From NCBI GenBank assembly GCA_026004935.1, contig BPKC01000001.1, forward strand, positions 2,305,381 to 2,369,380: 64,000 bases of DNA, written 5' to 3'. The stretch is from Rhodothalassiaceae bacterium. Lineage in GTDB: Bacteria > Pseudomonadota > Alphaproteobacteria > Sphingomonadales > Rhodothalassiaceae. The notes beneath the pieces are model-generated. The model worked only from the letters and a program-made list of their open reading frames with translations, was not told the DNA's origin and ran no database searches. The position numbers and the translations under genes are program-made. Shown here one piece after another: positions 1-64,000 of this stretch (positions are counted from its first letter, which is position 1; each line of letters opens with the position of its first letter).

Positions 1-7
1 AAGATGC

Positions 8-994
8 TCAGCGCCCGCTTCCGGCCAGCGCGCGGACCGTCCGGCCGGCCTCCTCGAGTACCGGGTCCGCCAGTTTCGCGCGCAGGCGTTCGAGCTCCGG
101 GCTGCCGGCGCGGGCGTCGGCGACGAGGCGGCGCGCGAAGCGTCCGGAGCGGATGTCATCCAGTATTGCGCGCATTTCGGCCCTCGTCGCCTCGGTGACG
201 AGACGCCCGGCCGCGAGCGCGCCGCCGTATTCGGCGGTCGTCGATATGCGCTCGCGCATCCAGGAAAACCCGCCCTCGGCGATCAGATCGACGATCAGCT
301 TGGCCTCCTGCACGCATTCGAAATAGGCGAGCTCGGGGGGATAGCCGGCCTCGACGAGGGTGTGGAAGCCGGCCGCGATCAGCGCCGGAATGCCCCCGCA
401 GAGCACCGCCTGCTCGCCGAAGAGATCGGTCTCGCACTCGTCCTTGAAGCTCGTCTCGATGATCCCGGCCCGGCCGCATCCGAGCGCCAGCGCATAGGAC
501 AGCGCGATGGCATGCCCCTCGCCCGTCGCATCCCGGTGCACCGCCATGAGGCAGGCGAGCCCGCCACCGGCCTCAAAGCTCGCCCGCAGCCAACGGCCGG
601 CACCCTTCGGGCCGATGAGGAAGACGTCGAGATCCGGCCGCGGCGTGATCAGGCCGAAATGCACCACGAGCCCATGGGCGAACCCGAGCGCCGCCCCCTC
701 CTTCAGATGCGGTGCGACCTCCGACTCGTATATCGCCGGAATGTGCTCGTCCGGCAGCGTCATCATCACGACATCCGCGGCCGCCGCCGCCTCCGCATAC
801 GCATGCACGGCAAAACCGGCGTCCGCGGCCGCACGGGCCCCGGCCCCGCCGGCACGGGCGCCGACGATGACCTCGACCCCCGAATCCCGGAGATTGAGCG
901 CATGGGCATGGCCCTGGTTGCCGTAGCCCAGGATCGCCACCCGCCGGGCGCGGATCACGCCGATGTCGCCGTCGCCGTCGCGGTAGACCTTCAT
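8..994 (-). CDS. ilvC: Ketol-acid reductoisomerase (IlvC), divergent
   Basis: Class I acetohydroxy-acid isomeroreductase family, the NADPH-dependent second step of valine/isoleucine synthesis. Seen: Rossmann motif GYGNQGHAHA near residue 23, the metal-binding segment KDECETDLFGEQ and the C-terminal FHTLVEAGYPPELAYFEC block, in 328 aa. The ATG at 994 overlaps the miaA stop (ATGA), so translation is coupled to miaA. Odd: the usual APKGPGH motif reads GPKGAGR and the loop after the second Rossmann strand is Gly/Ala-rich, so this may be a divergent paralogue rather than the main enzyme. Family assignment is firm; exact substrate is less so. Confidence 0.88.
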   Translation of the reverse strand: MKVYRDGDGDIGVIRARRVAILGYGNQGHAHALNLRDSGVEVIVGARAGGAGARAAADAGFAVHAYAEAAAAADVVMMTLPDEHIPAIYESEVAPHLKEGAALGFAHGLVVHFGLITPRPDLDVFLIGPKGAGRWLRASFEAGGGLACLMAVHRDATGEGHAIALSYALALGCGRAGIIETSFKDECETDLFGEQAVLCGGIPALIAAGFHTLVEAGYPPELAYFECVQEAKLIVDLIAEGGFSWMRERISTTAEYGGALAAGRLVTEATRAEMRAILDDIRSGRFARRLVADARAGSPELERLRAKLADPVLEEAGRTVRALAGSGR

Positions 995-2019
995 CGTCCG
1001 TCCCTTCGCCCCGTGCGGCCCGCGCACCAGCGCCTCAGGTCCGCCGCCGCCTGCGCGAGCAGGGTCTCGGCGTGACCCGCGAGCCCAGCCGCCTCGTCAT
1101 GCTGCAGCGCAACAGGCAACCTTGTCCAGCCCGCGAACTGGTGGCGCGCCCAGGTGAACTGGCGCTTGGCGTAGCGGCGGCTGTCGCGTTGCGCGAGCGC
1201 CATTGCCTCATCGAGCGAGATCCCGCCGGACAGATGCCGCAGCAGCGGGGGCACACCCACCGCCTTCATCACCGGCAGATCGGGTGGAAGATCGGCGGCC
1301 GCGAGAGCCCGCGCCTCCATCAGCGCACCCGCGGCCATCATCGCGGCAAAGCGCGCGTCTATACGCCGATAAAGCGCCGTCCGGTCCGGCCACAGCACGA
1401 AGGCCGCGACCCGCCCCGCGCGGGCGGCGGGGCCGAGCGGGGCCTCGGCCTCAGCCTCGGCCTGCCAGCGGCTGAGAGGTATGCCGGTCGCCTCGAGCAC
1501 GGCCAGCGCGCGCAGGATCCGCTGCCGGTCTGCGGTGGTGATGCGCGCGGCCGCCACCGGATCGCGCGAAGCCAGCTCGGCGTGAAGAGCCTCGGGGCCT
1601 TCCGCCTCGAGCCGTCGGCGCAGATGGTCCGTCACGGCCTGCGGCACGGGCGGCGTGGGGGCGAGACCAAGGATCGCCGCGCGCAGATAGAGCCCGGTGC
1701 CGCCCACGAGAATCGCGGGCCGGCCGGCCGCGCGCAGCTCAGCGAGCAGGGGTTCGAGAGCGCGCAGCCACCAGCCCGCGGAGGCCCGCTGCCGCCAGTC
1801 GAGGACGGCGTAGAGCCGGTGCGGCGCCCGCGCGAGGAGCGCGGGTTCGGGCTGTGCGGTCAGGATGGGAAGCCCCCGGTAGAGTTGAAGGGCGTCGGCA
1901 TTCACGACGACGCCGTTCAGGCGCCGGGCGAGCGCGGCCGCGAGAGCGCTCTTGCCGCTGGCGGTGGGCCCGAAAAGGATGACCGCCTCGATCCCGCTGC
2001 TTGCGGCCGCGCGCACCAC
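991..2019 (-). CDS. miaA: tRNA dimethylallyltransferase MiaA
   Basis: Transfers a dimethylallyl group to A37 of tRNAs that read UNN codons. The P-loop GPTASGKSALA lies near the N-terminus, followed by VVNADALQLYRG and VGGTGLYLRA, and a C-terminal RYAKRQFTWARHQ segment. A GTG start at 2019 is preferred because a GGGAG ribosome site lies 8 nt upstream; an ATG farther upstream would run over the divergent serB start. The product is about 342 aa, slightly longer than usual. The last codons overlap the ilvC start in an ATGA arrangement. It is divergent from serB with only 58 bp between starts, so the promoters of both must lie there. Confidence 0.9.
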   Translation of the reverse strand: MVRAAASSGIEAVILFGPTASGKSALAAALARRLNGVVVNADALQLYRGLPILTAQPEPALLARAPHRLYAVLDWRQRASAGWWLRALEPLLAELRAAGRPAILVGGTGLYLRAAILGLAPTPPVPQAVTDHLRRRLEAEGPEALHAELASRDPVAAARITTADRQRILRALAVLEATGIPLSRWQAEAEAEAPLGPAARAGRVAAFVLWPDRTALYRRIDARFAAMMAAGALMEARALAAADLPPDLPVMKAVGVPPLLRHLSGGISLDEAMALAQRDSRRYAKRQFTWARHQFAGWTRLPVALQHDEAAGLAGHAETLLAQAAADLRRWCAGRTGRRDGR

Positions 2020-2077
2020 GCTGCTAACTCCCGCCCGTTGTATCACCGCAGCGCCGAGTCCGGAGGACGCCAAGGCC

Positions 2078-2998
2078 ATGGATCCGACAGACCGGTTAGT
2101 GGTCCGCCTGACCCTCGTGGTCAAGCCGCAGGCCGTGGACGCTCTCGAGACGGCGGCGGCCCGCGTGCGGGAGGCGCTCGCTGCCCGCGGCCTTGCCGTA
2201 ACGCAGCCGGAGCGGCCGCTCGCCACGGCCGGGGAGCTCCTGGTCGCGGGCGGGACGGTCGCGACGCTGCAGCCCGTCGTCCATGGGCTGCTCGCGGATC
2301 TGCCGGTCGACTACGGCCTGCGGCCGGCGGATCTCCCGGCCTGCCGGCTGCTGATCTCGGACATGGATTCGACGCTGATCGCCGCCGAATGCATCGACGA
2401 GCTCGCCCGGCTTGCCGGGGTCGGCGATCGGGTGCGCGAGGTCACCGAGCGGGCCATGCGTGGCGAGCTGGACTTCGCCGGGGCCTTGAGGGAGCGCGTC
2501 GCCCTGCTTGCGGGCCTGCCGGAACAGGCGCTGGAGGAGGTCGCCACCGCGCACGCGCCTCTGCGGCCCGGAGCGCGCACGCTGTTCGCGACGCTGGTTG
2601 AAGAGCGCGTGTTCACCGTCATCGTCTCCGGCGGGTTTACGCCCATCGTCTCCCGGATTGCCGAGGCGCTCGGCGCCGTGGCGGCCCACGCCAACGAGCT
2701 CGAAGTCGAGGCGGGGCGGCTGACGGGCCGCGTCAAGGGCGCCATACTCGATGGCGCACGGAAGGCGGAGCTGCTGGCTTCGCATGCGCGGCGGCTCGGC
2801 ATCGACATGGCGGCCACGGCGGCCCTCGGGGACGGCGCGAATGATCTGAAGATGCTCGCCGCAGCCGGAATGGCGGTCGGGGTGCACCCGAAGCCCGTGG
2901 TGGCGCAGGCCGCCCACGGCGTCGTCCGGCACACGGATCTGAAGAGCGTCCTGCTCTATCTCGGCATCCCGCCGGCGCGCTGGGTGATCCGGGACTGA
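2078..2998 (+). CDS. serB: Phosphoserine phosphatase SerB
   Basis: Final step of serine synthesis, hydrolysing phosphoserine in the cytoplasm. About 306 aa: an N-terminal ACT-like segment (about residues 1-90), then a HAD phosphatase domain with the nucleophile motif DMDSTLI, the motif-II region VSGGFTPIV and the metal-binding GDGANDLKML. The ATG at 2078 is chosen because CGGAGG lies just upstream and the ACT-like domain begins there. It converges with the LdtR regulator, with a short hairpin between the two stops. Confidence 0.93.
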   Translation: MDPTDRLVVRLTLVVKPQAVDALETAAARVREALAARGLAVTQPERPLATAGELLVAGGTVATLQPVVHGLLADLPVDYGLRPADLPACRLLISDMDSTLIAAECIDELARLAGVGDRVREVTERAMRGELDFAGALRERVALLAGLPEQALEEVATAHAPLRPGARTLFATLVEERVFTVIVSGGFTPIVSRIAEALGAVAAHANELEVEAGRLTGRVKGAILDGARKAELLASHARRLGIDMAATAALGDGANDLKMLAAAGMAVGVHPKPVVAQAAHGVVRHTDLKSVLLYLGIPPARWVIRD

Positions 2999-3018
2999 CG
3001 GCGGGCCACGGCCGTCAG
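2995..3018. terminator. Hairpin between convergent serB and ldtR
   Basis: Perfect 8-bp arms CTGACGGC (2995-3002) and GCCGTCAG (3011-3018) with an 8-nt loop span the serB stop and the 28-bp gap between convergent genes. No T-tract follows on either strand, so its role as a bidirectional terminator is inferred. Confidence 0.45.
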
Positions 3019-3026
3019 GTCGGCGG

Positions 3027-3542
3027 TCAGGAAAAGGAAAAGCGCAGACGGTCCGTCCAGAAGCGCTCGAGATTGCGCAGGCTGCGGCGGACCTGGGCCA
3101 GATCGTCCTCCGTCCAAAGCCCGTCCTCGAGCAGCTCCTCCAGCTGATCCTCGTAGAGCGCATCGACGAGCCTGCGGATCTCCTGGCCCTTTTCGGTCAG
3201 CGAGATCCGCACGGCGCGGCGGTCATGGGTCGCGCGTTCGTGGTTGATGTAGCCCATCTTCACGAGCTGCTTGAGATTGTAGGAGACGTTCGAGCCCTGG
3301 TAGTATCCGCGGGTCTTCAGCTCGCCCGCCGTCATCTCGTTGTCGCCGATGTTGAACAGCAGGAGCGCCTGGACGGGGTTGATCTCGCCGCGACCGGCCT
3401 CCTCCAGACGATCCTTGATCACGTCGAGGAGCCGGCGGTGGAGGCGTTCGACGAGCGCGAGGCAGTCGAGGAACATCGCCTTGCGGCGGGACGTGGCCGC
3501 CTCGTCGCTCAGCAGCGCCGATCGAACCGGTTCAAGAGGCAT
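3027..3542 (-). CDS. ldtR: MarR-family regulator, LdtR-like
   Basis: A 171-aa winged-helix DNA-binding protein. The segment VNPVQALLLFNIGD-type (here INPVQALLLFNIGD), ELKTRGYYQGSNVSYNLKQL and the wing HERATHDRRAVRISLTEKG match the alphaproteobacterial LdtR group, which in studied species controls L,D-transpeptidase and envelope-stress genes. The ATG at 3542 follows an AGGAGG site; upstream codons in the same frame are Arg/Ala-rich and lack family similarity. No L,D-transpeptidase gene lies next to it here, so its targets are elsewhere. Confidence 0.85.
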   Translation of the reverse strand: MPLEPVRSALLSDEAATSRRKAMFLDCLALVERLHRRLLDVIKDRLEEAGRGEINPVQALLLFNIGDNEMTAGELKTRGYYQGSNVSYNLKQLVKMGYINHERATHDRRAVRISLTEKGQEIRRLVDALYEDQLEELLEDGLWTEDDLAQVRRSLRNLERFWTDRLRFSFS

Positions 3543-3705
3543 GGCTTGCCGCTCCCTCCTTGCGTCGCGAGGAACCGCGCCGGCGGCGCCCGCAGCCCGC
3601 CACCGGCCGCACGCGCGGGATTGTCGCAGCAAAGCGCTAAAAATTCCTTACGGGTTGGCGGCAATTGACGGCTTTGCGGTGGCCTGCGGTGCTTCTCCCC
3701 CCTCA

Positions 3706-4451
3706 CGTCGTTCGCCGGCTTGACCGGCGAACCCATGCCGCGGTGGCCGGAGCTCCAGCGCATGAGGTTGGCCCCGCCGCCCGCCGGATCCGCCGATCAA
3801 GTCGGCGGATGACGAAGAAAAAGGTGCCGGTTGATGACGGAGGGTGGTGCGCACCGGCGGTGACGCCACCACCCACGTCGTTCGCCGGCTTGACCGGCGA
3901 ACCCATGCCGCGGTGGCCGGAGCTCCAGCGCATGAGGTTGGCCCCGCCGCCCGCCGGATCCGCCGATCAAGTCGGCGGATGATGAGAAAAGGAGATGACC
4001 TCGTCGGCCAAACCGACCGCGGACGCCGGGCATGGGCAGCGGCGGGCAACGCGGAGGGGAAAGCGCGAGGTCGCAACGCAAGCATCCGCGCGGCTCCGGA
4101 AGCCGCTCTGATGACTGATGACCGATCACTGATACGTCGTTCGCCGGCTTGACCGGCGAACCCAGCCGGCGGTGGAACATCCCTGGTGTCGGTGATTGTT
4201 TCGCATTCCGCTGGATCCGCCGATCAAGTCGGCGGATGACGAAGAAAAAGGTGCCGGTTGATGACGGAGGGTGGTGCGCACCGGCGGTGACGCCACCACC
4301 CACGTCGTTCGCCGGCTTGACCGGCGAACCCAGCCGGCGGTGGAACATCCCTGGTGTCAGTGATTGGTTCGCAGCCCGCTGGATCCGCCGATCAAGTCGG
4401 CGGATGACGAAGAGAGGGTATGGACCCGCCGGTCAAGCCGGCGGGTGACGA
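3706..4451. repeat. Palindromic repeat cluster 1 (REP/BIME-like)
   Basis: Noncoding block of two alternating 23-bp palindromes. Type A (core TTCGCCGG-CTTGA-CCGGCGAA) is at 3710-3732, 3890-3912, 4139-4161 and 4307-4329. Type B (core ATCCGCCGATCAAGTCGGCG) is at 3788-3810, 3958-3980, 4215-4237 and 4383-4405. A half unit with perfect GC arms is at 4424-4446. Each A faces a B in inverted orientation, making composite elements of roughly 100 bp. Elements 1 and 2 share one spacer and elements 3 and 4 another, and the linkers at 3811-3885 and 4238-4302 are nearly identical, so the cluster grew by tandem duplication. It occupies the gap between ldtR and dnaA. Open frames through it are by-products of the repeat. 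Confidence 0.9.
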
Positions 4452-4535
4452 AGAGAGAGTGCCCGCGAGTTGCGGGAAAGGAAACCTAGGCGGGTGCGGG
4501 GGACGGCGCCGGCAGCCCGCCGGTATTTTTCGCGC

Positions 4536-5963
4536 TCAGCCCCGGATCTGGCGGGTGAGGCGGTGGAGGTCCTCGTCGAGCGCGGCATCCTGCTGGCGCA
4601 GCTCCTCGATCTTGCGCACCGCGTGGATGACGGTGGTGTGGTCGCGGCCGCCGAAGCGCCGGCCGATCTCCGGCAGCGACCGCTCGGTGAGCTGCTTGGC
4701 GAGATACATGGCGACCTGGCGCGGCCGGGCGATGTTGCGCGAGCGGCGCTGGGACAGAAGCTCGCCAAGGCGCAGATTGTAGTATTCGGCCACCGCGCGC
4801 TGGATCTCGTCGACGGTGATCTTGCGGTCGTTCGCACGCAGGAGATCGGCCAGCACCTCCCGCACCAGATCGAGGGTCACGGGCCGGCCCACGAGATCGG
4901 CATAGGCGACGACCCGGTTCAGCGCGCCCTCGAGCTCGCGGACGTTGGAGGTGATCTTGCGGGCAAGAAAGTCGAGCACCTCCTGCGGCAGCCGCACGCC
5001 GGCCATGGATTCGGCCTTGGCCTGAAGGATCGCGTAGCGCAGCTCGTAGTCGGTGGGGTGGATGTCGGCCACCAGCCCCCAGCCGAGCCGCGAGACGATG
5101 CGCTCCTCCAGGCCCTCCAGATCCGTCGGCGCCCGGTCCGCGCTGATCACGAGCTGCTTGCGCGCCTCGATGAGCGCGTTGAAGGTGTGGAAGAATTCTT
5201 CCTGGGTGGAATCCTTGCCGGCGATGAACTGGACGTCGTCGAGCAGCAGCAGATCGACGGACCGGAACTGCTGCTTGAAGCTCATCGTGTCGCGGTAGCG
5301 CACGGCGGCGATGAACTGGTACATGAACTGTTCGGCGGAAACATACATCACCCTGCGGTGCGGGAAGTTCGCGCGGTACGCCCAGGCGATCGCATGCATG
5401 AGATGGGTCTTGCCGAGCCCCACGCCGCCATGGAGGAAGAGGGGGTTGAAGGAAGGCGTCTCCGATTCCGCAACCCGCCGCGCCGCGGCATGGGCGAAGG
5501 CGTTCGACTTTCCGACGACGAAGGTCTCGAAGCGGTAGCGCGGCTCCAGCCTTGCCCCGATTCCCTCCGCCACGTCCGCCCTGTCCGCCACGCCGGCCTC
5601 CGGCGCGGGATCCGGGGCATCGACCGCCGGTGCCGCGGCGAGGGGCCGCCCCGCCCCGGCGCCACCTCGCGCGACCGTGACATCCTCCACCACGAGGCCC
5701 ACGCTCGCGAGCAGCATGCGGATGCGGTCGAGGTAGTGCCGGCGCACCCAGTCCACGAGCACCGCATTCGGCGCCTCGAGGACGGCCGCCTCGGGGCCCG
5801 TCGTGACGAGGCGCAGCGGCGCAAGCCAGCGTTCGAACTGGGCGCGGCCGTATTCCCGCCGCAGCTGCTCCAGGACCCACCGCCAGGCCTGCCCCGCATC
5901 CCCGCCGGCCGGCGACATCCGCGGCCCGGTGCTCGGCACCTGCTGCTGAAGCACGGGATCCAT
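4536..5963 (-). CDS. dnaA: Chromosomal replication initiator DnaA
   Basis: AAA+ ATPase that binds DnaA boxes and opens the origin. The 475-aa protein has an N-terminal interaction domain, a variable Ala/Pro-rich linker, Walker A GGVGLGKTHL, Walker B LLLLDDVQF, the arginine-finger region, and a C-terminal DNA-binding domain with RDHTTVIHAVRKIEEL. The ATG at 5963 gives the family-typical start, with the box I domain beginning about residue 25. The flaF-flbT pair lies upstream on the same strand, 494 bp away. No cluster of DnaA boxes is visible nearby, so the gene's presence is not evidence of an origin here. Confidence 0.97.
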   Translation of the reverse strand: MDPVLQQQVPSTGPRMSPAGGDAGQAWRWVLEQLRREYGRAQFERWLAPLRLVTTGPEAAVLEAPNAVLVDWVRRHYLDRIRMLLASVGLVVEDVTVARGGAGAGRPLAAAPAVDAPDPAPEAGVADRADVAEGIGARLEPRYRFETFVVGKSNAFAHAAARRVAESETPSFNPLFLHGGVGLGKTHLMHAIAWAYRANFPHRRVMYVSAEQFMYQFIAAVRYRDTMSFKQQFRSVDLLLLDDVQFIAGKDSTQEEFFHTFNALIEARKQLVISADRAPTDLEGLEERIVSRLGWGLVADIHPTDYELRYAILQAKAESMAGVRLPQEVLDFLARKITSNVRELEGALNRVVAYADLVGRPVTLDLVREVLADLLRANDRKITVDEIQRAVAEYYNLRLGELLSQRRSRNIARPRQVAMYLAKQLTERSLPEIGRRFGGRDHTTVIHAVRKIEELRQQDAALDEDLHRLTRQIRG

Positions 5964-6457
5964 GTGAACCCTCCCCGAAGCGCTGCCGCCAGACCTTCAG
6001 CCGGTCGTCGCTGCGGGCTCATGCCCGCCCGGCGGTCTTCGTCACGATGTCCATTCCACTGCCGCGCACGCGCACCTCGCCTGTGGTCGCAAACCGGCCG
6101 TTTGCGCCCCGCGTCGCTGCCAATCGGGAACCTGCGGACCCGCACCGCCCGCGACAACCCCGCGGAGCCCGGGTCCTGCGGAAGCCCGGAAGCCGCTCCC
6201 GGGCCGAACGCCGGCAGGTTAGCGGCAGGCGCGGGCGCCTGACAAGGAGCAACGCACAATCGCCTTTTGTTCTCCCGCCGGCCACAAGATCTGCGCCCCG
6301 TCCCGGATCGGGACGCAAGCCGGCGCGGAACCGGAACACGGGGCGGACCGGTCCGGCTCGCCTGCGTCTTCAAAAAAGAGCCGCGATTCAATGAGATGCC
6401 GATCCGCGCGATTCGAGGGGAGCGTCCGCGACGGCAACGCCGGCCTTGTGCGGCGCG
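5964..6457. other. dnaA upstream region
   Basis: 494 bp without a credible gene, lying between the flaF stop and the dnaA start, so it should hold the dnaA promoter. I see two GANTC sites (GATTC at 6385-6389 and 6410-6414), the target of the alphaproteobacterial CcrM methylase that tunes dnaA in Caulobacter, and a near-perfect palindrome with arms CAGGCGC (6226-6232) and GCGCCTG (6235-6241). No DnaA box resembling TTATCCACA was found by eye. Confidence 0.4.
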
Positions 6458-6880
6458 TCACCCGACGGTGATGCCGCCCGTGGGCAGCGGACGGGGCTGA
6501 TGCCCCTCCCGCCCGGCCTCCGGCCCGTTCTGTGCGGATGCCGCCAGTCCTTCCATGATGATGCGGTTGATGGCGATCAGATCGTCGATGGAGGCGCGCC
6601 CCAGCATCACCTCGCTCGTCGTCTTCGAGATGTAGATCGACAACGAGATGATCTGCGCGCGCGTCTGCTCGGGCAGGCGATTGTCGGGGCTTGCGCAGTC
6701 GACCGCCAGCGTCGACCACAGCCGCCGGTTCCAGTCGAGCGACTCCATGAGCTTCGCACCCGTATAGCCCTTGTCGCGCGCCTCGATCATCGCCGCGGTC
6801 ACCTGGGCGAACAGGCGGTATTCCGTCTCGCGCGGCGATTCGGTTGCAGCCTGGCTGCGGCGATAGGCCTCAAGGGACAT
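6458..6880 (-). CDS. flaF: Flagellar biosynthesis regulator FlaF
   Basis: A 140-aa FlaF family protein, needed for flagellin secretion or translation in alphaproteobacteria and acting together with FlbT. Recognisable segments are SPRETEYRLFAQVTAAMIEA, LDWNRRLWSTLAVDC and the NRLPEQTRAQIISLSIYISK block. Its start overlaps the end of flbT by 11 bp, so the two are cotranslated. The C-terminal 25 residues are longer than in typical members and Pro/Gly-rich. Confidence 0.92.
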   Translation of the reverse strand: MSLEAYRRSQAATESPRETEYRLFAQVTAAMIEARDKGYTGAKLMESLDWNRRLWSTLAVDCASPDNRLPEQTRAQIISLSIYISKTTSEVMLGRASIDDLIAINRIIMEGLAASAQNGPEAGREGHQPRPLPTGGITVG

Positions 6881-7265
6881 GGGCGAGCCGCTCCCTCTCG
6901 AAGTCGAAGAGCCGGCGCGTCTTTGTCAGCGCCTTGTAGTAGTTCTCCTTCATCACGTCCGAGCTGATCTCGAGACACAGAAGCTTGATCTCCGGCGTCT
7001 CGATGGCGGACAGGAACTCGGTCATGCGCGCCATGAATTCCAAGAGATACTGCTGTCTGTTGTCGGGGTCGAGATAGGCGAGCATGATCGGAAAATAGAT
7101 CCGACGCGCCGGGGTGTTCGCCTCCTCCGGCTTCATGATGTCCTTTTCGCGCAGGATCGAGACCTTGTTCTGGATCACGAGGGTCGCGCGACGCTCCCCG
7201 TTCTGGATCACCGCGCCGTTGACGACGAATTTCTCGCCGGGCTTGAGCGACAGCTTGAGTGCCAT
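6870..7265 (-). CDS. flbT: Flagellin mRNA regulator FlbT
   Basis: Post-transcriptional repressor that binds flagellin mRNA leaders in Caulobacter. About 131 aa; the N-terminal LSLKPGEKFVVNGAVIQNG and the following RATLVIQNKVSILREKDIM are family hallmarks. The ATG at 7265 is preferred over a GTG 9 nt upstream because GGAGGAG is optimally placed for the ATG. It is first in the flbT-flaF operon, behind a sigma-54-type promoter at 7433-7448. The two flagellins it should act on lie about 19 kb away at 25.6-27.6 kb. Confidence 0.93.
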   Translation of the reverse strand: MALKLSLKPGEKFVVNGAVIQNGERRATLVIQNKVSILREKDIMKPEEANTPARRIYFPIMLAYLDPDNRQQYLLEFMARMTEFLSAIETPEIKLLCLEISSDVMKENYYKALTKTRRLFDFERERLAHVP

Positions 7266-7318
7266 CCTTGCCACTCCTCCTGCAGGCGGGCGCGGGCCCC
7301 CACCGGTCCTCGCACCGC

Positions 7319-7336
7319 AGGCCTTAAGAAAGGCCT
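7319..7336 (-). promoter_or_regulatory. Hairpin in flbT 5' leader
   Basis: Perfect 7-bp arms AGGCCTT and AAGGCCT around a 4-nt loop, placed between the candidate sigma-54 promoter and the flbT ribosome site. FlbT of Caulobacter binds flagellin mRNA leaders, so self-binding is conceivable but purely inferred. Confidence 0.35.
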
Positions 7337-7432
7337 AATCCGCGACCCGTTAACCATAGCCTGCCTTCATGCCCGCTCCAAGCGCAAGCCTGCGCGCCGG
7401 CCACGGTCCGCGGCCCGTCTCTTCCGTCGCAA

Positions 7433-7448
7433 AGCAAGTCACATGCCA
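7433..7448 (-). promoter_or_regulatory. Sigma-54 promoter for flbT-flaF
   Basis: On the minus strand TGGCATGTGACTTGCT matches the -24/-12 sigma-54 consensus (TGGCACG-N4-TTGCW) with one mismatch. It lies about 170 nt upstream of flbT, and both flagellins have perfect versions of the same element, supporting coordinate class III/IV flagellar control. Confidence 0.7.
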
Positions 7449-7543
7449 CGACAGCGCCCCGGTCCCGGCCGCCGCCGGCCTTGCATCTCCTTCCCGACCC
7501 TTCCTAGCATGGGGCCGCGTGACGCGGAGGTGGGAGTGGTGCG

Positions 7544-8299
7544 GTGCCGACGGACCCCCTGACGGTGAAGATCATCATGGCCGCGGCGGTGGTGGCCGTG
7601 GCGCTGGTCACGGGGCTGCCCGTGCTGCGCGGACGGCTCGAGCGGAGTCGGCCGGTCTTCGGCCTGATGGAGGCGCTGGCGGCCGGCGTCTTCGTCGGCG
7701 CGGGTCTGATCCACATGCTGGAAGACGCGGACGGCGAGTTCGCGAGCCGCGGCCTCGACTACCCCTGGGCCTTCGTGATCGCGGGATCCATGCTGATGCT
7801 GCTGCTGTGGACCGAACAGGCCGGCCACGTGCTCGCGGCGCGGGCGGACGCCGGCGTGCTCATGGCATGGCTGGCCGCCGGCATGCTCGCGGTGCACAGC
7901 TTTCTCGTGGGGGCGGCGCTGGGCGGCGAGAGCGGGCTCGGCGCAAGCCTCATCATCTTCGTCGCCGTGCTCGCCCACAAATGGGCGGCCTCCTTCGCGC
8001 TTGCGCTCGCCCTCGTGAAATCACCCTTGAGCGCCGGCGCCCGCCGGGGCGCCTTCGCGCTGTTCGTGGCGCTCTTTCCGGCGGGGGTCGCCGTCGGCGC
8101 CGGTCTGCAGCAGGTGGAGGCGGCCGCGCCGCTGGCGGAGCCGGTCTTCACCAGTCTTGCCGCCGGCACCTTCCTCTTCTTCGGGACGCTGCACGAGCTG
8201 GAGCGCGCGCCGCTGATCGCCGAAACCGGGCGGCTTGCCGGATTCGTCGCCGCGGCGGCCGGCTTCGCCCTCATGGCCGTGGTCGCGATCTGGACCTAG
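7544..8299 (+). CDS. ZIP-family metal ion transporter
   Basis: A 251-aa inner-membrane protein of the ZIP (zinc/iron permease) family with about eight hydrophobic spans. The paired metal-path motifs are visible: HSFLVGAALG in one helix and HKWAASFAL in the next. A GTG start at 7544 follows GGGAG; the first helix starts almost at once. The metal cannot be fixed from sequence; zinc, iron and manganese are all possible. Its TAG overlaps the exporter's stop tail to tail. Confidence 0.82.
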   Translation: MPTDPLTVKIIMAAAVVAVALVTGLPVLRGRLERSRPVFGLMEALAAGVFVGAGLIHMLEDADGEFASRGLDYPWAFVIAGSMLMLLLWTEQAGHVLAARADAGVLMAWLAAGMLAVHSFLVGAALGGESGLGASLIIFVAVLAHKWAASFALALALVKSPLSAGARRGAFALFVALFPAGVAVGAGLQQVEAAAPLAEPVFTSLAAGTFLFFGTLHELERAPLIAETGRLAGFVAAAAGFALMAVVAIWT

Positions 8300-10485
8300 C
8301 GCGGCGCCAGCCCGCCCACCGGCGCGGACCGGCCGGCCGCCGCAACCCGTGCGCGCGCCTCCGTGACGGGCACCTCGACAACCCGCCCGCCGCCCACGAG
8401 GAACACCCGGTCGGCGCGGGCCAGCAGGGTTTCGCGGTGGGCCACCGAGATGCGCGTGACGGACAGCGAGTCCAGCATGTCGAGCACGCGCCGCTCGGTA
8501 TCCGGGTCGAGATTGGCCGTGCCCTCGTCCAGGATCAGGATGCGCGGCCGGCGGTAGAGGGCGCGTGCCAGCAGCACCCGCTGCTTCTGGCCGCCCGAGA
8601 GCACCGTGCCCATGTCGCCGATGAGCGAGTCATAGCCCATGGGCATGGTGGCGATCTCGTCATGGACCTGGGCGAGGCGCGCGCATTCCTCGATGCGGGC
8701 GAGATCCGCCTCCGGATCGAAGAAGGAGATGTTGTCGGCGATCGAGCCGGAAAGCAGCGCATCCTCCTGCATCACCGCGCCGATCTGGCTGCGGTAGGCG
8801 GCAAGCCCGAAGGTCGTGAGCGCGATGCCGTCGACGAGGACCCGCCCCGCGCTCGGCTGAAACAAGCCGGCCATGATCTTGACGAGAGTCGTCTTGCCGC
8901 CGCCCGACGGCCCGATGAAGACGACATGTTCGCCCGTCGCGATCTCGAGCGTCACGTCCTTCAGCACCCAGGGCTCGCCCTCGGCATAGCGGAAGGAGAC
9001 GTTCTCGAGGGCGAGCGCGCCGGCGACGGGCCGAACGCCCGTCAGGGAGCGCACGGCGTCGCCGCCCGCGGGCTCCGGCTCGGCGAGCGCGATGTCGGCG
9101 ATGCGCTCCAGATGCAGGTCGAGCAGACGGAACTCGATCAGCCGTTCGACGAGCTTGACCGCCTTGTCGATGAAGTTCTGCTTATAGCTCATGAAGGCGA
9201 ACAGCATGCCCACCGTCAGCTCGCCCGCCATCACCGCCCGCGCGCCGAGATAGATGACCAGCACGTTCTCCAGACCGAACAGCAGCGTATTGGCGGCCTC
9301 GAAGCCGATGTTCAGCCGGCCGACGCGGATGCCGGCGTTGATGCGCTCGGCGTAGCGGTTCTGCCAGACGGCCTCCCGTTCCGCCTCGCGCGCGAACAGC
9401 TTGATGGACTGGATCGCGCGCACGCTTTCCATGAAGTTGGTCTGTTCCTTCGCGGCGGCGACGATCTGCTCCTCGTTGCGCTGGCGGAAGGCGCGGTAGA
9501 GGCCGAGTCTGAGCAGCAGATAGAGACCGAGCGCGGCCAGCACGACGAGCCCCAGCTTCCACGAATAGACGAAGATCAGGATGAGAGTCGCCACCGCCAT
9601 GACGCCGTCGACGACGGCCGACACCAGGCCCTGGGTGAAGAGATCGCGGATGGGGCCGGTGGAGGAGAAGCGCGAGACGATGTCGCCGATGTGCCGCTTC
9701 TCGAACCAGGAAAGCGGCAGGCGCAGCGTGTGGCGGAAGAGATTGGCGACCATCTGGAAGCCCAGCTGATTGGCCGCATAGAGGATGACGGTGCCGCGCA
9801 GGGCCTGGGTGCCGGTGTGGATGAGCACGAGAAGCCCGAAGCCGATGGCGAGCACCAGCAGGAAGTCGGCGTCGAACTTGACCAGCACCTCGTCGACCAC
9901 GAGCTGCATGTAGAACGGGGCGACCAGGGCGAAGATCTGAAGCAGCGCGGACAGCACCAGCACCTGCACGATCGCGCCGGCAAGCCCGTGCGCGCGCGTC
10001 CACAGGTCGGTCAGCCTCAGCTTCGCCTTTTCCTTGCGGGGCCGGAAGCCCGGCGCGGGCATGACCTCGAGCGCCACGCCCGTGAAGTGGGGCGAGATCT
10101 CGTCCAGCGTCATCCGGCGCACGCCGTGGGCGGGATCGTGGATGACGGCGGTGCGCCCTCGGACCTCCTTGAGGACCACGAAATGATTCATGTCCCAGTG
10201 CAGGATCGCGGGGATGGCGAGATGGGGCAGCGCCTCGAGCTCGGCCCTCAGCGGCCGGCAGGCGAGATCGAGGCGGGCGGCGATGGCGATCAGCTGCTTG
10301 AGATTGGCGCCCTTCAGGGAGACGGAATGGCGCCGGCGCAGGGTGTTGAGGTCGGTCTCGAAGCCATAGTAGCCGGCGATCATCGCAAGACAGGCCAGCG
10401 CGCATTCGCTCGCCTCGTTCTGGCGCACGAAGAGCAGCCGCCGGCGGCCCGAAAACTGCAGCAGATCGAGAACGCGCCCGTTCAC
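8296..10485 (-). CDS. C39-peptidase ABC exporter (PCAT/bacteriocin exporter)
   Basis: Bifunctional inner-membrane exporter that cuts double-glycine leaders and exports the peptide. In 729 aa: N-terminal C39 protease (catalytic Cys28 in RQNEASECALAC, His101 in DMNHFVVL, Asp117 in IHDPAHG), a six-helix ABC membrane domain about residues 165-440, and an ATPase with GPSGGGKTT, VMQED Q-loop, LSGGQKQR, LILDEGTANLD and an AHR switch. The start is taken as GTG 10485, where homology to C39 begins; the longer frame adds only Arg/Ala-rich codons. All three double-glycine precursors upstream are on this strand and point toward it, so they are its likely substrates. No HlyD-type adaptor or TolC gene is in the window. 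Confidence 0.93.
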   Translation of the reverse strand: MNGRVLDLLQFSGRRRLLFVRQNEASECALACLAMIAGYYGFETDLNTLRRRHSVSLKGANLKQLIAIAARLDLACRPLRAELEALPHLAIPAILHWDMNHFVVLKEVRGRTAVIHDPAHGVRRMTLDEISPHFTGVALEVMPAPGFRPRKEKAKLRLTDLWTRAHGLAGAIVQVLVLSALLQIFALVAPFYMQLVVDEVLVKFDADFLLVLAIGFGLLVLIHTGTQALRGTVILYAANQLGFQMVANLFRHTLRLPLSWFEKRHIGDIVSRFSSTGPIRDLFTQGLVSAVVDGVMAVATLILIFVYSWKLGLVVLAALGLYLLLRLGLYRAFRQRNEEQIVAAAKEQTNFMESVRAIQSIKLFAREAEREAVWQNRYAERINAGIRVGRLNIGFEAANTLLFGLENVLVIYLGARAVMAGELTVGMLFAFMSYKQNFIDKAVKLVERLIEFRLLDLHLERIADIALAEPEPAGGDAVRSLTGVRPVAGALALENVSFRYAEGEPWVLKDVTLEIATGEHVVFIGPSGGGKTTLVKIMAGLFQPSAGRVLVDGIALTTFGLAAYRSQIGAVMQEDALLSGSIADNISFFDPEADLARIEECARLAQVHDEIATMPMGYDSLIGDMGTVLSGGQKQRVLLARALYRRPRILILDEGTANLDPDTERRVLDMLDSLSVTRISVAHRETLLARADRVFLVGGGRVVEVPVTEARARVAAAGRSAPVGGLAPR

Positions 10486-10852
10486 CCCCGCCTGTCGCCC
10501 CTTCGCACCCTGCCCCGCCCGCTCGCCTGCAACCCCGCTGCATGCCGCGCGGCGGCGGCGTGCGGACGCCGCGCATGCCCGGCCCGCGCGTGACCGCAGC
10601 CTTGGCCGCGGCCGCGCCTCTCGACCCATGCTGGCACGACGTTCACCCCGCTCCCGCTTCTAGCCGCATGGCCAGGCGCTGTCCAGCCTCTCCACCGCAA
10701 CCTCCGACTGTCATTATCTTTAGATCCATAGATATAATTGTAGAAAAAATCAATCACCCCCTTATCTGTAATTTGAGCAAAGAGACTTAATGAGTTTAAA
10801 ATTTTAATCATATCGAAGAAATATAGACATACATAGAACGCGAAAATAGACA
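10486..10852. other. AT-rich gap upstream of exporter
   Basis: 367 bp between the exporter start and membrane protein A. The part from about 10720 to 10860 is strongly AT-rich and continues the composition of the adjacent membrane-protein gene, whereas 10486-10690 returns to high GC. Minus-strand hexamers resembling TTGATT and TATATC occur but I would not assign a promoter. The composition step probably marks one edge of the acquired island. Confidence 0.4.
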
Positions 10853-11455
10853 CTATTTTAAATTGCGCTGCAATACGGCTGTGTCGCATCCATCTTTGGT
10901 GAGACGCATCGAAATAAGAGAGGCAATTATCCCCATTGGCATAATCCAAATAGCAAATATAAATAAGAGTATGGAAAAACGGCCATCTAAACCAATGTCA
11001 ATTGCCATATTGATAAGCCCATAATTAAACGCCAGAACCAGCAAATTATTTATAAATCCACTCAATCTGGCCAAAGAAACATATACGCACATAAACACCG
11101 CCATCGTGACAATATTTGGTCTGTTATATATTGGCCTGCCTCGTCCAAGTTTCCAGAACTCCCATCCAAATCTTGCGTATTTACAGCGATTTATTGCCAT
11201 GATAATGTACGTAATCATAGTTATGAGGAAATCAGAAATAAGTGCATACCTCAATATGCTGAATGCGATCTCACCACGCGTTTTCCCAGCGTGTAGACTT
11301 GTCCATTCCAATGAGGGATCGACCACACTGGTCGCGATATCAAGTGCAACCGCACCAGTTACCATCAGGGCAGGCACGACGAAAGCGCGGCAGCGGAGCG
11401 GCCGTAGAGCCATCTCAGCCAGACTGCAGGACGTTGTTCGGGCTGACGTCTCCAT
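10853..11455 (-). CDS. Membrane protein A, candidate immunity protein
   Basis: About 200 aa, four to five predicted membrane spans, with no family I recognise. It is clearly paralogous to the protein at 14582-15193: shared blocks include RAFVVP near the N-terminus, ALD..T, LEW, FG.EF..LG, SGF.NN and FNYG.INMA.D.GL. Both sit about 40 bp downstream of a precursor ending in the CxCxC motif, so a cognate immunity or peptide-handling role is the best inference. The ATG at 11455 is preferred over a GTG 6 nt upstream because GGAAG is well placed. The coding region is unusually AT-rich (24 of 60 bases are G/C at 10981-11040) in a very GC-rich chromosome, which suggests transfer. Confidence 0.72.
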   Translation of the reverse strand: METSARTTSCSLAEMALRPLRCRAFVVPALMVTGAVALDIATSVVDPSLEWTSLHAGKTRGEIAFSILRYALISDFLITMITYIIMAINRCKYARFGWEFWKLGRGRPIYNRPNIVTMAVFMCVYVSLARLSGFINNLLVLAFNYGLINMAIDIGLDGRFSILLFIFAIWIMPMGIIASLISMRLTKDGCDTAVLQRNLK

Positions 11456-11496
11456 CGGCACGCTTCCACTGCCGGCTTCGTGACGCTTTCAACGGC

Positions 11497-11760
11497 TCAA
11501 CTGTTCTCGCTTGAAGCGCCGCACTGGCAGTTGCACTCTACACTACCATTGTGAGCGGTCGCCGTGGCACTGGAGTTTGATTGAGCTGATTCGCGACCGA
11601 GAACATAGCCAAGCAAGCCTGTGATCACCCCGACGACGATGGGGGCAAGTGGAATCGCCCCTCCCTTGACTTCTTCCAGCTCCTCTCTGGTGAGCTCACG
11701 GATGGCGGGTGTGGTGGTGACGGGAAGGTCCCGTTCGAAGGTTGCAACAGCGGTCGTCAT
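11497..11760 (-). CDS. Double-glycine peptide precursor 1 (CxCxC core)
   Basis: An 87-aa bacteriocin-like precursor. The leader (residues 1-34) ends RELTREELEEVKGG, the canonical double-glycine signal read by C39 exporters. The 53-aa core has a hydrophobic stretch (about 35-55: IPLAPIVVGVITGLLGYVLG), then a Ser/Ala/Thr-rich linker and the tail GSVECNCQCGASSENS with Cys at 76, 78 and 80. No modification enzymes are nearby, so the cysteines may form disulfides or bind metal. The start has GGGGAG 6 nt upstream. Promoter and first ~24 codons are nearly identical to precursor 2; the core matches precursor 3. Membrane protein A follows 41 bp downstream. Confidence 0.87.
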   Translation of the reverse strand: MTTAVATFERDLPVTTTPAIRELTREELEEVKGGAIPLAPIVVGVITGLLGYVLGRESAQSNSSATATAHNGSVECNCQCGASSENS

Positions 11761-12100
11761 GAGTGACTCCCCTCATCTCCAGATTGCCGATGCATCCGGG
11801 GAATGGCAAGAGGCGCAAGACGCTCCGGAACCGTGGACCCGGCGGGACCATCCTTTGCCGGGCCACCCATGCCCGGCCGGGCGTCCCTGCCGCCTTGTCG
11901 GGAAGATGCCCCGCGACCGTCATCCGGGCGCCCCTCTTCCCCTCCCCGAATCACCCGGTGATCCCCACCGGGCATCCCTTCCATTACCCCCCCCCCCCCC
12001 GTTCCCTTTTGTCAAGCGCAGATCCGCTCCCGCACGCAACCGGCATGGGATCTTTGCCGCCATCTTCCCGGCCCCGAAGCGCGCAGCCGGCGCCCCAGAC
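11693..12100 (-). repeat. Promoter-leader cassette, copy 1
   Basis: 408-bp direct repeat covering the candidate promoter, about 216 nt of untranslated leader and the first codons of precursor 1. It matches 13245-13650 except for a few substitutions, three single-base indels and the length of the C tract, and matches copy 3 over about 300 bp. Hairpin arms at 11954-11960/11966-11972 (CCCGGTG/CACCGGG) and 11838-11843/11857-11862 are conserved in all copies. The indels break every reading frame across copies, so the leader is not translated. Confidence 0.92.
11983..12015 (-). promoter_or_regulatory. Promoter with G14 spacer tract, precursor 1
   Basis: Minus strand: TTGACA -35 (12010-12015) and GGTAAT -10 candidate (11983-11988, matching TATAAT at four of six positions), spacer 21 bp. 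The spacer contains part of an uninterrupted run of 14 G (11987-12000 on the plus strand reads C). Tract-length change would alter the spacing. -35 is perfect; the -10 is my choice and not proven. Confidence 0.6.
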
Positions 12101-12247
12101 AACGGCACCCGCAGGTCCACCGCCACACAGCCTGGCGCATCAGATTTCCCTATTCAGCAGGGCACTGAGCAATCGGCTCCGGGCACGGAGGGCGCAAGGA
12201 GAACCATGGAAGGCACCCGTTTGCCCTTTGCGCCCGGAGCCTTGCGC

Positions 12248-12415
12248 TCATGCGCCGCGCCCGATGCCGTTGGCGTCCTCATGCTGAACGACATCACCGT
12301 GATCATGGAAGGCCCCGTGCAGGTATCGGCCCATGTAGATGCCCATCAAAAAGATCAGGGCCCCGGCAACGATGACACCAAGCATGAATACGCCGAAGGG
12401 CACCTCAAATTTCAC
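12248..12415 (-). CDS. Small single-span membrane protein, His-rich tail
   Basis: A 55-aa ORF from GTG 12415 with GAGGGAG upstream. One transmembrane segment (about residues 8-27, FMLGVIVAGALIFLMGIYMG) is followed by a short polar tail rich in His and acidic residues (HGAFHDHGDVVQHED). It lies downstream of precursor 2 and membrane protein m2 on the same strand and just before cassette copy 1. Function unknown; an accessory or second immunity peptide of the island is possible. Codon support is limited by length. Confidence 0.5.
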   Translation of the reverse strand: MKFEVPFGVFMLGVIVAGALIFLMGIYMGRYLHGAFHDHGDVVQHEDANGIGRGA

Positions 12416-12618
12416 CAGCCTTCTCCCTCTTTTGGAGCAGCCGCCACCCGATGCTGCATCTGGATGGGCTGCTTCCATCAGTTTGCCCGGCTCGGCTCAG
12501 GGTCGGAGTTGCTGCTGGTCGAGTGGTCATGGAAAGCACCCTGAAGGGCGCGCCCCATCTCTACGCCTGTTTAAAAAAGACCGGCACCAGCAACGACCTT
12601 CGCCACCACCAGCTACGT

Positions 12619-12855
12619 TTACTGAAGAAACTTAGATGCTGCAAAGTTCGCTAGCTTGGTGGCAATGACGATAAAAATTGGAATAAATATTGCAGTAACG
12701 ATCACGGTAGTTGCTAGAATTTTCCTATTATCTTTATTCGACAAAACATGTTCTAACGATACCCTCGATACCCTCTCCAGAGAAAGTAGGGCAACCCAAC
12801 TGAAGGCTGCAAAGCAGCCAACCACGGTGATGGTAACAATCGCCCAGCCGGACAT
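12619..12855 (-). CDS. Two-span small membrane protein, candidate immunity for precursor 2
   Basis: 78 aa from ATG 12855, preceded by GAGGA at good spacing. Two hydrophobic segments (about 4-26 and 49-70) flank a charged middle containing VSLEHVLSNKDNRK. No recognisable family. It is the first gene after precursor 2 (134 bp gap) and is unrelated to membrane proteins A and B, which follow the CxCxC precursors. This pairing suggests a core-specific immunity protein. The gene is more AT-rich than the surrounding genome. Confidence 0.6.
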   Translation of the reverse strand: MSGWAIVTITVVGCFAAFSWVALLSLERVSRVSLEHVLSNKDNRKILATTVIVTAIFIPIFIVIATKLANFAASKFLQ

Positions 12856-12988
12856 GGTGGCATTCCTCGCTTCATATGCGCTGACCCATGCGTCAATCCG
12901 CAAGAGAGGGAGGCGGGACAAAGAGTCCTTACTCGAAGAGTGTGACAGCCTGGCCCGCCTCCCCCTTCCCTCCTACAACGCCCCAACA

Positions 12989-13312
12989 TTAAGCATTCGA
13001 GTCGAGAACGCGGGAGGCAACATATTCGGCCCCGATGAAAACGGCGGTCGCAAGAACTGCCGCCACGAGCCCTACACCCGTACCCGCGGCAGCGCCGACC
13101 AGCAGCGCTCTTCCGATTGTCGCTCCGGCCCTTATAGCGGCCCTTGCCACAAACCCTCCAGTGAGAAAGAAGCCGGTAGTTGCAGCCGCTGCAGCCGCGT
13201 CGCCCGCACTCGCTCCCGACACCCAGTCAATCTCCTCCACCGTCAGCTCACGGATGGCGGGTGTGGTGGTGACGGGAAGGTCCCGTTCGAAGGTTGCAAC
13301 AGCGGTCGTCAT
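12989..13312 (-). CDS. Double-glycine-type peptide precursor 2 (Ala/Gly-rich core)
   Basis: A 107-aa precursor. Residues 1-24 are identical to precursor 1; the leader then reads RELTVEEIDWVSGA, ending Gly-Ala rather than Gly-Gly, a variant accepted by some C39 peptidases. The 73-aa core has no cysteine and is rich in Ala and Gly, with long helical hydrophobic stretches (GRALLVGAAAGTGVGLVAAV) and small-residue spacing like class IIb or microcin-type pore-formers. It has its own copy of the promoter cassette and different downstream partners from precursors 1 and 3. Confidence 0.82.
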   Translation of the reverse strand: MTTAVATFERDLPVTTTPAIRELTVEEIDWVSGASAGDAAAAAATTGFFLTGGFVARAAIRAGATIGRALLVGAAAGTGVGLVAAVLATAVFIGAEYVASRVLDSNA

Positions 13313-13650
13313 GAGTGACTCCCCTCATCTCCAGATTGCCGATGCATCCGGGGAATGGCAAGAGGCGCACGACGCTCCGGAACCGCGGACCCGGCGGGAC
13401 CATCCTTTGCCGGGCCACCCATGCCCCGGCCGGGCGTCCCTGCCGCCTTGTCGGGAAGATGCCCCCGCGACCGTCATCCGGGCGCCCCTCTTCCCCTCCC
13501 CGAATCACCCGGTGATCCCCACCGGGCATCCCTTCCATTACCCCCCCCCCCGTTCCCTTTTGTCAAGCGCAGATCCGCTCCCGCACGCAACCGGCATGGG
13601 ATCTTTGCCGCCATCTTCCCGGCCCCGAAGCGCGCAGCCGGCGCCCAGAC
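13245..13650 (-). repeat. Promoter-leader cassette, copy 2
   Basis: 406-bp copy of the cassette. Identity with copy 1 extends from codon ~24 of the precursor through the leader, promoter and about 85 bp beyond the -35. Identity stops sharply inside the leader-peptide coding region, where the two precursors diverge, so the boundary of exchange lies within the gene. Confidence 0.92.
13537..13566 (-). promoter_or_regulatory. Promoter with G11 spacer tract, precursor 2
   Basis: TTGACA (13561-13566) and GGTAAT (13537-13542) with an 18-bp spacer, the closest of the three to the optimal 17. The G tract is 11 bases (13541-13551). If the promoter reading is right, this copy should be the most active as sequenced. 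Confidence 0.6.
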
Positions 13651-13738
13651 CATGTGATGGAGACGCCGCGCAGGCCGCCCTCACCCCTGCCCTGCGGATC
13701 TCGCCGCACTTGCCGCCGGGCAACCGGAGGACGAGACG

Positions 13739-14020
13739 TCAGGGGCCGCCGTAGAGCTTCCTAATGATGGGCAGGCCCACGACCGTCAGAACCGAAAAGA
13801 TCCCGAACATGACAGCCTTCATGCGACCGGACCAGGCTGTCCCCGCATGCAATGCCACCTCGGGCAGCAGGGCGAACGCCAACCATGCGGCAGCACCGAC
13901 CCCGCAAAAGACGAGGTAGAGCGTTCTTGGAGACCACGGATCCTTGCCTGAAGTCAGCAAGGAGACAAGGGCCAACGCCACGACCAGCGCCGCACCATAA
14001 CCGATCGTGCCTGCCTTCAT
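13739..14020 (-). CDS. Three-span small membrane protein
   Basis: 93 aa from ATG 14020 with GGAAAGG upstream. Three hydrophobic segments near residues 7-23, 33-53 and 68-87. No family recognised. It lies between membrane protein B / m4 and cassette copy 2, on the same strand, so it belongs to the island and may be cotranscribed with precursor 3. Function unknown. Confidence 0.55.
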   Translation of the reverse strand: MKAGTIGYGAALVVALALVSLLTSGKDPWSPRTLYLVFCGVGAAAWLAFALLPEVALHAGTAWSGRMKAVMFGIFSVLTVVGLPIIRKLYGGP

Positions 14021-14213
14021 TACCAGCCCTTTCCTTCCCTTCACGAACCGGGAGGAGACTGAAGAAATAAATCCTCCGATCCTTTCTCGCCTGCGTGCTC
14101 CCTGTAATGGAAGCGTCGTTCCGTTCCCATCCGCTGCTCTCTCCACCCACCACCGTTACTTGACAACCCGTCAGCGGGCCTAGAGAAGCTCCTTGCCCTC
14201 ATGCTCCTGACCC

Positions 14214-14474
14214 TCAGGTGTAAACCAAAAAAGCCAGGACGAATCCAATGCTTGCGGGGATCAGGGAGACGACGGCGGCCACCACCACATCCCGCAAAAG
14301 CGTCGGATGGAAGTGAACACGGTAGCGACCAGATGGATTTTCTTTTGTGCCACGCGTGGCGTCGCCAACGCCCAACCGCCGCTCGCCCGACTTTCTGCCA
14401 GCGGTGTAGGCACAGATCGCGAGGAAACTGATCGCCCAGGACCCCGCCGCAAACCAGAGCAGCTTGTCTGCCAC
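14214..14474 (-). CDS. Two-span small membrane protein
   Basis: 86 aa from GTG 14474, with GGGAGGG at proper spacing; upstream codons in the frame look non-coding. An N-terminal span (about 5-24) and a C-terminal span (about 62-85) flank a basic middle with GRKSGERRLGVGD and FHPTLLRD. No recognised family. It follows membrane protein B on the same strand. It could be part of an immunity or export-accessory set. Confidence 0.5.
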   Translation of the reverse strand: MADKLLWFAAGSWAISFLAICAYTAGRKSGERRLGVGDATRGTKENPSGRYRVHFHPTLLRDVVVAAVVSLIPASIGFVLAFLVYT

Positions 14475-14581
14475 CGTTGTTTCCCTCCCCTCTGGCCGCG
14501 CCCGTTTGAGGAGCGCGACGTGGCGAGGCCAGGCCCCCTTCCCATCTTGGCGTGCCGCAGAAGACGCCAAGCACCAAGACC

Positions 14582-15193
14582 TCAGGGGGTTGTCATTACG
14601 TCGTTGCGCGAGAAGCATCGTGGAAGGACCCCGTCGTAGGTAAGACATCGCGTTAACCACACTGCCACTGGAAACGCAAAGAGTGACCACCCCGCTACAA
14701 CAAACATCAATATGTTCGCCGACCCGGAAAGACCCATGTCCTTCGCCATGTTGATGAATCCGTAATTGAAAAGGAGAACCATTACGTTATTAACAAATCC
14801 ACTGAATCGGATTAGCGACATAGATACAGTTGCAAAAATAATCAACGTTGTCAAGTTATGTTTGTCGTATATTATATGATCTTTTCCCAATCTAAAAAAT
14901 TCTTTACCAAATTTCGAATATACACATTTTGTGACATACATCGCAGTATACAATATCGTAACGACCAAAAGATCGGCAAACATCGCGAATGTAAACATCT
15001 TTCCTAGGAGCTGTTCTCCATCGAGCCCTCTGTACAACGGATTCCATTCTAACTGCAGCTGCGAAATTGTGGTGCCAACATCAAGCGCGAGCGCAACTAC
15101 AACCATCACCGATGGAACCACAAAAGCCCGGCGTCGGAACGGCCGAACGGCATTCCGAGCAACATCTGCTAAAACGTTGCGCGGTACTGCCAT
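14582..15193 (-). CDS. Membrane protein B, candidate immunity protein
   Basis: 203 aa, four to five spans, paralogue of membrane protein A across its length (RRAFVVP, ALDVGT, LEWNPL, FG.EFFRLG, SLIRFSGFVNN, LLFNYGFINMAKDMGLSG). It directly follows precursor 3, whose CxCxC core resembles precursor 1, so both copies keep the same precursor-membrane protein pairing. Start: GGAAGG places best with the ATG at 15193; another ATG is 9 nt upstream. The gene is extremely AT-rich for this chromosome (16 G/C in the 60 bases 14881-14940). Confidence 0.72.
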   Translation of the reverse strand: MAVPRNVLADVARNAVRPFRRRAFVVPSVMVVVALALDVGTTISQLQLEWNPLYRGLDGEQLLGKMFTFAMFADLLVVTILYTAMYVTKCVYSKFGKEFFRLGKDHIIYDKHNLTTLIIFATVSMSLIRFSGFVNNVMVLLFNYGFINMAKDMGLSGSANILMFVVAGWSLFAFPVAVWLTRCLTYDGVLPRCFSRNDVMTTP

Positions 15194-15238
15194 GATGGCC
15201 ATCCTTCCGCCGGGCTTTCGCGTCGACCGAATATCTTG

Positions 15239-15517
15239 TCAGTTGCTGTTGCTTTGGCTGTTCGCTCCACACTGGCAGTTGCACTCGACTGTGCCGTCAT
15301 GGGCCGTGGCTGTTGCCGTGGCCTGGGATTCGGCCGTGTCCCTGCCGACGAAGTACCCAACAACTGCCCCGACAATTGCTATGGCCCCATAAACCACGAT
15401 AGGGGCAACACCCCCCTTTACCTCCTCGCACTCCTCCATGGTGAGCTCGCGGATGACGGGTGTGGCGGTCGTGGCGCCGGCAAGGTTCCGGTCCAAGGTT
15501 GCAACAGCGGTCGTCAT
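15239..15517 (-). CDS. Double-glycine peptide precursor 3 (CxCxC core)
   Basis: A 92-aa precursor, leader 1-36 ending IRELTMEECEEVKGG, with a Cys in the leader at position 30. The core carries a hydrophobic span (about 38-57), then ATATATAHDGTVECNCQCGA and a Ser/Asn tail; core cysteines at 79, 81 and 83. Compared with precursor 1, the linker and motif (ATA-AH-G-VECNCQCGA) are kept while hydrophobic and terminal residues vary, which points to functional constraint on the motif. Promoter cassette copy 3 precedes it and membrane protein B follows 45 bp downstream. Confidence 0.87.
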   Translation of the reverse strand: MTTAVATLDRNLAGATTATPVIRELTMEECEEVKGGVAPIVVYGAIAIVGAVVGYFVGRDTAESQATATATAHDGTVECNCQCGANSQSNSN

Positions 15518-15799
15518 GAGTGACTCCCCTCATCTCCAGATTGCCGATGCATCCGGGGAATGGCAAGAGGCGCAGGGTGCTCCGGAACCGCGGACCCGGC
15601 GGGACCATCCTTTGCCGGGCCACCCATGCCCCGGCCGGGCGTCCCTGCCGCCTTGTCGGGAAGATGCCCCGCGACCGTCATCCGGGCGCCCCTCTTCCCC
15701 TCCCCGAATCACCCGGTGACCCCCACCGGGCATCCCTTCCATTACCCCCCCCCCCCCGTCCCCTTTTGTCAAGAGCATATCCTCTCCCGCACGCAACCG
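15494..15799 (-). repeat. Promoter-leader cassette, copy 3
   Basis: About 306 bp shared with copies 1 and 2, from the precursor start to just past the -35. It is more diverged at both ends: the leader-peptide coding part is only similar, and similarity stops around 15799. It is therefore probably the oldest duplicate, or copies 1 and 2 have been homogenised more recently. Confidence 0.88.
15741..15772 (-). promoter_or_regulatory. Promoter with G13 spacer tract, precursor 3
   Basis: TTGACA (15767-15772) and GGTAAT (15741-15746) with a 20-bp spacer; the G tract is 13 bases (15745-15757). Same geometry as in copies 1 and 2. Confidence 0.6.
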
Positions 15800-15894
15800 T
15801 TTAACACGCGGCGCCCGACAGGCCGTGATCCGGCCGTCCGCATCATGGCCCCGGCGCCGGGAAAGGGGCCAAAGCCGGCCGAGCCGTCGAATTT

Positions 15895-15927
15895 GTTCTT
15901 GACCTGTTCTCCTCCTCCCGGTAAGAA
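15895..15927 (+). promoter_or_regulatory. LexA (SOS) box overlapping a sigma-70 promoter
   Basis: GTTC-TTGACCT-GTTC (15895-15909) is an exact match to the alphaproteobacterial LexA site GTTC-N7-GTTC. It overlaps a -35 TTGACC (15899-15904), which is followed after 17 bp by TAAGAA (15922-15927). The small ORF at 15962 begins 34 bp downstream. DNA-damage control is inferred from the site and its position. Confidence 0.65.
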
Positions 15928-15961
15928 CAAAACAGGATCCTGGTCGGGAAGGGTGCAGGCG

Positions 15962-16138
15962 ATGCTGCCGGTTCTCGGATACGGACTGTTCGCGACGGCG
16001 CTCGTTCTGGCATTTGCGGTCGCGGGACGCAGCCTGGAGGTGCTGGCCGCCGGCGCACGCAGCCCGCAGCCGCTGCGGGCCCGCGCTCGGTCGCGCACGT
16101 CAATCGCGCGGGTGGGGCTGTACGCGCCGGGCCCGTGA
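15962..16138 (+). CDS. Small SOS-box-associated membrane protein
   Basis: A 58-aa ORF with one N-terminal hydrophobic segment (about residues 3-21, PVLGYGLFATALVLAFAVA) and a strongly basic tail with many Arg. It follows a LexA box and promoter. In Caulobacter the damage-induced division inhibitor SidA is likewise a tiny single-span protein under LexA; the resemblance is in architecture and control, not in sequence that I can align. The ribosome site is weak (AGG about 5 nt upstream). Could be spurious. Confidence 0.45.
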   Translation: MLPVLGYGLFATALVLAFAVAGRSLEVLAAGARSPQPLRARARSRTSIARVGLYAPGP

Positions 16139-16293
16139 CGGCGCAAGGACGGCCGCGCCGGCGGTGCCTGCGGAGCCCCTCGCCCGCTCGCCTCGGCCCG
16201 GCGGTGCGTGCGTGATGCGACCGGCAGCATGGGGATCATGGAGACCGGCGCAGCCCCCCTGCGCGGCGCATGGTTTGTCGGATCACGCGTGCC

Positions 16294-17268
16294 CTACGGC
16301 ACCAGCACGACCTTGCCCTTGACCCGGCGGTCGCGGATGGCGGCGAAGGCGTCGAGGAAGCGTTCCAGCGGGAAGCGCGCATCCACATGTGGGCGGATGC
16401 GCCCCTGCTCATAGAGCGCGAACAGCTCGCGCATGTTCTCCGCATGCTCGTCCGGCCGGCGTTCCGCCCAGGCGCCCCAGAAGACGCCGACCACGCTCGC
16501 GCCCTTCAGGAGCGGCAGATTGAGCGGCAGCTTGGGGATCCGCCCGCCCGCAAAGCCGATCACGAGATGCCGGCCCTCCCACGCGATCGCCCGGAAGGCG
16601 GGCTCGGTGAAGTCGCCGCCGACGGGATCGTAGATCACGTCCACGCCGCGCCCGCCCGTCAGCTCCCTGGCCCGCGCCTTCAGATCTTCCTCCGCGTAAT
16701 TGATGCCGTCCTGCGCGCCGTGCTCGGCGGCCATCGCGAGCTTGTCGGCGGAGGATGCCGCCGCGATCACCTTCGCGCCCATCGCACGCCCCAGCTCGAC
16801 CGCGGCCAGCCCGACGCCGCCGGCCGCGCCCAGCACCAGCAGCGTCTCCCCGGCCTTGAGCCCGGCGCGCTGCTTCAGGGCGTAATAGGAGGTGCCGTAG
16901 ACGATGGCGAAGCCGGCCGCGACGTCGAAGGACATGGAATCGGGAATGCGCACCACCTTGGCGGCCGGCACCACGACCTCCTCGGCGAAGGCGCCGGCCA
17001 GCACCGTGAACAGCACCCGGTCGCCGACCCTGATCCCGCTCACGTCATCGGCCACCTCCACGACCTCGCCGGCCCCCTCGCCGCCCGGGGCGAAGGGCAG
17101 CGGCGGCTTGAACTGGTAGAGCCCGCGCACGCACAGGATGTCGGGGAAGTTGACGCCGGCGGCCCTCACCCGCACCCGCACGCATCCGGGCTTGAGCTCG
17201 GGCGCCGGCACCTCCTCCACCTTCAGGTTCTCCTCCGGCCCGAATTCGCGACAGAGCACCGCACGCAT
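16294..17268 (-). CDS. NADPH:quinone oxidoreductase-family MDR protein
   Basis: A 324-aa medium-chain dehydrogenase/reductase of the zinc-independent quinone-oxidoreductase type. The N-terminal AGVNFPDILCVRGLYQFKPPLPF segment, GAAGGVGLAAVELG nucleotide-binding motif and IYDPVGGD are visible; zinc-ligand cysteines are missing. It reduces quinones or enoyl compounds with NADPH. It lies 52 bp downstream of the thiolase on the same strand, so a role in fatty-acid or acyl-CoA metabolism is plausible. Confidence 0.85.
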   Translation of the reverse strand: MRAVLCREFGPEENLKVEEVPAPELKPGCVRVRVRAAGVNFPDILCVRGLYQFKPPLPFAPGGEGAGEVVEVADDVSGIRVGDRVLFTVLAGAFAEEVVVPAAKVVRIPDSMSFDVAAGFAIVYGTSYYALKQRAGLKAGETLLVLGAAGGVGLAAVELGRAMGAKVIAAASSADKLAMAAEHGAQDGINYAEEDLKARARELTGGRGVDVIYDPVGGDFTEPAFRAIAWEGRHLVIGFAGGRIPKLPLNLPLLKGASVVGVFWGAWAERRPDEHAENMRELFALYEQGRIRPHVDARFPLERFLDAFAAIRDRRVKGKVVLVP

Positions 17269-17320
17269 CCCGTTTCTTCCCTTCTTCCGCTCTTGCGCCG
17301 CCTGCTTGCGATGCCGGACC

Positions 17321-18499
17321 TCAGGCCACCTCGAACAGGCCCGCCGCGCCCATGCCGCCGCCCACGCACATCGTGATCACCACATAGCGCGCGCCGCGCC
17401 GGCGCCCTTCGATCAGCGCGTGGCCCACCATCCGCGCGCCCGACATGCCGTAAGGGTGACCGATGGAGATCGCGCCGCCGTTCACGTTGAATTTCTCATT
17501 GTCGATGCCAAGCCGGTCGCGGCAGTAGACCGTCTGCACCGCGAAGGCCTCGTTCAGCTCCCACAGGTCGATGTCGTCGATCTTCAGCCCGTGCCGGTCC
17601 AGCAGCTTCGGCACGGCGAAGACCGGACCGATGCCCATCTCGTCGGGCTTCGTGCCGGCCACCGCGATCCCGCGATAGACGCCGAGGATGTCGAGGCCGC
17701 GCCGCTCCGCCTCGCGCCGTTCCATCAGCACCGAGGCGCTCGCCCCGTCGGACAGCTGGCTGGCGTTGCCGGCGGTGATGGTGTGGCCCGGGCCGCGCAC
17801 GGGCTGCAGCGCGGCGAGACCCTCCAGCGTGGTATCCGGCCGGTTGCCCTCGTCCTTGTCCAGCCGCACCGTCTCGCGCCGGACCTCGCCCGTTTCCCTG
17901 TCCTTGACGAGCTTGACCGTCTCGAGCGGCACGATCTCGTCGTCGAAGCGGCCCGCGCGCTGGGCGGCCGCGGTGCGCTGCTGGGACTGCAGCGCATAGC
18001 GGTCCTGCTCCTCGCGGGAGATGCCGTAGCGCCTGGCCACCACTTCCGCCGTGTCGATCATCGGCATGTAGGCGTCCTCGTGCATGGCGATCACCGAGGG
18101 ATCCGGCTCGATCCGGAACTTCTCGTTCTGGACCATGGAGATCGACTCGACCCCGCCGCCGACGGCGATCGTCATGCCGTCGGCGATGATCTGCTTGGCC
18201 GCGATCGCGATCGCCATGAGGCCGGACGCGCATTGCCGGTCCACCGTCATGCCGGAGACCTCCACCGGCAGTCCCGCGCAGAGCGCGGCGAGCCGGCCGA
18301 TGTTGGGCGCCTGGCAGCCTTGGGGCAGCGCGCAGCCGATGACGACATCGTCGATCTCGCCGGGTTCGACCTTCGCGCGTTCGACCGCCGCGCGGATCAC
18401 ATGGCCGGCGAGCGTCGGCGCGGGTGTCGCATTGAAGGCGCCGCGATAGGCCTTGCCGATGGGCGTGCGGGCTGTGGAGACGATGACGGCTTCGCGCAT
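17321..18499 (-). CDS. Acetyl-CoA C-acyltransferase (thiolase)
   Basis: A 392-aa thiolase, last step of beta-oxidation. Catalytic Cys in [11 protein letters not shown] (about residue 89), NEAFA, the His in [16 protein letters not shown] and the second Cys in [10 protein letters not shown] are all present. It is closer to 3-ketoacyl-CoA thiolases than to biosynthetic acetoacetyl-CoA thiolases, judged by the DRQCASG and [10 protein letters not shown] forms. Start ATG 18499 immediately gives [16 protein letters not shown]. Likely cotranscribed with the downstream oxidoreductase. Confidence 0.93.
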
Positions 18500-18598
18500 G
18501 GCTCTTCTCCCGTCCGTGCAGGCGGTGGTTTGCTGCTGTGCAGCATGACTTTTTCACCCCCCGCCCGCAAGCTTCTGGAACCGTAAGGCGCCGCTCGT

Positions 18599-19495
18599 TC
18601 AGCCGCCCCGCCCCATGCGCCCGCCTTCGCCCAGCAGCGGAATCCGCGCGACGAACTGGCCCTCCAGCGGATCAAGCTCGTCGGGCCGCGCCTCGGTGAT
18701 GCCGAAGCCGGCGTCATGGGGGATCACGAGGCGCCGGCCCTCGCCGCGCGGGCCGACGATCTCGGGCCTGAGGCGGTGGACCGGCGTGGCCCGGGCCTGC
18801 GCCAAGGCTTCGGCCACGCTGCGCGCGCGGGCGAGCTTCACGAGGTTGAGGCGGGTCGGGAACATCAGCGGCTGGCGGCCGGCCTGCCAATCGGCCAGGA
18901 TGTCCTGCGGCCGCCGCCAGGCGAGCGCCGTGTTTTCGCTCTCGTTTTCCAGTTCCGCCCGCTGGTCCTCCGGCGCGCGCGCCAGATAGAAGCGGGCGTC
19001 GAATCGCCGCGGCGATTCGACGGGGGTCACCCAGTGGGCGAAGAAGACGAGCGCGCCTGGGTCGAAGACGAGGTCGGCGCGCTCGGCCAGCGTCGCCAGC
19101 GTGATGCGATCGGCGAGCAGCGGCACGCGCCAGCGGCGGGCGAGGCGGCGTCGGCGCGGCTCGCGGATGCGCCGGCCCGTGCGCGCATCGCATGCCAGCA
19201 GGATGCCCGCCTCCTCGAAGAGTTCCCGGATTGCGGCAAGCCGGGCGGCCCGCTCGATCACGGGCAGGGCCCGCCGCGGCCTCAGGCGCAGCGTCAGCCG
19301 CGGCGAGGCGTCCGCCCTGTCGACTCTCCCCCCGGGGAAGGCGAGCATGCCGCCGGCAAACCGCATCTCGCGGCTGCGCATCACGGTCAGCACCTCCAGC
19401 CCCGCCGGCCCGTCGCGCAGGAGAAGGATGGACGCCGCCGGCAGAGCCGGTGCCGCGCCGGCCGGCGCGTCGGGCTCGGGCGCGATCCATGGCAT
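18599..19495 (-). CDS. NUDIX hydrolase, NUDT19-like
   Basis: A 298-aa NUDIX protein. The box is split: FPGGRVD, then an insertion of about 25 residues, then RELFEEAGILL. Such an insertion and the later HWVTPVESPRRFDARFYLA segment are typical of the NUDT19 group, which includes CoA and acyl-CoA diphosphatases; substrate here is inferred. The ATG 19495 lies 2 bp after the dnaE stop, so it is the distal gene of the lolC-lolD-dnaE run. The in-frame extension upstream is a shadow of dnaE. Confidence 0.82.
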   Translation of the reverse strand: MPWIAPEPDAPAGAAPALPAASILLLRDGPAGLEVLTVMRSREMRFAGGMLAFPGGRVDRADASPRLTLRLRPRRALPVIERAARLAAIRELFEEAGILLACDARTGRRIREPRRRRLARRWRVPLLADRITLATLAERADLVFDPGALVFFAHWVTPVESPRRFDARFYLARAPEDQRAELENESENTALAWRRPQDILADWQAGRQPLMFPTRLNLVKLARARSVAEALAQARATPVHRLRPEIVGPRGEGRRLVIPHDAGFGITEARPDELDPLEGQFVARIPLLGEGGRMGRGG

Positions 19496-19497
19496 CT

Positions 19498-23022
<3,525 letters not shown>

Positions 23023-23056
23023 GCCCTGCCCCGTTCCGCCCTGCCGGCGTTTCGCT

Positions 23057-23749
23057 TCAGACCGCCGCGTCAAGCGGCTCCAGCCTGCCCTCGTGCAGGC
23101 GCAGCACGCGGTCGGCGCGCCGCGCGAGCTCCAGATTGTGGGTGGCGAGCAGCACGGCGGCGCCCCGCTCGCGCGCGACGGCGAGAAACAGCTCCATCAC
23201 CTCCCCGGCCGTGTGCTCGTCGAGATTCCCGGTCGGTTCGTCGGCCAGCACGACCCGGGGCTCGTGCACCAGCGCACGGGCGATCGCCACCCGCTGCTGC
23301 TCCCCGCCCGAGAGCGCCGCCGGGCGGTGATCGAGGCGCGCGGCCAGCCCCAGCCGCTCCAGAACCCTCCGCGCGGCGGCGAGCGCCTCGCCCCGCGACC
23401 GGCCGGCGACGCGAAGCGGCATCGCCGCATTCTCGAGCGCCGTGAACTCCGGCAGCAGATGGTGGAACTGGTAGACGAAGCCGATGAGCCCGCGCCGCGC
23501 CCGGGTGCGCTCCCCGTCGCCCGCCTGCGTCATGTCGGCGCCGGCGATCGCGACGCGGCCCGAATCGGGGCGCTCCAGCAATCCGGCGATATGCAGGAAG
23601 GTGGACTTGCCGGTGCCCGACGGTCCGGTCAGCGCCACCACCTCGCCAGCCGCCAGCTCGAGCGAGACGTCCACCAGCACGGTGATCTGCCGGCCGGCCT
23701 GGCGGAAGCCTTTCGCGACGTGATCGGCGATGAGGATCGGATCGGCCAT
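23057..23749 (-). CDS. lolD: Lipoprotein-release ABC ATPase LolD
   Basis: 230-aa ATPase powering extraction of outer-membrane lipoproteins from the inner membrane. Walker A GPSGTGKSTFLH, the LolD/MacB-type GFVYQFHHLLPEFTALEN, signature LSGGEQQR, Walker B VVLADEPTGNLD and ATHN switch are present. Its start is 3 bp after the lolC stop, so the two are cotranslated. The YQFHHLLPEF loop is characteristic of LolD. Confidence 0.95.
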   Translation of the reverse strand: MADPILIADHVAKGFRQAGRQITVLVDVSLELAAGEVVALTGPSGTGKSTFLHIAGLLERPDSGRVAIAGADMTQAGDGERTRARRGLIGFVYQFHHLLPEFTALENAAMPLRVAGRSRGEALAAARRVLERLGLAARLDHRPAALSGGEQQRVAIARALVHEPRVVLADEPTGNLDEHTAGEVMELFLAVARERGAAVLLATHNLELARRADRVLRLHEGRLEPLDAAV

Positions 23750-23752
23750 GGC

Positions 23753-24991
23753 TCACTCGTAGCGCAGGACCTCGACGGGGTCGAGCCGCGCCGCGCGCAG
23801 CGCCGGCGGCAGGGTCGCGACCAGCGACAGTCCGAGTGCCACGAGAACGACGACCAGCACCTCCACCGGATCGACGAGCGCCGGAATCTCACTCAGGAAC
23901 CGCACCTCCGGGTTCCACAGCTGCGTGCCCGTCAGCCGTTCAAGAAAAGCGCGGATCGCGGCGATGTGATCGCAGAAGACGAGGCCCAGCACGACGCCGA
24001 GCCCGGTGCCGATGGCGCCGAGGCTGCCGCCGGCGATCACGAACACCCGCACCACCGCCGCCCGCGCAAGCCCGATGGTGCGCAGGATCGCGATGTCGCG
24101 CGCCTTGTCTTTGACGAGGATGATGAGGCTCGAGATGATGTTGAAGGCGGCGACGAAGATGATCAGCGTAAGAATGAGGAACATCACGTGCCGCTCGACA
24201 TCAAGGGCGGAGACGAGACTCCTGTTCATGTCGCGCCAGGTCACCACGGCGCCCACGTCGCGCACGAGGGCATCGATCGCCGGCACCACCGTCTCCACAT
24301 GCGCGGGATCGGTCGTCATGATCTCGATGTTCGTCACCGCATCCTTCATGCCGAGCAGACGCTGGGCCTCATCCAGCGGCATGCCGATGAAGAGGTTGTC
24401 GAAGTCGTAGATGCCAAGCCGGACGACGGCGCCGACGACGAAGGGGATGCCCCGGGGGACGCCGCCCAGGGGAGTCGCGACGAATCGCGGCAGCAAGAGC
24501 GTGACGGTGTCCCCCGGCCCCACCCCGAGATTCTGCGCCAGCTTTTCGCCGAGGATCACCGTGCGCTCGTACTCGAGCTCGTCGAGGCTTCCCGACACGA
24601 TCTCCATGCCGGAGAGCGCGCCCGGCCGGAGCGCCTCGTCCGGCAGGCCGCGGATGAAGGCGCCGGCCGCCCTCTCGCCCGCGATCGCCATGGCCTGGGC
24701 GTGGATGTAGGGGGTCACCCGGGTGACGCCCGGCACCTTGCGGATCTTCGCGACGAGCTCCCGATAGTTCGGAATCTCCCCCGCATAGGGCGCCACGACC
24801 GCGTGACCGTTGAAGCCGAGGAGCTTGTCGATCAGCTCGGCCCGAAAGCCGTTCATCACGCTCATGACGATGATGAGCGTGGCCACGCCGAGAAGGATCC
24901 CGACGAGCGCGAAGCCGGCGATGACGGAAATGAAGCCGTCGGCACGCCGGGCCTTGAGATACCGCCAGGCCAGCTCCCACTCCACGCCCAT
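23753..24991 (-). CDS. lolC: Lipoprotein-release permease LolC/LolE family
   Basis: 412-aa FtsX-like permease: one N-terminal span (GFISVIAGFALVGILLGVAT), a periplasmic domain, and three C-terminal spans ending in the DPVEVLRYE signature of the family. ATG 24991 with GGGAAGGG upstream; the extended frame before it is not family-like. Only one permease gene is present with lolD, as usual in alphaproteobacteria, so a homodimer is expected. First gene of the operon lolC-lolD-dnaE-NUDIX. Confidence 0.94.
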   Translation of the reverse strand: MGVEWELAWRYLKARRADGFISVIAGFALVGILLGVATLIIVMSVMNGFRAELIDKLLGFNGHAVVAPYAGEIPNYRELVAKIRKVPGVTRVTPYIHAQAMAIAGERAAGAFIRGLPDEALRPGALSGMEIVSGSLDELEYERTVILGEKLAQNLGVGPGDTVTLLLPRFVATPLGGVPRGIPFVVGAVVRLGIYDFDNLFIGMPLDEAQRLLGMKDAVTNIEIMTTDPAHVETVVPAIDALVRDVGAVVTWRDMNRSLVSALDVERHVMFLILTLIIFVAAFNIISSLIILVKDKARDIAILRTIGLARAAVVRVFVIAGGSLGAIGTGLGVVLGLVFCDHIAAIRAFLERLTGTQLWNPEVRFLSEIPALVDPVEVLVVVLVALGLSLVATLPPALRAARLDPVEVLRYE

Positions 24992-25657
24992 CGCCCGTGC
25001 CCTTCCCGTGCCGGATGCGGATGCCGCCTCAGGCGCGGCCCGTTCTAGATGCCCGTGCCCCCCCGCCGCTGGCAAGGCTTCAAGACGGCGGGCTCGCGAT
25101 TCGCAGGCGGATGGTTGCAATTGCGCTGCGCGGCTTGCGCCGGGGCTGCGGGAGTGCCGGCCGCGGCTCCACCGGATGCCTGCGAGTGTTGCCTGAATGC
25201 AACAGTTCCCCGCTTTTTTCGCCGACACCGAGGGTCAAAGCGGCCCTCCTCGGTGACAGCGGAGCAGCGGCGATGTATGGTCTTGGCCGTCGATCGACAA
25301 ACGCAGCCCCGTGTAAGAGGGCGCACGACGCAGGGACCGGGTGGCGGGGCGACGCCCCACTTCATGCGCGGCGGAATCCGCGAGGACCGCGACCCAGGTT
25401 CAGGGAGGAAACGGGCGCAGCCCGGTGACCGGCGAGAAGGCGGGAAGGCCTCGGCATCGGAAGCCCGCGAACGGTTCACACCGATCGGATTTTCGACAAC
25501 GGGTCGATCCTCGAAGCGTCCGCCGCCGGCGGGCGCTTCCTTGTCTTTCGGCGCAAGGACGCATGATTCCGCACGTGACAAGGCCGGCACCGCACCGGGC
25601 ACCGGCCTTGTCGGGGGCGGGGACAGGGAGGAGAGTGACGTCGGTATCCGGCGTCGC
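24992..25657. other. Gap between flagellin 1 and lolC
   Basis: About 660 bp without a credible gene. It must carry the lolC operon promoter and the end of the flagellin transcript. Apart from the hairpin at 25578-25611 I see no repeat, RNA or conserved element; open frames here change composition abruptly and have no recognisable product. Confidence 0.4.
25578..25611 (-). terminator. Hairpin downstream of flagellin 1
   Basis: Ten-bp perfect arms ACAAGGCCGG (25578-25587) and CCGGCCTTGT (25602-25611), 47 nt past the flagellin stop. A T-tract is lacking, so termination strength is uncertain. Confidence 0.55.
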
Positions 25658-26488
25658 TTATCCGCCGAACAGGCGCAGGATCGCCTGCGGCTGGCTGTTG
25701 GCGATGCTGAGCGCCTGCAATCCGAGCTGCTGCTTGACCTGCAGGGCCTGCAGCCGGGCGCTTTCGCGGGCCAGGTCCGCGTCCACGAGATTGCCGATGC
25801 CGGTCTGCAGGGTGTCCTGAATGATGGTCGTGAAGTCGCGCTGTGTCTGCAGCGCCTTGGCGCCCGCGCCGAGACGCGTCTGCGCATCGCTCAGGTTCGC
25901 GATGGACTGGTCGATCTTGGTCACCAGCGCCGCGGCCTGGGATGCCGTATTGAAGGTGGAGCTGGGCCCGAAGGTGATGATCGCACCCCCCGGCGACATG
26001 TTCTCGTGCTGGACGACGATCGTCTGCTGCGCGTCCGGGGTGGTGATCGCGACCACCTGGTCGGTGCCGCCGTCGATCAGGTTGGTGCCGTTGAAGGAGG
26101 CGTTCGCGATGATCGTCGAAATCTGGTCGCGGATCTGCTCGAAATCCTGCTTCAGCGCCGCGCGGCTCGCCGCATCGAGACCGGCGTCGGCCGCCGCCAC
26201 CGCGCGCTCCTTGAGATCGAGCAGCAGATCGCCGATCGCCTGCGAGGCCGCGAGCGCCACGTCGGTTGCGCTGATCGAACGATCAAGGCTCTGCGCCACC
26301 GCGTCATAGCCGCGGAAATCGGCCCTGAGGTTCTGCGCGATCGCGAACACCGCCGCGTTGTCCTTGGCCGAGCGGATCCTCAGTCCCGTGTTCACCCGCT
26401 CCTGCGTGTCGTTGAGCTGGTCCGTCGTGCGGGTGAGCTGCTGCAGGGCGCTCAACGCCGCCGGATTGGTGTTCACCGAAAACGCCAT
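25658..26488 (-). CDS. Flagellin 1
   Basis: 276-aa filament protein. N-terminal D0/D1 (SVNTNPAALSALQQLTRT, TGLRIRSAKDNAAVFAIAQNLRAD) and C-terminal D1/D0 (DADLARESARLQALQVKQQLGLQALSIANSQPQAILRLF) are intact, joined by a short central region, so surface D2/D3 domains are absent, as in other small alphaproteobacterial flagellins. ATG 26488 with AGGAG 9 nt upstream. A perfect sigma-54 promoter at 26578-26593 implies a leader of about 80 nt, where FlbT could act. It is a diverged paralogue of flagellin 2. Confidence 0.95.
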   Translation of the reverse strand: MAFSVNTNPAALSALQQLTRTTDQLNDTQERVNTGLRIRSAKDNAAVFAIAQNLRADFRGYDAVAQSLDRSISATDVALAASQAIGDLLLDLKERAVAAADAGLDAASRAALKQDFEQIRDQISTIIANASFNGTNLIDGGTDQVVAITTPDAQQTIVVQHENMSPGGAIITFGPSSTFNTASQAAALVTKIDQSIANLSDAQTRLGAGAKALQTQRDFTTIIQDTLQTGIGNLVDADLARESARLQALQVKQQLGLQALSIANSQPQAILRLFGG

Positions 26489-26577
26489 CGCCGTTCTCCT
26501 CTTCGGCTCCTCGCTTCCTGCCGCCCCGCCGGCAGCCATTGCCTTCGCGGCCGGCGCGCAAGCGTCGCAGCGAATGA

Positions 26578-26593
26578 AGCAACAGGCGTGCCA
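26578..26593 (-). promoter_or_regulatory. Sigma-54 promoter of flagellin 1
   Basis: Minus strand TGGCACGCCTGTTGCT is an exact match to TGGCACG-N4-TTGCT, 90 nt upstream of the flagellin ATG. Confidence 0.88.
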
Positions 26594-26734
26594 ATTCGCA
26601 GGCCTCGAATATCTTGTTGATCATCAATGCGAATCTGTCGAAGCGTCGCTGACGGGAAGATCGGGGAAGCGATGCGGAAGCCGCATGGAAATTCTTGCCG
26701 GGGCGACCGCCCGGACCCGCTGCAACAAAAGAGG

Positions 26735-26774
26735 AGGAGGCGGAGGCCCGGCCTGCGCCGAACCTCCGCCTCCT
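26735..26774 (-). terminator. Rho-independent terminator of flagellin 2
   Basis: Twelve-bp perfect arms (AGGAGGCGGAGG at 26735-26746, CCTCCGCCTCCT at 26763-26774) 13 nt past the stop; on the minus strand the stem is followed by CTTTTGTTG. Confidence 0.82.
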
Positions 26775-26786
26775 GCCGAAACAGAC

Positions 26787-27602
26787 TCACCGGCCACCGA
26801 AGAGCGAAAGGATCGTCTGCGGCGCCTGGTTGGCGATGGCCAGCGCCTGCAGCCCGAGCTGCTGCCGGACCTGGAGCGCCTGCAGATTGGCGCTCTCCTT
26901 CGCCAGATCCGCATCGACGAGATTGCCGATGCCGATCTTGAGGCTGTCGATCACCTTGCCGACGAAGTCCTTCTGCAGCTCGAAGCGCTGGCGGCCTGCA
27001 CCCAGCACGGAAAGCGTCGCGTTCACCGTGCTGATGGCACCATCCAGCTCCGAGACCACCGACTGTGCGGCGGTCGCCGTCGCGAAGGCGCTGGAAATGC
27101 CCAGCGCCGAGACCGTCATGTCCGCACCCGCCACGGAGAAGACCACCTGGCCGTTCTCGTCGATGGCGGCGACGGAGTTGGCGGCACTGATCAGGTTGGT
27201 GCCGTTGAACGAGGCGCTCTGCACGATCGAGTCGATCTGCCGCAGGACCTGCTTGAATTCGTCCTCGAGAGCCTGCCGCGACAGGGAATCGAGGCCGGGG
27301 TCCGATGCGGCCACCGCCGTCTCCCTGAGCTTGATCAGAAGATCGGCGATCGCCTCGGATGCATTCAGCGCCACGTCCAGCGCCGCGATCGATCGGTCGA
27401 GGCTTTGCGAGACCGCGTTGAAGCCGGCGACATCCGCACGCAGGTTCTGCGCGATCGCGAATGTCGCGGCATCGTCCTTGGCACTCGCCACCTTCAGACC
27501 GGTGTTGATCCGGTTCTGGGTGATGGCGAGCTGACGGTTGGTCTCGTTCAACTGCGTCAAAGCCACGAACGCTCCCGGGTTGGTGTTCACGGAAAAAGCC
27601 AT
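26787..27602 (-). CDS. Flagellin 2
   Basis: 271-aa flagellin with the same architecture as flagellin 1: N-terminal SVNTNPGAFVALTQLNET, C-terminal DADLAKESANLQALQVRQQL, and a short variable middle. The first and last segments are most alike between the two, while the central 60 residues differ, so the copies are an old duplication. AAGGAG precedes ATG 27602. It has its own perfect sigma-54 promoter and a strong terminator, so the two flagellin genes are independently transcribed. Confidence 0.95.
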   Translation of the reverse strand: MAFSVNTNPGAFVALTQLNETNRQLAITQNRINTGLKVASAKDDAATFAIAQNLRADVAGFNAVSQSLDRSIAALDVALNASEAIADLLIKLRETAVAASDPGLDSLSRQALEDEFKQVLRQIDSIVQSASFNGTNLISAANSVAAIDENGQVVFSVAGADMTVSALGISSAFATATAAQSVVSELDGAISTVNATLSVLGAGRQRFELQKDFVGKVIDSLKIGIGNLVDADLAKESANLQALQVRQQLGLQALAIANQAPQTILSLFGGR

Positions 27603-27675
27603 GAGTCTTCTCCTTTCTGGATTTCCACAAGGCGTCCTTCTGGCCGCCTGCGAGCCATCGGCTCGCCACGACACA

Positions 27676-27691
27676 AGCAACTCGCGTGCCA
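27676..27691 (-). promoter_or_regulatory. Sigma-54 promoter of flagellin 2
   Basis: Minus strand TGGCACGCGAGTTGCT matches TGGCACG-N4-TTGCT exactly, 74 nt upstream of the ATG. Confidence 0.88.
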
Positions 27692-27866
27692 CAAGAAATT
27701 TCCATATCTGAGAATGACTTGCCGTGAGACACGATGGTGGCGCCCCGGCCGATGCGTCCCGGCCCGGCAGCGATTGTCCGTCAGGATCGCCCCGCTTGCG
27801 GGACGCGGACGGGAGGGGATCACACCGGAGGGGTGAGCACGGGGCGCGGCCGCCCCCGCGGGACCG

Positions 27867-29090
<1,224 letters not shown>

Positions 29091-29244
29091 CGGCATGTCT
29101 TTCCCGTCAGGCGGCCGCATCCCTGCAACATCGCGCGGCCTGCGGCCCCTGCTTTAGGGCCGCAGCCGGGCCTTGCCAAGAGGCGAAGGCCTCGGGCAGG
29201 CTCGCGCGCCGCAATGGCGGGGAGCAGCGCGGATCGGCCGGCGC

Positions 29245-30411
29245 ATGGACGTGCTCAGCTTCACGACCCTGTTTCCCAATCCCTCCCGCCCGCGGCACGG
29301 CTTGTTCGTGGCCCGGAGGCTCGCTGCGCTCGCCGCGCTCGGGGTCGGGCTTCGCGTGGTGGCGCCGGTGCCGCGGCCGGTGCTGCATGCCCGCCTGCTG
29401 CGCGGCTATGCGGTGCGCGAAGAGGTCGCCGCCGAGACATGCTGGCAGGGGTTGCCGGCCGTTCACCCCCGGTATCCCATGGCGCCGGGATTCGGCCTCA
29501 TCCAGTTCCGGCTGCTGGCCCGGGCGGCGGCGCCCACCGTGGACCGGCTCGTGGCCGAGCGGCGCCCCCGCCTCATCGATGCCCACTATCTCTACCCGGA
29601 CGGCGTGGCGGCCGCGTTGTTGGCCCGCCGCCTCGGCCTTCCCCTCGTGCTGACCGCCCGGGGCAGCGACGTCAATTACATCCTGAAGCTGCCAGGCTAC
29701 CGCGGCCGGATCCTGCGCGCGCTGGAACGGGCCGCGGCCATCATCACCGTCTCGCAGGCACTCAAGGAGGCGCTCATCGCGGCCGGCGTGGACCCGGCCC
29801 GGATCGTCACGATTCGCAACGGCGTCGACACCGCCTTCTTTCGCCCCGGCGACCGCGCAGCGGCCCGCGCGGCACTCGGCTGGCCGCAGCAGGGCCCGGT
29901 CCTGCTGGCCGTCGGCCAACTGGTCGCCCTCAAGCGCCACCGCCTGCTCCTGCCGCTGCTCCGGGCCCTGCCCGAGGCGCGACTCGTGATCATCGGGGAG
30001 GGCCCGCTTAAGCCGGTGCTGGAGGCGGAGGCCGGGGCCGCCGGTGTGGGGGACCGGGTCGCGCTGCCGGGCGGCTGGCCGCCGGAACACGTCGCGCTCG
30101 CCTACCGGGGGGCGGATGTGCTTCTGCACCCTTCCGAACGCGAAGGGATCCCGAACGTCGTCCTCGAAGCGCTGGCAAGCGGCTTGCCTACGGTCGCCGC
30201 ACCCGTGGGCGGCATTCCGGAAATCCTGCCGCCCGAGCCTGCGGGCATCCTGGTCGATCCCGAGGATCCGGCCGCGCTGGCGGCGGCGGTGCGGCGCGTG
30301 CTCGCCGCCCGGCCCGCACCCGAGATGGTGCGTGCGGCAGTGGCGGGATTGTCCTGGGAGGCCTGCGCCCGGCAGGTGCACGCCGTGTTCGCGCGGATCG
30401 CGGGCCGCTGA
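29245..30411 (+). CDS. Glycosyltransferase, GT4 family
   Basis: 388-aa cytoplasmic retaining glycosyltransferase with two Rossmann domains. N-terminal RRLAALAALGVGLRVVAPVP, TARGSDVN, TVSQALKEAL, NGVDTAFF, then the nucleotide-sugar motif HPSEREGIPNVVLEALASGLP with both Glu. Such enzymes build polysaccharide or glycolipid; no other polysaccharide gene is adjacent, so the acceptor is unknown. ATG 29245 begins MDVLSFTTLFPN, where family similarity starts. Confidence 0.88.
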   Translation: MDVLSFTTLFPNPSRPRHGLFVARRLAALAALGVGLRVVAPVPRPVLHARLLRGYAVREEVAAETCWQGLPAVHPRYPMAPGFGLIQFRLLARAAAPTVDRLVAERRPRLIDAHYLYPDGVAAALLARRLGLPLVLTARGSDVNYILKLPGYRGRILRALERAAAIITVSQALKEALIAAGVDPARIVTIRNGVDTAFFRPGDRAAARAALGWPQQGPVLLAVGQLVALKRHRLLLPLLRALPEARLVIIGEGPLKPVLEAEAGAAGVGDRVALPGGWPPEHVALAYRGADVLLHPSEREGIPNVVLEALASGLPTVAAPVGGIPEILPPEPAGILVDPEDPAALAAAVRRVLAARPAPEMVRAAVAGLSWEACARQVHAVFARIAGR

Positions 30412-30421
30412 CGGCCGGCGC

Positions 30422-30769
30422 TCAGCCCCGCTCCGCCAGCCGCCGGCGATGGGCCGCGAGCTCCTCCATCTTCGCCATCGCCGCGAACACCGCCTTGCGG
30501 CCGATCGGCGCAATGCCCTCCACGCGCGCCGACCGGTCGCCGCCCACGGGCTGGATCACCCATTTGATCGCGCCCTCCAGCGCCACCAGCTCGAGCACGA
30601 AGCCGGCGTAGAAGCCGTCCGCTTCGTCCGGCTTGCCGGGATCCGCATCCTCGGGCCAGAGGAAGACCATGTAGGTCATCCGCCAGAACCGCGTGCGCGG
30701 CACCCGCGTGATCTCCTCGGCGAGCTCCTCCGCGGTTACGGGGGTTCCGTCCTCGAGCTTCCAGCCCAT
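30422..30769 (-). CDS. Conserved-looking hypothetical protein
   Basis: 115-aa soluble protein, no signal or spans. It begins MGWKLEDGTPVTAEELAEEI and contains RFWRMTYMVFLWPEDAD and GAIKWVIQPVGGD, with a charged helical C-terminus. I do not recognise the family. The ATG 30769 gives a natural start; the longer frame is less credible. It converges with the glycosyltransferase, 10 bp between stops. Confidence 0.65.
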   Translation of the reverse strand: MGWKLEDGTPVTAEELAEEITRVPRTRFWRMTYMVFLWPEDADPGKPDEADGFYAGFVLELVALEGAIKWVIQPVGGDRSARVEGIAPIGRKAVFAAMAKMEELAAHRRRLAERG

Positions 30770-30961
30770 CGCGACAGCCTCCAGTCCCGGGCCCAAGGAT
30801 GCCCCATCCCCGGCGCGGTGGCAATGGCGGGCGCACAGGCTCACGCGTGATCACATCTGCGTGAGCAGCCTCACACTTTTGCGGGCTTCGGCCTTGAGAC
30901 CGGCCGGTGCGGGCGCCATATCGGCCGCGTCACGCATCGCAACCGAAGGGAGCATCACGTC

Positions 30962-31522
30962 ATGACGGAATTCGCCGTGATCGAGCCGGAAAAGGCCGAC
31001 GAGAAGGCACGTGCGCTGCTTGAGAAGGCGGGGGCCAAGTTCGGCTTCGTACCGAACGTGCTGAAGGTGATGGCGGCCGCGCCGGCACTGCTCGAGGGGT
31101 ATCTCACGCTTTCGAACCTCTTCGACCAGACGAGCTTCACGCCGGCCGAGCGCCAGCTCATCCTGCTCGCCATCAGCCGTGCCAACCGCTGCCACTACTG
31201 CGTCGCCGCGCACTCGACCGTGGCGCGGATGGCCGGCCTTCCCGACGAGGTGATCACGGCCGTGCGCGACGGTCGGGAGATCGCCGGTGATGCGCGGCTC
31301 GAGGCGCTGCGCCGCTTCGTGACGGAGATGGTGGACCGCCAGGGCTTCGTCGACGACGAGGCGCTCTCGGACTTTCTCGCCGCCGGTTTCGACAAGCGCC
31401 AGGTGCTCGAGATCGTGCTGGCCATCGGGCTCAAGGTGCTCTCGAACTACACGAACCACCTGGCCCAGACGCCGCTCGACGAGCCGCTCAAGCCCGCCGC
31501 CTGGACGCCGCCGGCCGCCTGA
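30962..31522 (+). CDS. Peroxidase-related AhpD/CMD-family protein
   Basis: 186 aa with the AhpD-like redox motif NRCHYCVAAHS (Cys-X2-Cys with downstream His) and the carboxymuconolactone-decarboxylase fold helices. Members reduce peroxides or protect against oxidative and nitrosative stress. The upstream half (PNVLKVMAAAPALLEGYL) is typical of the peroxidase-related subgroup. AGGGAG lies upstream of ATG 30962. It converges with the lipoprotein gene. Confidence 0.87.
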   Translation: MTEFAVIEPEKADEKARALLEKAGAKFGFVPNVLKVMAAAPALLEGYLTLSNLFDQTSFTPAERQLILLAISRANRCHYCVAAHSTVARMAGLPDEVITAVRDGREIAGDARLEALRRFVTEMVDRQGFVDDEALSDFLAAGFDKRQVLEIVLAIGLKVLSNYTNHLAQTPLDEPLKPAAWTPPAA

Positions 31523-31548
31523 GCACGCGGGCGGCCGGATAGGGTGCG

Positions 31549-32103
31549 TCAGCGGACGACGTTGAAGATCAGGTCGTCTGTGCGCAGCTGGAAGCCGACG
31601 AGCAGCTCGTAGTCGTAGCGCCGGGCCTGCTCGATGGAGGGGATCGTCTGGATGATCTCCTCCTCGGTCTCCGCGCGCTTGGCACCGCGCGCAAACACCA
31701 GGCGGCTGGTATAGATCTCCTTGGCGACGATCTCGCCATTGTCGCGCATCACGGCGACGAAATAGGGCACCTCGACGACCTCGTCACGAAGCGCCGGGCC
31801 GCGCAGCGCCGAGATGCGGAAGCGCAGGCGGCTGCGCACGCGCTCGCCCTGATCGCAGTCGAGACGGAGATCCTCGATGGTGGCGGTGAAGAGAACCGAA
31901 TCCGCCGTGCGCCGCGCGGAGGCGAAGCGGGTGAGCGTCGACAGCCCCTCCACTACCGCCGGTGCGGGGCAGCGCATGATGGTGACGGCCAGCGGATTGG
32001 CCTTCTTCCCCCCGCAGCCGGCCAGCAGCAGCACCGAAAGAAGGAAGGCCGCGCGCGCAAGCCCGTGCACGGCTCCCCGTCCCGCCTTCGTTCCCGTCCC
32101 GAT
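31549..32103 (-). CDS. Putative lipoprotein, function unknown
   Basis: About 184 aa. The hydrophobic leader ends LLLAGCGGKK, a lipobox for lipid attachment to Cys and export to the periplasm. The mature part is a beta-rich soluble domain with repeated acidic segments and ends LRTDDLIFNVVR. GTG 32103 is preferred for its GAGGAGG site; a GTG at 32070 is an alternative closer to the hydrophobic core. No family recognised. It is divergent from ispH. Confidence 0.7.
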   Translation of the reverse strand: MGTGTKAGRGAVHGLARAAFLLSVLLLAGCGGKKANPLAVTIMRCPAPAVVEGLSTLTRFASARRTADSVLFTATIEDLRLDCDQGERVRSRLRFRISALRGPALRDEVVEVPYFVAVMRDNGEIVAKEIYTSRLVFARGAKRAETEEEIIQTIPSIEQARRYDYELLVGFQLRTDDLIFNVVR

Positions 32104-32341
32104 CACCGTCCCATCGCCTCCTCTTGACAGCACGGGGCCTGCGGCCCGCGCCTGCCATAGGCGGAATTCGGCGCAAGGGCAATGGGCCCCTTCTCCAACG
32201 GCTGCGGCGGCTCGCGCTTGCGCCCCGTGCCGGGATGGGCGATAAGCGGGGCGGGAATGAGGCATGGCCCGGCGCGCACACCGCCCTCGGCGGATCGGGC
32301 TGAGGGCCGGTGCGCGGATCCTGGAAGAAAGCGAGCGAGAG

Positions 32342-33307
32342 ATGACCACGGCGAGCCCGACGAAACCGCCCCTCAAGATCATGCTGGCCGCCCCGCGCGG
32401 CTTCTGCGCCGGGGTGGACCGCGCCATCAAGATCGTCGAGCTTGCGCTCGAGCGCTTCGGCCGCCCCGTCTATGTGCGCCACGAGATCGTCCACAACCGC
32501 CATGTGGTCGAGGAGCTGGAGGCCAAGGGGGCCGTCTTCGTCGAGGAGCTCGACGAGGTGCCCGACAATGCGCCGGTCGTCTTCTCGGCCCATGGGGTGC
32601 CGAAGTCGGTCCCGGCCGAGGCCCAGCGCCGTCAGATGCTCTACATCGATGCCACCTGCCCGCTGGTGTCCAAGGTCCACCGGGAGGTGGAGCGGCACTT
32701 CGCCAACGGCCGCCACATCCTGATGATCGGTCATGCGGGCCATCCCGAGGTCATCGGCACCATGGGGCAGGTGCCGCCCGGCAGCATCACGCTGATCGAA
32801 TCGGCGGAGGATGCCGAGACCATCGAGGTGGAGGATCCCGACAATCTCGCCTTCGTCACCCAGACGACGCTGTCGGTGGAGGACACGGCGGAGGTGGTGG
32901 AGATCTTGAAGCGCCGGTTCCCCAACATCGCCGGCCCGCGCAAGGAGGACATCTGCTACGCCACCACCAACCGCCAGGCGGCCGTCAAGGCCATTGCGCC
33001 GCATGTCGACCGCATGCTGGTGATCGGCGCACCGAACTCCTCGAACTCGCGCCGGCTGGTGGAGGTGGCGGAGAAGGCGGGTGCGCCCGCGCGGCTGGTG
33101 CAGAAGGCGTCGGAGATCGACTGGTCCTGGCTGGCGGGCGCCAAGGTCGTCGGAATCACGGCGGGCGCCTCGGCTCCCGAGATCCTCGTGCAGGACGTCA
33201 TCGCCGCGCTGCGCGAGCGGTACACGGTGACCTTCGATGAAATCGAGACCGCGCGCGAGCACGTCACCTTCAAGCTCCCTGCCGAGTTGCGCGAGGATGC
33301 CGCCTGA
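32342..33307 (+). CDS. ispH: HMBPP reductase IspH
   Basis: Last step of the MEP isoprenoid pathway, producing IPP and DMAPP. The 321-aa protein has the three cluster cysteines in [18 protein letters not shown] and [10 protein letters not shown], and the active-site region HGVPKSV. dxs and ispA of the same pathway lie at 43-46 kb. ATG 32342 starts the family-typical N-terminus. rnhA follows 12 bp later. Confidence 0.96.
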
Positions 33308-33319
33308 GACGGCCCACTG

Positions 33320-33817
33320 GTGAAGGCGGCGAGCGACAAGCGAACCGCGTCCCGGCAGCGGCTTGCCGGACCGGTGGAGATCTTCACCGACGGCTCCTGC
33401 CTCGGCAATCCCGGCCCGGGCGGCTGGGCGGCGCTGCTGAGATGGCGGGATCGGGAGAAGGTGATCTCCGGCGGCGAGGCGGACACCACCAACAACCGCA
33501 TGGAGCTCATGGCCGCGATCCGCGCGCTTCAGGCATTGAGAAGACCGGCGCGCGTCGAGCTCCATACCGATTCGCAGTACCTGCGCCGGGGCATCACCGA
33601 ATGGCTGCCGCGCTGGCAGGCGAACGGCTGGCGCACCTCCGCACGCAAACCCGTGCAGAACCGGGACCTCTGGCAGGAACTCGTCGCGGCGATGGCCCCG
33701 CACGAAATCTCGTGGCACTGGGTCAAGGGCCATGCGGGTCATGCCGAAAACACCCGCGTCGACCGGCTGGCGCGCGAGGCGGCGGAACGGGCCGCCCGCT
33801 CCCGGGCGGCGCCCTGA
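33320..33817 (+). CDS. rnhA: Ribonuclease HI
   Basis: 165 aa; degrades RNA in RNA-DNA hybrids. Catalytic residues are in [15 protein letters not shown] (Asp), [10 protein letters not shown] (Glu), HTDSQYL (Asp) and NTRVDRLAR (Asp), with the basic [11 protein letters not shown] loop. Start GTG 33320, 12 bp after ispH, so the two are likely cotranscribed. Confidence 0.95.
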
Positions 33818-33904
33818 CGCGCATTGCCGCATGCCTTGGAAGATTGCGACGGCAACCGGGCGAAGCAAAGCGCAAGAAGCAGGGGGCCCTTGCCCTTTCT
33901 GGGC

Positions 33905-33960
33905 TTGCGCGGCCTGCGCAATTCCATTTATTAAAGCAAACGCCGTGAGCGTTTAATAAA
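33905..33960. promoter_or_regulatory. AT-rich inverted repeats upstream of fic
   Basis: Perfect 9-bp arms TTTATTAAA (33927-33935) and TTTAATAAA (33952-33960) enclose a second pair AAACGC/GCGTTT (33938-33943/33949-33954). Just upstream is TTGCGC-N5-GCGCAA (33905-33921). In a GC-rich genome this is a likely operator or promoter region for fic, or a terminator for rnhA. Confidence 0.45.
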
Positions 33961-34002
33961 CGTCGCGGCTGTTAAAGGAAGCTTCAACAAGGCGGCAAAA
34001 CC

Positions 34003-35178
34003 ATGCGCCGGGGGCGAACGGGAACCCTCCAGCTCACGCGGGTAGCCGGCGAAACCGTTTTGGCATTCGTTCCATCCCCGCTCCCTCCCCGCCCGCCGCT
34101 CGAGCTGACCGGCCCCCTCGGCAACCTGCTCGAGCGCGCACAGCTTGCCCTCGGGCGCCTGGACAGCATCACTCTGATTCTGCCCGATCCCAACCTCTTC
34201 CTCTACTCCTACGTCCGCCGGGAGGCGGTGCTTTCGTCCCAGATCGAGGGCACCCAGTCCTCGCTTTCAGATCTGCTGCTGTTCGAACTTGCGGGCCAGC
34301 CGGGCGCGCTATGGGACGACGCAGTGGAAGTCTCCAACCACGTGGCGGCACTGGAGCACGGAGTGGCCCGTTTGCAGCAAGGTTTTCCGCTTTCCAACCG
34401 CCTTCTGAGAGACATGCATGCCATCCTTCTCTCCCGCGGGCGCGGCAGCAGCCGGTCACCCGGCGCGTTCCGCCGCAGCCAGAACTGGATAGGCGGCACG
34501 CGGCCCGGCAACGCCCATTTCGTTCCACCACCGCCCGACCGCGTGGAAGATTGCATGGCGGATCTCGAAAGATTCATTCACGACCGAAACTCCGGCTATC
34601 CCGCCGTGGTCAAGGCGGCGCTGGCCCATGTTCAGTTCGAAACGATTCATCCGTTTCTCGAGGGGAACGGCCGAATGGGAAGGCTGCTGATCGCCTTCAT
34701 TCTCCACGAGAAAGGAGTATTGTCCAAGCCGCTTCTCTATCTCAGTCTCTATTTGAAGCGTCACAGGGATGAGTACTATCGTCTCCTGGACAGGGTGCGC
34801 TTCGAAGGAGACTGGGAGTCGTGGCTCGCATTCTTCCTCGAAGGGGTTGTCGAGACGGCCACCAATGCCGTTGATACGGCTCGACGCCTTGTCGCCCTTT
34901 TCGAGGAGGACGCCGCGCGCATCGCGGCTGAGGGGCGCCGCGCGAGCAGCATGTTGCGGGTGTTCGGCGAACTTCGCAAACGGCCCCTTCTGACGATCGC
35001 CGTTGCGGGCGAACTGACGGGGCTGACCTTCCCGACCGTGGCAAAAGCCATGGAGGCGCTCAGCTCTCTCGGCATCGTGAAGGAGATCACCGGTGCGCGG
35101 CGCGGGCGCGTCTACGCCTATCACCGGTATCTGTCCATCCTGAACGAAGGGACGGAACCACTCCCGCCGCCGCGCTGA
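34003..35178 (+). CDS. Fic-domain protein with winged-helix C-terminus
   Basis: 391-aa AMP-transferase family enzyme. The catalytic motif HPFLEGNGRMGR begins at His216. The N-terminal inhibitory motif SSQIEG (78-83) fits the (S/T)xxxE(G/N) pattern, placing it in the self-inhibited class II. The N-terminal Fic_N region and a C-terminal winged helix (about 320-370) match the Shewanella SoFic type. Target unknown. Composition is less GC-rich than neighbours, and it sits alone between housekeeping genes, so transfer is plausible. Confidence 0.9.
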   Translation: MRRGRTGTLQLTRVAGETVLAFVPSPLPPRPPLELTGPLGNLLERAQLALGRLDSITLILPDPNLFLYSYVRREAVLSSQIEGTQSSLSDLLLFELAGQPGALWDDAVEVSNHVAALEHGVARLQQGFPLSNRLLRDMHAILLSRGRGSSRSPGAFRRSQNWIGGTRPGNAHFVPPPPDRVEDCMADLERFIHDRNSGYPAVVKAALAHVQFETIHPFLEGNGRMGRLLIAFILHEKGVLSKPLLYLSLYLKRHRDEYYRLLDRVRFEGDWESWLAFFLEGVVETATNAVDTARRLVALFEEDAARIAAEGRRASSMLRVFGELRKRPLLTIAVAGELTGLTFPTVAKAMEALSSLGIVKEITGARRGRVYAYHRYLSILNEGTEPLPPPR

Positions 35179-35187
35179 CCGACGCCC

Positions 35188-36216
35188 TCAGATCAGCCCG
35201 GCGAGCGGGGAGGACGGGTCGGCGTAGCGCTTCTTGGGCATGCGGCCCGCAAGATACGCCGCGCGCCCCGCGATCACCGCATGCCGCATCGCCTTGGCCA
35301 TCTTCACTGGATTGCGGGCCTCGGCGATCGCGGTGTTCATGAGCACGCCATCGCAGCCGAGCTCCATCGCGATCACGGCATCCGAGGCCGTGCCGACCCC
35401 CGCATCGACGATCACCGGCACCTTCGCCTGCTCGATGATGATGCGGATGTTGACGGGATTCTGGATCCCGAGCCCGGAACCGATCGGCGCCCCCAGCGGC
35501 ATGATCGCCACACACCCCATCTCCTCGAGCTCTTTCGCCATGATCGGGTCGTCGTTCATGTAGACCATGACCTTGAAGCCGTCGGCGATCAGCATCTCGG
35601 CGGCGCGCAGGGTCTCGCGCATGTCGGGATAGAGGGTCTTTCTGTCGCCCAGCACCTCGAGCTTGACGAGATCATATCCCCCCGCCTCGCGCGCAAGCCG
35701 CAGGGTGCGGACCGCCTCTTCCGCCGTGTAGCAGCCCGCGGTGTTGGGCAGGAAGGTGTAGCGTGCGGGCGAGAGGTAGTCGACGAGCATGGGTTTCGAG
35801 GGATCGGAAAGATTGACGCGGCGCACGGCCACCGTGACGATTTCGGCACCCGAAGCCTCCACCGCCCGCGCGGTCTCCTCGAAGTCCCGGTACTTGCCGG
35901 TGCCGACGATGAGCCGCGAGCGGAAGCGCCGGCCCGCGATCTCGAGCACGTCGTCCTCGCCCTCGATCTCGGCGGCCGCCTCGCCGCCGCCGATGAAATG
36001 GACGATCTCCAGCCGGTCGCCCTCTTCGAGCGGCGTCGACGCATAGGCCGACCGGGGCACGATCGCGAGATTGCGCTCGATCGCGACCTTCTCCGGCGCA
36101 AGGCCCAGTTCGGCCAGCAGAGCCGCCACCGTCATGCCGTCGCCGACGCGTCTCGTCTCGCCGTTCACCGTGATCGAGATGGTTCCGGTCCTGGTCCCGG
36201 TCATGGCCTCGCCCAT
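35188..36216 (-). CDS. thiG: Fused sulfur carrier ThiS - thiazole synthase ThiG
   Basis: 342 aa joining two thiamine-thiazole steps. Residues about 13-78 are a ThiS ubiquitin-like domain ([22 protein letters not shown], ending FIGGG at 74-78). Residues about 90-342 are the ThiG barrel, with [12 protein letters not shown], the [10 protein letters not shown] segment carrying the Schiff-base Lys, and [16 protein letters not shown]. Normally ThiS is thiocarboxylated on a free C-terminal GG; here that GG is internal and followed by a linker. ATG 36216 has AAGGA upstream. No TPP riboswitch was recognised. Confidence 0.93.
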
Positions 36217-36398
36217 CGCCCTGATCCTTGCCCTGATGCTCGTCCGCTCACCCCGCGCATGTAGCCCCTCGCCCACCCCGAAACAAGGATGCCCCGCCCC
36301 GCCGCCGGCGCCCGACCCCCTTTTCTTCGCCGCGGCGACGGGCTAGCGTCGCTGTCCGCCGGCGCGCCGGCGGCGGTTGCGAGGGAAGGCGGCGGGTG

Positions 36399-36854
36399 AT
36401 GCGTATCCATGTGCTCAACGGCCCCAATCTCAATCTCCTCGGCACGCGCGAGCCGGAGGTCTACGGCCACGACAGCCTCGCCGACATCGAGTCCCGGCTG
36501 GTCGCCTGGGCCGACGCGCGCCATGTGCGCATCGACTTCCGTCAGAGCAATCATGAAGGCGTGCTGATCGACTGGCTGCACGAGGCCGGCGAGGAGGCCG
36601 ACGGCGTGATTCTGAACCCGGGCGGCCTCACCCACACCTCCGTCGCCCTGCTCGATGCCGTGCTGGCGGTGCCGGTGCCGGTCGTCGAGGTGCACCTGAG
36701 CAATATCCATGCGCGCGAGGAGTTCCGGGCGCGATCGCTGACGGCCCGCGGCGCGGCCGGGATCGTTGCGGGTTTCGGGGCACTGGGCTACGAGCTCGCG
36801 GCCGAGGCGCTGCTTGCGATCCTGCGGGCGCGCGAGGAGGCGGACGTCGACTGA
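36399..36854 (+). CDS. aroQ: 3-dehydroquinate dehydratase, type II (AroQ)
   Basis: 151 aa, shikimate pathway. NGPNLNLLGTREPEVYG at the N-terminus, QSNHEGVLIDWLHEA with catalytic His, NPGGLTHTSVALLDA and EVHLSNIHAREEFR are diagnostic. First of the aroQ-accB-accC series conserved in alphaproteobacteria. Start at ATG 36399, directly after an in-frame GTG. Confidence 0.96.
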   Translation: MRIHVLNGPNLNLLGTREPEVYGHDSLADIESRLVAWADARHVRIDFRQSNHEGVLIDWLHEAGEEADGVILNPGGLTHTSVALLDAVLAVPVPVVEVHLSNIHAREEFRARSLTARGAAGIVAGFGALGYELAAEALLAILRAREEADVD

Positions 36855-36947
36855 CGGCACGACGGAGGCGGACGCGCGCGATCGGGCTTGGCGGGACCTG
36901 CGAAAACCGGTAACAGGCACCGACCCGCCGGCGGCGGCGACGAGGTC

Positions 36948-37484
36948 ATGGGCAAGGACGGCACGGAACGGGACCGACGGGGCATGATGAAGCTCAGCGA
37001 GGCCAGAAAGTTCATCCGCGAACTCGCCAAACTGCTATCCGAATCCGAGCTCAGCGAAATCGAGGTCGAACAGGACGGGATGCGCATCCGCATCGCCCGC
37101 ACGCTCACCGTCGTGGCGGAGGTGCCCGCTCAGCCGGCGCCGGCACCGCTGCCGCAACCCCGCGCGCTGGAGGCGGGCGCGGCAGCCGCCGCGGCGGCCG
37201 CAGAGAGGGCGCCGGCGGCGGATGCCGGCGAGCCCGACTGGCGGACGCACCCCGGCCTCGTCACCGCGCCCATGGTGGGGACCGCCTACGTGGCGCCGGA
37301 GCCGGGCGCGAAACCCTTCGTGCAGGTGGGCGACAAGGTCGAGGAAGGTCAGACCCTGCTGATCATCGAGGCGATGAAGGTGATGAACCCGATCCCCGCG
37401 CCGCGCGCGGGCGTCGTGCGCCACATCTTCTTCTCGGACGCGCAGCCCGTCGAATTCGGCGAGCCCCTGCTCGTCATCGCGTGA
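36948..37484 (+). CDS. accB: Biotin carboxyl carrier protein AccB
   Basis: 178 aa; biotinylated carrier of acetyl-CoA carboxylase. An N-terminal helix-rich region, an Ala/Pro linker and the C-terminal biotinyl domain with biotin Lys in [14 protein letters not shown] 36948 gives a slightly long N-terminus; an ATG pair at 36981 is the alternative. accC follows, 35 bp after the stop. Confidence 0.94.
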
Positions 37485-37519
37485 GCCGGATGCCGGGAAA
37501 GCGGGCCGAGGGGTCCACC

Positions 37520-38872
37520 ATGGCCGAGATCGAGAAGGTTCTGATCGCGAACCGGGGCGAAATCGCGGTGCGCATCCACCGCGCCTGCCACGAGATGGGC
37601 ATCCGCACGGTCGCGGTCCATTCCACCGCCGATGCGGAAGCGATGCATGTGCGCCTCGCGGACGAGGCCGTGTGCATCGGCCCGCCGCCCGCCAAGGACA
37701 GCTACCTCAACATCCCCGCGATCATGGCCGCGGCCGAGATCACGGATGCGGACGCGATCCATCCGGGCTACGGCTTCCTGTCCGAGAACGCCCATTTCGC
37801 CGAGGTCGTGGAGGAGCACGGGCTGATCTTCATCGGCCCCTCTCCCGAACACATCCGGATGATGGGCGACAAGATCGCCGCCAAGCGCACCATGGCCGAT
37901 CTCGGCGTGCCGACGGTGCCGGGCTCCGAGGGCGGAATCCGCGATCTCGACGAGGCGAAGCGTCTGGCCCGCGAGATCGGCTACCCCGTGCTCATCAAGG
38001 CGGCGGCCGGCGGCGGCGGGCGCGGGATGAAGGTGGTGCGCGAGGAGGCCGGGCTCGAGCAGGCCTACCGCGCGGCGCGCACCGAGGCGCGGGCGGCCTT
38101 CGGCGATGATTCGGTCTATCTCGAAAAGTTCCTGGACCATCCGCGCCACATCGAGATCCAGATTCTCGCGGACACCCACGGCAACGTCATCCATCTCGGC
38201 GAGCGCGACTGCTCGCTCCAGCGCCGCCACCAGAAGATCCTCGAGGAGGCGCCGAGCCCCGTGATCACGGCGGACGAGCGCGAGGACATCGCGGGCCGCA
38301 CCGCGGAGGCGATCAGAAAGCTCGGCTACCGCGGTGCGGGCACCGTCGAGTTCCTGTGGCAGGACGGCGCCTTCTACTTCATCGAGATGAACACGCGCCT
38401 TCAGGTCGAGCACCCGGTCACCGAGATGATCACCGGCATCGACCTCGTGCGCGAGCAGATCCGCGTCGCCCGCGGCGAGCCCCTGGGGATCCGGCAGGAG
38501 GACGTCGTCCTGCGCGGCCATGCGATCGAGTGCCGGATCAACGCGGAGGATCCCGTCACCTTCGCGCCATCGCCGGGCCAGGTGACGGACTACCACCCCC
38601 CGGGCGGGCTGGACGTGCGCGTCGATTCGGCGCTGTTCGCCGGCTGCCGGGTGCCGCCGTATTACGACAGCCTCGTCGCCAAGCTCATCGTGCGCGGCGA
38701 CACCCGCGAGGAGGCGCTGCGCCGCCTGCGCCGGGCGCTGGAGGAGTTCGTGATCGGCGGCATCAAGACGACGCTGCCGCTGCACCGCCGCCTCGTGGAG
38801 GAGGAGGATTTCCGCACCGGCGCCTACGACATCCACTGGCTCGAACGCTATCTGAAGAGCCTCCAGCCCTGA
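37520..38872 (+). CDS. accC: Biotin carboxylase AccC
   Basis: 450 aa, the family's usual length. Carboxylates the biotin on Acc[15 protein letters not shown] at the N-terminus, ATP-grasp motif [35 protein letters not shown] and the C-terminal [10 protein letters not shown] are all present. ATG 37520 with GAGGGG upstream. In many alphaproteobacteria aat, DUF2155 and NDUFA12 follow; here they lie at 61.5-63.5 kb. Confidence 0.96.
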
Positions 38873-38958
38873 CCGGCCGGCCCGCGCGAAGCCCCCCGTT
38901 CGCGCAGGTGACGTCGGGGCAGCCTTGTCTTTTGTGCGGCGCAGCGTAAGCTGCGGAC

Positions 38959-40209
38959 ATGACGCGCACGGAAGCCATCACCGCGGCGGCCTGCCGCGAG
39001 ACCGTGACGGCGATCGGTGACGAACCGGGCGCCGACCACCGCCTCGGCCTGCGCGAGCGCCCGCAGGGCATCCGCTACCCGGTGGCCGAGCCGCCGGCGC
39101 CGGCGGAGGTCGTCCGGCTGCCGGGCGGGATCGGCTGGGTCCGGATGCCTCTGCCCTGGGCGCTGGACCACATCAATCTCTATCTCCTGCCCGAGGAGGA
39201 GGGGCCCGCGGGCCTGCGCTACGCGCTCGTCGATACCGGAATCCGGTCCGCCACGACGCGCCGGCTGTGGCGGCGCCTCGCCCGGCGCCTTGCGGCTGCC
39301 GGACCGGAGAGGCTGCTCACCCGCGTGCTGCTGACCCATCACCACCCGGACCATCTGGGGCTGGCCGGCTGGTTCGCCGGGCGATACGGTCTTCCGCTGC
39401 ATGCGAGCCGGACATGCTGGCTTTACGCCCATGCGCTCTGGCACCAGAAGGGCCCGCAGGTCCCGGACGAGGTGATCGCCTTCTTCCGCCGGGCGGGCTT
39501 TCGCGAGGAGGCCCTGGAGAAGATCCGCCGCGGCGGCTGGGGCCGGTATCGGGAGGGAGTCGCACGCCTGCCCATCGGCGTGCACCGGATCACCCCCGAC
39601 GAGCCCCTCGATCTCGGCGGCACCCGCTGGTGGCCGATCGAGACGGCAGGGCACGCGCCCGGCCACATCAGCTTCTACGCCCCCGCCCTCGGCGTGCTGG
39701 TTAGCGGGGATCAGCTGCTCCCGGAGATCAGCTCCAATGTCTCGGTCTATCCGGGCGAGCCCTGGGGCAATCCGCTCGCCGAATGGCTGGTCTCGCTCGC
39801 ACGCTTGAAGGCCCTGCCGGCGGACACGCTGGTGCTGCCGGCGCACAACCGGCCGTTCGCCGGTCTCCCTCACCGCCTCGACCGCCTGATCGCGCGGCAT
39901 ATCGAGCGGCTGGCGGCGGTGGCCGCTCTCTGCCATAAGGAGGAGCGGACCGCGCGCGAGGTCTTCCCGGCTCTCTATCGCCGGCGGGTCGCGGGCATGG
40001 AGGTGATGATGGCCACCGGCGAGGCGATCGCCCATCTCCACTTTCTCGAGGCCGAGGGCGTGGTGACAAGGCGCGAAACGGACGGCGTCGCGCGCTTCAG
40101 GGCGGTGCGGCACTTCGATCCCGAGCCCGTGCTCGCCCGCCTCGCGGCCGCGACGGAACACGAACGGAGGCATGCGCCATGGGCAACGGCACGCTCAAGG
40201 ACAAGGTGA
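38959..40209 (+). CDS. Metallo-beta-lactamase-fold hydrolase
   Basis: 416 aa. The binuclear metal motif THHHPDHLGLAG, a later GHAPGHISFY and SGDQLLPEISSN, and the PAHNRPFAG segment indicate an MBL-fold hydrolase, with a C-terminal winged-helix-like extension found in LACTB2-type proteins. Substrate unknown. It overlaps the SDR start by 31 bp and precedes acyl-CoA genes, so a role in acyl-thioester metabolism is possible. Confidence 0.85.
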   Translation: MTRTEAITAAACRETVTAIGDEPGADHRLGLRERPQGIRYPVAEPPAPAEVVRLPGGIGWVRMPLPWALDHINLYLLPEEEGPAGLRYALVDTGIRSATTRRLWRRLARRLAAAGPERLLTRVLLTHHHPDHLGLAGWFAGRYGLPLHASRTCWLYAHALWHQKGPQVPDEVIAFFRRAGFREEALEKIRRGGWGRYREGVARLPIGVHRITPDEPLDLGGTRWWPIETAGHAPGHISFYAPALGVLVSGDQLLPEISSNVSVYPGEPWGNPLAEWLVSLARLKALPADTLVLPAHNRPFAGLPHRLDRLIARHIERLAAVAALCHKEERTAREVFPALYRRRVAGMEVMMATGEAIAHLHFLEAEGVVTRRETDGVARFRAVRHFDPEPVLARLAAATEHERRHAPWATARSRTR

Positions 40210-41012
40210 TCTTCGTGACCGGCGGCAGCCGCGGCATCGGCCTTGCGATCGCGAAACGCGCGGCGCGCGACGGCGCGAAGGTGGCGATCGCGGCCAAGAC
40301 CGCCGAACCTCATCCGAAGCTGCCGGGCACCATCTACACGGCGGCCGAAGAGATCGAGGCGGCGGGCGGCCAGGCGCTTCCCATCGTCTGCGACATCCGC
40401 TTCGAGGATCAGGTCGCCGCCGCGATCGCCAAGACCGTGGAAGCCTTCGGGCGTCTCGACATCCTCGTCAACAACGCGAGCGCGATCTCGCTCACCGGCA
40501 CGCTCGAAACACCCATGAAGCGCTTCGACCTCATGCATCAGGTCAACGCCCGCGGCACCTTCATGACGACGAAGCTGGCGCTGCCGCATCTGCTTGAGGC
40601 GGACAACCCGCACGTGCTGATGCTGTCTCCGCCCCTGTCGATGAAGCCGCACTGGTTCGCCCCGCATGTCGCCTATACGATGGCCAAATACGGCATGAGC
40701 ATGTGCGTGCTGGGCATGGCCGAGGAGTTCCGCGGCCGGGTCGCCTTCAATGCGCTCTGGCCGCGCACGGCGATCGCGACCGCGGCGGTCGCCAATCTTC
40801 TCGGCGGCGAGGAGATGGTGCGCCGCTCGCGCAAGCCGGAGATCGTGGCGGATGCGGCCCACTGGATCCTCACCCGGCCCGCGCGCGAGGTGACAGGCAA
40901 CTTCTTCATCGACGAGCAGGTGCTGCGGCGCGCGGGGGTGACCGACTTCGACGCCTATGCGGTCGAGCCGGGGCGGGAACTGGTTCCGGATCTCTTCGTC
41001 GATCCGGATTGA
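40179..41012 (+). CDS. Short-chain dehydrogenase (HSDL2-like)
   Basis: 277 aa NAD(P)-dependent SDR: TGGSRGIGLAIAKRAA cofactor motif, NNASAISLTGT and catalytic YTMAKYGMSM. The PHPKLPGTIYTAAEEIEAAGG segment marks the HSDL2 group, linked to fatty-acid metabolism. Translationally coupled to the upstream MBL gene and followed by an acyl-CoA synthetase 19 bp away, which supports that role. Confidence 0.9.
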   Translation: MGNGTLKDKVIFVTGGSRGIGLAIAKRAARDGAKVAIAAKTAEPHPKLPGTIYTAAEEIEAAGGQALPIVCDIRFEDQVAAAIAKTVEAFGRLDILVNNASAISLTGTLETPMKRFDLMHQVNARGTFMTTKLALPHLLEADNPHVLMLSPPLSMKPHWFAPHVAYTMAKYGMSMCVLGMAEEFRGRVAFNALWPRTAIATAAVANLLGGEEMVRRSRKPEIVADAAHWILTRPAREVTGNFFIDEQVLRRAGVTDFDAYAVEPGRELVPDLFVDPD

Positions 41013-41031
41013 AAGCGGGGGCGGTGCGGAC

Positions 41032-42776
41032 ATGTCGGAGGGGTCGAAGCGCTCGAGGGCCGAAGCCGCGGGCACGGCGGGCGGAAAGCAGGGAGCGCCG
41101 GGCAGGCCGGCGCGGCCGTGGCTTGCGCACTACCCGCCGGATGTGCGCTGGGACAAGCGTTACGAGGGCTGGCCGGTGCCGCGTCTGCTCGAGCGCTCGG
41201 CCGCCCGCTGGCCGGAGAAGGTGCATCTCGAATTCTTCGGCCGCACCTGGACCTACCGCGAGACCTGGGCCGAGGTCCGGGCGCTTGCCGCAGGCTTCCA
41301 GAAGCGCGGGCTGAAGAAGGGGGACCGCGTCGCGATCTTTCTGCCGAACTGCCCGCAGTACGTCATCACCTACTACGCCGCGCTGCTCGCCGGCGGGATC
41401 GTCGTCAATTCCTCGCCGCTTTACGCGGCGGAGGAGCTGGTCCACCAGCTCGACGACGCGAAAGTGCGCTGGCTCGTGACCATCAACATATCCGAGCTGC
41501 TCGCGAAGGCGGATGCCGCCCGCCGGTCCGGCGTCGTGGAGGAGGTGATCGTCACCCGTCTCGAGGACGCCCTTCCCTTCCCCCGCAACTGGCTCTTCCG
41601 GCTCTTTGGCGGCGGCCGGCGCTCGGCCCTGCCGACGGGGCCGGGCTGGCTCGACTTGGGCGGCGTTGCCGGCGGACCCCGCCGGCGCTCGCGCCGGTGG
41701 CCATCGAGCCCGAGGAGGACGTGGCGGTGCTGCAATACACCGGCGGCACCACGGGCCGGCCCAAGGGCGCGATGCTCACCCACGCCAATCTCACGATCAA
41801 CGCCCAGCAGAACCGGGACTTCGCGCCGACCGCGCGACCCGGCTTCGAGGTCATGTTCGGCGCCCTGCCGCTGTTCCACGTCTACGCGATGACCATCGTC
41901 ATGAACACGGCGACCCTGCTCGGTGCCGAGATTGCGCTGCTGCCCAAGTTCGAACTGAAGCCCGCGCTCAAGCTCATCGAGCGGCGCAAGGTCACGATCC
42001 TGCCCGGTGTCCCGACGATGTTCGCGGCGATGCTGGAATCTCCGCTCGCGCGGCGCACGGACCTGTCGAGCGTGCGGCTGTGCCTGTCCGGGGGCGCGCC
42101 GATGCCGGCCGAGCTGAAGCGCCGCTTCGAGGAATACATCCCGGGGCTTACCATTAACGAGGGCTACGGGCTGACCGAGGCCTCGCCCAGCGTCTCGTCC
42201 AACCCCACCACCGGCGGCGGCAAGCCGGGGTCCATCGGCGTGCCGCTGCCGGCCACCGACATCGCCATCGCCGATCTCGACGATCCCCGTCGCTTCCTGC
42301 CCCTCGGGGACACCGGAGAGATTCTCGTGCGCGGCCCGCAGGTGATGAAGGGCTACTGGAACGCGCCGGAGGAGACGGCGGCGGCGATCGTGGACGGCTG
42401 GCTCAGGACCGGCGACGTCGGCTACATGGACGAGGACGGCTACAGCTTCATCGTCGATCGCGCAAAGGACCTCATCCTCGTCGGCGGCTTCAACGTCTAC
42501 CCGCGGGTGATCGAGGAGGCGCTCTACCGCCACCCCGCCGTCGCGGAGGCCGCCGTCATCGGCGTGCCGGACCCGCGTCTCGGCGAGGTTCCGAAGGCCT
42601 TCGTCGTCCTGCGCGACGGCCACGGCCTGACGGAAGACGAGCTCAAGGCCTTCCTCAAGGAGCATGTGGGCAAGCACGAGATGCCGCGGTTGATCGAATT
42701 CCGCGACGAGCTGCCGAAGACGCCGGTCGGCAAAATCTGGCGCCGGGCCCTTGCCGAGGAGGAGGGCCGCCGCTAG
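41032..42776 (+). pseudogene. Long-chain acyl-CoA synthetase, frameshifted
   Basis: AMP-forming ligase of about 580 aa split over two frames. The first part (from ATG 41032) runs through WPVPRLLERSAARWPEK, VAIFLPNCPQYVI and RNWLFRLFGGG; the second resumes at VAIEPEEDVAVLQYTGG with TGGTTGRPKGAML, NEGYGLTEASP and TGDVGYMDEDGY, finishing at the normal C-terminus with the catalytic Lys in TPVGKIWRRAL. The switch lies between about 41655 and 41695, in a GC-rich stretch, and equals a net loss of one base. All catalytic motifs are intact, so a sequencing error is likely; otherwise the gene is dead. Confidence 0.85.
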
Positions 42777-42815
42777 AAGCTGGCCGCGGACGACGGATGC
42801 CGAGGGAGAGCGGCC

Positions 42816-43118
42816 ATGGCGCAGGATGATCGCGCGGCAGACGGCCAGCCGCCCGCCGACATCGCCGGAATGCCGTTCGAGAAGGCGCTGGCCGAGCTCG
42901 AGCGCATCGTCGGCGAGCTGGAGCGCGGCGAGGTGGGACTCGAGGAATCCATCGCCCTCTACGAGCGGGGCGCGGCCCTCAAGCGCCACTGCGAGGAAAA
43001 GCTCAGGCAGGCGGAGCTGCGCATCCAGAAGATCACGCAGCTCGCCAATGGTGACGTGCGGCTCGAGGACGCGGACCGCGAGTTCGGCGCCGCCAGCTCG
43101 GGCGGTGACGCCTCCTGA
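42816..43118 (+). CDS. xseB: Exonuclease VII small subunit XseB
   Basis: 100 aa. The helical core [34 protein letters not shown] is diagnostic (only parts quoted: [23 protein letters not shown]). Binds XseA to form exonuclease VII. First in the conserved xseB-ispA-dxs-tlyA cluster; ispA starts 20 bp downstream. Confidence 0.93.
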
Positions 43119-43138
43119 TCGGACGGGAATACTTGCGC

Positions 43139-44055
43139 ATGCGGGACGGGACCGAGGCTCCCTTCGGCGAGCTCAGGGCGGCCATGTCCGCCGTCGGCGG
43201 CATGGTGGAGCGGCTGCTGGACGAGCTGCTGCCCGTGCCCGAGGGCGACGAGCGCCGGGTGGTCGAGGCGATGCGCTACGCCCTGTTCGCCGGCGGCAAG
43301 CGTTTCCGGCCCTTTCTCGTCGTGACGACGGCGGACCTGTTCGGGGTCGCGCGGCGCGCCTCGCTCCGCGTCGGGGCGGCGATGGAATGCATCCACACCT
43401 ATTCCCTCGTCCACGACGACCTGCCGGCCATGGACGACGACGATCTGCGCCGCGGCCGGCGCCGACGGTGCACAAGGCCTATGACGAGGCGACCGCGATC
43501 CTCGCCGGCGACGCCCTGCTCACCTTCGCCTTCGAGATCCTCGCTGACGAGGCGACCCATGGCGATGCGCATGTGCGCGCGGAGCTCGTGCGCGTGATCT
43601 CGCGGGCGGCCGGCCATCGCGGCATGGTGGGCGGGCAGATGATCGATCTGATCGCCGAGCACAGGCAGCTGGACGAGGCCCGCGTCACGCGCCTCCAGCG
43701 CATGAAGACCGGCGCGCTGATCGAAGCCTCCGTGCTTGCCGGCGCGATCCTCGGCAAGGCCGCCCCAACGCTCATGCATCACCTCAAGACCTACGCGCGC
43801 GCGGTCGGCCTCGCCTTCCAGATCGCCGACGACCTTCTCGACCGCACGGCCACCACCGAGGAGCTCGGCAAGGCCGCCGGCAAGGACCGCGAGGCGGGCA
43901 AGGCGACGCTTGTCGACATCCTGGGCCCCGAGCGCGCCCATGCCCACGCCAGCGCCATGGTCGAGCAGGCGGTGGAGGCCCTCAACGTCTTCGACACCGG
44001 CAAGACGCGCTTTCTGCGCGAGCTCGCCCGCTACACGCTCGAGCGGCGCCATTGA
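43139..44055 (+). pseudogene. ispA: Farnesyl diphosphate synthase IspA, frameshifted
   Basis: Polyprenyl synthase of about 305 aa, chain elongation to FPP. The first Asp-rich motif DDLPAMDDDDLRRGR is in the frame starting at ATG 43139; the frame is lost at about 43459-43470, where PTVHKAYDEATAILAGDALL resumes one frame over. Downstream GGQMIDL, KTGALIEASV and the second Asp-rich motif FQIADDLLD are intact. The change equals a 2-bp gain or 1-bp loss in a CCGGCGCCG stretch. FPP synthase is normally essential, so a sequence error is the simplest explanation. Confidence 0.88.
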
Positions 44056-44226
44056 CGCCACATGCGGCACGCCTACATCCTTGGCGTGACTCGGGGACGC
44101 ATCTCTGATCGCGAAGGCCGTTCTTGTAACGGGGCGGGCGGCGGTCTAGACTGCCGCGCCATGATTTCGCCCCAACTGTGACGCAGCCTTGGCGATGGCG
44201 GGGGAAGAAAGCGGGAAGAACGAGGA

Positions 44227-46158
44227 ATGAGTGCGGAATATCGTCCGGAAACGCCCTTGCTTGACAAGGTGAAGTGGCCCGAGGATCTGCGCCGGCTCTC
44301 GCCGAAGGACCTGCCGCAGCTTGCCGATGAACTGCGCCAGGAGATGATCGCCGCGGTCTCGCAGACGGGCGGCCATCTCGGGGCGGGGCTCGGCGTGGTC
44401 GAGCTTACGGTGGCGCTGCACTACGTCTTCAACACGCCGAAGGATCTGCTGATCTGGGACGTCGGCCACCAGGCCTATCCCCACAAGATCCTCACCGGCC
44501 GGCGCGACCGGATCCGCACCCTGCGCCAGGGCGGCGGCCTGTCCGGATTCACCAAGCGCACGGAGAGCGAATACGATCCCTTCGGCGCGGGGCATTCCTC
44601 CACCTCGATCTCGGCGGCGCTCGGCATGGCGATCGCCCGCAAGCTGAAGGAGGAGGACGGCAAGTGCATCGCCGTCATCGGCGACGGCGCGATGAGCGCG
44701 GGGCTGGCCTACGAGGCGATGAACAACGCCCGCGAGGCCGGCCATCGGCTGATCGTGATCCTCAATGACAACGACATGTCGATCGCCCCGCCGGTGGGCG
44801 CCATGAGCGCCTATCTCTCGCGCGTGCTTTCGTCCAAGGAATTCCTGAAGATCCGGGATCTCGGCCGCAAGATCGTGGACCGGCTGCCGAAGCAGCTGTC
44901 CACGGCCGCCCGCCGCGCCGAGGAATACGCCCGCGGCATGGCGACCGGCGGCACGCTCTTCGAGGAGCTCGGCTTCTACTATGTCGGCCCCATCGACGGC
45001 CACAATTTCGACCATCTGCTGCCGGTGCTGGAGAATGTGCGCGACGCGAAGGAGGGCCCCATCCTCGTCCATGTCGTGACCGAGAAGGGCCGCGGCCATC
45101 CCTTCGCCCAGACGAACGAGGAAAAGTATCACGCGGTACCCAAGTTCGACGTGATCACCGGCGAGCTCAAGAAGGGCACCGCCAAGGCGCCGAGCTACAC
45201 CAGGGTCTTCGCCGAGAGCCTGATCAAGGAGGCGGAGAAGGACGAGTCGATCGTCGCGATCACGGCGGCGATGCCCTCGGGCACCGGCCTCAACCTCTTC
45301 GCCAAGCGCTTCCCGGAGCGCTGCTTCGACGTCGGGATCGCCGAGCAGCACGCCGTCACCTTCGCGGCCGGTCTTGCCTGCGAGGGGATGAAGCCGTTCG
45401 CCGCGATCTATTCCACCTTCCTGCAGCGCGCCTATGACCAGGTCGTCCACGACGTGGCGATCCAGAAGCTGCCGGTGCGCTTCGCGATCGACCGGGCCGG
45501 GCTGGTGGGAGCCGACGGCCAGACCCATGCGGGGTCCTTCGACATCACCTATCTGTCCTGTCTGCCCGGCTTCGTCGTGATGGCCGCCGCAGACGAGGCG
45601 GAGCTCGTGCACATGGTCGCGACGGCCGTCGCGATCGACGACCGGCCCTGCGCCTTCCGCTATCCGCGCGGCGAGGGCGTGGGCGTGCCGCTGCCCGAGG
45701 AGGGCGTGCCGCTCGAGATCGGCAGGGGCCGCATCGTCAAGGAGGGCGGCCGGGTCGCCATCCTTTCGTTCGGCGCCCGCCTGCAGGAGGCGCTGAAGGC
45801 CGCCAGCGAGCTCGATGCCCGCGGGCTGGCGACGACGGTCGCCGATGCCCGTTTCGCCAAGCCGCTCGACCATGCCCTCATCCGCGATCTCGTGAAGAAC
45901 CACGAGGTGCTGATCACGATCGAGGAAGGGGCGATCGGCGGCTTCGGCGCCCATGTGCTGGACTGGCTGGCCGGCGAGGGCCTGCTTGACCAGGGGCATG
46001 TGAAGGTCCGGAGCATGAAGCTGCCGGACGTCTTCCTCGACCATGACACCCCCGAGCGGCAGTACGAGAAGGCGGGGCTGACGGCACCGCATATCGTGGA
46101 CACCGTGCTCCGCACGCTCGGTCGCAACGACCTGATGCTCAAGACCGGCACGGCCTGA
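44227..46158 (+). CDS. dxs: 1-deoxy-D-xylulose-5-phosphate synthase
   Basis: 643-aa thiamine-diphosphate enzyme, first step of the MEP pathway. [51 protein letters not shown] with the TPP/Mg ligands, [14 protein letters not shown], and the transketolase pyrimidine-binding region [16 protein letters not shown]. It sits 171 bp after ispA in the conserved cluster. ispH of the pathway is at 32 kb. Confidence 0.97.
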
Positions 46159-46210
46159 GCCCGCCGGTGTTCGCGGCCGCGCACCGATTGCGGGGGTTGC
46201 GGGCAGGCGC

Positions 46211-46986
<776 letters not shown>

Positions 46987-46990
<4 letters not shown>

Positions 46991-48288
46991 GCGGGCGGGC
47001 CGGCGCGCGGCGCGTCACGGCAAAGGTCGTCGCGCTCGGCAGCCGCGGTGAAGGCATCGTCGAGACGGATGCTGGCCCTCTCTATCTTCCGGCCACGGCG
47101 CCGGGAGACGAGGTCGCCCTCACCGTCCGGCGCGACCGCGACGGGCGCATTCTGCCCGAGGCGTGGGAGGTGACGCGGCCCTCGCCGCTCAGGGCCCGGC
47201 CCGCCTGCCCCCATTTCGGCGCCTGCGGGGGCTGCGCGCTGCAGCATGTGCGGGAGGAAGTCTACGCCGCCTGGATCACGGAACGGATCCGCCGCGCGCT
47301 CGCGACCCAGGGGCTGGACGGCTTCGCCGATCGCATCGCCGAGCCCGCCATCTCGCCGCCCGGCAGCCGCCGCCGGCTGGTGCTGCATGCCGCAAGGGCG
47401 GGATCGCGGGTCGTCTTCGGCCTCAACGCCCGCCGCAGCCACCGGATCGTGGATCTCGAGGTCTGCGCCGTGGCCGTGCCGGAGCTGTGGCGGACGGTCC
47501 GGACCCTGCGCCCCCTTCTCGACCGGCTTGCAGCCGGCGGCCCCCTCACCGTCACGGCGACGATGACCGATACCGGCATCGACATCCTGCTTGCCGGCGG
47601 GCCGCCCCCCGCCGATCCGGATCTGCTTGCGGATCTCGCCGAGTGGGCCGAGGCGGCGGACGTCGCCGCGCTGTCCTGGTCGGACGGGGGCCGCCCGCAG
47701 CGGCTCGTCGAGCGGCGCCAGCCCCTCGTCACCTTCGCCGGGATTCCCGTGCCCTTCCCCGGCGGCGCCTTCCTTCAGGCCACTGCGGCGGGCGAGCAGG
47801 CGCTGCAGCGGGCCGTGGCGGACTGGGCCGGCGGCGCGCAAGGCGTCGTCGACCTCTTCGCCGGACTCGGGACGCTGTCGCTGCCCCTTGCGGAGGGACG
47901 CCGGATTCTTGCGGTCGAGGGCGACGGCGCGGCGGTGGAGGCGCTCGGTCAGGCGGCCGCGGCGGCCGGCCTCGGGCCGCGCTTCCGCACGCTCCACCGC
48001 GATCTCTTCCGCTCGCCGCTGTCCGCACGCGAGCTCGATGCGTTCGCGCTTGCCGTCGTCGATCCGCCACGCGCGGGCGCGAAGGAGCAGATGCGTGCGA
48101 TCGCGGCCTCCGCGCTCCCCCGGGTCGCCCTCATCTCCTGCAACCCCAACACCTGGGCGCGGGATGCGGGCATCCTTGTTGATGCCGGTTTCGCGATCGC
48201 GGAGATCCGCCCCGTTGCGCAGTTCCTGTGGTCGGATGCCGTGGAGGTCGCATCCCTTCTCACCCGCGAAGACGGGGCGGGCCGGTAA
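46987..48288 (+). CDS. RNA m5U methyltransferase, TrmA/RumA family
   Basis: 433 aa. N-terminal TRAM-like domain, four cysteines for an Fe-S cluster (CPHFGACGGCALQH and a later Cys), SAM motif VVDLFAGLGTLSLPLA, DPPRAGAKEQM, and the catalytic SCNPNTWARD. Methylates uridine C5 in rRNA or tRNA; exact site not assignable. Its last 29 bp overlap the convergent PepSY gene. Confidence 0.92.
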
Positions 48289-48988
48289 GATCCTTCCTGC
48301 GCAGCCGCCAGAACAGCAGCAGCCAGCCCGCGAGCGCCATGAGGAAGGCGGTCGGCGCGGCGGCGCGCAGCAGCGGATTGTTGAAGTTTTCCCGCGTCGC
48401 GTAATCCATGATGTGAAGCATCCAGAAGAAGTCGTAGAAGCGCCAGATGTCGTTGCGGACATCGAGAAGCCGGCCCGTGGTGGGCGAGAGGTAGAAGCGC
48501 GTGCCTTCACCGTCCGCGAACACCGCCTGCCACACGGGCAGCGGTCCACGATATTCCTGCGGCAACGCCTCGGGATTCGCGAGCAGCGCAAGAGAGGAGA
48601 TGGTGCTGTTGCCGCGGTACTGCTGCTGCGCCAGCCGGCGCACGGCCTCCTCTTGAAGGGGCGGCAGCGGCGCGCCGGTGCGCGCATCGAAGACGGCCGC
48701 ATGGGCGCCCGCCCGGGGCGCCGCCCAGACCAGCCTGCCGTCCCGCTGGATGAGTTGCAGGCCTTCCGCCTCCCGGACACCTGCGGGCAGCACGAGCGGT
48801 CGTGCCGCCTCGTCTTCGGTGAGCGCGAGCGCGGGATGGGGGGCGCGCCGATGGTCGCCGCGGACCTCCTCAAGCGGCAGCCAGCTCATGACGATGCCGC
48901 CCATCGTCCACAGCAGAAGCTGGATGCCGATCACCAGCCCCAGAATTCGGTGCAGCCAGGCGAGCCACAGATGCGCACGGCGCGACAT
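48260..48988 (-). CDS. PepSY-associated membrane protein
   Basis: 242 aa with an N-terminal span (LHRILGLVIGIQLLLWTMGGIVMSW), a periplasmic PepSY-like domain and a C-terminal span preceded by FWMLHIMDYATRENFNNPLL, a typical PepSY-TM signature. Members are linked to iron or redox membrane systems; function here unknown. ATG 48988 starts just before the first span. Distal gene of the minus-strand run, 43 bp after mntP. Confidence 0.85.
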   Translation of the reverse strand: MSRRAHLWLAWLHRILGLVIGIQLLLWTMGGIVMSWLPLEEVRGDHRRAPHPALALTEDEAARPLVLPAGVREAEGLQLIQRDGRLVWAAPRAGAHAAVFDARTGAPLPPLQEEAVRRLAQQQYRGNSTISSLALLANPEALPQEYRGPLPVWQAVFADGEGTRFYLSPTTGRLLDVRNDIWRFYDFFWMLHIMDYATRENFNNPLLRAAAPTAFLMALAGWLLLFWRLRRKDLTGPPRLRG

Positions 48989-49031
48989 GTTTTCTCTCCC
49001 TCCTTCGGCGCTCCACCCGCCCTTCCGGGGC

Positions 49032-49610
49032 TCAGGTCGCAATCGCCAATACCGCGATGATGACCAGCACGGCCGCCCCCGCGCATTCCGCGAGCGGGCC
49101 GACGAGCCGCCGCACGCGCCCGCCGAGAGCGACGCCTGCAAGACCGGCGGCAAGGCTCGCAAGGCCTATGGCCGGCAAGGCCGCCGCCAGCGCCGCCCCC
49201 AGCGTGCGCAGCGAAAAGCCCGCGCCGAGTGCATCGATGCTGGTCGCTAGCCCCAGCGCGAAAAGGCGGGCCCAGCCCGGCGCGCGCTCTACCGCACGAT
49301 CCCGGCCGGCCGGCGCATCCGCCCGCCAGGCCGAGAACGCTTCCCAGAGCATGTGCGCCGCCACCGCAAGAAGCAGCGCCGCCCCGATCCAGCGCGCCGG
49401 CCCGGCGGAGCGGGCGACGGCCGCCTCCCCGATCAGGAAGCCGATGACCGGCATCCCGGCCTGCATCAGCCCGAAGACGCCACCGGCTTTGAGCCCGAGG
49501 AGAAGCCGTTCCCGTGCGCCGCCGCCGGCCGCCGCACCGAGCGCGAGCGCAACGGCGAAACAGTCCGCCGCAAGCGCCAGCGCGAGGGCGATGGTGGCTG
49601 CGGGGCTCAC
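49032..49610 (-). CDS. mntP: Manganese efflux pump MntP-like
   Basis: 192 aa, six spans. The paired Asp motifs of MntP, ADCFAVALALGAA and TSIDALGAGFSL, are present. The GTG start at 49610 overlaps the stop of the E1 dehydrogenase (GTGA), so translation is coupled. Exports Mn(II) in known homologues. Coupling to a metal-ion-requiring, thiamine-dependent enzyme may be coincidental. Confidence 0.85.
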   Translation of the reverse strand: MSPAATIALALALAADCFAVALALGAAAGGGARERLLLGLKAGGVFGLMQAGMPVIGFLIGEAAVARSAGPARWIGAALLLAVAAHMLWEAFSAWRADAPAGRDRAVERAPGWARLFALGLATSIDALGAGFSLRTLGAALAAALPAIGLASLAAGLAGVALGGRVRRLVGPLAECAGAAVLVIIAVLAIAT

Positions 49611-51595
49611 CGGGGCGCATCCTTCCCGCCCGTGACGAGCCGGCGTACGGCCGCGGCGATGCGCGCGCGATCGGGCCGCCAGGCCGCCTCCAGCGCCGGG
49701 GCAAAGGGCACCGGCGCATGCGGCGGGGTCACTGCCAGGGGCGGGGCGGCGCGCCCGTCCCGGAGCGCCGCCGCCAGACGCGCGGCCAGCGCATCGGCGA
49801 GACCGCACAGCGCCGCCCCCTCGTCCACGATCACCACATGCCGGCGGCCTTCGAGCGCCGCAACAAGGGCCGGCAGCGGCAGGGGGGCGAGCCACAGCGG
49901 CTCGATGACCGCGGCCGGAATCCCCTCCCCGGCGAGCCGTTCCGCCGCCGCCAGCGCTTCCGGCACCATCGGCCCGAGCGCGACGATCGCGGCCGCATCG
50001 CCCTCTGTCCAGACGCGGATCCGGCCGTCCTCCAGGGCCGGCGCATCCGGCTCCACCGCTCCCGGCCGGTCATAGAGCGCCTTGGGCTCCAGCAGGATCA
50101 CGGGATCCGGGTCGACGAGCGCGGCCTTGAGCGCCCGCAGGGCATCACCGGGGGCTGATGGGTAGAGGCATTTGAGCCCGGCGGTGGCGGCGAAAACCTG
50201 GCCCATGTTCTGGCTGTGGTGCATGCCGGCCGCGATCCCGGCGCCTGCCGCCATCCGGATCACGAGCGGCAGCGGCCGCCGCGCGCCCTCTGAATACCGC
50301 CATTTCGCGATCTGGTTCACGATCTGGTCCATGCCGACGGCGGCGAAATCGGCGAACATCACCTCGACGACGGGTTTCAGCCCCGCCGCCGCCGCGCCGA
50401 GCGCCGCGCCGAGGAAGGCGGCCTCGGAGATCGGCGTGTTGCGCACCCGCGGTCGGCCGAAGCGGTCGGCAAGGCCGCGGGTGACCCCGAAGGCGCCCTC
50501 CTCCACGTCCTCGCCGAGAATCACGATGTCCGGATCCCGCGCCATCGCCTCGGCAAGACCGTGCCGCAGCGCTTCCGCCAGCGTCATCCTCTCAGGCCCT
50601 GCGGGCGCCCCGCGCAGTGGCTCGGGCCGGCGGTCGGTTACGGCAGGCGGGATCGCCGGCGCCGGAGAGGTCGAGGGATCGGCCGGCGGGTACGCCCACG
50701 CCACCTCGATCGCCTCCGCCACCTCAGCCCCGGCTTCGGCGGCCAACCGCTGCGCCTCGGCGGCGAGCCCGGCCTTTTCCATCACGGCCGCCGCGCGCAC
50801 GAGCGGATCCTGCGGCCCGCCGATGCGCGGCGGGTCGGCCTTGCGGTAGCTTTCCTCATCGGCGCTGTGATGACCGAGAAGCCGCGGCACGGCGGCAATC
50901 AGCGCCTGCGGCCCGCCGCCGGTCCGGATCGCGGCCACCGCCTCGCCGGCCGCGTGCCAGACGGCTTGCACATCGCCGCCGTCGATCTCGCGCACGGGGA
51001 TGTCGACGGCGGCAAGGCGCGCCGCAAGATTCCCGGCCGTCGCGGCCCGGCGCGGCGTGAATTCGTGCCAGCCGTTGTCCTCCACGACGAACAGGACCGG
51101 CAGCCGCCAGATCGCCGCGAGATTGAGGCTCTCCAGCACGGCGCCCTGGTTCAGCGCGCCGTCCCCCATGAAGGCGAAGGCGATGCCGCGCGCGTCCTTG
51201 AGGCGCCGGGCCAGTGCCGCACCGACGGCGATCGGCACCGATCCCCCGACGATGCCGTTCGCACCGAAGAATCCCTGTGCCGGGGCCAGGAGATGCATCT
51301 GCCCGCCGCGGCCGCCGTTGAGCCCGCCGCTGCGCCCCAGGATCTCGGCGGCAACCGTCGCCATGTCGAGACCGCAGGCCAGCGCATGGGCGTCGGGCCG
51401 GTGCGTGGAGGTGACGACGTCGCCGAGCTCCCGGTCGAAATGCGCAAGGACGCCCGCGGCCAATGCCTCGAGCCCATGACAGGCGTGAAGCAGACCGGGC
51501 AGCCCGCCTTCCCGCCACAGCGCCATCAGCGCATCCTCGAAGGCGCGGATGCGGGCCATCATGCGGAAGAGTCGTGCAAGCGGCGGCGTCTCCAC
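49607..51595 (-). CDS. 2-oxoacid dehydrogenase E1, fused alpha-beta
   Basis: 662-aa single chain. Residues 1-315 are the alpha part with the TPP motif FMGDGALNQGAVLESLNLAA and GGRGGQMHL; residues about 345-662 are the beta part with TLAEALRHGLAEAM, GEDVEEGAFGVTRGL and TPISEAAFLGAALGAAAAG; a Pro-rich linker joins them. Substrate could be pyruvate, acetoin or a branched 2-oxoacid. No E2 or E3 gene is adjacent. An SDR lies immediately upstream. Confidence 0.88.
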   Translation of the reverse strand: METPPLARLFRMMARIRAFEDALMALWREGGLPGLLHACHGLEALAAGVLAHFDRELGDVVTSTHRPDAHALACGLDMATVAAEILGRSGGLNGGRGGQMHLLAPAQGFFGANGIVGGSVPIAVGAALARRLKDARGIAFAFMGDGALNQGAVLESLNLAAIWRLPVLFVVEDNGWHEFTPRRAATAGNLAARLAAVDIPVREIDGGDVQAVWHAAGEAVAAIRTGGGPQALIAAVPRLLGHHSADEESYRKADPPRIGGPQDPLVRAAAVMEKAGLAAEAQRLAAEAGAEVAEAIEVAWAYPPADPSTSPAPAIPPAVTDRRPEPLRGAPAGPERMTLAEALRHGLAEAMARDPDIVILGEDVEEGAFGVTRGLADRFGRPRVRNTPISEAAFLGAALGAAAAGLKPVVEVMFADFAAVGMDQIVNQIAKWRYSEGARRPLPLVIRMAAGAGIAAGMHHSQNMGQVFAATAGLKCLYPSAPGDALRALKAALVDPDPVILLEPKALYDRPGAVEPDAPALEDGRIRVWTEGDAAAIVALGPMVPEALAAAERLAGEGIPAAVIEPLWLAPLPLPALVAALEGRRHVVIVDEGAALCGLADALAARLAAALRDGRAAPPLAVTPPHAPVPFAPALEAAWRPDRARIAAAVRRLVTGGKDAPR

Positions 51596-51654
51596 GGCCC
51601 CTGTCTCCTGACCGCTGCCCGGGCATGCCGCCCGATCCCATGCGGGGCGGCTTA

Positions 51655-52416
51655 TTAGAACTGCACCCGGCGCGTAAAGCCGCCGTCGATGACGAGATTG
51701 GTGCCGGTGATCATCGCGGCCGCGGGGCTCGCCAGAAAGATGACCGCGCGGGCGACCTCCTCGGGCCGGATCATCCGCCCCAGCGGGATGCGCTCCTCGA
51801 TCTGACGGAAGAAGGCGGGGTTCTCCTTGCGGATCCGATCCCAGCTGCCGCCCGGGAAATGGACGGGACCGGGCGAGACCATGTTGACGCGGATGCCGTG
51901 CCGGCCCACGGTTTCGGCGAGCTGCTTGCCGTAGGTGATGAGCGCGGCCTTCAGCGCGCCGTAGGCATGCGGCGCGAAAAGCGCCTCGACCGCCGCCACG
52001 GTGTTGACGAAGACGATGGCGCCACCGCCGGCCCGCGCCAGATGCGGGAGCGCGGCCTCCGTGCCGAGGACGGTGTGCAGCACGTCCACCTCGAAGTTGG
52101 CGCGCCAGGCCTGCTCACCGGCAAGCCCCGCACCGGCGGAGACGTTCGGCACGAAGATCTCGAGCCCGCCGAAGGTCTCGGCCGCCTCGTCGATGAAGGC
52201 CTTTAGCCGCGCATGATCCGCGACATCGAGCGCGCGCGCGAAGACCCGCGCGCCCCGCCCTTCGAGCTCGGCCCGGCGCGCCGAGACCTCCTCCTCGCGC
52301 CGGGCGCAGAAGGCGACCGCCGCCCCCTCCTCCACGAGCGCATCGACGATCGCGGCGCCGATGCCCCGGGTGCCGCCGGTGACCAGCGCGCGCTTCGTCT
52401 TCAGCCCCAGATCCAT
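51655..52416 (-). CDS. SDR-family oxidoreductase
   Basis: 253 aa classical SDR: TGGTRGIGAAIVDALV, FVPNVSAGAG in place of the usual NNAG, catalytic Tyr-Lys in HAYGALKAALITYG and C-terminal TGTNLVIDGGFTRRVQF. It is 59 bp upstream of the E1 gene and 27 bp after the site-2 protease, so likely one transcript. Substrate unknown. Confidence 0.9.
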   Translation of the reverse strand: MDLGLKTKRALVTGGTRGIGAAIVDALVEEGAAVAFCARREEEVSARRAELEGRGARVFARALDVADHARLKAFIDEAAETFGGLEIFVPNVSAGAGLAGEQAWRANFEVDVLHTVLGTEAALPHLARAGGGAIVFVNTVAAVEALFAPHAYGALKAALITYGKQLAETVGRHGIRVNMVSPGPVHFPGGSWDRIRKENPAFFRQIEERIPLGRMIRPEEVARAVIFLASPAAAMITGTNLVIDGGFTRRVQF

Positions 52417-52443
52417 GCCGTCCGTTCCCTTCCTCCCGACCCG

Positions 52444-53568
52444 CTATGCCTCGCGCTCGAACAGGCGGCTCAGCGCCAGATGCTCGAGCAGATCGCGCAG
52501 CGTCAGCACGCCCTCGAGCCGCCCGCCATCCGCCACAAGCACACGGCCCTCGCCGTTCTCCTGCATGCGCGCCAGCGCCACCTCCGCAGTGTCATCGGGA
52601 TGCACCACGTCCCGGGGCTCGAGCGGGCGCATCAGGGCGGATACCGGTGTTGCGGCCCAGTCCGCCCGCGGCACCTCGGCCACCGCGCGGGTGCGCAGGA
52701 TCCCGACGGGCCGACCGTCCTCGACCACCGGGAAGTGGCTGAAGTGATAACCCAGCGCATAGTCGTCGACGAAGCGGTCGAGCGTGAGAGTGGCGGGCAC
52801 CACGACCGGCGGGCGGGTGACGAGGCGGCGCGCCGGCAGGTGATGGAAGAGCTGGCGCATGCTCTCGCGCTCGACCGCCTGGCGCGCTGCGCCGTGCAGG
52901 AAAAGCCCGATCAGCACCCACCACAGGCCCGTCATGGCGCCGCCGAAAAGGACGATGGCGGCACCACCTGCGATCAGCAGAAAACCGAAGGCCTCGCCCA
53001 CGCGCCCGGCCGCCCGCGTGGCCCGTACCGGATTGCCGGAGCGCGCCCACAGCAGAGCCCTCAGCAGTCGCCCGCCGTCCAGGGGAAAGCCGGGCACGAG
53101 ATTGAAGAGCGCGAGCACCAGATTGACGGCCGCAAGATAGGACAGCACCACGGCCGCCACGCCCTCATCGGGAAAGGGCGCGGCCAGCAGCGCCGCGAGC
53201 CCCGAAAGCGCGAGACTCATGGCGGGTCCGGCGGCCGCGATCAGCGCCTCGTCGCGCGGGCGCGCCGGCATGTCCAGCATCTCCGCGACACCGCCGAAGA
53301 CGAACAGCGTAATCCCCGAGATCCTGAGGCCCAGCCGTCTCGCCACCGCGGCATGAGAGAGCTCGTGGAGCAGCAGAGAGGCGATCAGCCCCAGCATGCC
53401 CACGATCCCGAGGGCGAGATAGGTGGCGCCGTCACGCCCCGGCAGCACCGCGGGAAAATAGCCGGCCGCCAGCGACCAGGTGACGAGCAGCGCCAGCACC
53501 AGCCAGCTCGCGTTCACCCGCACCGGAAAGCCGAGCACCCGGAACAGCGTCACCGATCCGCCGAACAC
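52444..53568 (-). CDS. Site-2 protease-family metalloprotease with CBS pair
   Basis: 374-aa membrane protease. The zinc motif HELSHAA sits in a span, the partner motif NLVPGFPLDGGRLLRA later, and two CBS domains occupy the last 120 residues. Members cleave within membranes, e.g. anti-sigma factors; CBS domains may sense nucleotides. GTG 53568 with GGAAG upstream begins FGGSVTLFRVLGFPVRVNASW; an upstream ATG would overlap the monooxygenase. Confidence 0.88.
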   Translation of the reverse strand: MFGGSVTLFRVLGFPVRVNASWLVLALLVTWSLAAGYFPAVLPGRDGATYLALGIVGMLGLIASLLLHELSHAAVARRLGLRISGITLFVFGGVAEMLDMPARPRDEALIAAAGPAMSLALSGLAALLAAPFPDEGVAAVVLSYLAAVNLVLALFNLVPGFPLDGGRLLRALLWARSGNPVRATRAAGRVGEAFGFLLIAGGAAIVLFGGAMTGLWWVLIGLFLHGAARQAVERESMRQLFHHLPARRLVTRPPVVVPATLTLDRFVDDYALGYHFSHFPVVEDGRPVGILRTRAVAEVPRADWAATPVSALMRPLEPRDVVHPDDTAEVALARMQENGEGRVLVADGGRLEGVLTLRDLLEHLALSRLFEREA

Positions 53569-53605
53569 GCCTTCTTCCCTTCCTTCGGCGACGCCGCAGC
53601 CGGCG

Positions 53606-55054
53606 TCAGGCGAAGCGGTAGTTGCCGCGGTCAAGATGGCGCATGCGCCAGGCGAAGGAAAGGGTGGAATGGGGCCAGTTGGTGGGGCTGGTGCCCGCCT
53701 CCGTCACGTACCAGCTGTTGCAGCCGGCAAGCCACACGGAGCGCTGCAGAGCGCTCCGCATGCGTTCGGCGAAGGCCCGCGCGGCCTCCTCCCTGACCTC
53801 GACGGTCGAGGCCCCGCGCCGGCGCGCCTCCGCGATCAGCCGGCGGGCATAGGCGATCTCGCGCTCCAGCATGAAGATGATGGAGTTGTGGCCGAGATTC
53901 GTGTTCGGCCCATAGAGCATGTAGAAGTTCGGAAACCCCGGCACCGTGACGCCCCGGTGGGCGAAGGGCGCCCCGCTCCAGACATCCTCGAGCCGCCGGC
54001 CGCCGCGGCCTCTCACCTCCATCGGCTGCACGAAGGCATCCGCCTTGAACCCCGTCGCATAGACGAGGACGTCGAGCTCGTGCGCGCGTCCATCCTTCAT
54101 GCGCACCCCGGCTTCCGTGATCTCGGCGATCCCGGTGGTCTCCAGCGTCACATGCGGCAGAAGCAGCGCATCGTAGAAATCATCGGACAGCAGCACCCGC
54201 TTGCAGCCGATGGGATAATCGGGGGTGAGCGCCTTCAGCAGATCAGGCCGGCCGGCCATCTTTTCCGCGAGATGCCGGCGCGCGATCCGCTCGAACAGGG
54301 GGCCGAAGGTGCGGTAGCTGCGGAACGCCGGCCAGCGCAGCTCGAAAAGCCAGTATATCCACGCCCGGTACGCCTCGATCGCGCCGGGCAGGTGGGTGAA
54401 GAGCCATTTCTCGAAGCGGCCGTAGGACCGGTCCTTGCGCGGGACGATCCAGTTCGGCGTGCGCTGGAAGAGCACGACGCGTTCGGCCTCTTTCGCCACC
54501 TCGGGCACGATCTGGATCGCGGTGGCGCCCGTGCCGATGACGCCGACGCGCCGACCGCGCAGGTCGAGCCCGTCCGGCCAGCGGGCGGAATGGAAGGCAA
54601 TGCCCCGGAACCGCTCGCGCCCCGCGATATCCGGCAGCTTCGGCACCCTGAGCTGGCCGGTGGCGGCCACGAGATGCCGGGCATCGATCTTCCCGCCCGA
54701 TTCCAGCGCGAGCGACCATGCGGCGCGCCGCTCGTCGAACACGGCGCGCGCGACCGGGCTGTTCAGCCGGATGCGGGTGGCGAGCCCCAGCTCGCGCGCC
54801 GCATCCTTCAGATACTGCAGGATCTCCCGCTGGCTCGCATAGCGGCGCGACCAGTCGGGCTTCGGAAAGAAGGAGAAGCAGTAAAGGTGGCTCGGCACGT
54901 CGCAGCCGGCGCCGGGATAGCGGTTGGCCTGCCAGGTGCCGCCAACCTCGGGCGCGGCCTCGAGAATCACGAAGTCGTGGATGCCGGCTCGGACCAGCGC
55001 ATGGCCCATGCCGATGCCGGCGAACCCCGCACCGATGATCGCGACCTCGTGCAT
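53606..55054 (-). CDS. Flavin monooxygenase, Baeyer-Villiger type
   Basis: 482 aa. FAD motif IIGAGFAGIGMGHAL at the start, NADPH motif GVIGTGATAIQIVPE, and between them FRGIAFHSARWP, an exact match to the Baeyer-Villiger fingerprint FxGxxxHxxxWP. Converts ketones to esters using NADPH and O2. ATG 55054 gives the canonical N-terminus; an ATG at 55114 is possible. Substrate not predictable. Confidence 0.92.
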   Translation of the reverse strand: MHEVAIIGAGFAGIGMGHALVRAGIHDFVILEAAPEVGGTWQANRYPGAGCDVPSHLYCFSFFPKPDWSRRYASQREILQYLKDAARELGLATRIRLNSPVARAVFDERRAAWSLALESGGKIDARHLVAATGQLRVPKLPDIAGRERFRGIAFHSARWPDGLDLRGRRVGVIGTGATAIQIVPEVAKEAERVVLFQRTPNWIVPRKDRSYGRFEKWLFTHLPGAIEAYRAWIYWLFELRWPAFRSYRTFGPLFERIARRHLAEKMAGRPDLLKALTPDYPIGCKRVLLSDDFYDALLLPHVTLETTGIAEITEAGVRMKDGRAHELDVLVYATGFKADAFVQPMEVRGRGGRRLEDVWSGAPFAHRGVTVPGFPNFYMLYGPNTNLGHNSIIFMLEREIAYARRLIAEARRRGASTVEVREEAARAFAERMRSALQRSVWLAGCNSWYVTEAGTSPTNWPHSTLSFAWRMRHLDRGNYRFA

Positions 55055-55220
55055 GCCCGGCCTCGCGCCTCCACCGCCGACCACCGTGCGCGCGGCGATC
55101 GGTTCCGAATTCATTCTAACCCGCGCGTCGGCGAGCGGAAACCGACGGGGCCCGCCGCCTGCCGATTTCGTGAAGGCAAACCCCCGCCGCACGCGGCCTG
55201 CGGCGGCGCGGACGGGACCG

Positions 55221-56864
55221 TCAGCAGGAAAAGCTCAGCGTCAGCACCGCGCCGTCGTCGCCACGCGGGGCGAGCGTCACGATCCCGCCCTGCGCCTCCA
55301 CCAGCGCCCGGGCGAAATTGAGCGGCGAAGTGAGCCTTCGACCGCGGGCGACGAAGGCATCCTCGCTGAAGTCGGGCTTCGCCTCCTGCGCGAGGATCCG
55401 GTCGCGGGCATTCCGATCGCGGCAGCCGAGCTCGAAGGCAAGTCTCATCCGCCCGTGATTCGCGGCAAGACGCATGCGCACGGCCCCGCCCTCCCCCACG
55501 GCCGAAATCGCCCAGAAGCCGGCCGCGAGAATCGCCTGCCGCAGCCAGCGGGGGTCAACATGAATGCGGCGCGCCGCTCCCCCGCCATCCTCCTCGACCG
55601 CCTCGTCCACCGCGAAGGCGACCGCATGCCGGCCCGCCGTCGCCCGCAGACGCGGCACCGTGGCCGCCGCCACCTTGACCGGATCCACCGCGACGACATC
55701 TTCCGGCACGCCCAGGTCGGGCTGGTCGGAGATCGTGAGCAACTCCTCCAGCATGGCGAGAAGCGAGCGGGCCGCGGCGACCATGTGATGGACGTATTCC
55801 CGGCGCTTTTCCTCGGGCGGCGCATCTTCCGCCGTGAGCATCTCGCCGAAGCCGATGATGGCATTGAGCGGCGTGCGCAGCTCGTGGCTGAGCTCGGAGA
55901 GGAACTCCGCCTGCACGCGCTGGGCGCGCTCCATGCGCCGCAGCGCCTCCTGCAGATCCCGCCGCAACCGGGCGATCTGCGCCGCCTGCAGGCCGAGCAT
56001 GATGCTTCTCGTGATGGCGGCCAGGAAGGCCCGCTCGCCGTCGTCGAAACGGGACGCTCCCATGTTGCGCCGTGCCACGATCAGAACCGCGACCAGCTTT
56101 CCGTCGAGATGGACGCCCGCCGCATAGCCTGAGCGGGCGGGGGGAAGGCCCGCCTCGGCAAGGCGCGCCATCGCCTCGTCGTCGAGGCCGAGACCGTGCC
56201 GTTGCCGAAGCATGGCAAGGTCGGGGGGGAAGGGGAGTGTTGGCGCGACAGAAAACGGCGCCTTCCTGCGCCCGCCCGCGACAAGGGCGATCGGTTCGAG
56301 GCCGTCTCCTGCGACGCGCCACAGCCCGGCCCAGGAGAAGACGAGGAACCGGTCGAGGCTTCGGACCAGAAACCGCCCGATCTCGTCCAGCTCGCGCAGG
56401 GCATCGGGCGCCTCTTCAAGTGCCATGCGCAGCTGCTGGGTGAAGCGGTCGAGAAAGGCGAGGCGGTGATCGGCGAGCGCACGGGAGCGGCCGAGAAGCC
56501 GATGAGCGAGACGCTCGCGCAGCAGCACGCCGACGGCGAGCAGCCCCACGAGGACGGCGTTGCCCCCGATGATGATCTCGAGCCAGGGCAGCTCGCCCTC
56601 GGACCAGCCGAGCGCAAGCTTGCGCACGCCCAGCCCCGCCTCGAGCAGCGCCAGCACCCCGAAGGCCGCCACGACGATACGCTCGGAAAGGCGCAGCCGC
56701 GCCAGCCGCCGCAGCAGCCACCCCGGCGCGAGCCCCGCCATCACGCGCTGCCAAGCGGCCGCGCGGGCGTGCCCGGCGTCCTCCCCCGGTCCCGGGGCCG
56801 TCCGGGTCTGCGCCGACCGCCGTTTCTTGGCCCCGGCGCCCGCTCCTTCGCCAGGATCGCGCAT
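55221..56864 (-). CDS. Histidine-kinase-like protein with degenerate ATPase domain
   Basis: 547 aa. Two N-terminal spans (about 75-130), a GAF-like region (about 160-300), then a clear dimerisation H-box FLSELSHELRTPLNAIIGFGEML with His327. The catalytic domain is unusual: the N-box position reads LAAGFWAIS with no Asn, the DxGxG G1 box is absent, and the end LNFARALVEAQGGIVTL resembles the G2 tail. It may be a pseudokinase or phosphate acceptor. No response regulator is adjacent. Confidence 0.8.
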   Translation of the reverse strand: MRDPGEGAGAGAKKRRSAQTRTAPGPGEDAGHARAAAWQRVMAGLAPGWLLRRLARLRLSERIVVAAFGVLALLEAGLGVRKLALGWSEGELPWLEIIIGGNAVLVGLLAVGVLLRERLAHRLLGRSRALADHRLAFLDRFTQQLRMALEEAPDALRELDEIGRFLVRSLDRFLVFSWAGLWRVAGDGLEPIALVAGGRRKAPFSVAPTLPFPPDLAMLRQRHGLGLDDEAMARLAEAGLPPARSGYAAGVHLDGKLVAVLIVARRNMGASRFDDGERAFLAAITRSIMLGLQAAQIARLRRDLQEALRRMERAQRVQAEFLSELSHELRTPLNAIIGFGEMLTAEDAPPEEKRREYVHHMVAAARSLLAMLEELLTISDQPDLGVPEDVVAVDPVKVAAATVPRLRATAGRHAVAFAVDEAVEEDGGGAARRIHVDPRWLRQAILAAGFWAISAVGEGGAVRMRLAANHGRMRLAFELGCRDRNARDRILAQEAKPDFSEDAFVARGRRLTSPLNFARALVEAQGGIVTLAPRGDDGAVLTLSFSC

Positions 56865-57070
56865 GACGCCCGTCTTGCGTTCTGCTCCCCCGCGCCCTGC
56901 GGAAACCGACCCAGAGCGCTTGCGCAACTATAGCACCACTGCGACAATTTGGCCACAATCTGTCGTTCATTCAGGCACGACAGGCGGACCGAGAAGCCGT
57001 TGACAGCCGACGGGCTTTTCAGTAATAGCCGCCCTCGCCCGCGGGCCGCGGATGGCCTGTCGGCCCGGCG

Positions 57071-57147
57071 GGGGTGTAGCTCAGTTGGTTAGAGCGCTGG
57101 CCTGTCACGCCAGAGGCCGCGGGTTCAAGTCCCGTCACTCCCGCCAC
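57071..57147 (+). tRNA. tRNA-Asp (GTC)
   Basis: 77-nt cloverleaf with encoded CCA. Acceptor GGGGGTG pairs with CACTCCC, anticodon loop CTGTCAC with GTC at 57105-57107, T-loop GGGTTCAAGTCCC. A G-T pair sits in the acceptor stem. Confidence 0.95.
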
Positions 57148-57337
57148 TTCTTCCCCCCTCGCACTTTTACCTCATAGGCAGTGATGCGGCCCAACCATGG
57201 GCCATGACCCCGGTCGCGCCCGCCATCCTGCCGCGCGCTCCAGTACCGGGTCCGATTCGCCGTTGCGCCGACGGGATGCGGCCGCTATAGAGGACGCGCC
57301 CGCCGGAGCCGGCCCGTCGGCAGGAGGCGGGGCTCGT

Positions 57338-57414
57338 CGGAGCGTAGCGCAGCCTGGTAGCGCACCACACTGGGGGTGTGGGGGTCGTGGGTTCAAATCC
57401 CGCCGCTCCGACCA
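57338..57414 (+). tRNA. tRNA-Pro (GGG)
   Basis: 77 nt with encoded CCA. Acceptor CGGAGCG pairs with CGCTCCG, anticodon stem CCACA/TGTGG with GGG at 57372-57374, T-loop GGGTTCAAATCCC. Confidence 0.95.
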
Positions 57415-57512
57415 TTTCCGCTTGCCTCCGCGTCCCTCCCCCGACCCTCCTTGCCTGCGAATCGCGATGCCGCCATGATGCGGCGCGAACGAGGAAGGGA
57501 AAGGCGATCGCC

Positions 57513-58145
57513 GTGGCCGCTGGCTCCGCGGAGCAACGGCGCCGGCCCGGCCGGCCCAGGGGACGGAGCGACAGCCGCGCGCGGGTGCTGGCCGCGGCGG
57601 AGCGCCTGCTGGCCGGACGCGGGCTCGATGCCGTTGGCCTGCGCGAGATCGCCGCGGCGGCCGGCATCCGCGCCTCCAGCCTGATCCACCTCTTCCACAG
57701 CCGCGACGGCCTCATCGAGGCGGTGGTCGAACGCGCCGCCCGCGACCTCGATGCGGCGCTTGCCGCCTGCGGGCGGGCCGAGGATCTTGCCGGCGCGCTG
57801 AGGGAATGGGCCGGCCGGCATCCGGACCGGCTGCGCATTCTCGTGCAGGCGATGCTGGCCGCGGGCGGCGGCGAAGAAAGCGCCCGGGTGGATGCGGCGC
57901 GGCGGCGCGCCATGATCGCGATCTGGCCTCTGCGCAACGCCATGCACGGGATGGCCGGAACCTCCGGGCTGAGGCGTCAGGCGGAGCTTGCGCTCGCCTT
58001 CTCCGCGCTTGCGCTCGGCACGGCGACGGCGCCGCTGTTCGCCCGCGCGGCGGGCGTGGAGCCCGGGCGCTGGCAGGCCGCGCTGGAAGAGGTGCTGGCG
58101 GGCCGGACGGCCGCGTCCGGCACCCCTCAGGCGAAGGCGAAATAG
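57513..58145 (+). CDS. TetR-family transcriptional regulator
   Basis: 210 aa. N-terminal helix-turn-helix: RARVLAAAERLLAGRGLDAVGLREIAAAAG then SLIHLFHSRDGLIEAVVER (quoted in part), with a basic N-terminal tail RRRPGRPRGR. The effector domain is unassigned. GTG 57513 is preferred; upstream codons run into tRNA-Pro. Its 3' end overlaps the convergent 43-aa microprotein. Confidence 0.85.
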   Translation: MAAGSAEQRRRPGRPRGRSDSRARVLAAAERLLAGRGLDAVGLREIAAAAGIRASSLIHLFHSRDGLIEAVVERAARDLDAALAACGRAEDLAGALREWAGRHPDRLRILVQAMLAAGGGEESARVDAARRRAMIAIWPLRNAMHGMAGTSGLRRQAELALAFSALALGTATAPLFARAAGVEPGRWQAALEEVLAGRTAASGTPQAKAK

Positions 58146-58258
58146 ACGATCAGCACCAGCGCGATCCCCGTGCCGATGACGGCGAGCAGGCGGTAGTCCA
58201 GCCCCTCCTCCCCCCGGCGGCGGTGTGGCCGGGGACGCGGATGACGTCTGCGGGTCAT
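58127..58258 (-). CDS. 43-aa single-span microprotein coupled to ygfZ
   Basis: An ORF from ATG 58258, whose ATG overlaps the ygfZ stop (ATGA) and has AGGAG about 7 nt upstream within ygfZ. The N-terminal 20 residues are very basic (MTRRRHPRPRPHRRRG), followed by one span (LLAVIGTGIALVLIVYFAFA) reaching the C-terminus. It resembles a tail-anchored microprotein with positive-inside topology. No homologue recognised. The last 19 bp overlap the end of the TetR gene on the other strand. Confidence 0.6.
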   Translation of the reverse strand: MTRRRHPRPRPHRRRGEEGLDYRLLAVIGTGIALVLIVYFAFA

Positions 58259-59235
58259 GGCTCGCTCCTCCCTCGGCCGGTCGGGCCGTCTGCTCCGGCC
58301 GGCCGCGGCGTCTTCGCGAGCAGCTTGCGCAGGCGCGCCGGGATGCGCAAGACCACCGGCCCCTCCGGCCCCTCGCAGGAAAGCTCGCCCTCGGCGAGCG
58401 CCTCCTCCAGCGCCTCGAGCCGCGCAAGCGCCCAGCCGATCCCGTGGCGCACCGGGGCGACGACATGCGCCACCGTCTCGCCGGCGCGGGCCAGGGCCGC
58501 ACCTGCTGCCGGCCCCGCGCCGGCGGCGACGACGAAGGGGACGAGGCGCTTCTTCACGCGCCCGCGCCTGTAGCTGCGGGTCGTGACCTCCTGGCCCACA
58601 AAGCAGCCCTTCGTGAAGGACACCGCGCCCATCAGGTCCAGATCGGCCTCCAGCGCGAACAGACGGCCCGGCGGCAGTTCGGCCGGCCCCTCGGGCAGGC
58701 CTTCGCGCGCCCGGGCGTGCGCGTATCGCGCCGCTCCATCGCCATCGGCCGCCGACGGCGCGGCGTCGGCAGGCGCATCGGGCAGCAGATAGAGGCGCGC
58801 CAGCAGATCCGGGGCGCGCGCATCCGCGGCGTGGATCACGCCGTCCGCCGCAGCCGCCGCGTCCGACGCCTCGAGCGGGCGTGCGTCGGCGGCAAAGACG
58901 CGGCCTTTCTCAAGCGGCGTGATCGCGACGTCCGCGCGCAGGCGGTAGAGCGTGAGCAGCCGCAGGAGATCCCGCTCCTCCTCCGCACTCGTCTCGAGCA
59001 GGACGCCGCCGTCGGGCAGCGCGGTCAGCAGGAAGAGATGAAGCAGCTTGCCCTGGGGCGTCAGCAGCGCCGCCGGCACGGCGCGGGCGGGCGCGAGCGC
59101 CGCCACGTCCTGGGTGATGATCCGCTGCAGGAAGTCGCGCACATCCCGCCCGGCCAGCCTGATAAGCCGCCGGTCGTCGAGCATGGCCGCCAAACCCGGC
59201 GCCTGCCGCCCGTCGCCGTCCCGTCCCTCCATCAT
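58255..59235 (-). CDS. ygfZ: Folate-binding Fe-S biogenesis protein YgfZ
   Basis: 326 aa of the GcvT-like fold. The YgfZ signature KGCFVGQEVTTR is present, as are LTPQGKLLHLF and FLQRIITQDV. Supports maintenance of certain Fe-S enzymes with tetrahydrofolate. ATG 59235 with GGAG 7 nt upstream. It is divergent from dihydroorotase and translationally coupled to the 43-aa microprotein. Confidence 0.92.
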   Translation of the reverse strand: MMEGRDGDGRQAPGLAAMLDDRRLIRLAGRDVRDFLQRIITQDVAALAPARAVPAALLTPQGKLLHLFLLTALPDGGVLLETSAEEERDLLRLLTLYRLRADVAITPLEKGRVFAADARPLEASDAAAAADGVIHAADARAPDLLARLYLLPDAPADAAPSAADGDGAARYAHARAREGLPEGPAELPPGRLFALEADLDLMGAVSFTKGCFVGQEVTTRSYRRGRVKKRLVPFVVAAGAGPAAGAALARAGETVAHVVAPVRHGIGWALARLEALEEALAEGELSCEGPEGPVVLRIPARLRKLLAKTPRPAGADGPTGRGRSEP

Positions 59236-59344
59236 CGCTGCGCTCCGCAATGGCCCGATGCGCGCCCTCCGGCCCGCTTGATCGCACACGCCGCGATCTA
59301 TAGACCGGCGCTGGGCCCACTCTCGCTCTAACATGGGAACAGGC

Positions 59345-60682
59345 ATGGCGACCACAAGCTACGACCTCGTCATCGCGGGCGGGCGGATCGTCACCCCGGC
59401 GGGCATCGGCCGCGCGGACATCGGCGTGCGCGACGGGCGCATCGCGGCGATAGGCGATCTCGCCCGCGCCGACGCCGGCGCGCGCATCGACGCCCGCGGT
59501 CTGCACGTGCTGCCCGGGGTGATCGACACCCAGGTGCATTTCCGCGAGCCGGGCAAAGAGCACAAGGAGGACCTCGAGACCGGCTCGCGCGCGGCCGTTC
59601 TGGGCGGGGTCACCGCCGTCTTCGAGATGCCGAACACCAGTCCGCCCACCACCACCGCCGAGGCGCTCGCCGACAAGCTCGCCCGCGCCCGCGGCCGGAT
59701 GTGGTGCGATCACGCATTCTACATCGGCGCGGCCGCGGAGAATGCCGACGAGCTCGGCGAGCTCGAACGCCTGGAAGGCGTCGCCGGCGTCAAGATCTTC
59801 ATGGGCTCGTCCACCGGCTCGCTGCTGGTGCCGGATGACCCGACCCTAGAGCGCGTCCTGCGGGCGACGCGCCGGCGGGTGGCCGTGCATGCGGAGGACG
59901 AGACGCGGCTCGACGCCCGCAGGGACCGGATCCGCCCGGGCGACCCGTCAAGCCATCCCGTCTGGCGCGACGAGGAGACGGCGCTTGCCGCCACCCGCCG
60001 GATCGTCGCGCTCGCCGAGCGTCTGCGCCGCCGCATCCATGTCCTGCATGTGACGACGGCGGAAGAGATGGCCTTTCTCGCCGCGCACAAGGAATGGGCG
60101 AGCGTGGAGGTGACGCCGCAGCATCTCACGCTCGCCGCACCCGGCTGCTACCGCCGCCTAGGCAGCTTCGCGCAGATGAATCCGCCGATCCGCGGCCGCC
60201 GTCATCGCGCCGCACTGTGGCGGGCGGTGGCGGCGGGAATCGTGGATGTCGTGGGCTCGGACCACGCGCCCCACACGCGCGAGGAGAAGGCGCGGCCCTA
60301 TCCGCAGAGCCCTTCCGGCATGCCGGGCGTGCAGACGCTGCTGCCGCTGCTGCTCGACCACCATGCGCGCGGGCGGCTGTCGCTGCTGCGGCTCGTCGAC
60401 CTGACGAGCGCGGGGGCGGCGCGGCTCTTCGGGCTGCTCGGCAAGGGGCGCATCGCCGTCGGTTTCGATGCCGATTTCACCATCGTCGATCTCAAGGCGC
60501 GCTGGACGATCGCGGAAGACTGGCTGGCCTCGCGCTGCGGCTGGTCGCCCTTTGCGGGGATGACGGTGACGGGCCGGCCCGTCGGCACCATCATCCGGGG
60601 CCGGCGTGTGATGTGGGAGACCGAGCTCCTCGGCCCGCCGCAGGGCGAGCCGCTGCGCTTCGCCGAGGCCGTGCCGGCCTGA
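59345..60682 (+). CDS. pyrC: Dihydroorotase (PyrC, class I)
   Basis: 445-aa amidohydrolase, third step of pyrimidine synthesis. Metal motif DTQVHFREPG, the carbamylated Lys in GVKIFMGSSTG, EMPNTSPPTTT, the HVTTAEE His and GSDHAPHTREEK are present, all expected for an active enzyme rather than an inactive PyrC' partner. ATG 59345 is chosen over one four codons earlier. Allantoinase is the main alternative. Confidence 0.85.
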   Translation: MATTSYDLVIAGGRIVTPAGIGRADIGVRDGRIAAIGDLARADAGARIDARGLHVLPGVIDTQVHFREPGKEHKEDLETGSRAAVLGGVTAVFEMPNTSPPTTTAEALADKLARARGRMWCDHAFYIGAAAENADELGELERLEGVAGVKIFMGSSTGSLLVPDDPTLERVLRATRRRVAVHAEDETRLDARRDRIRPGDPSSHPVWRDEETALAATRRIVALAERLRRRIHVLHVTTAEEMAFLAAHKEWASVEVTPQHLTLAAPGCYRRLGSFAQMNPPIRGRRHRAALWRAVAAGIVDVVGSDHAPHTREEKARPYPQSPSGMPGVQTLLPLLLDHHARGRLSLLRLVDLTSAGAARLFGLLGKGRIAVGFDADFTIVDLKARWTIAEDWLASRCGWSPFAGMTVTGRPVGTIIRGRRVMWETELLGPPQGEPLRFAEAVPA

Positions 60683-60770
60683 GCCGGGCCGTTCATGGCA
60701 AAGACCCTCTCCGCCCACTCCACCGTCTTTCGCGTCGCCTGCATGACCAGCCGATCCAGCTCCTCTCTGC

Positions 60771-61434
60771 GTCATCCGCCGGCTTGACCGGCGGGTCCAG
60801 CCGTCCACCGACCCGACCGCGAGCGCCGGGCCGGCCGCCACCGCCTCATGGGTTCGCCGGTCAAGCCGGCAAACGACGCGAGTGGGGGGGCGTCACCCTC
60901 CGCCGCCAGCGCCCGATTTTTGCGGACGGTCTCAACCGGCCGGTGCCACCCCTCCGTCGTCACCCGCCGGCTTGACCGGCGGGTCCAGCCGTCCACCGAC
61001 CCGACCGCGAGCGCCGGGCCGGCCGCCACCGCCTCATGGGTTCGCCGGTCATGCCGGCGAACGACGCGAAAGGAGAGCTCCACCCGCCATGCGTCCGCCT
61101 CCGACGTGAAACTGATCACTGATGACCGATGACCGGAAGGGTTCGCCGGTCGAGCCGGCGAACGAAGCGATCGGGGGGCGGCACCGCCCGTGCGCACCCT
61201 CCCTCGTCATCCGCCGGCTTGACCGGCGGGTCCAGCAGGGCGCACGGGGAATTCGCAGCTGCGGATGCCGCCCCGCATGGCGGCTGGATTCGCCGCTTTC
61301 GCGGCGAATGACGAAAAGAAGAAAATGTCATCCGCCGGCTTGACCGGCGGATCCAGCCGAGGCCGGAGCCCATCACCGACGCCGGGGATGGCGTCGCCGG
61401 CGGCCGGGTCGGCCGGTCAAGCCGGCGAACGACG
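60771..61434. repeat. Palindromic repeat cluster 2
   Basis: Five copies of the same class of palindrome pairs as cluster 1. Composite elements lie at about 60771-60879 and 60958-61068 (near-identical duplicates), 61206-61312 and 61327-61434, with a lone palindrome at 61140-61166. Each starts with CATCCGCCGGCTTGACCGGC or close variants and ends with an inverted GGTTCGCCGGTCAAGCCGGC-type palindrome. Together they fill the gap between dihydroorotase and aat. A short (A)CTGATGACCGAT sequence at 61107-61133 also occurs in cluster 1 at about 4108-4134. Confidence 0.88.
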
Positions 61435-61552
61435 CCGTGGATGAGGCGCCGGTGCGGATCCGCCGACCGCCGCCGGCAGCTTGCGTGGCGGTGGCGGTTC
61501 CTGCAGAATCCCGGCCGCGCAAGGCCGGCGTCGTTCCCCGAGGATGCAGCGG

Positions 61553-62200
61553 ATGCGGCTCAGTCCCGAAATTCTGCTCGCCGCCTATTCCTGCGGGCTG
61601 TTTCCCATGGCGGAGAGCCGGCACGGCACGCGGCTCTTCTGGCTCGACCCGCCCGAGCGCGGGATCCTGCCGCTCGACCGCTTTCACGTTCCGCGCTCGC
61701 TCGCCAAAGTCGTCCGTCAGGACCGTTTCCGGGTCACGGTCGACCGGGCCTTCCGTGCCGTGATCACGGCCTGCGCCGAGCCGGCCCCGGGGCGCGAGGA
61801 CAGCTGGATCAATCCCGCGATCATCGCCCTCTACGACGCCCTTCACCAGCGCGGCCATGCTCACAGCGTCGAGTGCTGGCAGGACGGCGAGCTGGTGGGC
61901 GGCCTCTACGGCGTGTCGCTGGGGGCGGCGTTCTTCGGCGAGTCGATGTTCCATCGCGCCCGCGATGCCAGCAAGGTGGCGCTGGTGCACCTCGTCGCCC
62001 GGCTCCGGCGTGGCGGCTTCCGCCTGCTCGATACCCAGTTCCTGACCGCGCATCTCGCGCGCTTCGGGGCGGTCGCCGTGCCGCGCGCGCGCTACCACGA
62101 GCGGCTCGCCGCGGCGCTCAAGGGCCGCGGCGACTTCTATTCGCTGCCGGAAGGGGTCCCGGGAAGGGAAGTTTTGCAGGCGATCACCCAGACGTCGTAG
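61553..62200 (+). CDS. aat: Leucyl/phenylalanyl-tRNA-protein transferase Aat
   Basis: 215 aa; adds Leu or Phe to N-terminal Lys/Arg for N-degron degradation. [58 protein letters not shown] and [13 protein letters not shown] are family blocks. ATG 61553 has GAGG at 9 nt; an ATG three codons earlier is too close to it. Its end overlaps the convergent DUF2155 gene by 64 bp. Confidence 0.93.
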
Positions 62201-62616
62201 ACGGGATGTTCGAGACCGTGCAGAGCCGGCGAGGAGGCGAGCATCCACCCCGAGAACACCTTCTCCCGCCGGCCTTCGCGGTTGTCCCAGATCTCGAGGA
62301 AGGCCGCCGTCTCCGGCTCCTCTTCCGGCGGCCGCGACTCGCAGTGGCGGGCGACGATCTCCAGCGTGCCGAAGCGCACCGCCACGCCCTCCGGCAGCTC
62401 GACGAGCCGGCTGCGGGCGGTGATCTTGTCCAGCGCGCGCACGACGGTGACGGTGACAGGCAGCGCCGGCTCGCCTGCCGCAGGCGGAGGCGATTGCCGT
62501 TGTGGTGCCGGCACCGTCTCCTGCTGCGGGGCGCCCGGCGGAACCATTGCGGCGCCGGCAACGGCCGGCAGCAGCATCGCCGCAAGCAGCACCCCAAATG
62601 GCCGGGGCCCGGTCAT
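62137..62616 (-). CDS. DUF2155 periplasmic protein
   Basis: 159 aa with a signal peptide ([14 protein letters not shown]) and Pro-rich linker, then the DUF2155 core: [54 protein letters not shown]. Conserved next to aat in alphaproteobacteria. ATG 62616 overlaps the mlaD stop (ATGA). Function unknown, probably envelope-related. Confidence 0.9.
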
Positions 62617-63074
62617 GAGCCGGAATCGCCGCCGGAGTCGCCCGAATAGACGGCCTTGCGGATCAGCGACCAGAGATCCGTCGGGCTTTCGGTGAATTCT
62701 ATCTGGTCACCGGGTTTGAGGACCTCGGGCGAGCCGCCCGGCGAAAGGGAAATGTAGGTGTCGCCCAGCAGGCCGTCGGAGGTGATCGAGGCCGTGGTGT
62801 CCTCGGGCAGGGGGATGTCGCTGCGCACCGACAGCCGCACGATGGCCTGGTAGGTCTTGGGGTCGAGCTCCGTGCGGGTGACGGAGCCGACCTTGATGCC
62901 GGCGATGCGCACGTCCGCACCCACGGTCAGCCCGTTCACGCGGTCGAAGCGGGCCACATATTCGCTGCCGCCGCGGGTGCCGATGTCGGTGGTCTCATAG
63001 GCGACGTAGAGGAACCCGGCCGCCACCACGAGCACCACCGCACCGATCAGAGATTCGACGATGTTGCCGTTCAT
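62613..63074 (-). CDS. mlaD: MlaD-family lipid-transport protein
   Basis: 153 aa: N-terminal anchor (LIGAVVLVVAAGFLYVAYE) and an MCE domain (VGADVRIAGIKVGSV, SDGLLGDTYISLSPGG). Substrate-binding ring of the Mla phospholipid transport system that maintains outer-membrane asymmetry. MlaE and MlaF genes are not in the window. Cotranslated with DUF2155. Confidence 0.93.
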   Translation of the reverse strand: MNGNIVESLIGAVVLVVAAGFLYVAYETTDIGTRGGSEYVARFDRVNGLTVGADVRIAGIKVGSVTRTELDPKTYQAIVRLSVRSDIPLPEDTTASITSDGLLGDTYISLSPGGSPEVLKPGDQIEFTESPTDLWSLIRKAVYSGDSGGDSGS

Positions 63075-63116
63075 CCCGTCTCCCTCGCGACAGGCTCCCC
63101 CGGACCACCCCGCAGC

Positions 63117-63521
63117 TCAGGCCGCCCGACCGTCCTCCGGACGCCAGGCTTCGTAATGGGGTTTCGGGGCGGATTTGCGGCGGTCCGGCCGGTTGAGACT
63201 GCCGGGCGGGAAATACGCGTGAGGGGTGCCGGTCGGATTGGGCCGGTGCGGCTTTTCCCACGGCTTGACGACCGGCGGCTTCACGCTCGGCGGCTCGGCG
63301 GCCGTGAAATGGATCCAGCGGTGCCATTCGGGCGGGATTCGCGACGCCTCCGCCAAGCCCTTGTAGATCACCCAGCGCCGGCGGCCGTCCTTGCTCTCGT
63401 AGTAGCGGTTGCCCTGATCGTCGGTGCCGACGAGACGCCCGTGCCGCCAGGTGAACAGCAGGGTGCCGATCGTCGCCCCGTTCCACCAGGTGAAGATCTT
63501 CTGGAAGAGCGTCTTCAGCAT
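63117..63521 (-). CDS. NADH:ubiquinone oxidoreductase subunit NDUFA12
   Basis: 134 aa. Accessory complex I subunit found in alphaproteobacteria and mitochondria. TLLFTWRHGRLVGTDDQGNRYYES and RRWVIYKGLAEASRIPPEWHRWIHF are diagnostic (quoted parts: GTDDQGNRYYE, PPEWHRWIH). ATG 63521 is the family start; upstream codons are Gly/Pro-rich. Confidence 0.95.
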   Translation of the reverse strand: MLKTLFQKIFTWWNGATIGTLLFTWRHGRLVGTDDQGNRYYESKDGRRRWVIYKGLAEASRIPPEWHRWIHFTAAEPPSVKPPVVKPWEKPHRPNPTGTPHAYFPPGSLNRPDRRKSAPKPHYEAWRPEDGRAA

Positions 63522-63612
63522 GTTCGCCGCCTTCGCCTGCCCGCCGCGGCCCGGTCCCGGCTCCGGCCCGCCGGGCGCCTTGATAGCATCTTCGCCCGCG
63601 GGCGCAAGCGGG

Positions 63613-64000
63613 TCATTCGCCGGCAACAACCTCGGCGGGCCGGCGCACGGTGGAGGGATCGGCCGCGGCCGCGCGCCGGCGTGCCGCCCAGCGCGCCTTG
63701 ATGACGTCGGTGGTCTCCCCGCCGTCCAGCCGCCAGCCCGGCGGTTTGAAGGGGATGAGGAGCGCCTCCTTCAAAGAGCGGGCCCGCGCCATGTCGCGGA
63801 TCATGCCGATCCATTCGTGGAAGGCCACCTTCAGCGGATTGAAGGTACCGAGCTGCTTGACGATGCCGTAGCGGCAGGGCTCGGCGTCATCCTCCGGCAC
63901 GAAGGTGCCGAACAGCTTGTCCCAGATGATGAACACCCCGGCGTAGTTCGCGTCCAGATAGCGCGGGTTGATGGCGTGATGGACGCGGTGATGCGACGGG
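63613..64000 (-). CDS. Sterol desaturase/fatty-acid hydroxylase family, partial
   Basis: C-terminal 128 residues only; the gene runs past the window edge. The last histidine box HHRVHHAINPRYLDANYAG and IIWDKLFGTFVPE are typical of the di-iron membrane hydroxylase superfamily. Substrate unknown; could be a sterol, fatty acid or hopanoid. Confidence 0.88.
   Translation of the reverse strand, partial: PSHHRVHHAINPRYLDANYAGVFIIWDKLFGTFVPEDDAEPCRYGIVKQLGTFNPLKVAFHEWIGMIRDMARARSLKEALLIPFKPPGWRLDGGETTDVIKARWAARRRAAAADPSTVRRPAEVVAGE

What the first reader, a model, noticed from the sequence alone, without database searches (positions are those of the whole stretch)
10853..15799. Three-module secreted-peptide island built from a duplicated expression cassette
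Three double-glycine-type precursors (11497-11760, 12989-13312, 15239-15517) each follow a near-identical 300-400 bp cassette holding promoter, untranslated leader and start of the leader peptide. All point toward a C39 exporter with an intact catalytic triad. Identity between copies 1 and 2 stops inside the leader-peptide gene, after which the cores are unrelated. This looks like a platform in which new toxin cores are swapped behind a fixed promoter-leader unit. Double-glycine export is known; this modular organisation is not one I recognise.
Basis: partly seen in the sequence, partly recalled or inferred. Interest (0 to 1): 0.9.

Follow-up and report, generated by a model that had tools for sequence, protein, structure and literature searches.

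The report
Slippage-prone promoters for secreted-peptide genes
A bacterium's secreted, probably toxin-like peptide genes are each driven by a copied promoter whose two key elements are separated by a run of identical G letters that can slip in length, so cells could randomly switch each peptide on or off; such G-run promoters are known for surface proteins of pathogens, but I found no report of one dedicated to a family of secreted peptides.

Summary
Three double-glycine precursor genes, co-oriented with a C39-type exporter, each sit behind a near-identical 330-405 bp cassette. Copies 1 and 2 differ by 2 SNPs and 3 indels over ~400 bp; identity then stops inside the leader. Each cassette carries TTGACA - 9 nt - poly-G (14, 11, 13) - TAATGG - hairpin. 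The genome has only six G runs of 10 or more; five lie in such promoters, all before double-glycine precursor genes. The same core precedes four further precursors elsewhere in the genome (two microcin-like, two graspetide-type), and in degenerate form a fifth. It recurs in the only other genome of the genus, in a second genus of the family (again as a two-copy promoter-leader cassette with divergent cores), and at homologous exporter loci in two gammaproteobacterial MAGs. It is absent from the other 297 genomes of the order searched with the strict pattern. Best reading: homopolymer-slippage (phase-variable) promoters dedicated to secreted peptides, with cassettes kept alike by recombination so that cores can be exchanged. 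Architecture and association are shown; switching and peptide function are inferred. Swapped cores and ORF-borne phase variation of such peptides are known; promoter-borne tracts across a whole peptide set appear new.

The parts
8296..10629 (-). C39 peptidase-ABC exporter (PCAT type), last gene of the island; orthologue in G001 is 77% identical
   Evidence: Pfam Peptidase_C39 119.5 bits, ABC_membrane, ABC_tran; aligns over residues 16-707 with solved PCAT (4ry2/8vp3); Cys, His and Asp present
11695..12095 (-). Cassette copy 1 (promoter, untranslated leader, start of leader peptide)
   Evidence: 97.8% identical to copy 2 over ~403 bp
11981..12015 (-). Promoter core 1: TTGACA (12015-12010), 9 nt, G14 (12000-11987), TAATGG (11986-11981); spacer 23
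11948..11977 (-). Hairpin/palindrome 1 (CCCGGTG-GGGAT-CACCGGG core at 11972-11954), directly downstream of the -10
11497..11760 (-). Precursor P1, 87 aa, double-glycine leader, hydrophobic core followed by a C-terminal CNCQC motif
   Evidence: TIGR03949 lactobin A/cerein 7B 26.4 bits, above the 21.5 cut-off
10853..11461 (-). 202-aa multi-pass membrane protein 35 nt after P1; putative immunity partner
   Evidence: 39% identical to 14582-15202; several TM-like segments; no Pfam match over its cut-off
13247..13646 (-). Cassette copy 2
13535..13566 (-). Promoter core 2: TTGACA (13566-13561), 9 nt, G11 (13551-13541), TAATGG (13540-13535); spacer 20; hairpin core 13526-13508
12989..13312 (-). Precursor P2, 107 aa, leader head identical to P1 (20/20 residues), GA cleavage site, unrelated core
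12619..12921 (-). 100-aa membrane protein after P2; putative immunity partner
   Evidence: TM-like segments; position
12248..12478 (-). 76-aa single-TM ORF between modules 2 and 1, role unknown
15450..15799 (-). Cassette copy 3 (joins the other copies only from 27 bp upstream of TTGACA)
15739..15772 (-). Promoter core 3: TTGACA (15772-15767), 9 nt, G13 (15757-15745), TAATGG (15744-15739); spacer 22; hairpin core 15730-15712
15239..15517 (-). Precursor P3, 92 aa, double-glycine leader, core homologous to P1
   Evidence: TIGR03949 27.3 bits, above cut-off; 56% identical to P1
14582..15202 (-). 206-aa four-TM protein 36 nt after P3; putative immunity partner
14214..14690 (-). small membrane ORF of module 3, annotated start uncertain
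13739..14146 (-). small membrane ORF of module 3, probable start at the internal MKAGT

Best explanation
The cassette is a contingency promoter. A poly-G tract forms most of the spacer between the -35 (TTGAC) and -10 (TA....) elements. Replication slippage in the tract changes the spacer length and so the strength of transcription of the double-glycine peptide gene behind it, at random and separately for each gene. The transcript would begin at a short hairpin and run through an untranslated leader into precursor and membrane-protein partner genes. The precursor would be cut at GG or GA and exported by the C39 exporter. The peptides are most likely bacteriocins or microcins with their immunity proteins. 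The cassettes are also the homologous stretches through which new leader-tail-plus-core units become joined to a working promoter and leader. Shown: anatomy, copy number, genome-wide association with double-glycine precursors, conserved architecture in other species, tract length as the main difference between near-identical copies. Inferred: promoter activity, switching, export, toxicity, immunity.
For: (1) Position: TTGAC-N9..12-G8..14-TA.... is at the same place before six precursors of the genome. Degenerate versions (GGGGAGGGGGG, GGGGAGGG) precede two more and a C7T6 spacer a ninth. (2) Specificity: only six G runs of 10 or more exist in 2.9 Mb, against ~20-90 expected from composition; five lie in these promoters. 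Pattern TTGACN{8,17}G8TARTG: 5 hits in the own genome, all before precursors, 0 in reversed controls, 0 in the other 297 genomes of the order. Pattern with G7: 6 hits in the genus, 5 directly before precursors and one at a contig end, 0 controls. (3) Instability: copies 1 and 2 differ in ~400 bp by 2 SNPs and 3 indels, all three indels in G runs, the largest in the tract (14 v 11). Spacers range 13-23 across loci, two being the canonical 17. (4) Conservation: same core in the other genome of the genus (G9, G7), in another genus of the family (G11 and G8 before two cassette-sharing precursors) and before precursors at homologous exporters in Pseudohongiella and Pseudomonadales MAGs (G12, G16). 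(5) Hairpin kept at the same distance with changes on both sides of pairs. (6) No canonical sigma-70 promoter on the coding strand of the island. (7) A poly-G between -35 and -10 is a proven switch at meningococcal porA (PMC3639595).
Against: No two isolates of one species could be compared, so length change within a population is not shown. Most spacers (19-23) are longer than optimal, which would leave nearly all promoters weak in the sequenced cells. The -10 of the window copies (TAATGG) is a poor match. Two to three of nine precursor promoters have interrupted or other tracts, so switching is not needed by all. Class-wide, a looser pattern gives 10 genomes against 5 with a reversed-control match, i.e. 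near background. Homopolymer lengths in an assembly may be off by one or two.
Confidence: 0.62

Rival explanations
1. The G tract is a fixed structural spacer (stiff, or bound by an activator) of a conventionally regulated promoter. The hairpin is an operator or mRNA stabiliser; no random switching takes place.
For: Conserved boxes upstream of -35 suggest an activator: TCAC-N6-GTGA-like at the graspetide-type loci, (G)TGCGTGCGG at the window and L011 copies. Spacers of 19-23 suit activator-dependent promoters better than unaided sigma-70.
Against: Tract length is what varies: 11, 13, 14 in near-identical cassettes, 7-16 over loci. Long G runs are otherwise strongly avoided in this genome.
Confidence: 0.2
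2. Ordinary tandem duplication with gene conversion: three bacteriocin modules share an upstream region because of recent copying; neither core swapping nor switching is a function.
For: Cassettes are 97-98% identical while partner proteins are 39% identical. The G001 cassettes match each other and differ from those of G000, i.e. concerted evolution.
Against: The promoter core is kept at dispersed loci with unrelated precursors and no shared leader, and in other genera, where recent local duplication cannot explain it.
Confidence: 0.1
3. The element is a mobile promoter unit (MITE or REP-like) that spread through the genome and happens to drive peptides.
For: Palindrome next to a homopolymer; dispersed copies.
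Against: No flanking duplications or terminal repeats were seen by eye. In the own genome it is found only before double-glycine precursors, always in reading orientation.
Confidence: 0.05
4. As to product: the peptides are signals or act on the producers themselves (programmed lysis), as the gonococcal Nap peptides do, rather than killing competitors. This concerns function and is compatible with any promoter model.
For: Nap peptides have GG leaders, a C39 peptidase and phase-variable tracts, and cause autolysis without killing competitors (PMC11798529).
Against: Each module carries its own membrane protein right behind the precursor, as immunity genes do. P1 and P3 pass the cut-off of a class IIb bacteriocin model.
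Confidence: 0.25

Closest known systems
porA promoter of Neisseria meningitidis (poly-G phase variation)
   Same: [quoted passage not shown] 9-11 G change expression (PMC3639595).
   Different: Single surface-protein gene of a pathogen. Here up to nine peptide genes in one genome, with a conserved hairpin behind the -10, in a bacterium whose nearest relative is a MAG (J084), and recurring at peptide loci of other genera.
nap island of Neisseria gonorrhoeae
   Same: GG-leader peptides with a C39 peptidase and homopolymeric tracts (PMC11798529).
   Different: Tracts lie inside reading frames (napR poly-G, napC poly-T) and act by frameshift; no promoter tracts or duplicated cassette reported in the passages read.
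blp bacteriocin locus of Streptococcus pneumoniae
   Same: Several double-glycine bacteriocins with shared leaders, recombination between leaders and cores, PCAT exporter (PMC4860687).
   Different: Regulated by a quorum-sensing pair; no such regulator among the ORFs examined here. Each cassette here has its own poly-G promoter.
Class II microcins / class IIb bacteriocins (lactobin A/cerein 7B, TIGR03949)
   Same: P1 and P3 score above the model cut-off; double-glycine leader; small hydrophobic core.
   Different: P2 does not match; no fusion protein or TolC partner seen next to the exporter; activity unknown.
Graspetides (MvdC/MvdD and SAV_5884-type ATP-grasp maturases)
   Same: Four dispersed loci pair a GG precursor with an ATP-grasp-like protein; L013's protein hits TIGR04187/04185/04184.
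   Different: Scores are below the curated cut-offs; the promoter is the same poly-G type (two loci, one interrupted) or a degenerate or different form.

Membership tests
Phase-variable promoter of the porA type | Homopolymeric tract located between -35 and -10 elements | tested here: met
   Nine precursors in the genome; six with pure G8-G14 in that place
Phase-variable promoter of the porA type | Tract length differs between otherwise near-identical sequences | tested here: met
   Copies 1 and 2: 14 v 11 G with 2 SNPs in ~400 bp; paralogous copies, not isolates
Phase-variable promoter of the porA type | Length varies within a clonal population | not testable with these tools
   One genome per species; no reads
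Phase-variable promoter of the porA type | Expression depends on tract length | not testable with these tools
   Needs reporter fusions
Peptidase-containing ABC transporter (PCAT) | N-terminal C39 peptidase with Cys/His/Asp, TM domain and ATPase in one chain | tested here: met
   Pfam C39, ABC_membrane, ABC_tran; full-length match to PCAT structures; residues
Class IIb bacteriocin, lactobin A/cerein 7B family (TIGR03949) | Score above curated cut-off | tested here: met
   P1 26.4 and P3 27.3 bits v 21.5; P2 not matched
Class II microcin | Double-glycine leader | tested here: met
   GG in P1 and P3, GA in P2
Class II microcin | Export with a membrane fusion protein and TolC | tested here: inconclusive
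   None adjacent in 8-16 kb; a fusion-protein-like ORF is next to the second C39 locus (L033); genome-wide search not done
Class II microcin | Antibacterial activity and immunity gene | not testable with these tools
   Membrane-protein partners present, function untested
blp-type bacteriocin locus | Adjacent quorum-sensing peptide, histidine kinase and response regulator | tested here: not met
   No such protein among the ten island ORFs scanned; the wider genome was not searched
nap-type phase-variable peptides | Repeat tract inside the peptide reading frame | tested here: not met
   Tracts lie 187-266 nt upstream of the start codon at the window, L011, L012 and G001 loci, and 113-134 nt at the graspetide-type loci

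The most novel reading that the evidence does not exclude
A peptide phasome: essentially the whole double-glycine peptide arsenal of a bacterium (microcin-like and graspetide-type precursors at six or more sites) is under separate slippage-switched poly-G promoters. A clone would then express random subsets of its toxins and immunities. Recombination between the cassettes shuffles both cores and switch states, and the arrangement recurs at homologous exporters across Alpha- and Gammaproteobacteria.
Probability: 0.45. Interest if true: 0.86.

Novelty: new variant of a known kind. Interest (0 to 1): 0.74.

Why it matters
If true, toxin production in these bacteria is a random, heritable, per-gene lottery rather than a quorum-sensing or stress response. 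That bears directly on how clonal populations keep costly toxins and on bet-hedging in bacterial warfare. It also gives a sequence signature (TTGAC - G tract - TA - hairpin) that finds small peptide genes missed by annotation: it located two further microcin-like and two graspetide-type precursors in this genome. Phase variation is mostly studied in pathogens' surface genes; this would extend it to secreted peptide arsenals in a little-studied group (nearest named relative is an uncultured MAG, J084).

Tried and rejected
Upstream reading frame starting at TA-ATG right after the tract (tract as ribosome site, frameshift switching): rejected, because the frame is broken differently in each copy by single-G indels and the ATG is not conserved at other loci. 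Known RNA family in the untranslated leader: no Rfam match of note. Canonical sigma-70 promoter elsewhere in the cassettes: none on the coding strand. P2's leader tail and core taken from an L011-type peptide: only a 14-residue weak match, not supported. Hairpin covariation as proof of RNA function: suggestive only (2 pairs with double changes; 28 of 500 shuffles as high on the covariation score), and single-sequence z-scores are mostly -1 to -2.7, several weaker. Exact promoter-plus-palindrome pattern in 84,980 genomes: no hit (own and near genomes may be left out). Genome-wide G-tract promoters in genomes that hold homologous exporters: apart from the peptide loci themselves, hits were not at peptide genes.
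Full report
CHECK OF THE OBSERVATION. The repeat finder gives three copies of one long unit. Alignment shows copies 1 and 2 sharing 80 identical bases upstream of TTGACA, the whole untranslated leader and the first ~66-70 nt of the leader gene: 396 of 405 columns identical, 2 SNPs and 3 indels, and all three indels are in G runs. Copy 3 joins 27 bp upstream of TTGACA; its untranslated leader is 97-98% identical to the others and its leader gene about 80%. The leader head of P1 and P2 is identical (20/20 residues) and the cores are unrelated. P1 and P3 have related cores (56%) and related partner membrane proteins (39%). The exporter carries C39, membrane and ATPase domains, has Cys, His and Asp in place, and matches PCAT structures over its length.

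Read on the coding strand, each cassette contains TTGACA, nine bases, a run of 14, 11 or 13 G, then TAATGG, then, exactly eight bases later, a hairpin CCCGGTG-5 nt-CACCGGG. These are the only G or C runs longer than seven in the 64-kb window. In the whole 2.91-Mb genome there are six G runs of ten or more, fewer than the roughly 20 (first-order) to 90 (zero-order) expected from base composition. Five of the six lie in promoters of this design.

THE ELEMENT ELSEWHERE IN THE GENOME. At C1:1009999 (L011; G8) and C1:2868680 (L012; G11) the same core with the same hairpin precedes MAHAVAMFDHG...VRPLTVDEMDAVWGG and MLGIIPQVP...VRELDEKELPFVFGG. At C1:1035744 (L013; G11) it precedes MAIPSSANR...LSSQEINQIGG followed by an ATP-grasp protein of the SAV_5884/MvdC/MvdD kind. 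Its hairpin has a different sequence at the same distance. At C1:1096480 (L023; tract GGGGAGGGGGG) it precedes MRPSFKPFG...ELESIRGG and another ATP-grasp-like reading frame. A profile of the precursors finds nine in the genome. The last two (graspetide-type) show a short interrupted version, TTGACT...GGGGAGGG-TAGAGG with a hairpin (L167), and a C7T6 spacer between TTGACA and TATGAG (L166). Graspetide-type promoters (except L166) share a TCAC-N6-GTGA-like box upstream of -35; the window and L011 promoters share a TGCGTGCGG stretch. A covariance model of the core finds the six strong sites it was built from (five of them in this genome) and only two weak further ones in seven genomes of the family, L023 and L019. 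The search pattern TTGACN{8,17}G8TARTG gives five hits in the own genome, all before precursors, none in the reversed control and none in the other 297 genomes of the order. By simple arithmetic, counting the island as one event, three of four G-run sites falling within 300 bp upstream of one of nine genes in the right orientation has a chance of about 4e-10; this is my estimate, not a tool result.

OTHER SPECIES. In G001, the only other genome of the genus held (a MAG named Alphaproteobacteria J084), the core (G9) precedes MTNVVATCDRAMPVTMATPGIRELTLEELKTVGGG. Two more near-identical cassettes lie at contig ends, one of them in front of the orthologous exporter with a decayed -10 and a truncated precursor. 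That is what assembly breakage at repeated cassettes would give, and it points to concerted evolution within each genome. In G002 (uncultured Sphingomonadales, same family) two precursors beside a homologous exporter share a largely identical promoter-leader cassette with G11 and G8 and diverge after the GG site. Among 80 homologous exporter loci (0.99 Mb), TTG[AG]C-G6+-T[AG] sites were found five times, all on the exporter's strand, and not at all in the reversed control. In Pseudohongiella (L105, G12) and a Pseudomonadales MAG (L109, G16) they stand before homologous precursors MGDLSIVNADLDCGIQELSNEEIDLVSGG and MNDLSIGDPSTDYGILEMSSEDIDLVSGG; in a Francisellaceae MAG (L098, G6, spacer 17, TATTAT) before MRHLNTEEMSSISGG. 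In the class at large a looser pattern is at background (10 of 385 genomes with a match, 5 with a reversed-control match), and other G-tract hits in the exporter-bearing genomes are not peptide genes. So the design is tied to double-glycine peptides but is phylogenetically patchy.

HOW IT MOST LIKELY WORKS. The tract replaces most of the -35/-10 spacer. Observed spacers are 13, 14, 17, 19, 20, 21, 22 and 23. Ordinary promoters tolerate about 16-19 (established knowledge), so such a spread is hard to explain unless the tract length drifts by slippage, as at porA, where 9, 10 and 11 G change expression (PMC3639595). Most promoters of this genome would then be weak in the sequenced state and strong only in rare variants. 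The hairpin begins about where transcription would start and is kept with some compensatory changes. I read it as a 5' stabilising hairpin, or alternatively an operator; this is not decided. Each module continues with its own membrane protein, which I take as immunity (inferred). The repeated promoter-leader stretch gives recombination a place to join new cores to a working promoter; the P1/P2 chimera and the G002 pair show the product of such events.

COMPARISON AND NOVELTY. Promoter poly-G switches, double-glycine peptides with C39 exporters, and shared leaders with exchanged cores are each known. ORF-borne tracts in double-glycine peptides are known from the gonococcal nap island (PMC11798529). 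Full-text searches for phase variation with bacteriocin, microcin or double-glycine found no report of promoter tracts of this kind, within an open-access library only. I rate it a new variant of a known kind. The main gaps are the lack of any within-species comparison and of any expression data.

Noticed in passing
L033/L046 (G000:C1:1309190): Second C39 locus of the genome: membrane-fusion-type protein followed by a C39-ABC gene whose peptidase and ABC parts lie in different frames (apparent frameshift). The G001 homologue (L044) has an open C39-ABC frame of 533 aa as far as its contig goes.
   Followed up: partly
L041 (G001:C1) 8000-8597: A cassette with a T-to-C change in the -10 (CAGAGT) stands before a precursor truncated after 27 residues (MASLHDAKPFGLWHHDRKEPLFATRGL*), directly upstream of the exporter.
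   Followed up: partly
G000:C1:733018 (L166) and C1:2754576 (L167): Two further graspetide-type loci (GG precursor plus ATP-grasp-like frame). L166 has a C7T6 run between TTGACA and TATGAG instead of poly-G.
   Followed up: partly
L147, L150, L151, L154 (other alphaproteobacterial genomes, several of small size): TTGAC - G10 to G12 - TA.... sites before genes, several with signal-peptide-like starts (spacer 17 in L147 and L151): possible unreported phase-variable promoters of surface or secreted proteins.
   Followed up: no
L012/L006 (G000:C1:2868195-2868680): Behind the poly-G promoter and precursor lies a 309-aa protein with an N-terminal membrane segment that looks like an alpha/beta hydrolase, instead of a small membrane protein.
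   Followed up: no
L014 (G000:C1:2097605): The only G run of 10 or more in the genome that is not in a peptide promoter (GGGGGGGA followed by G11).
   Followed up: no
L105 5422 and L109 874: In the two gammaproteobacterial loci a membrane protein resembling CPBP/CAAX-type proteases sits between precursor and exporter, a plausible immunity gene.
   Followed up: no
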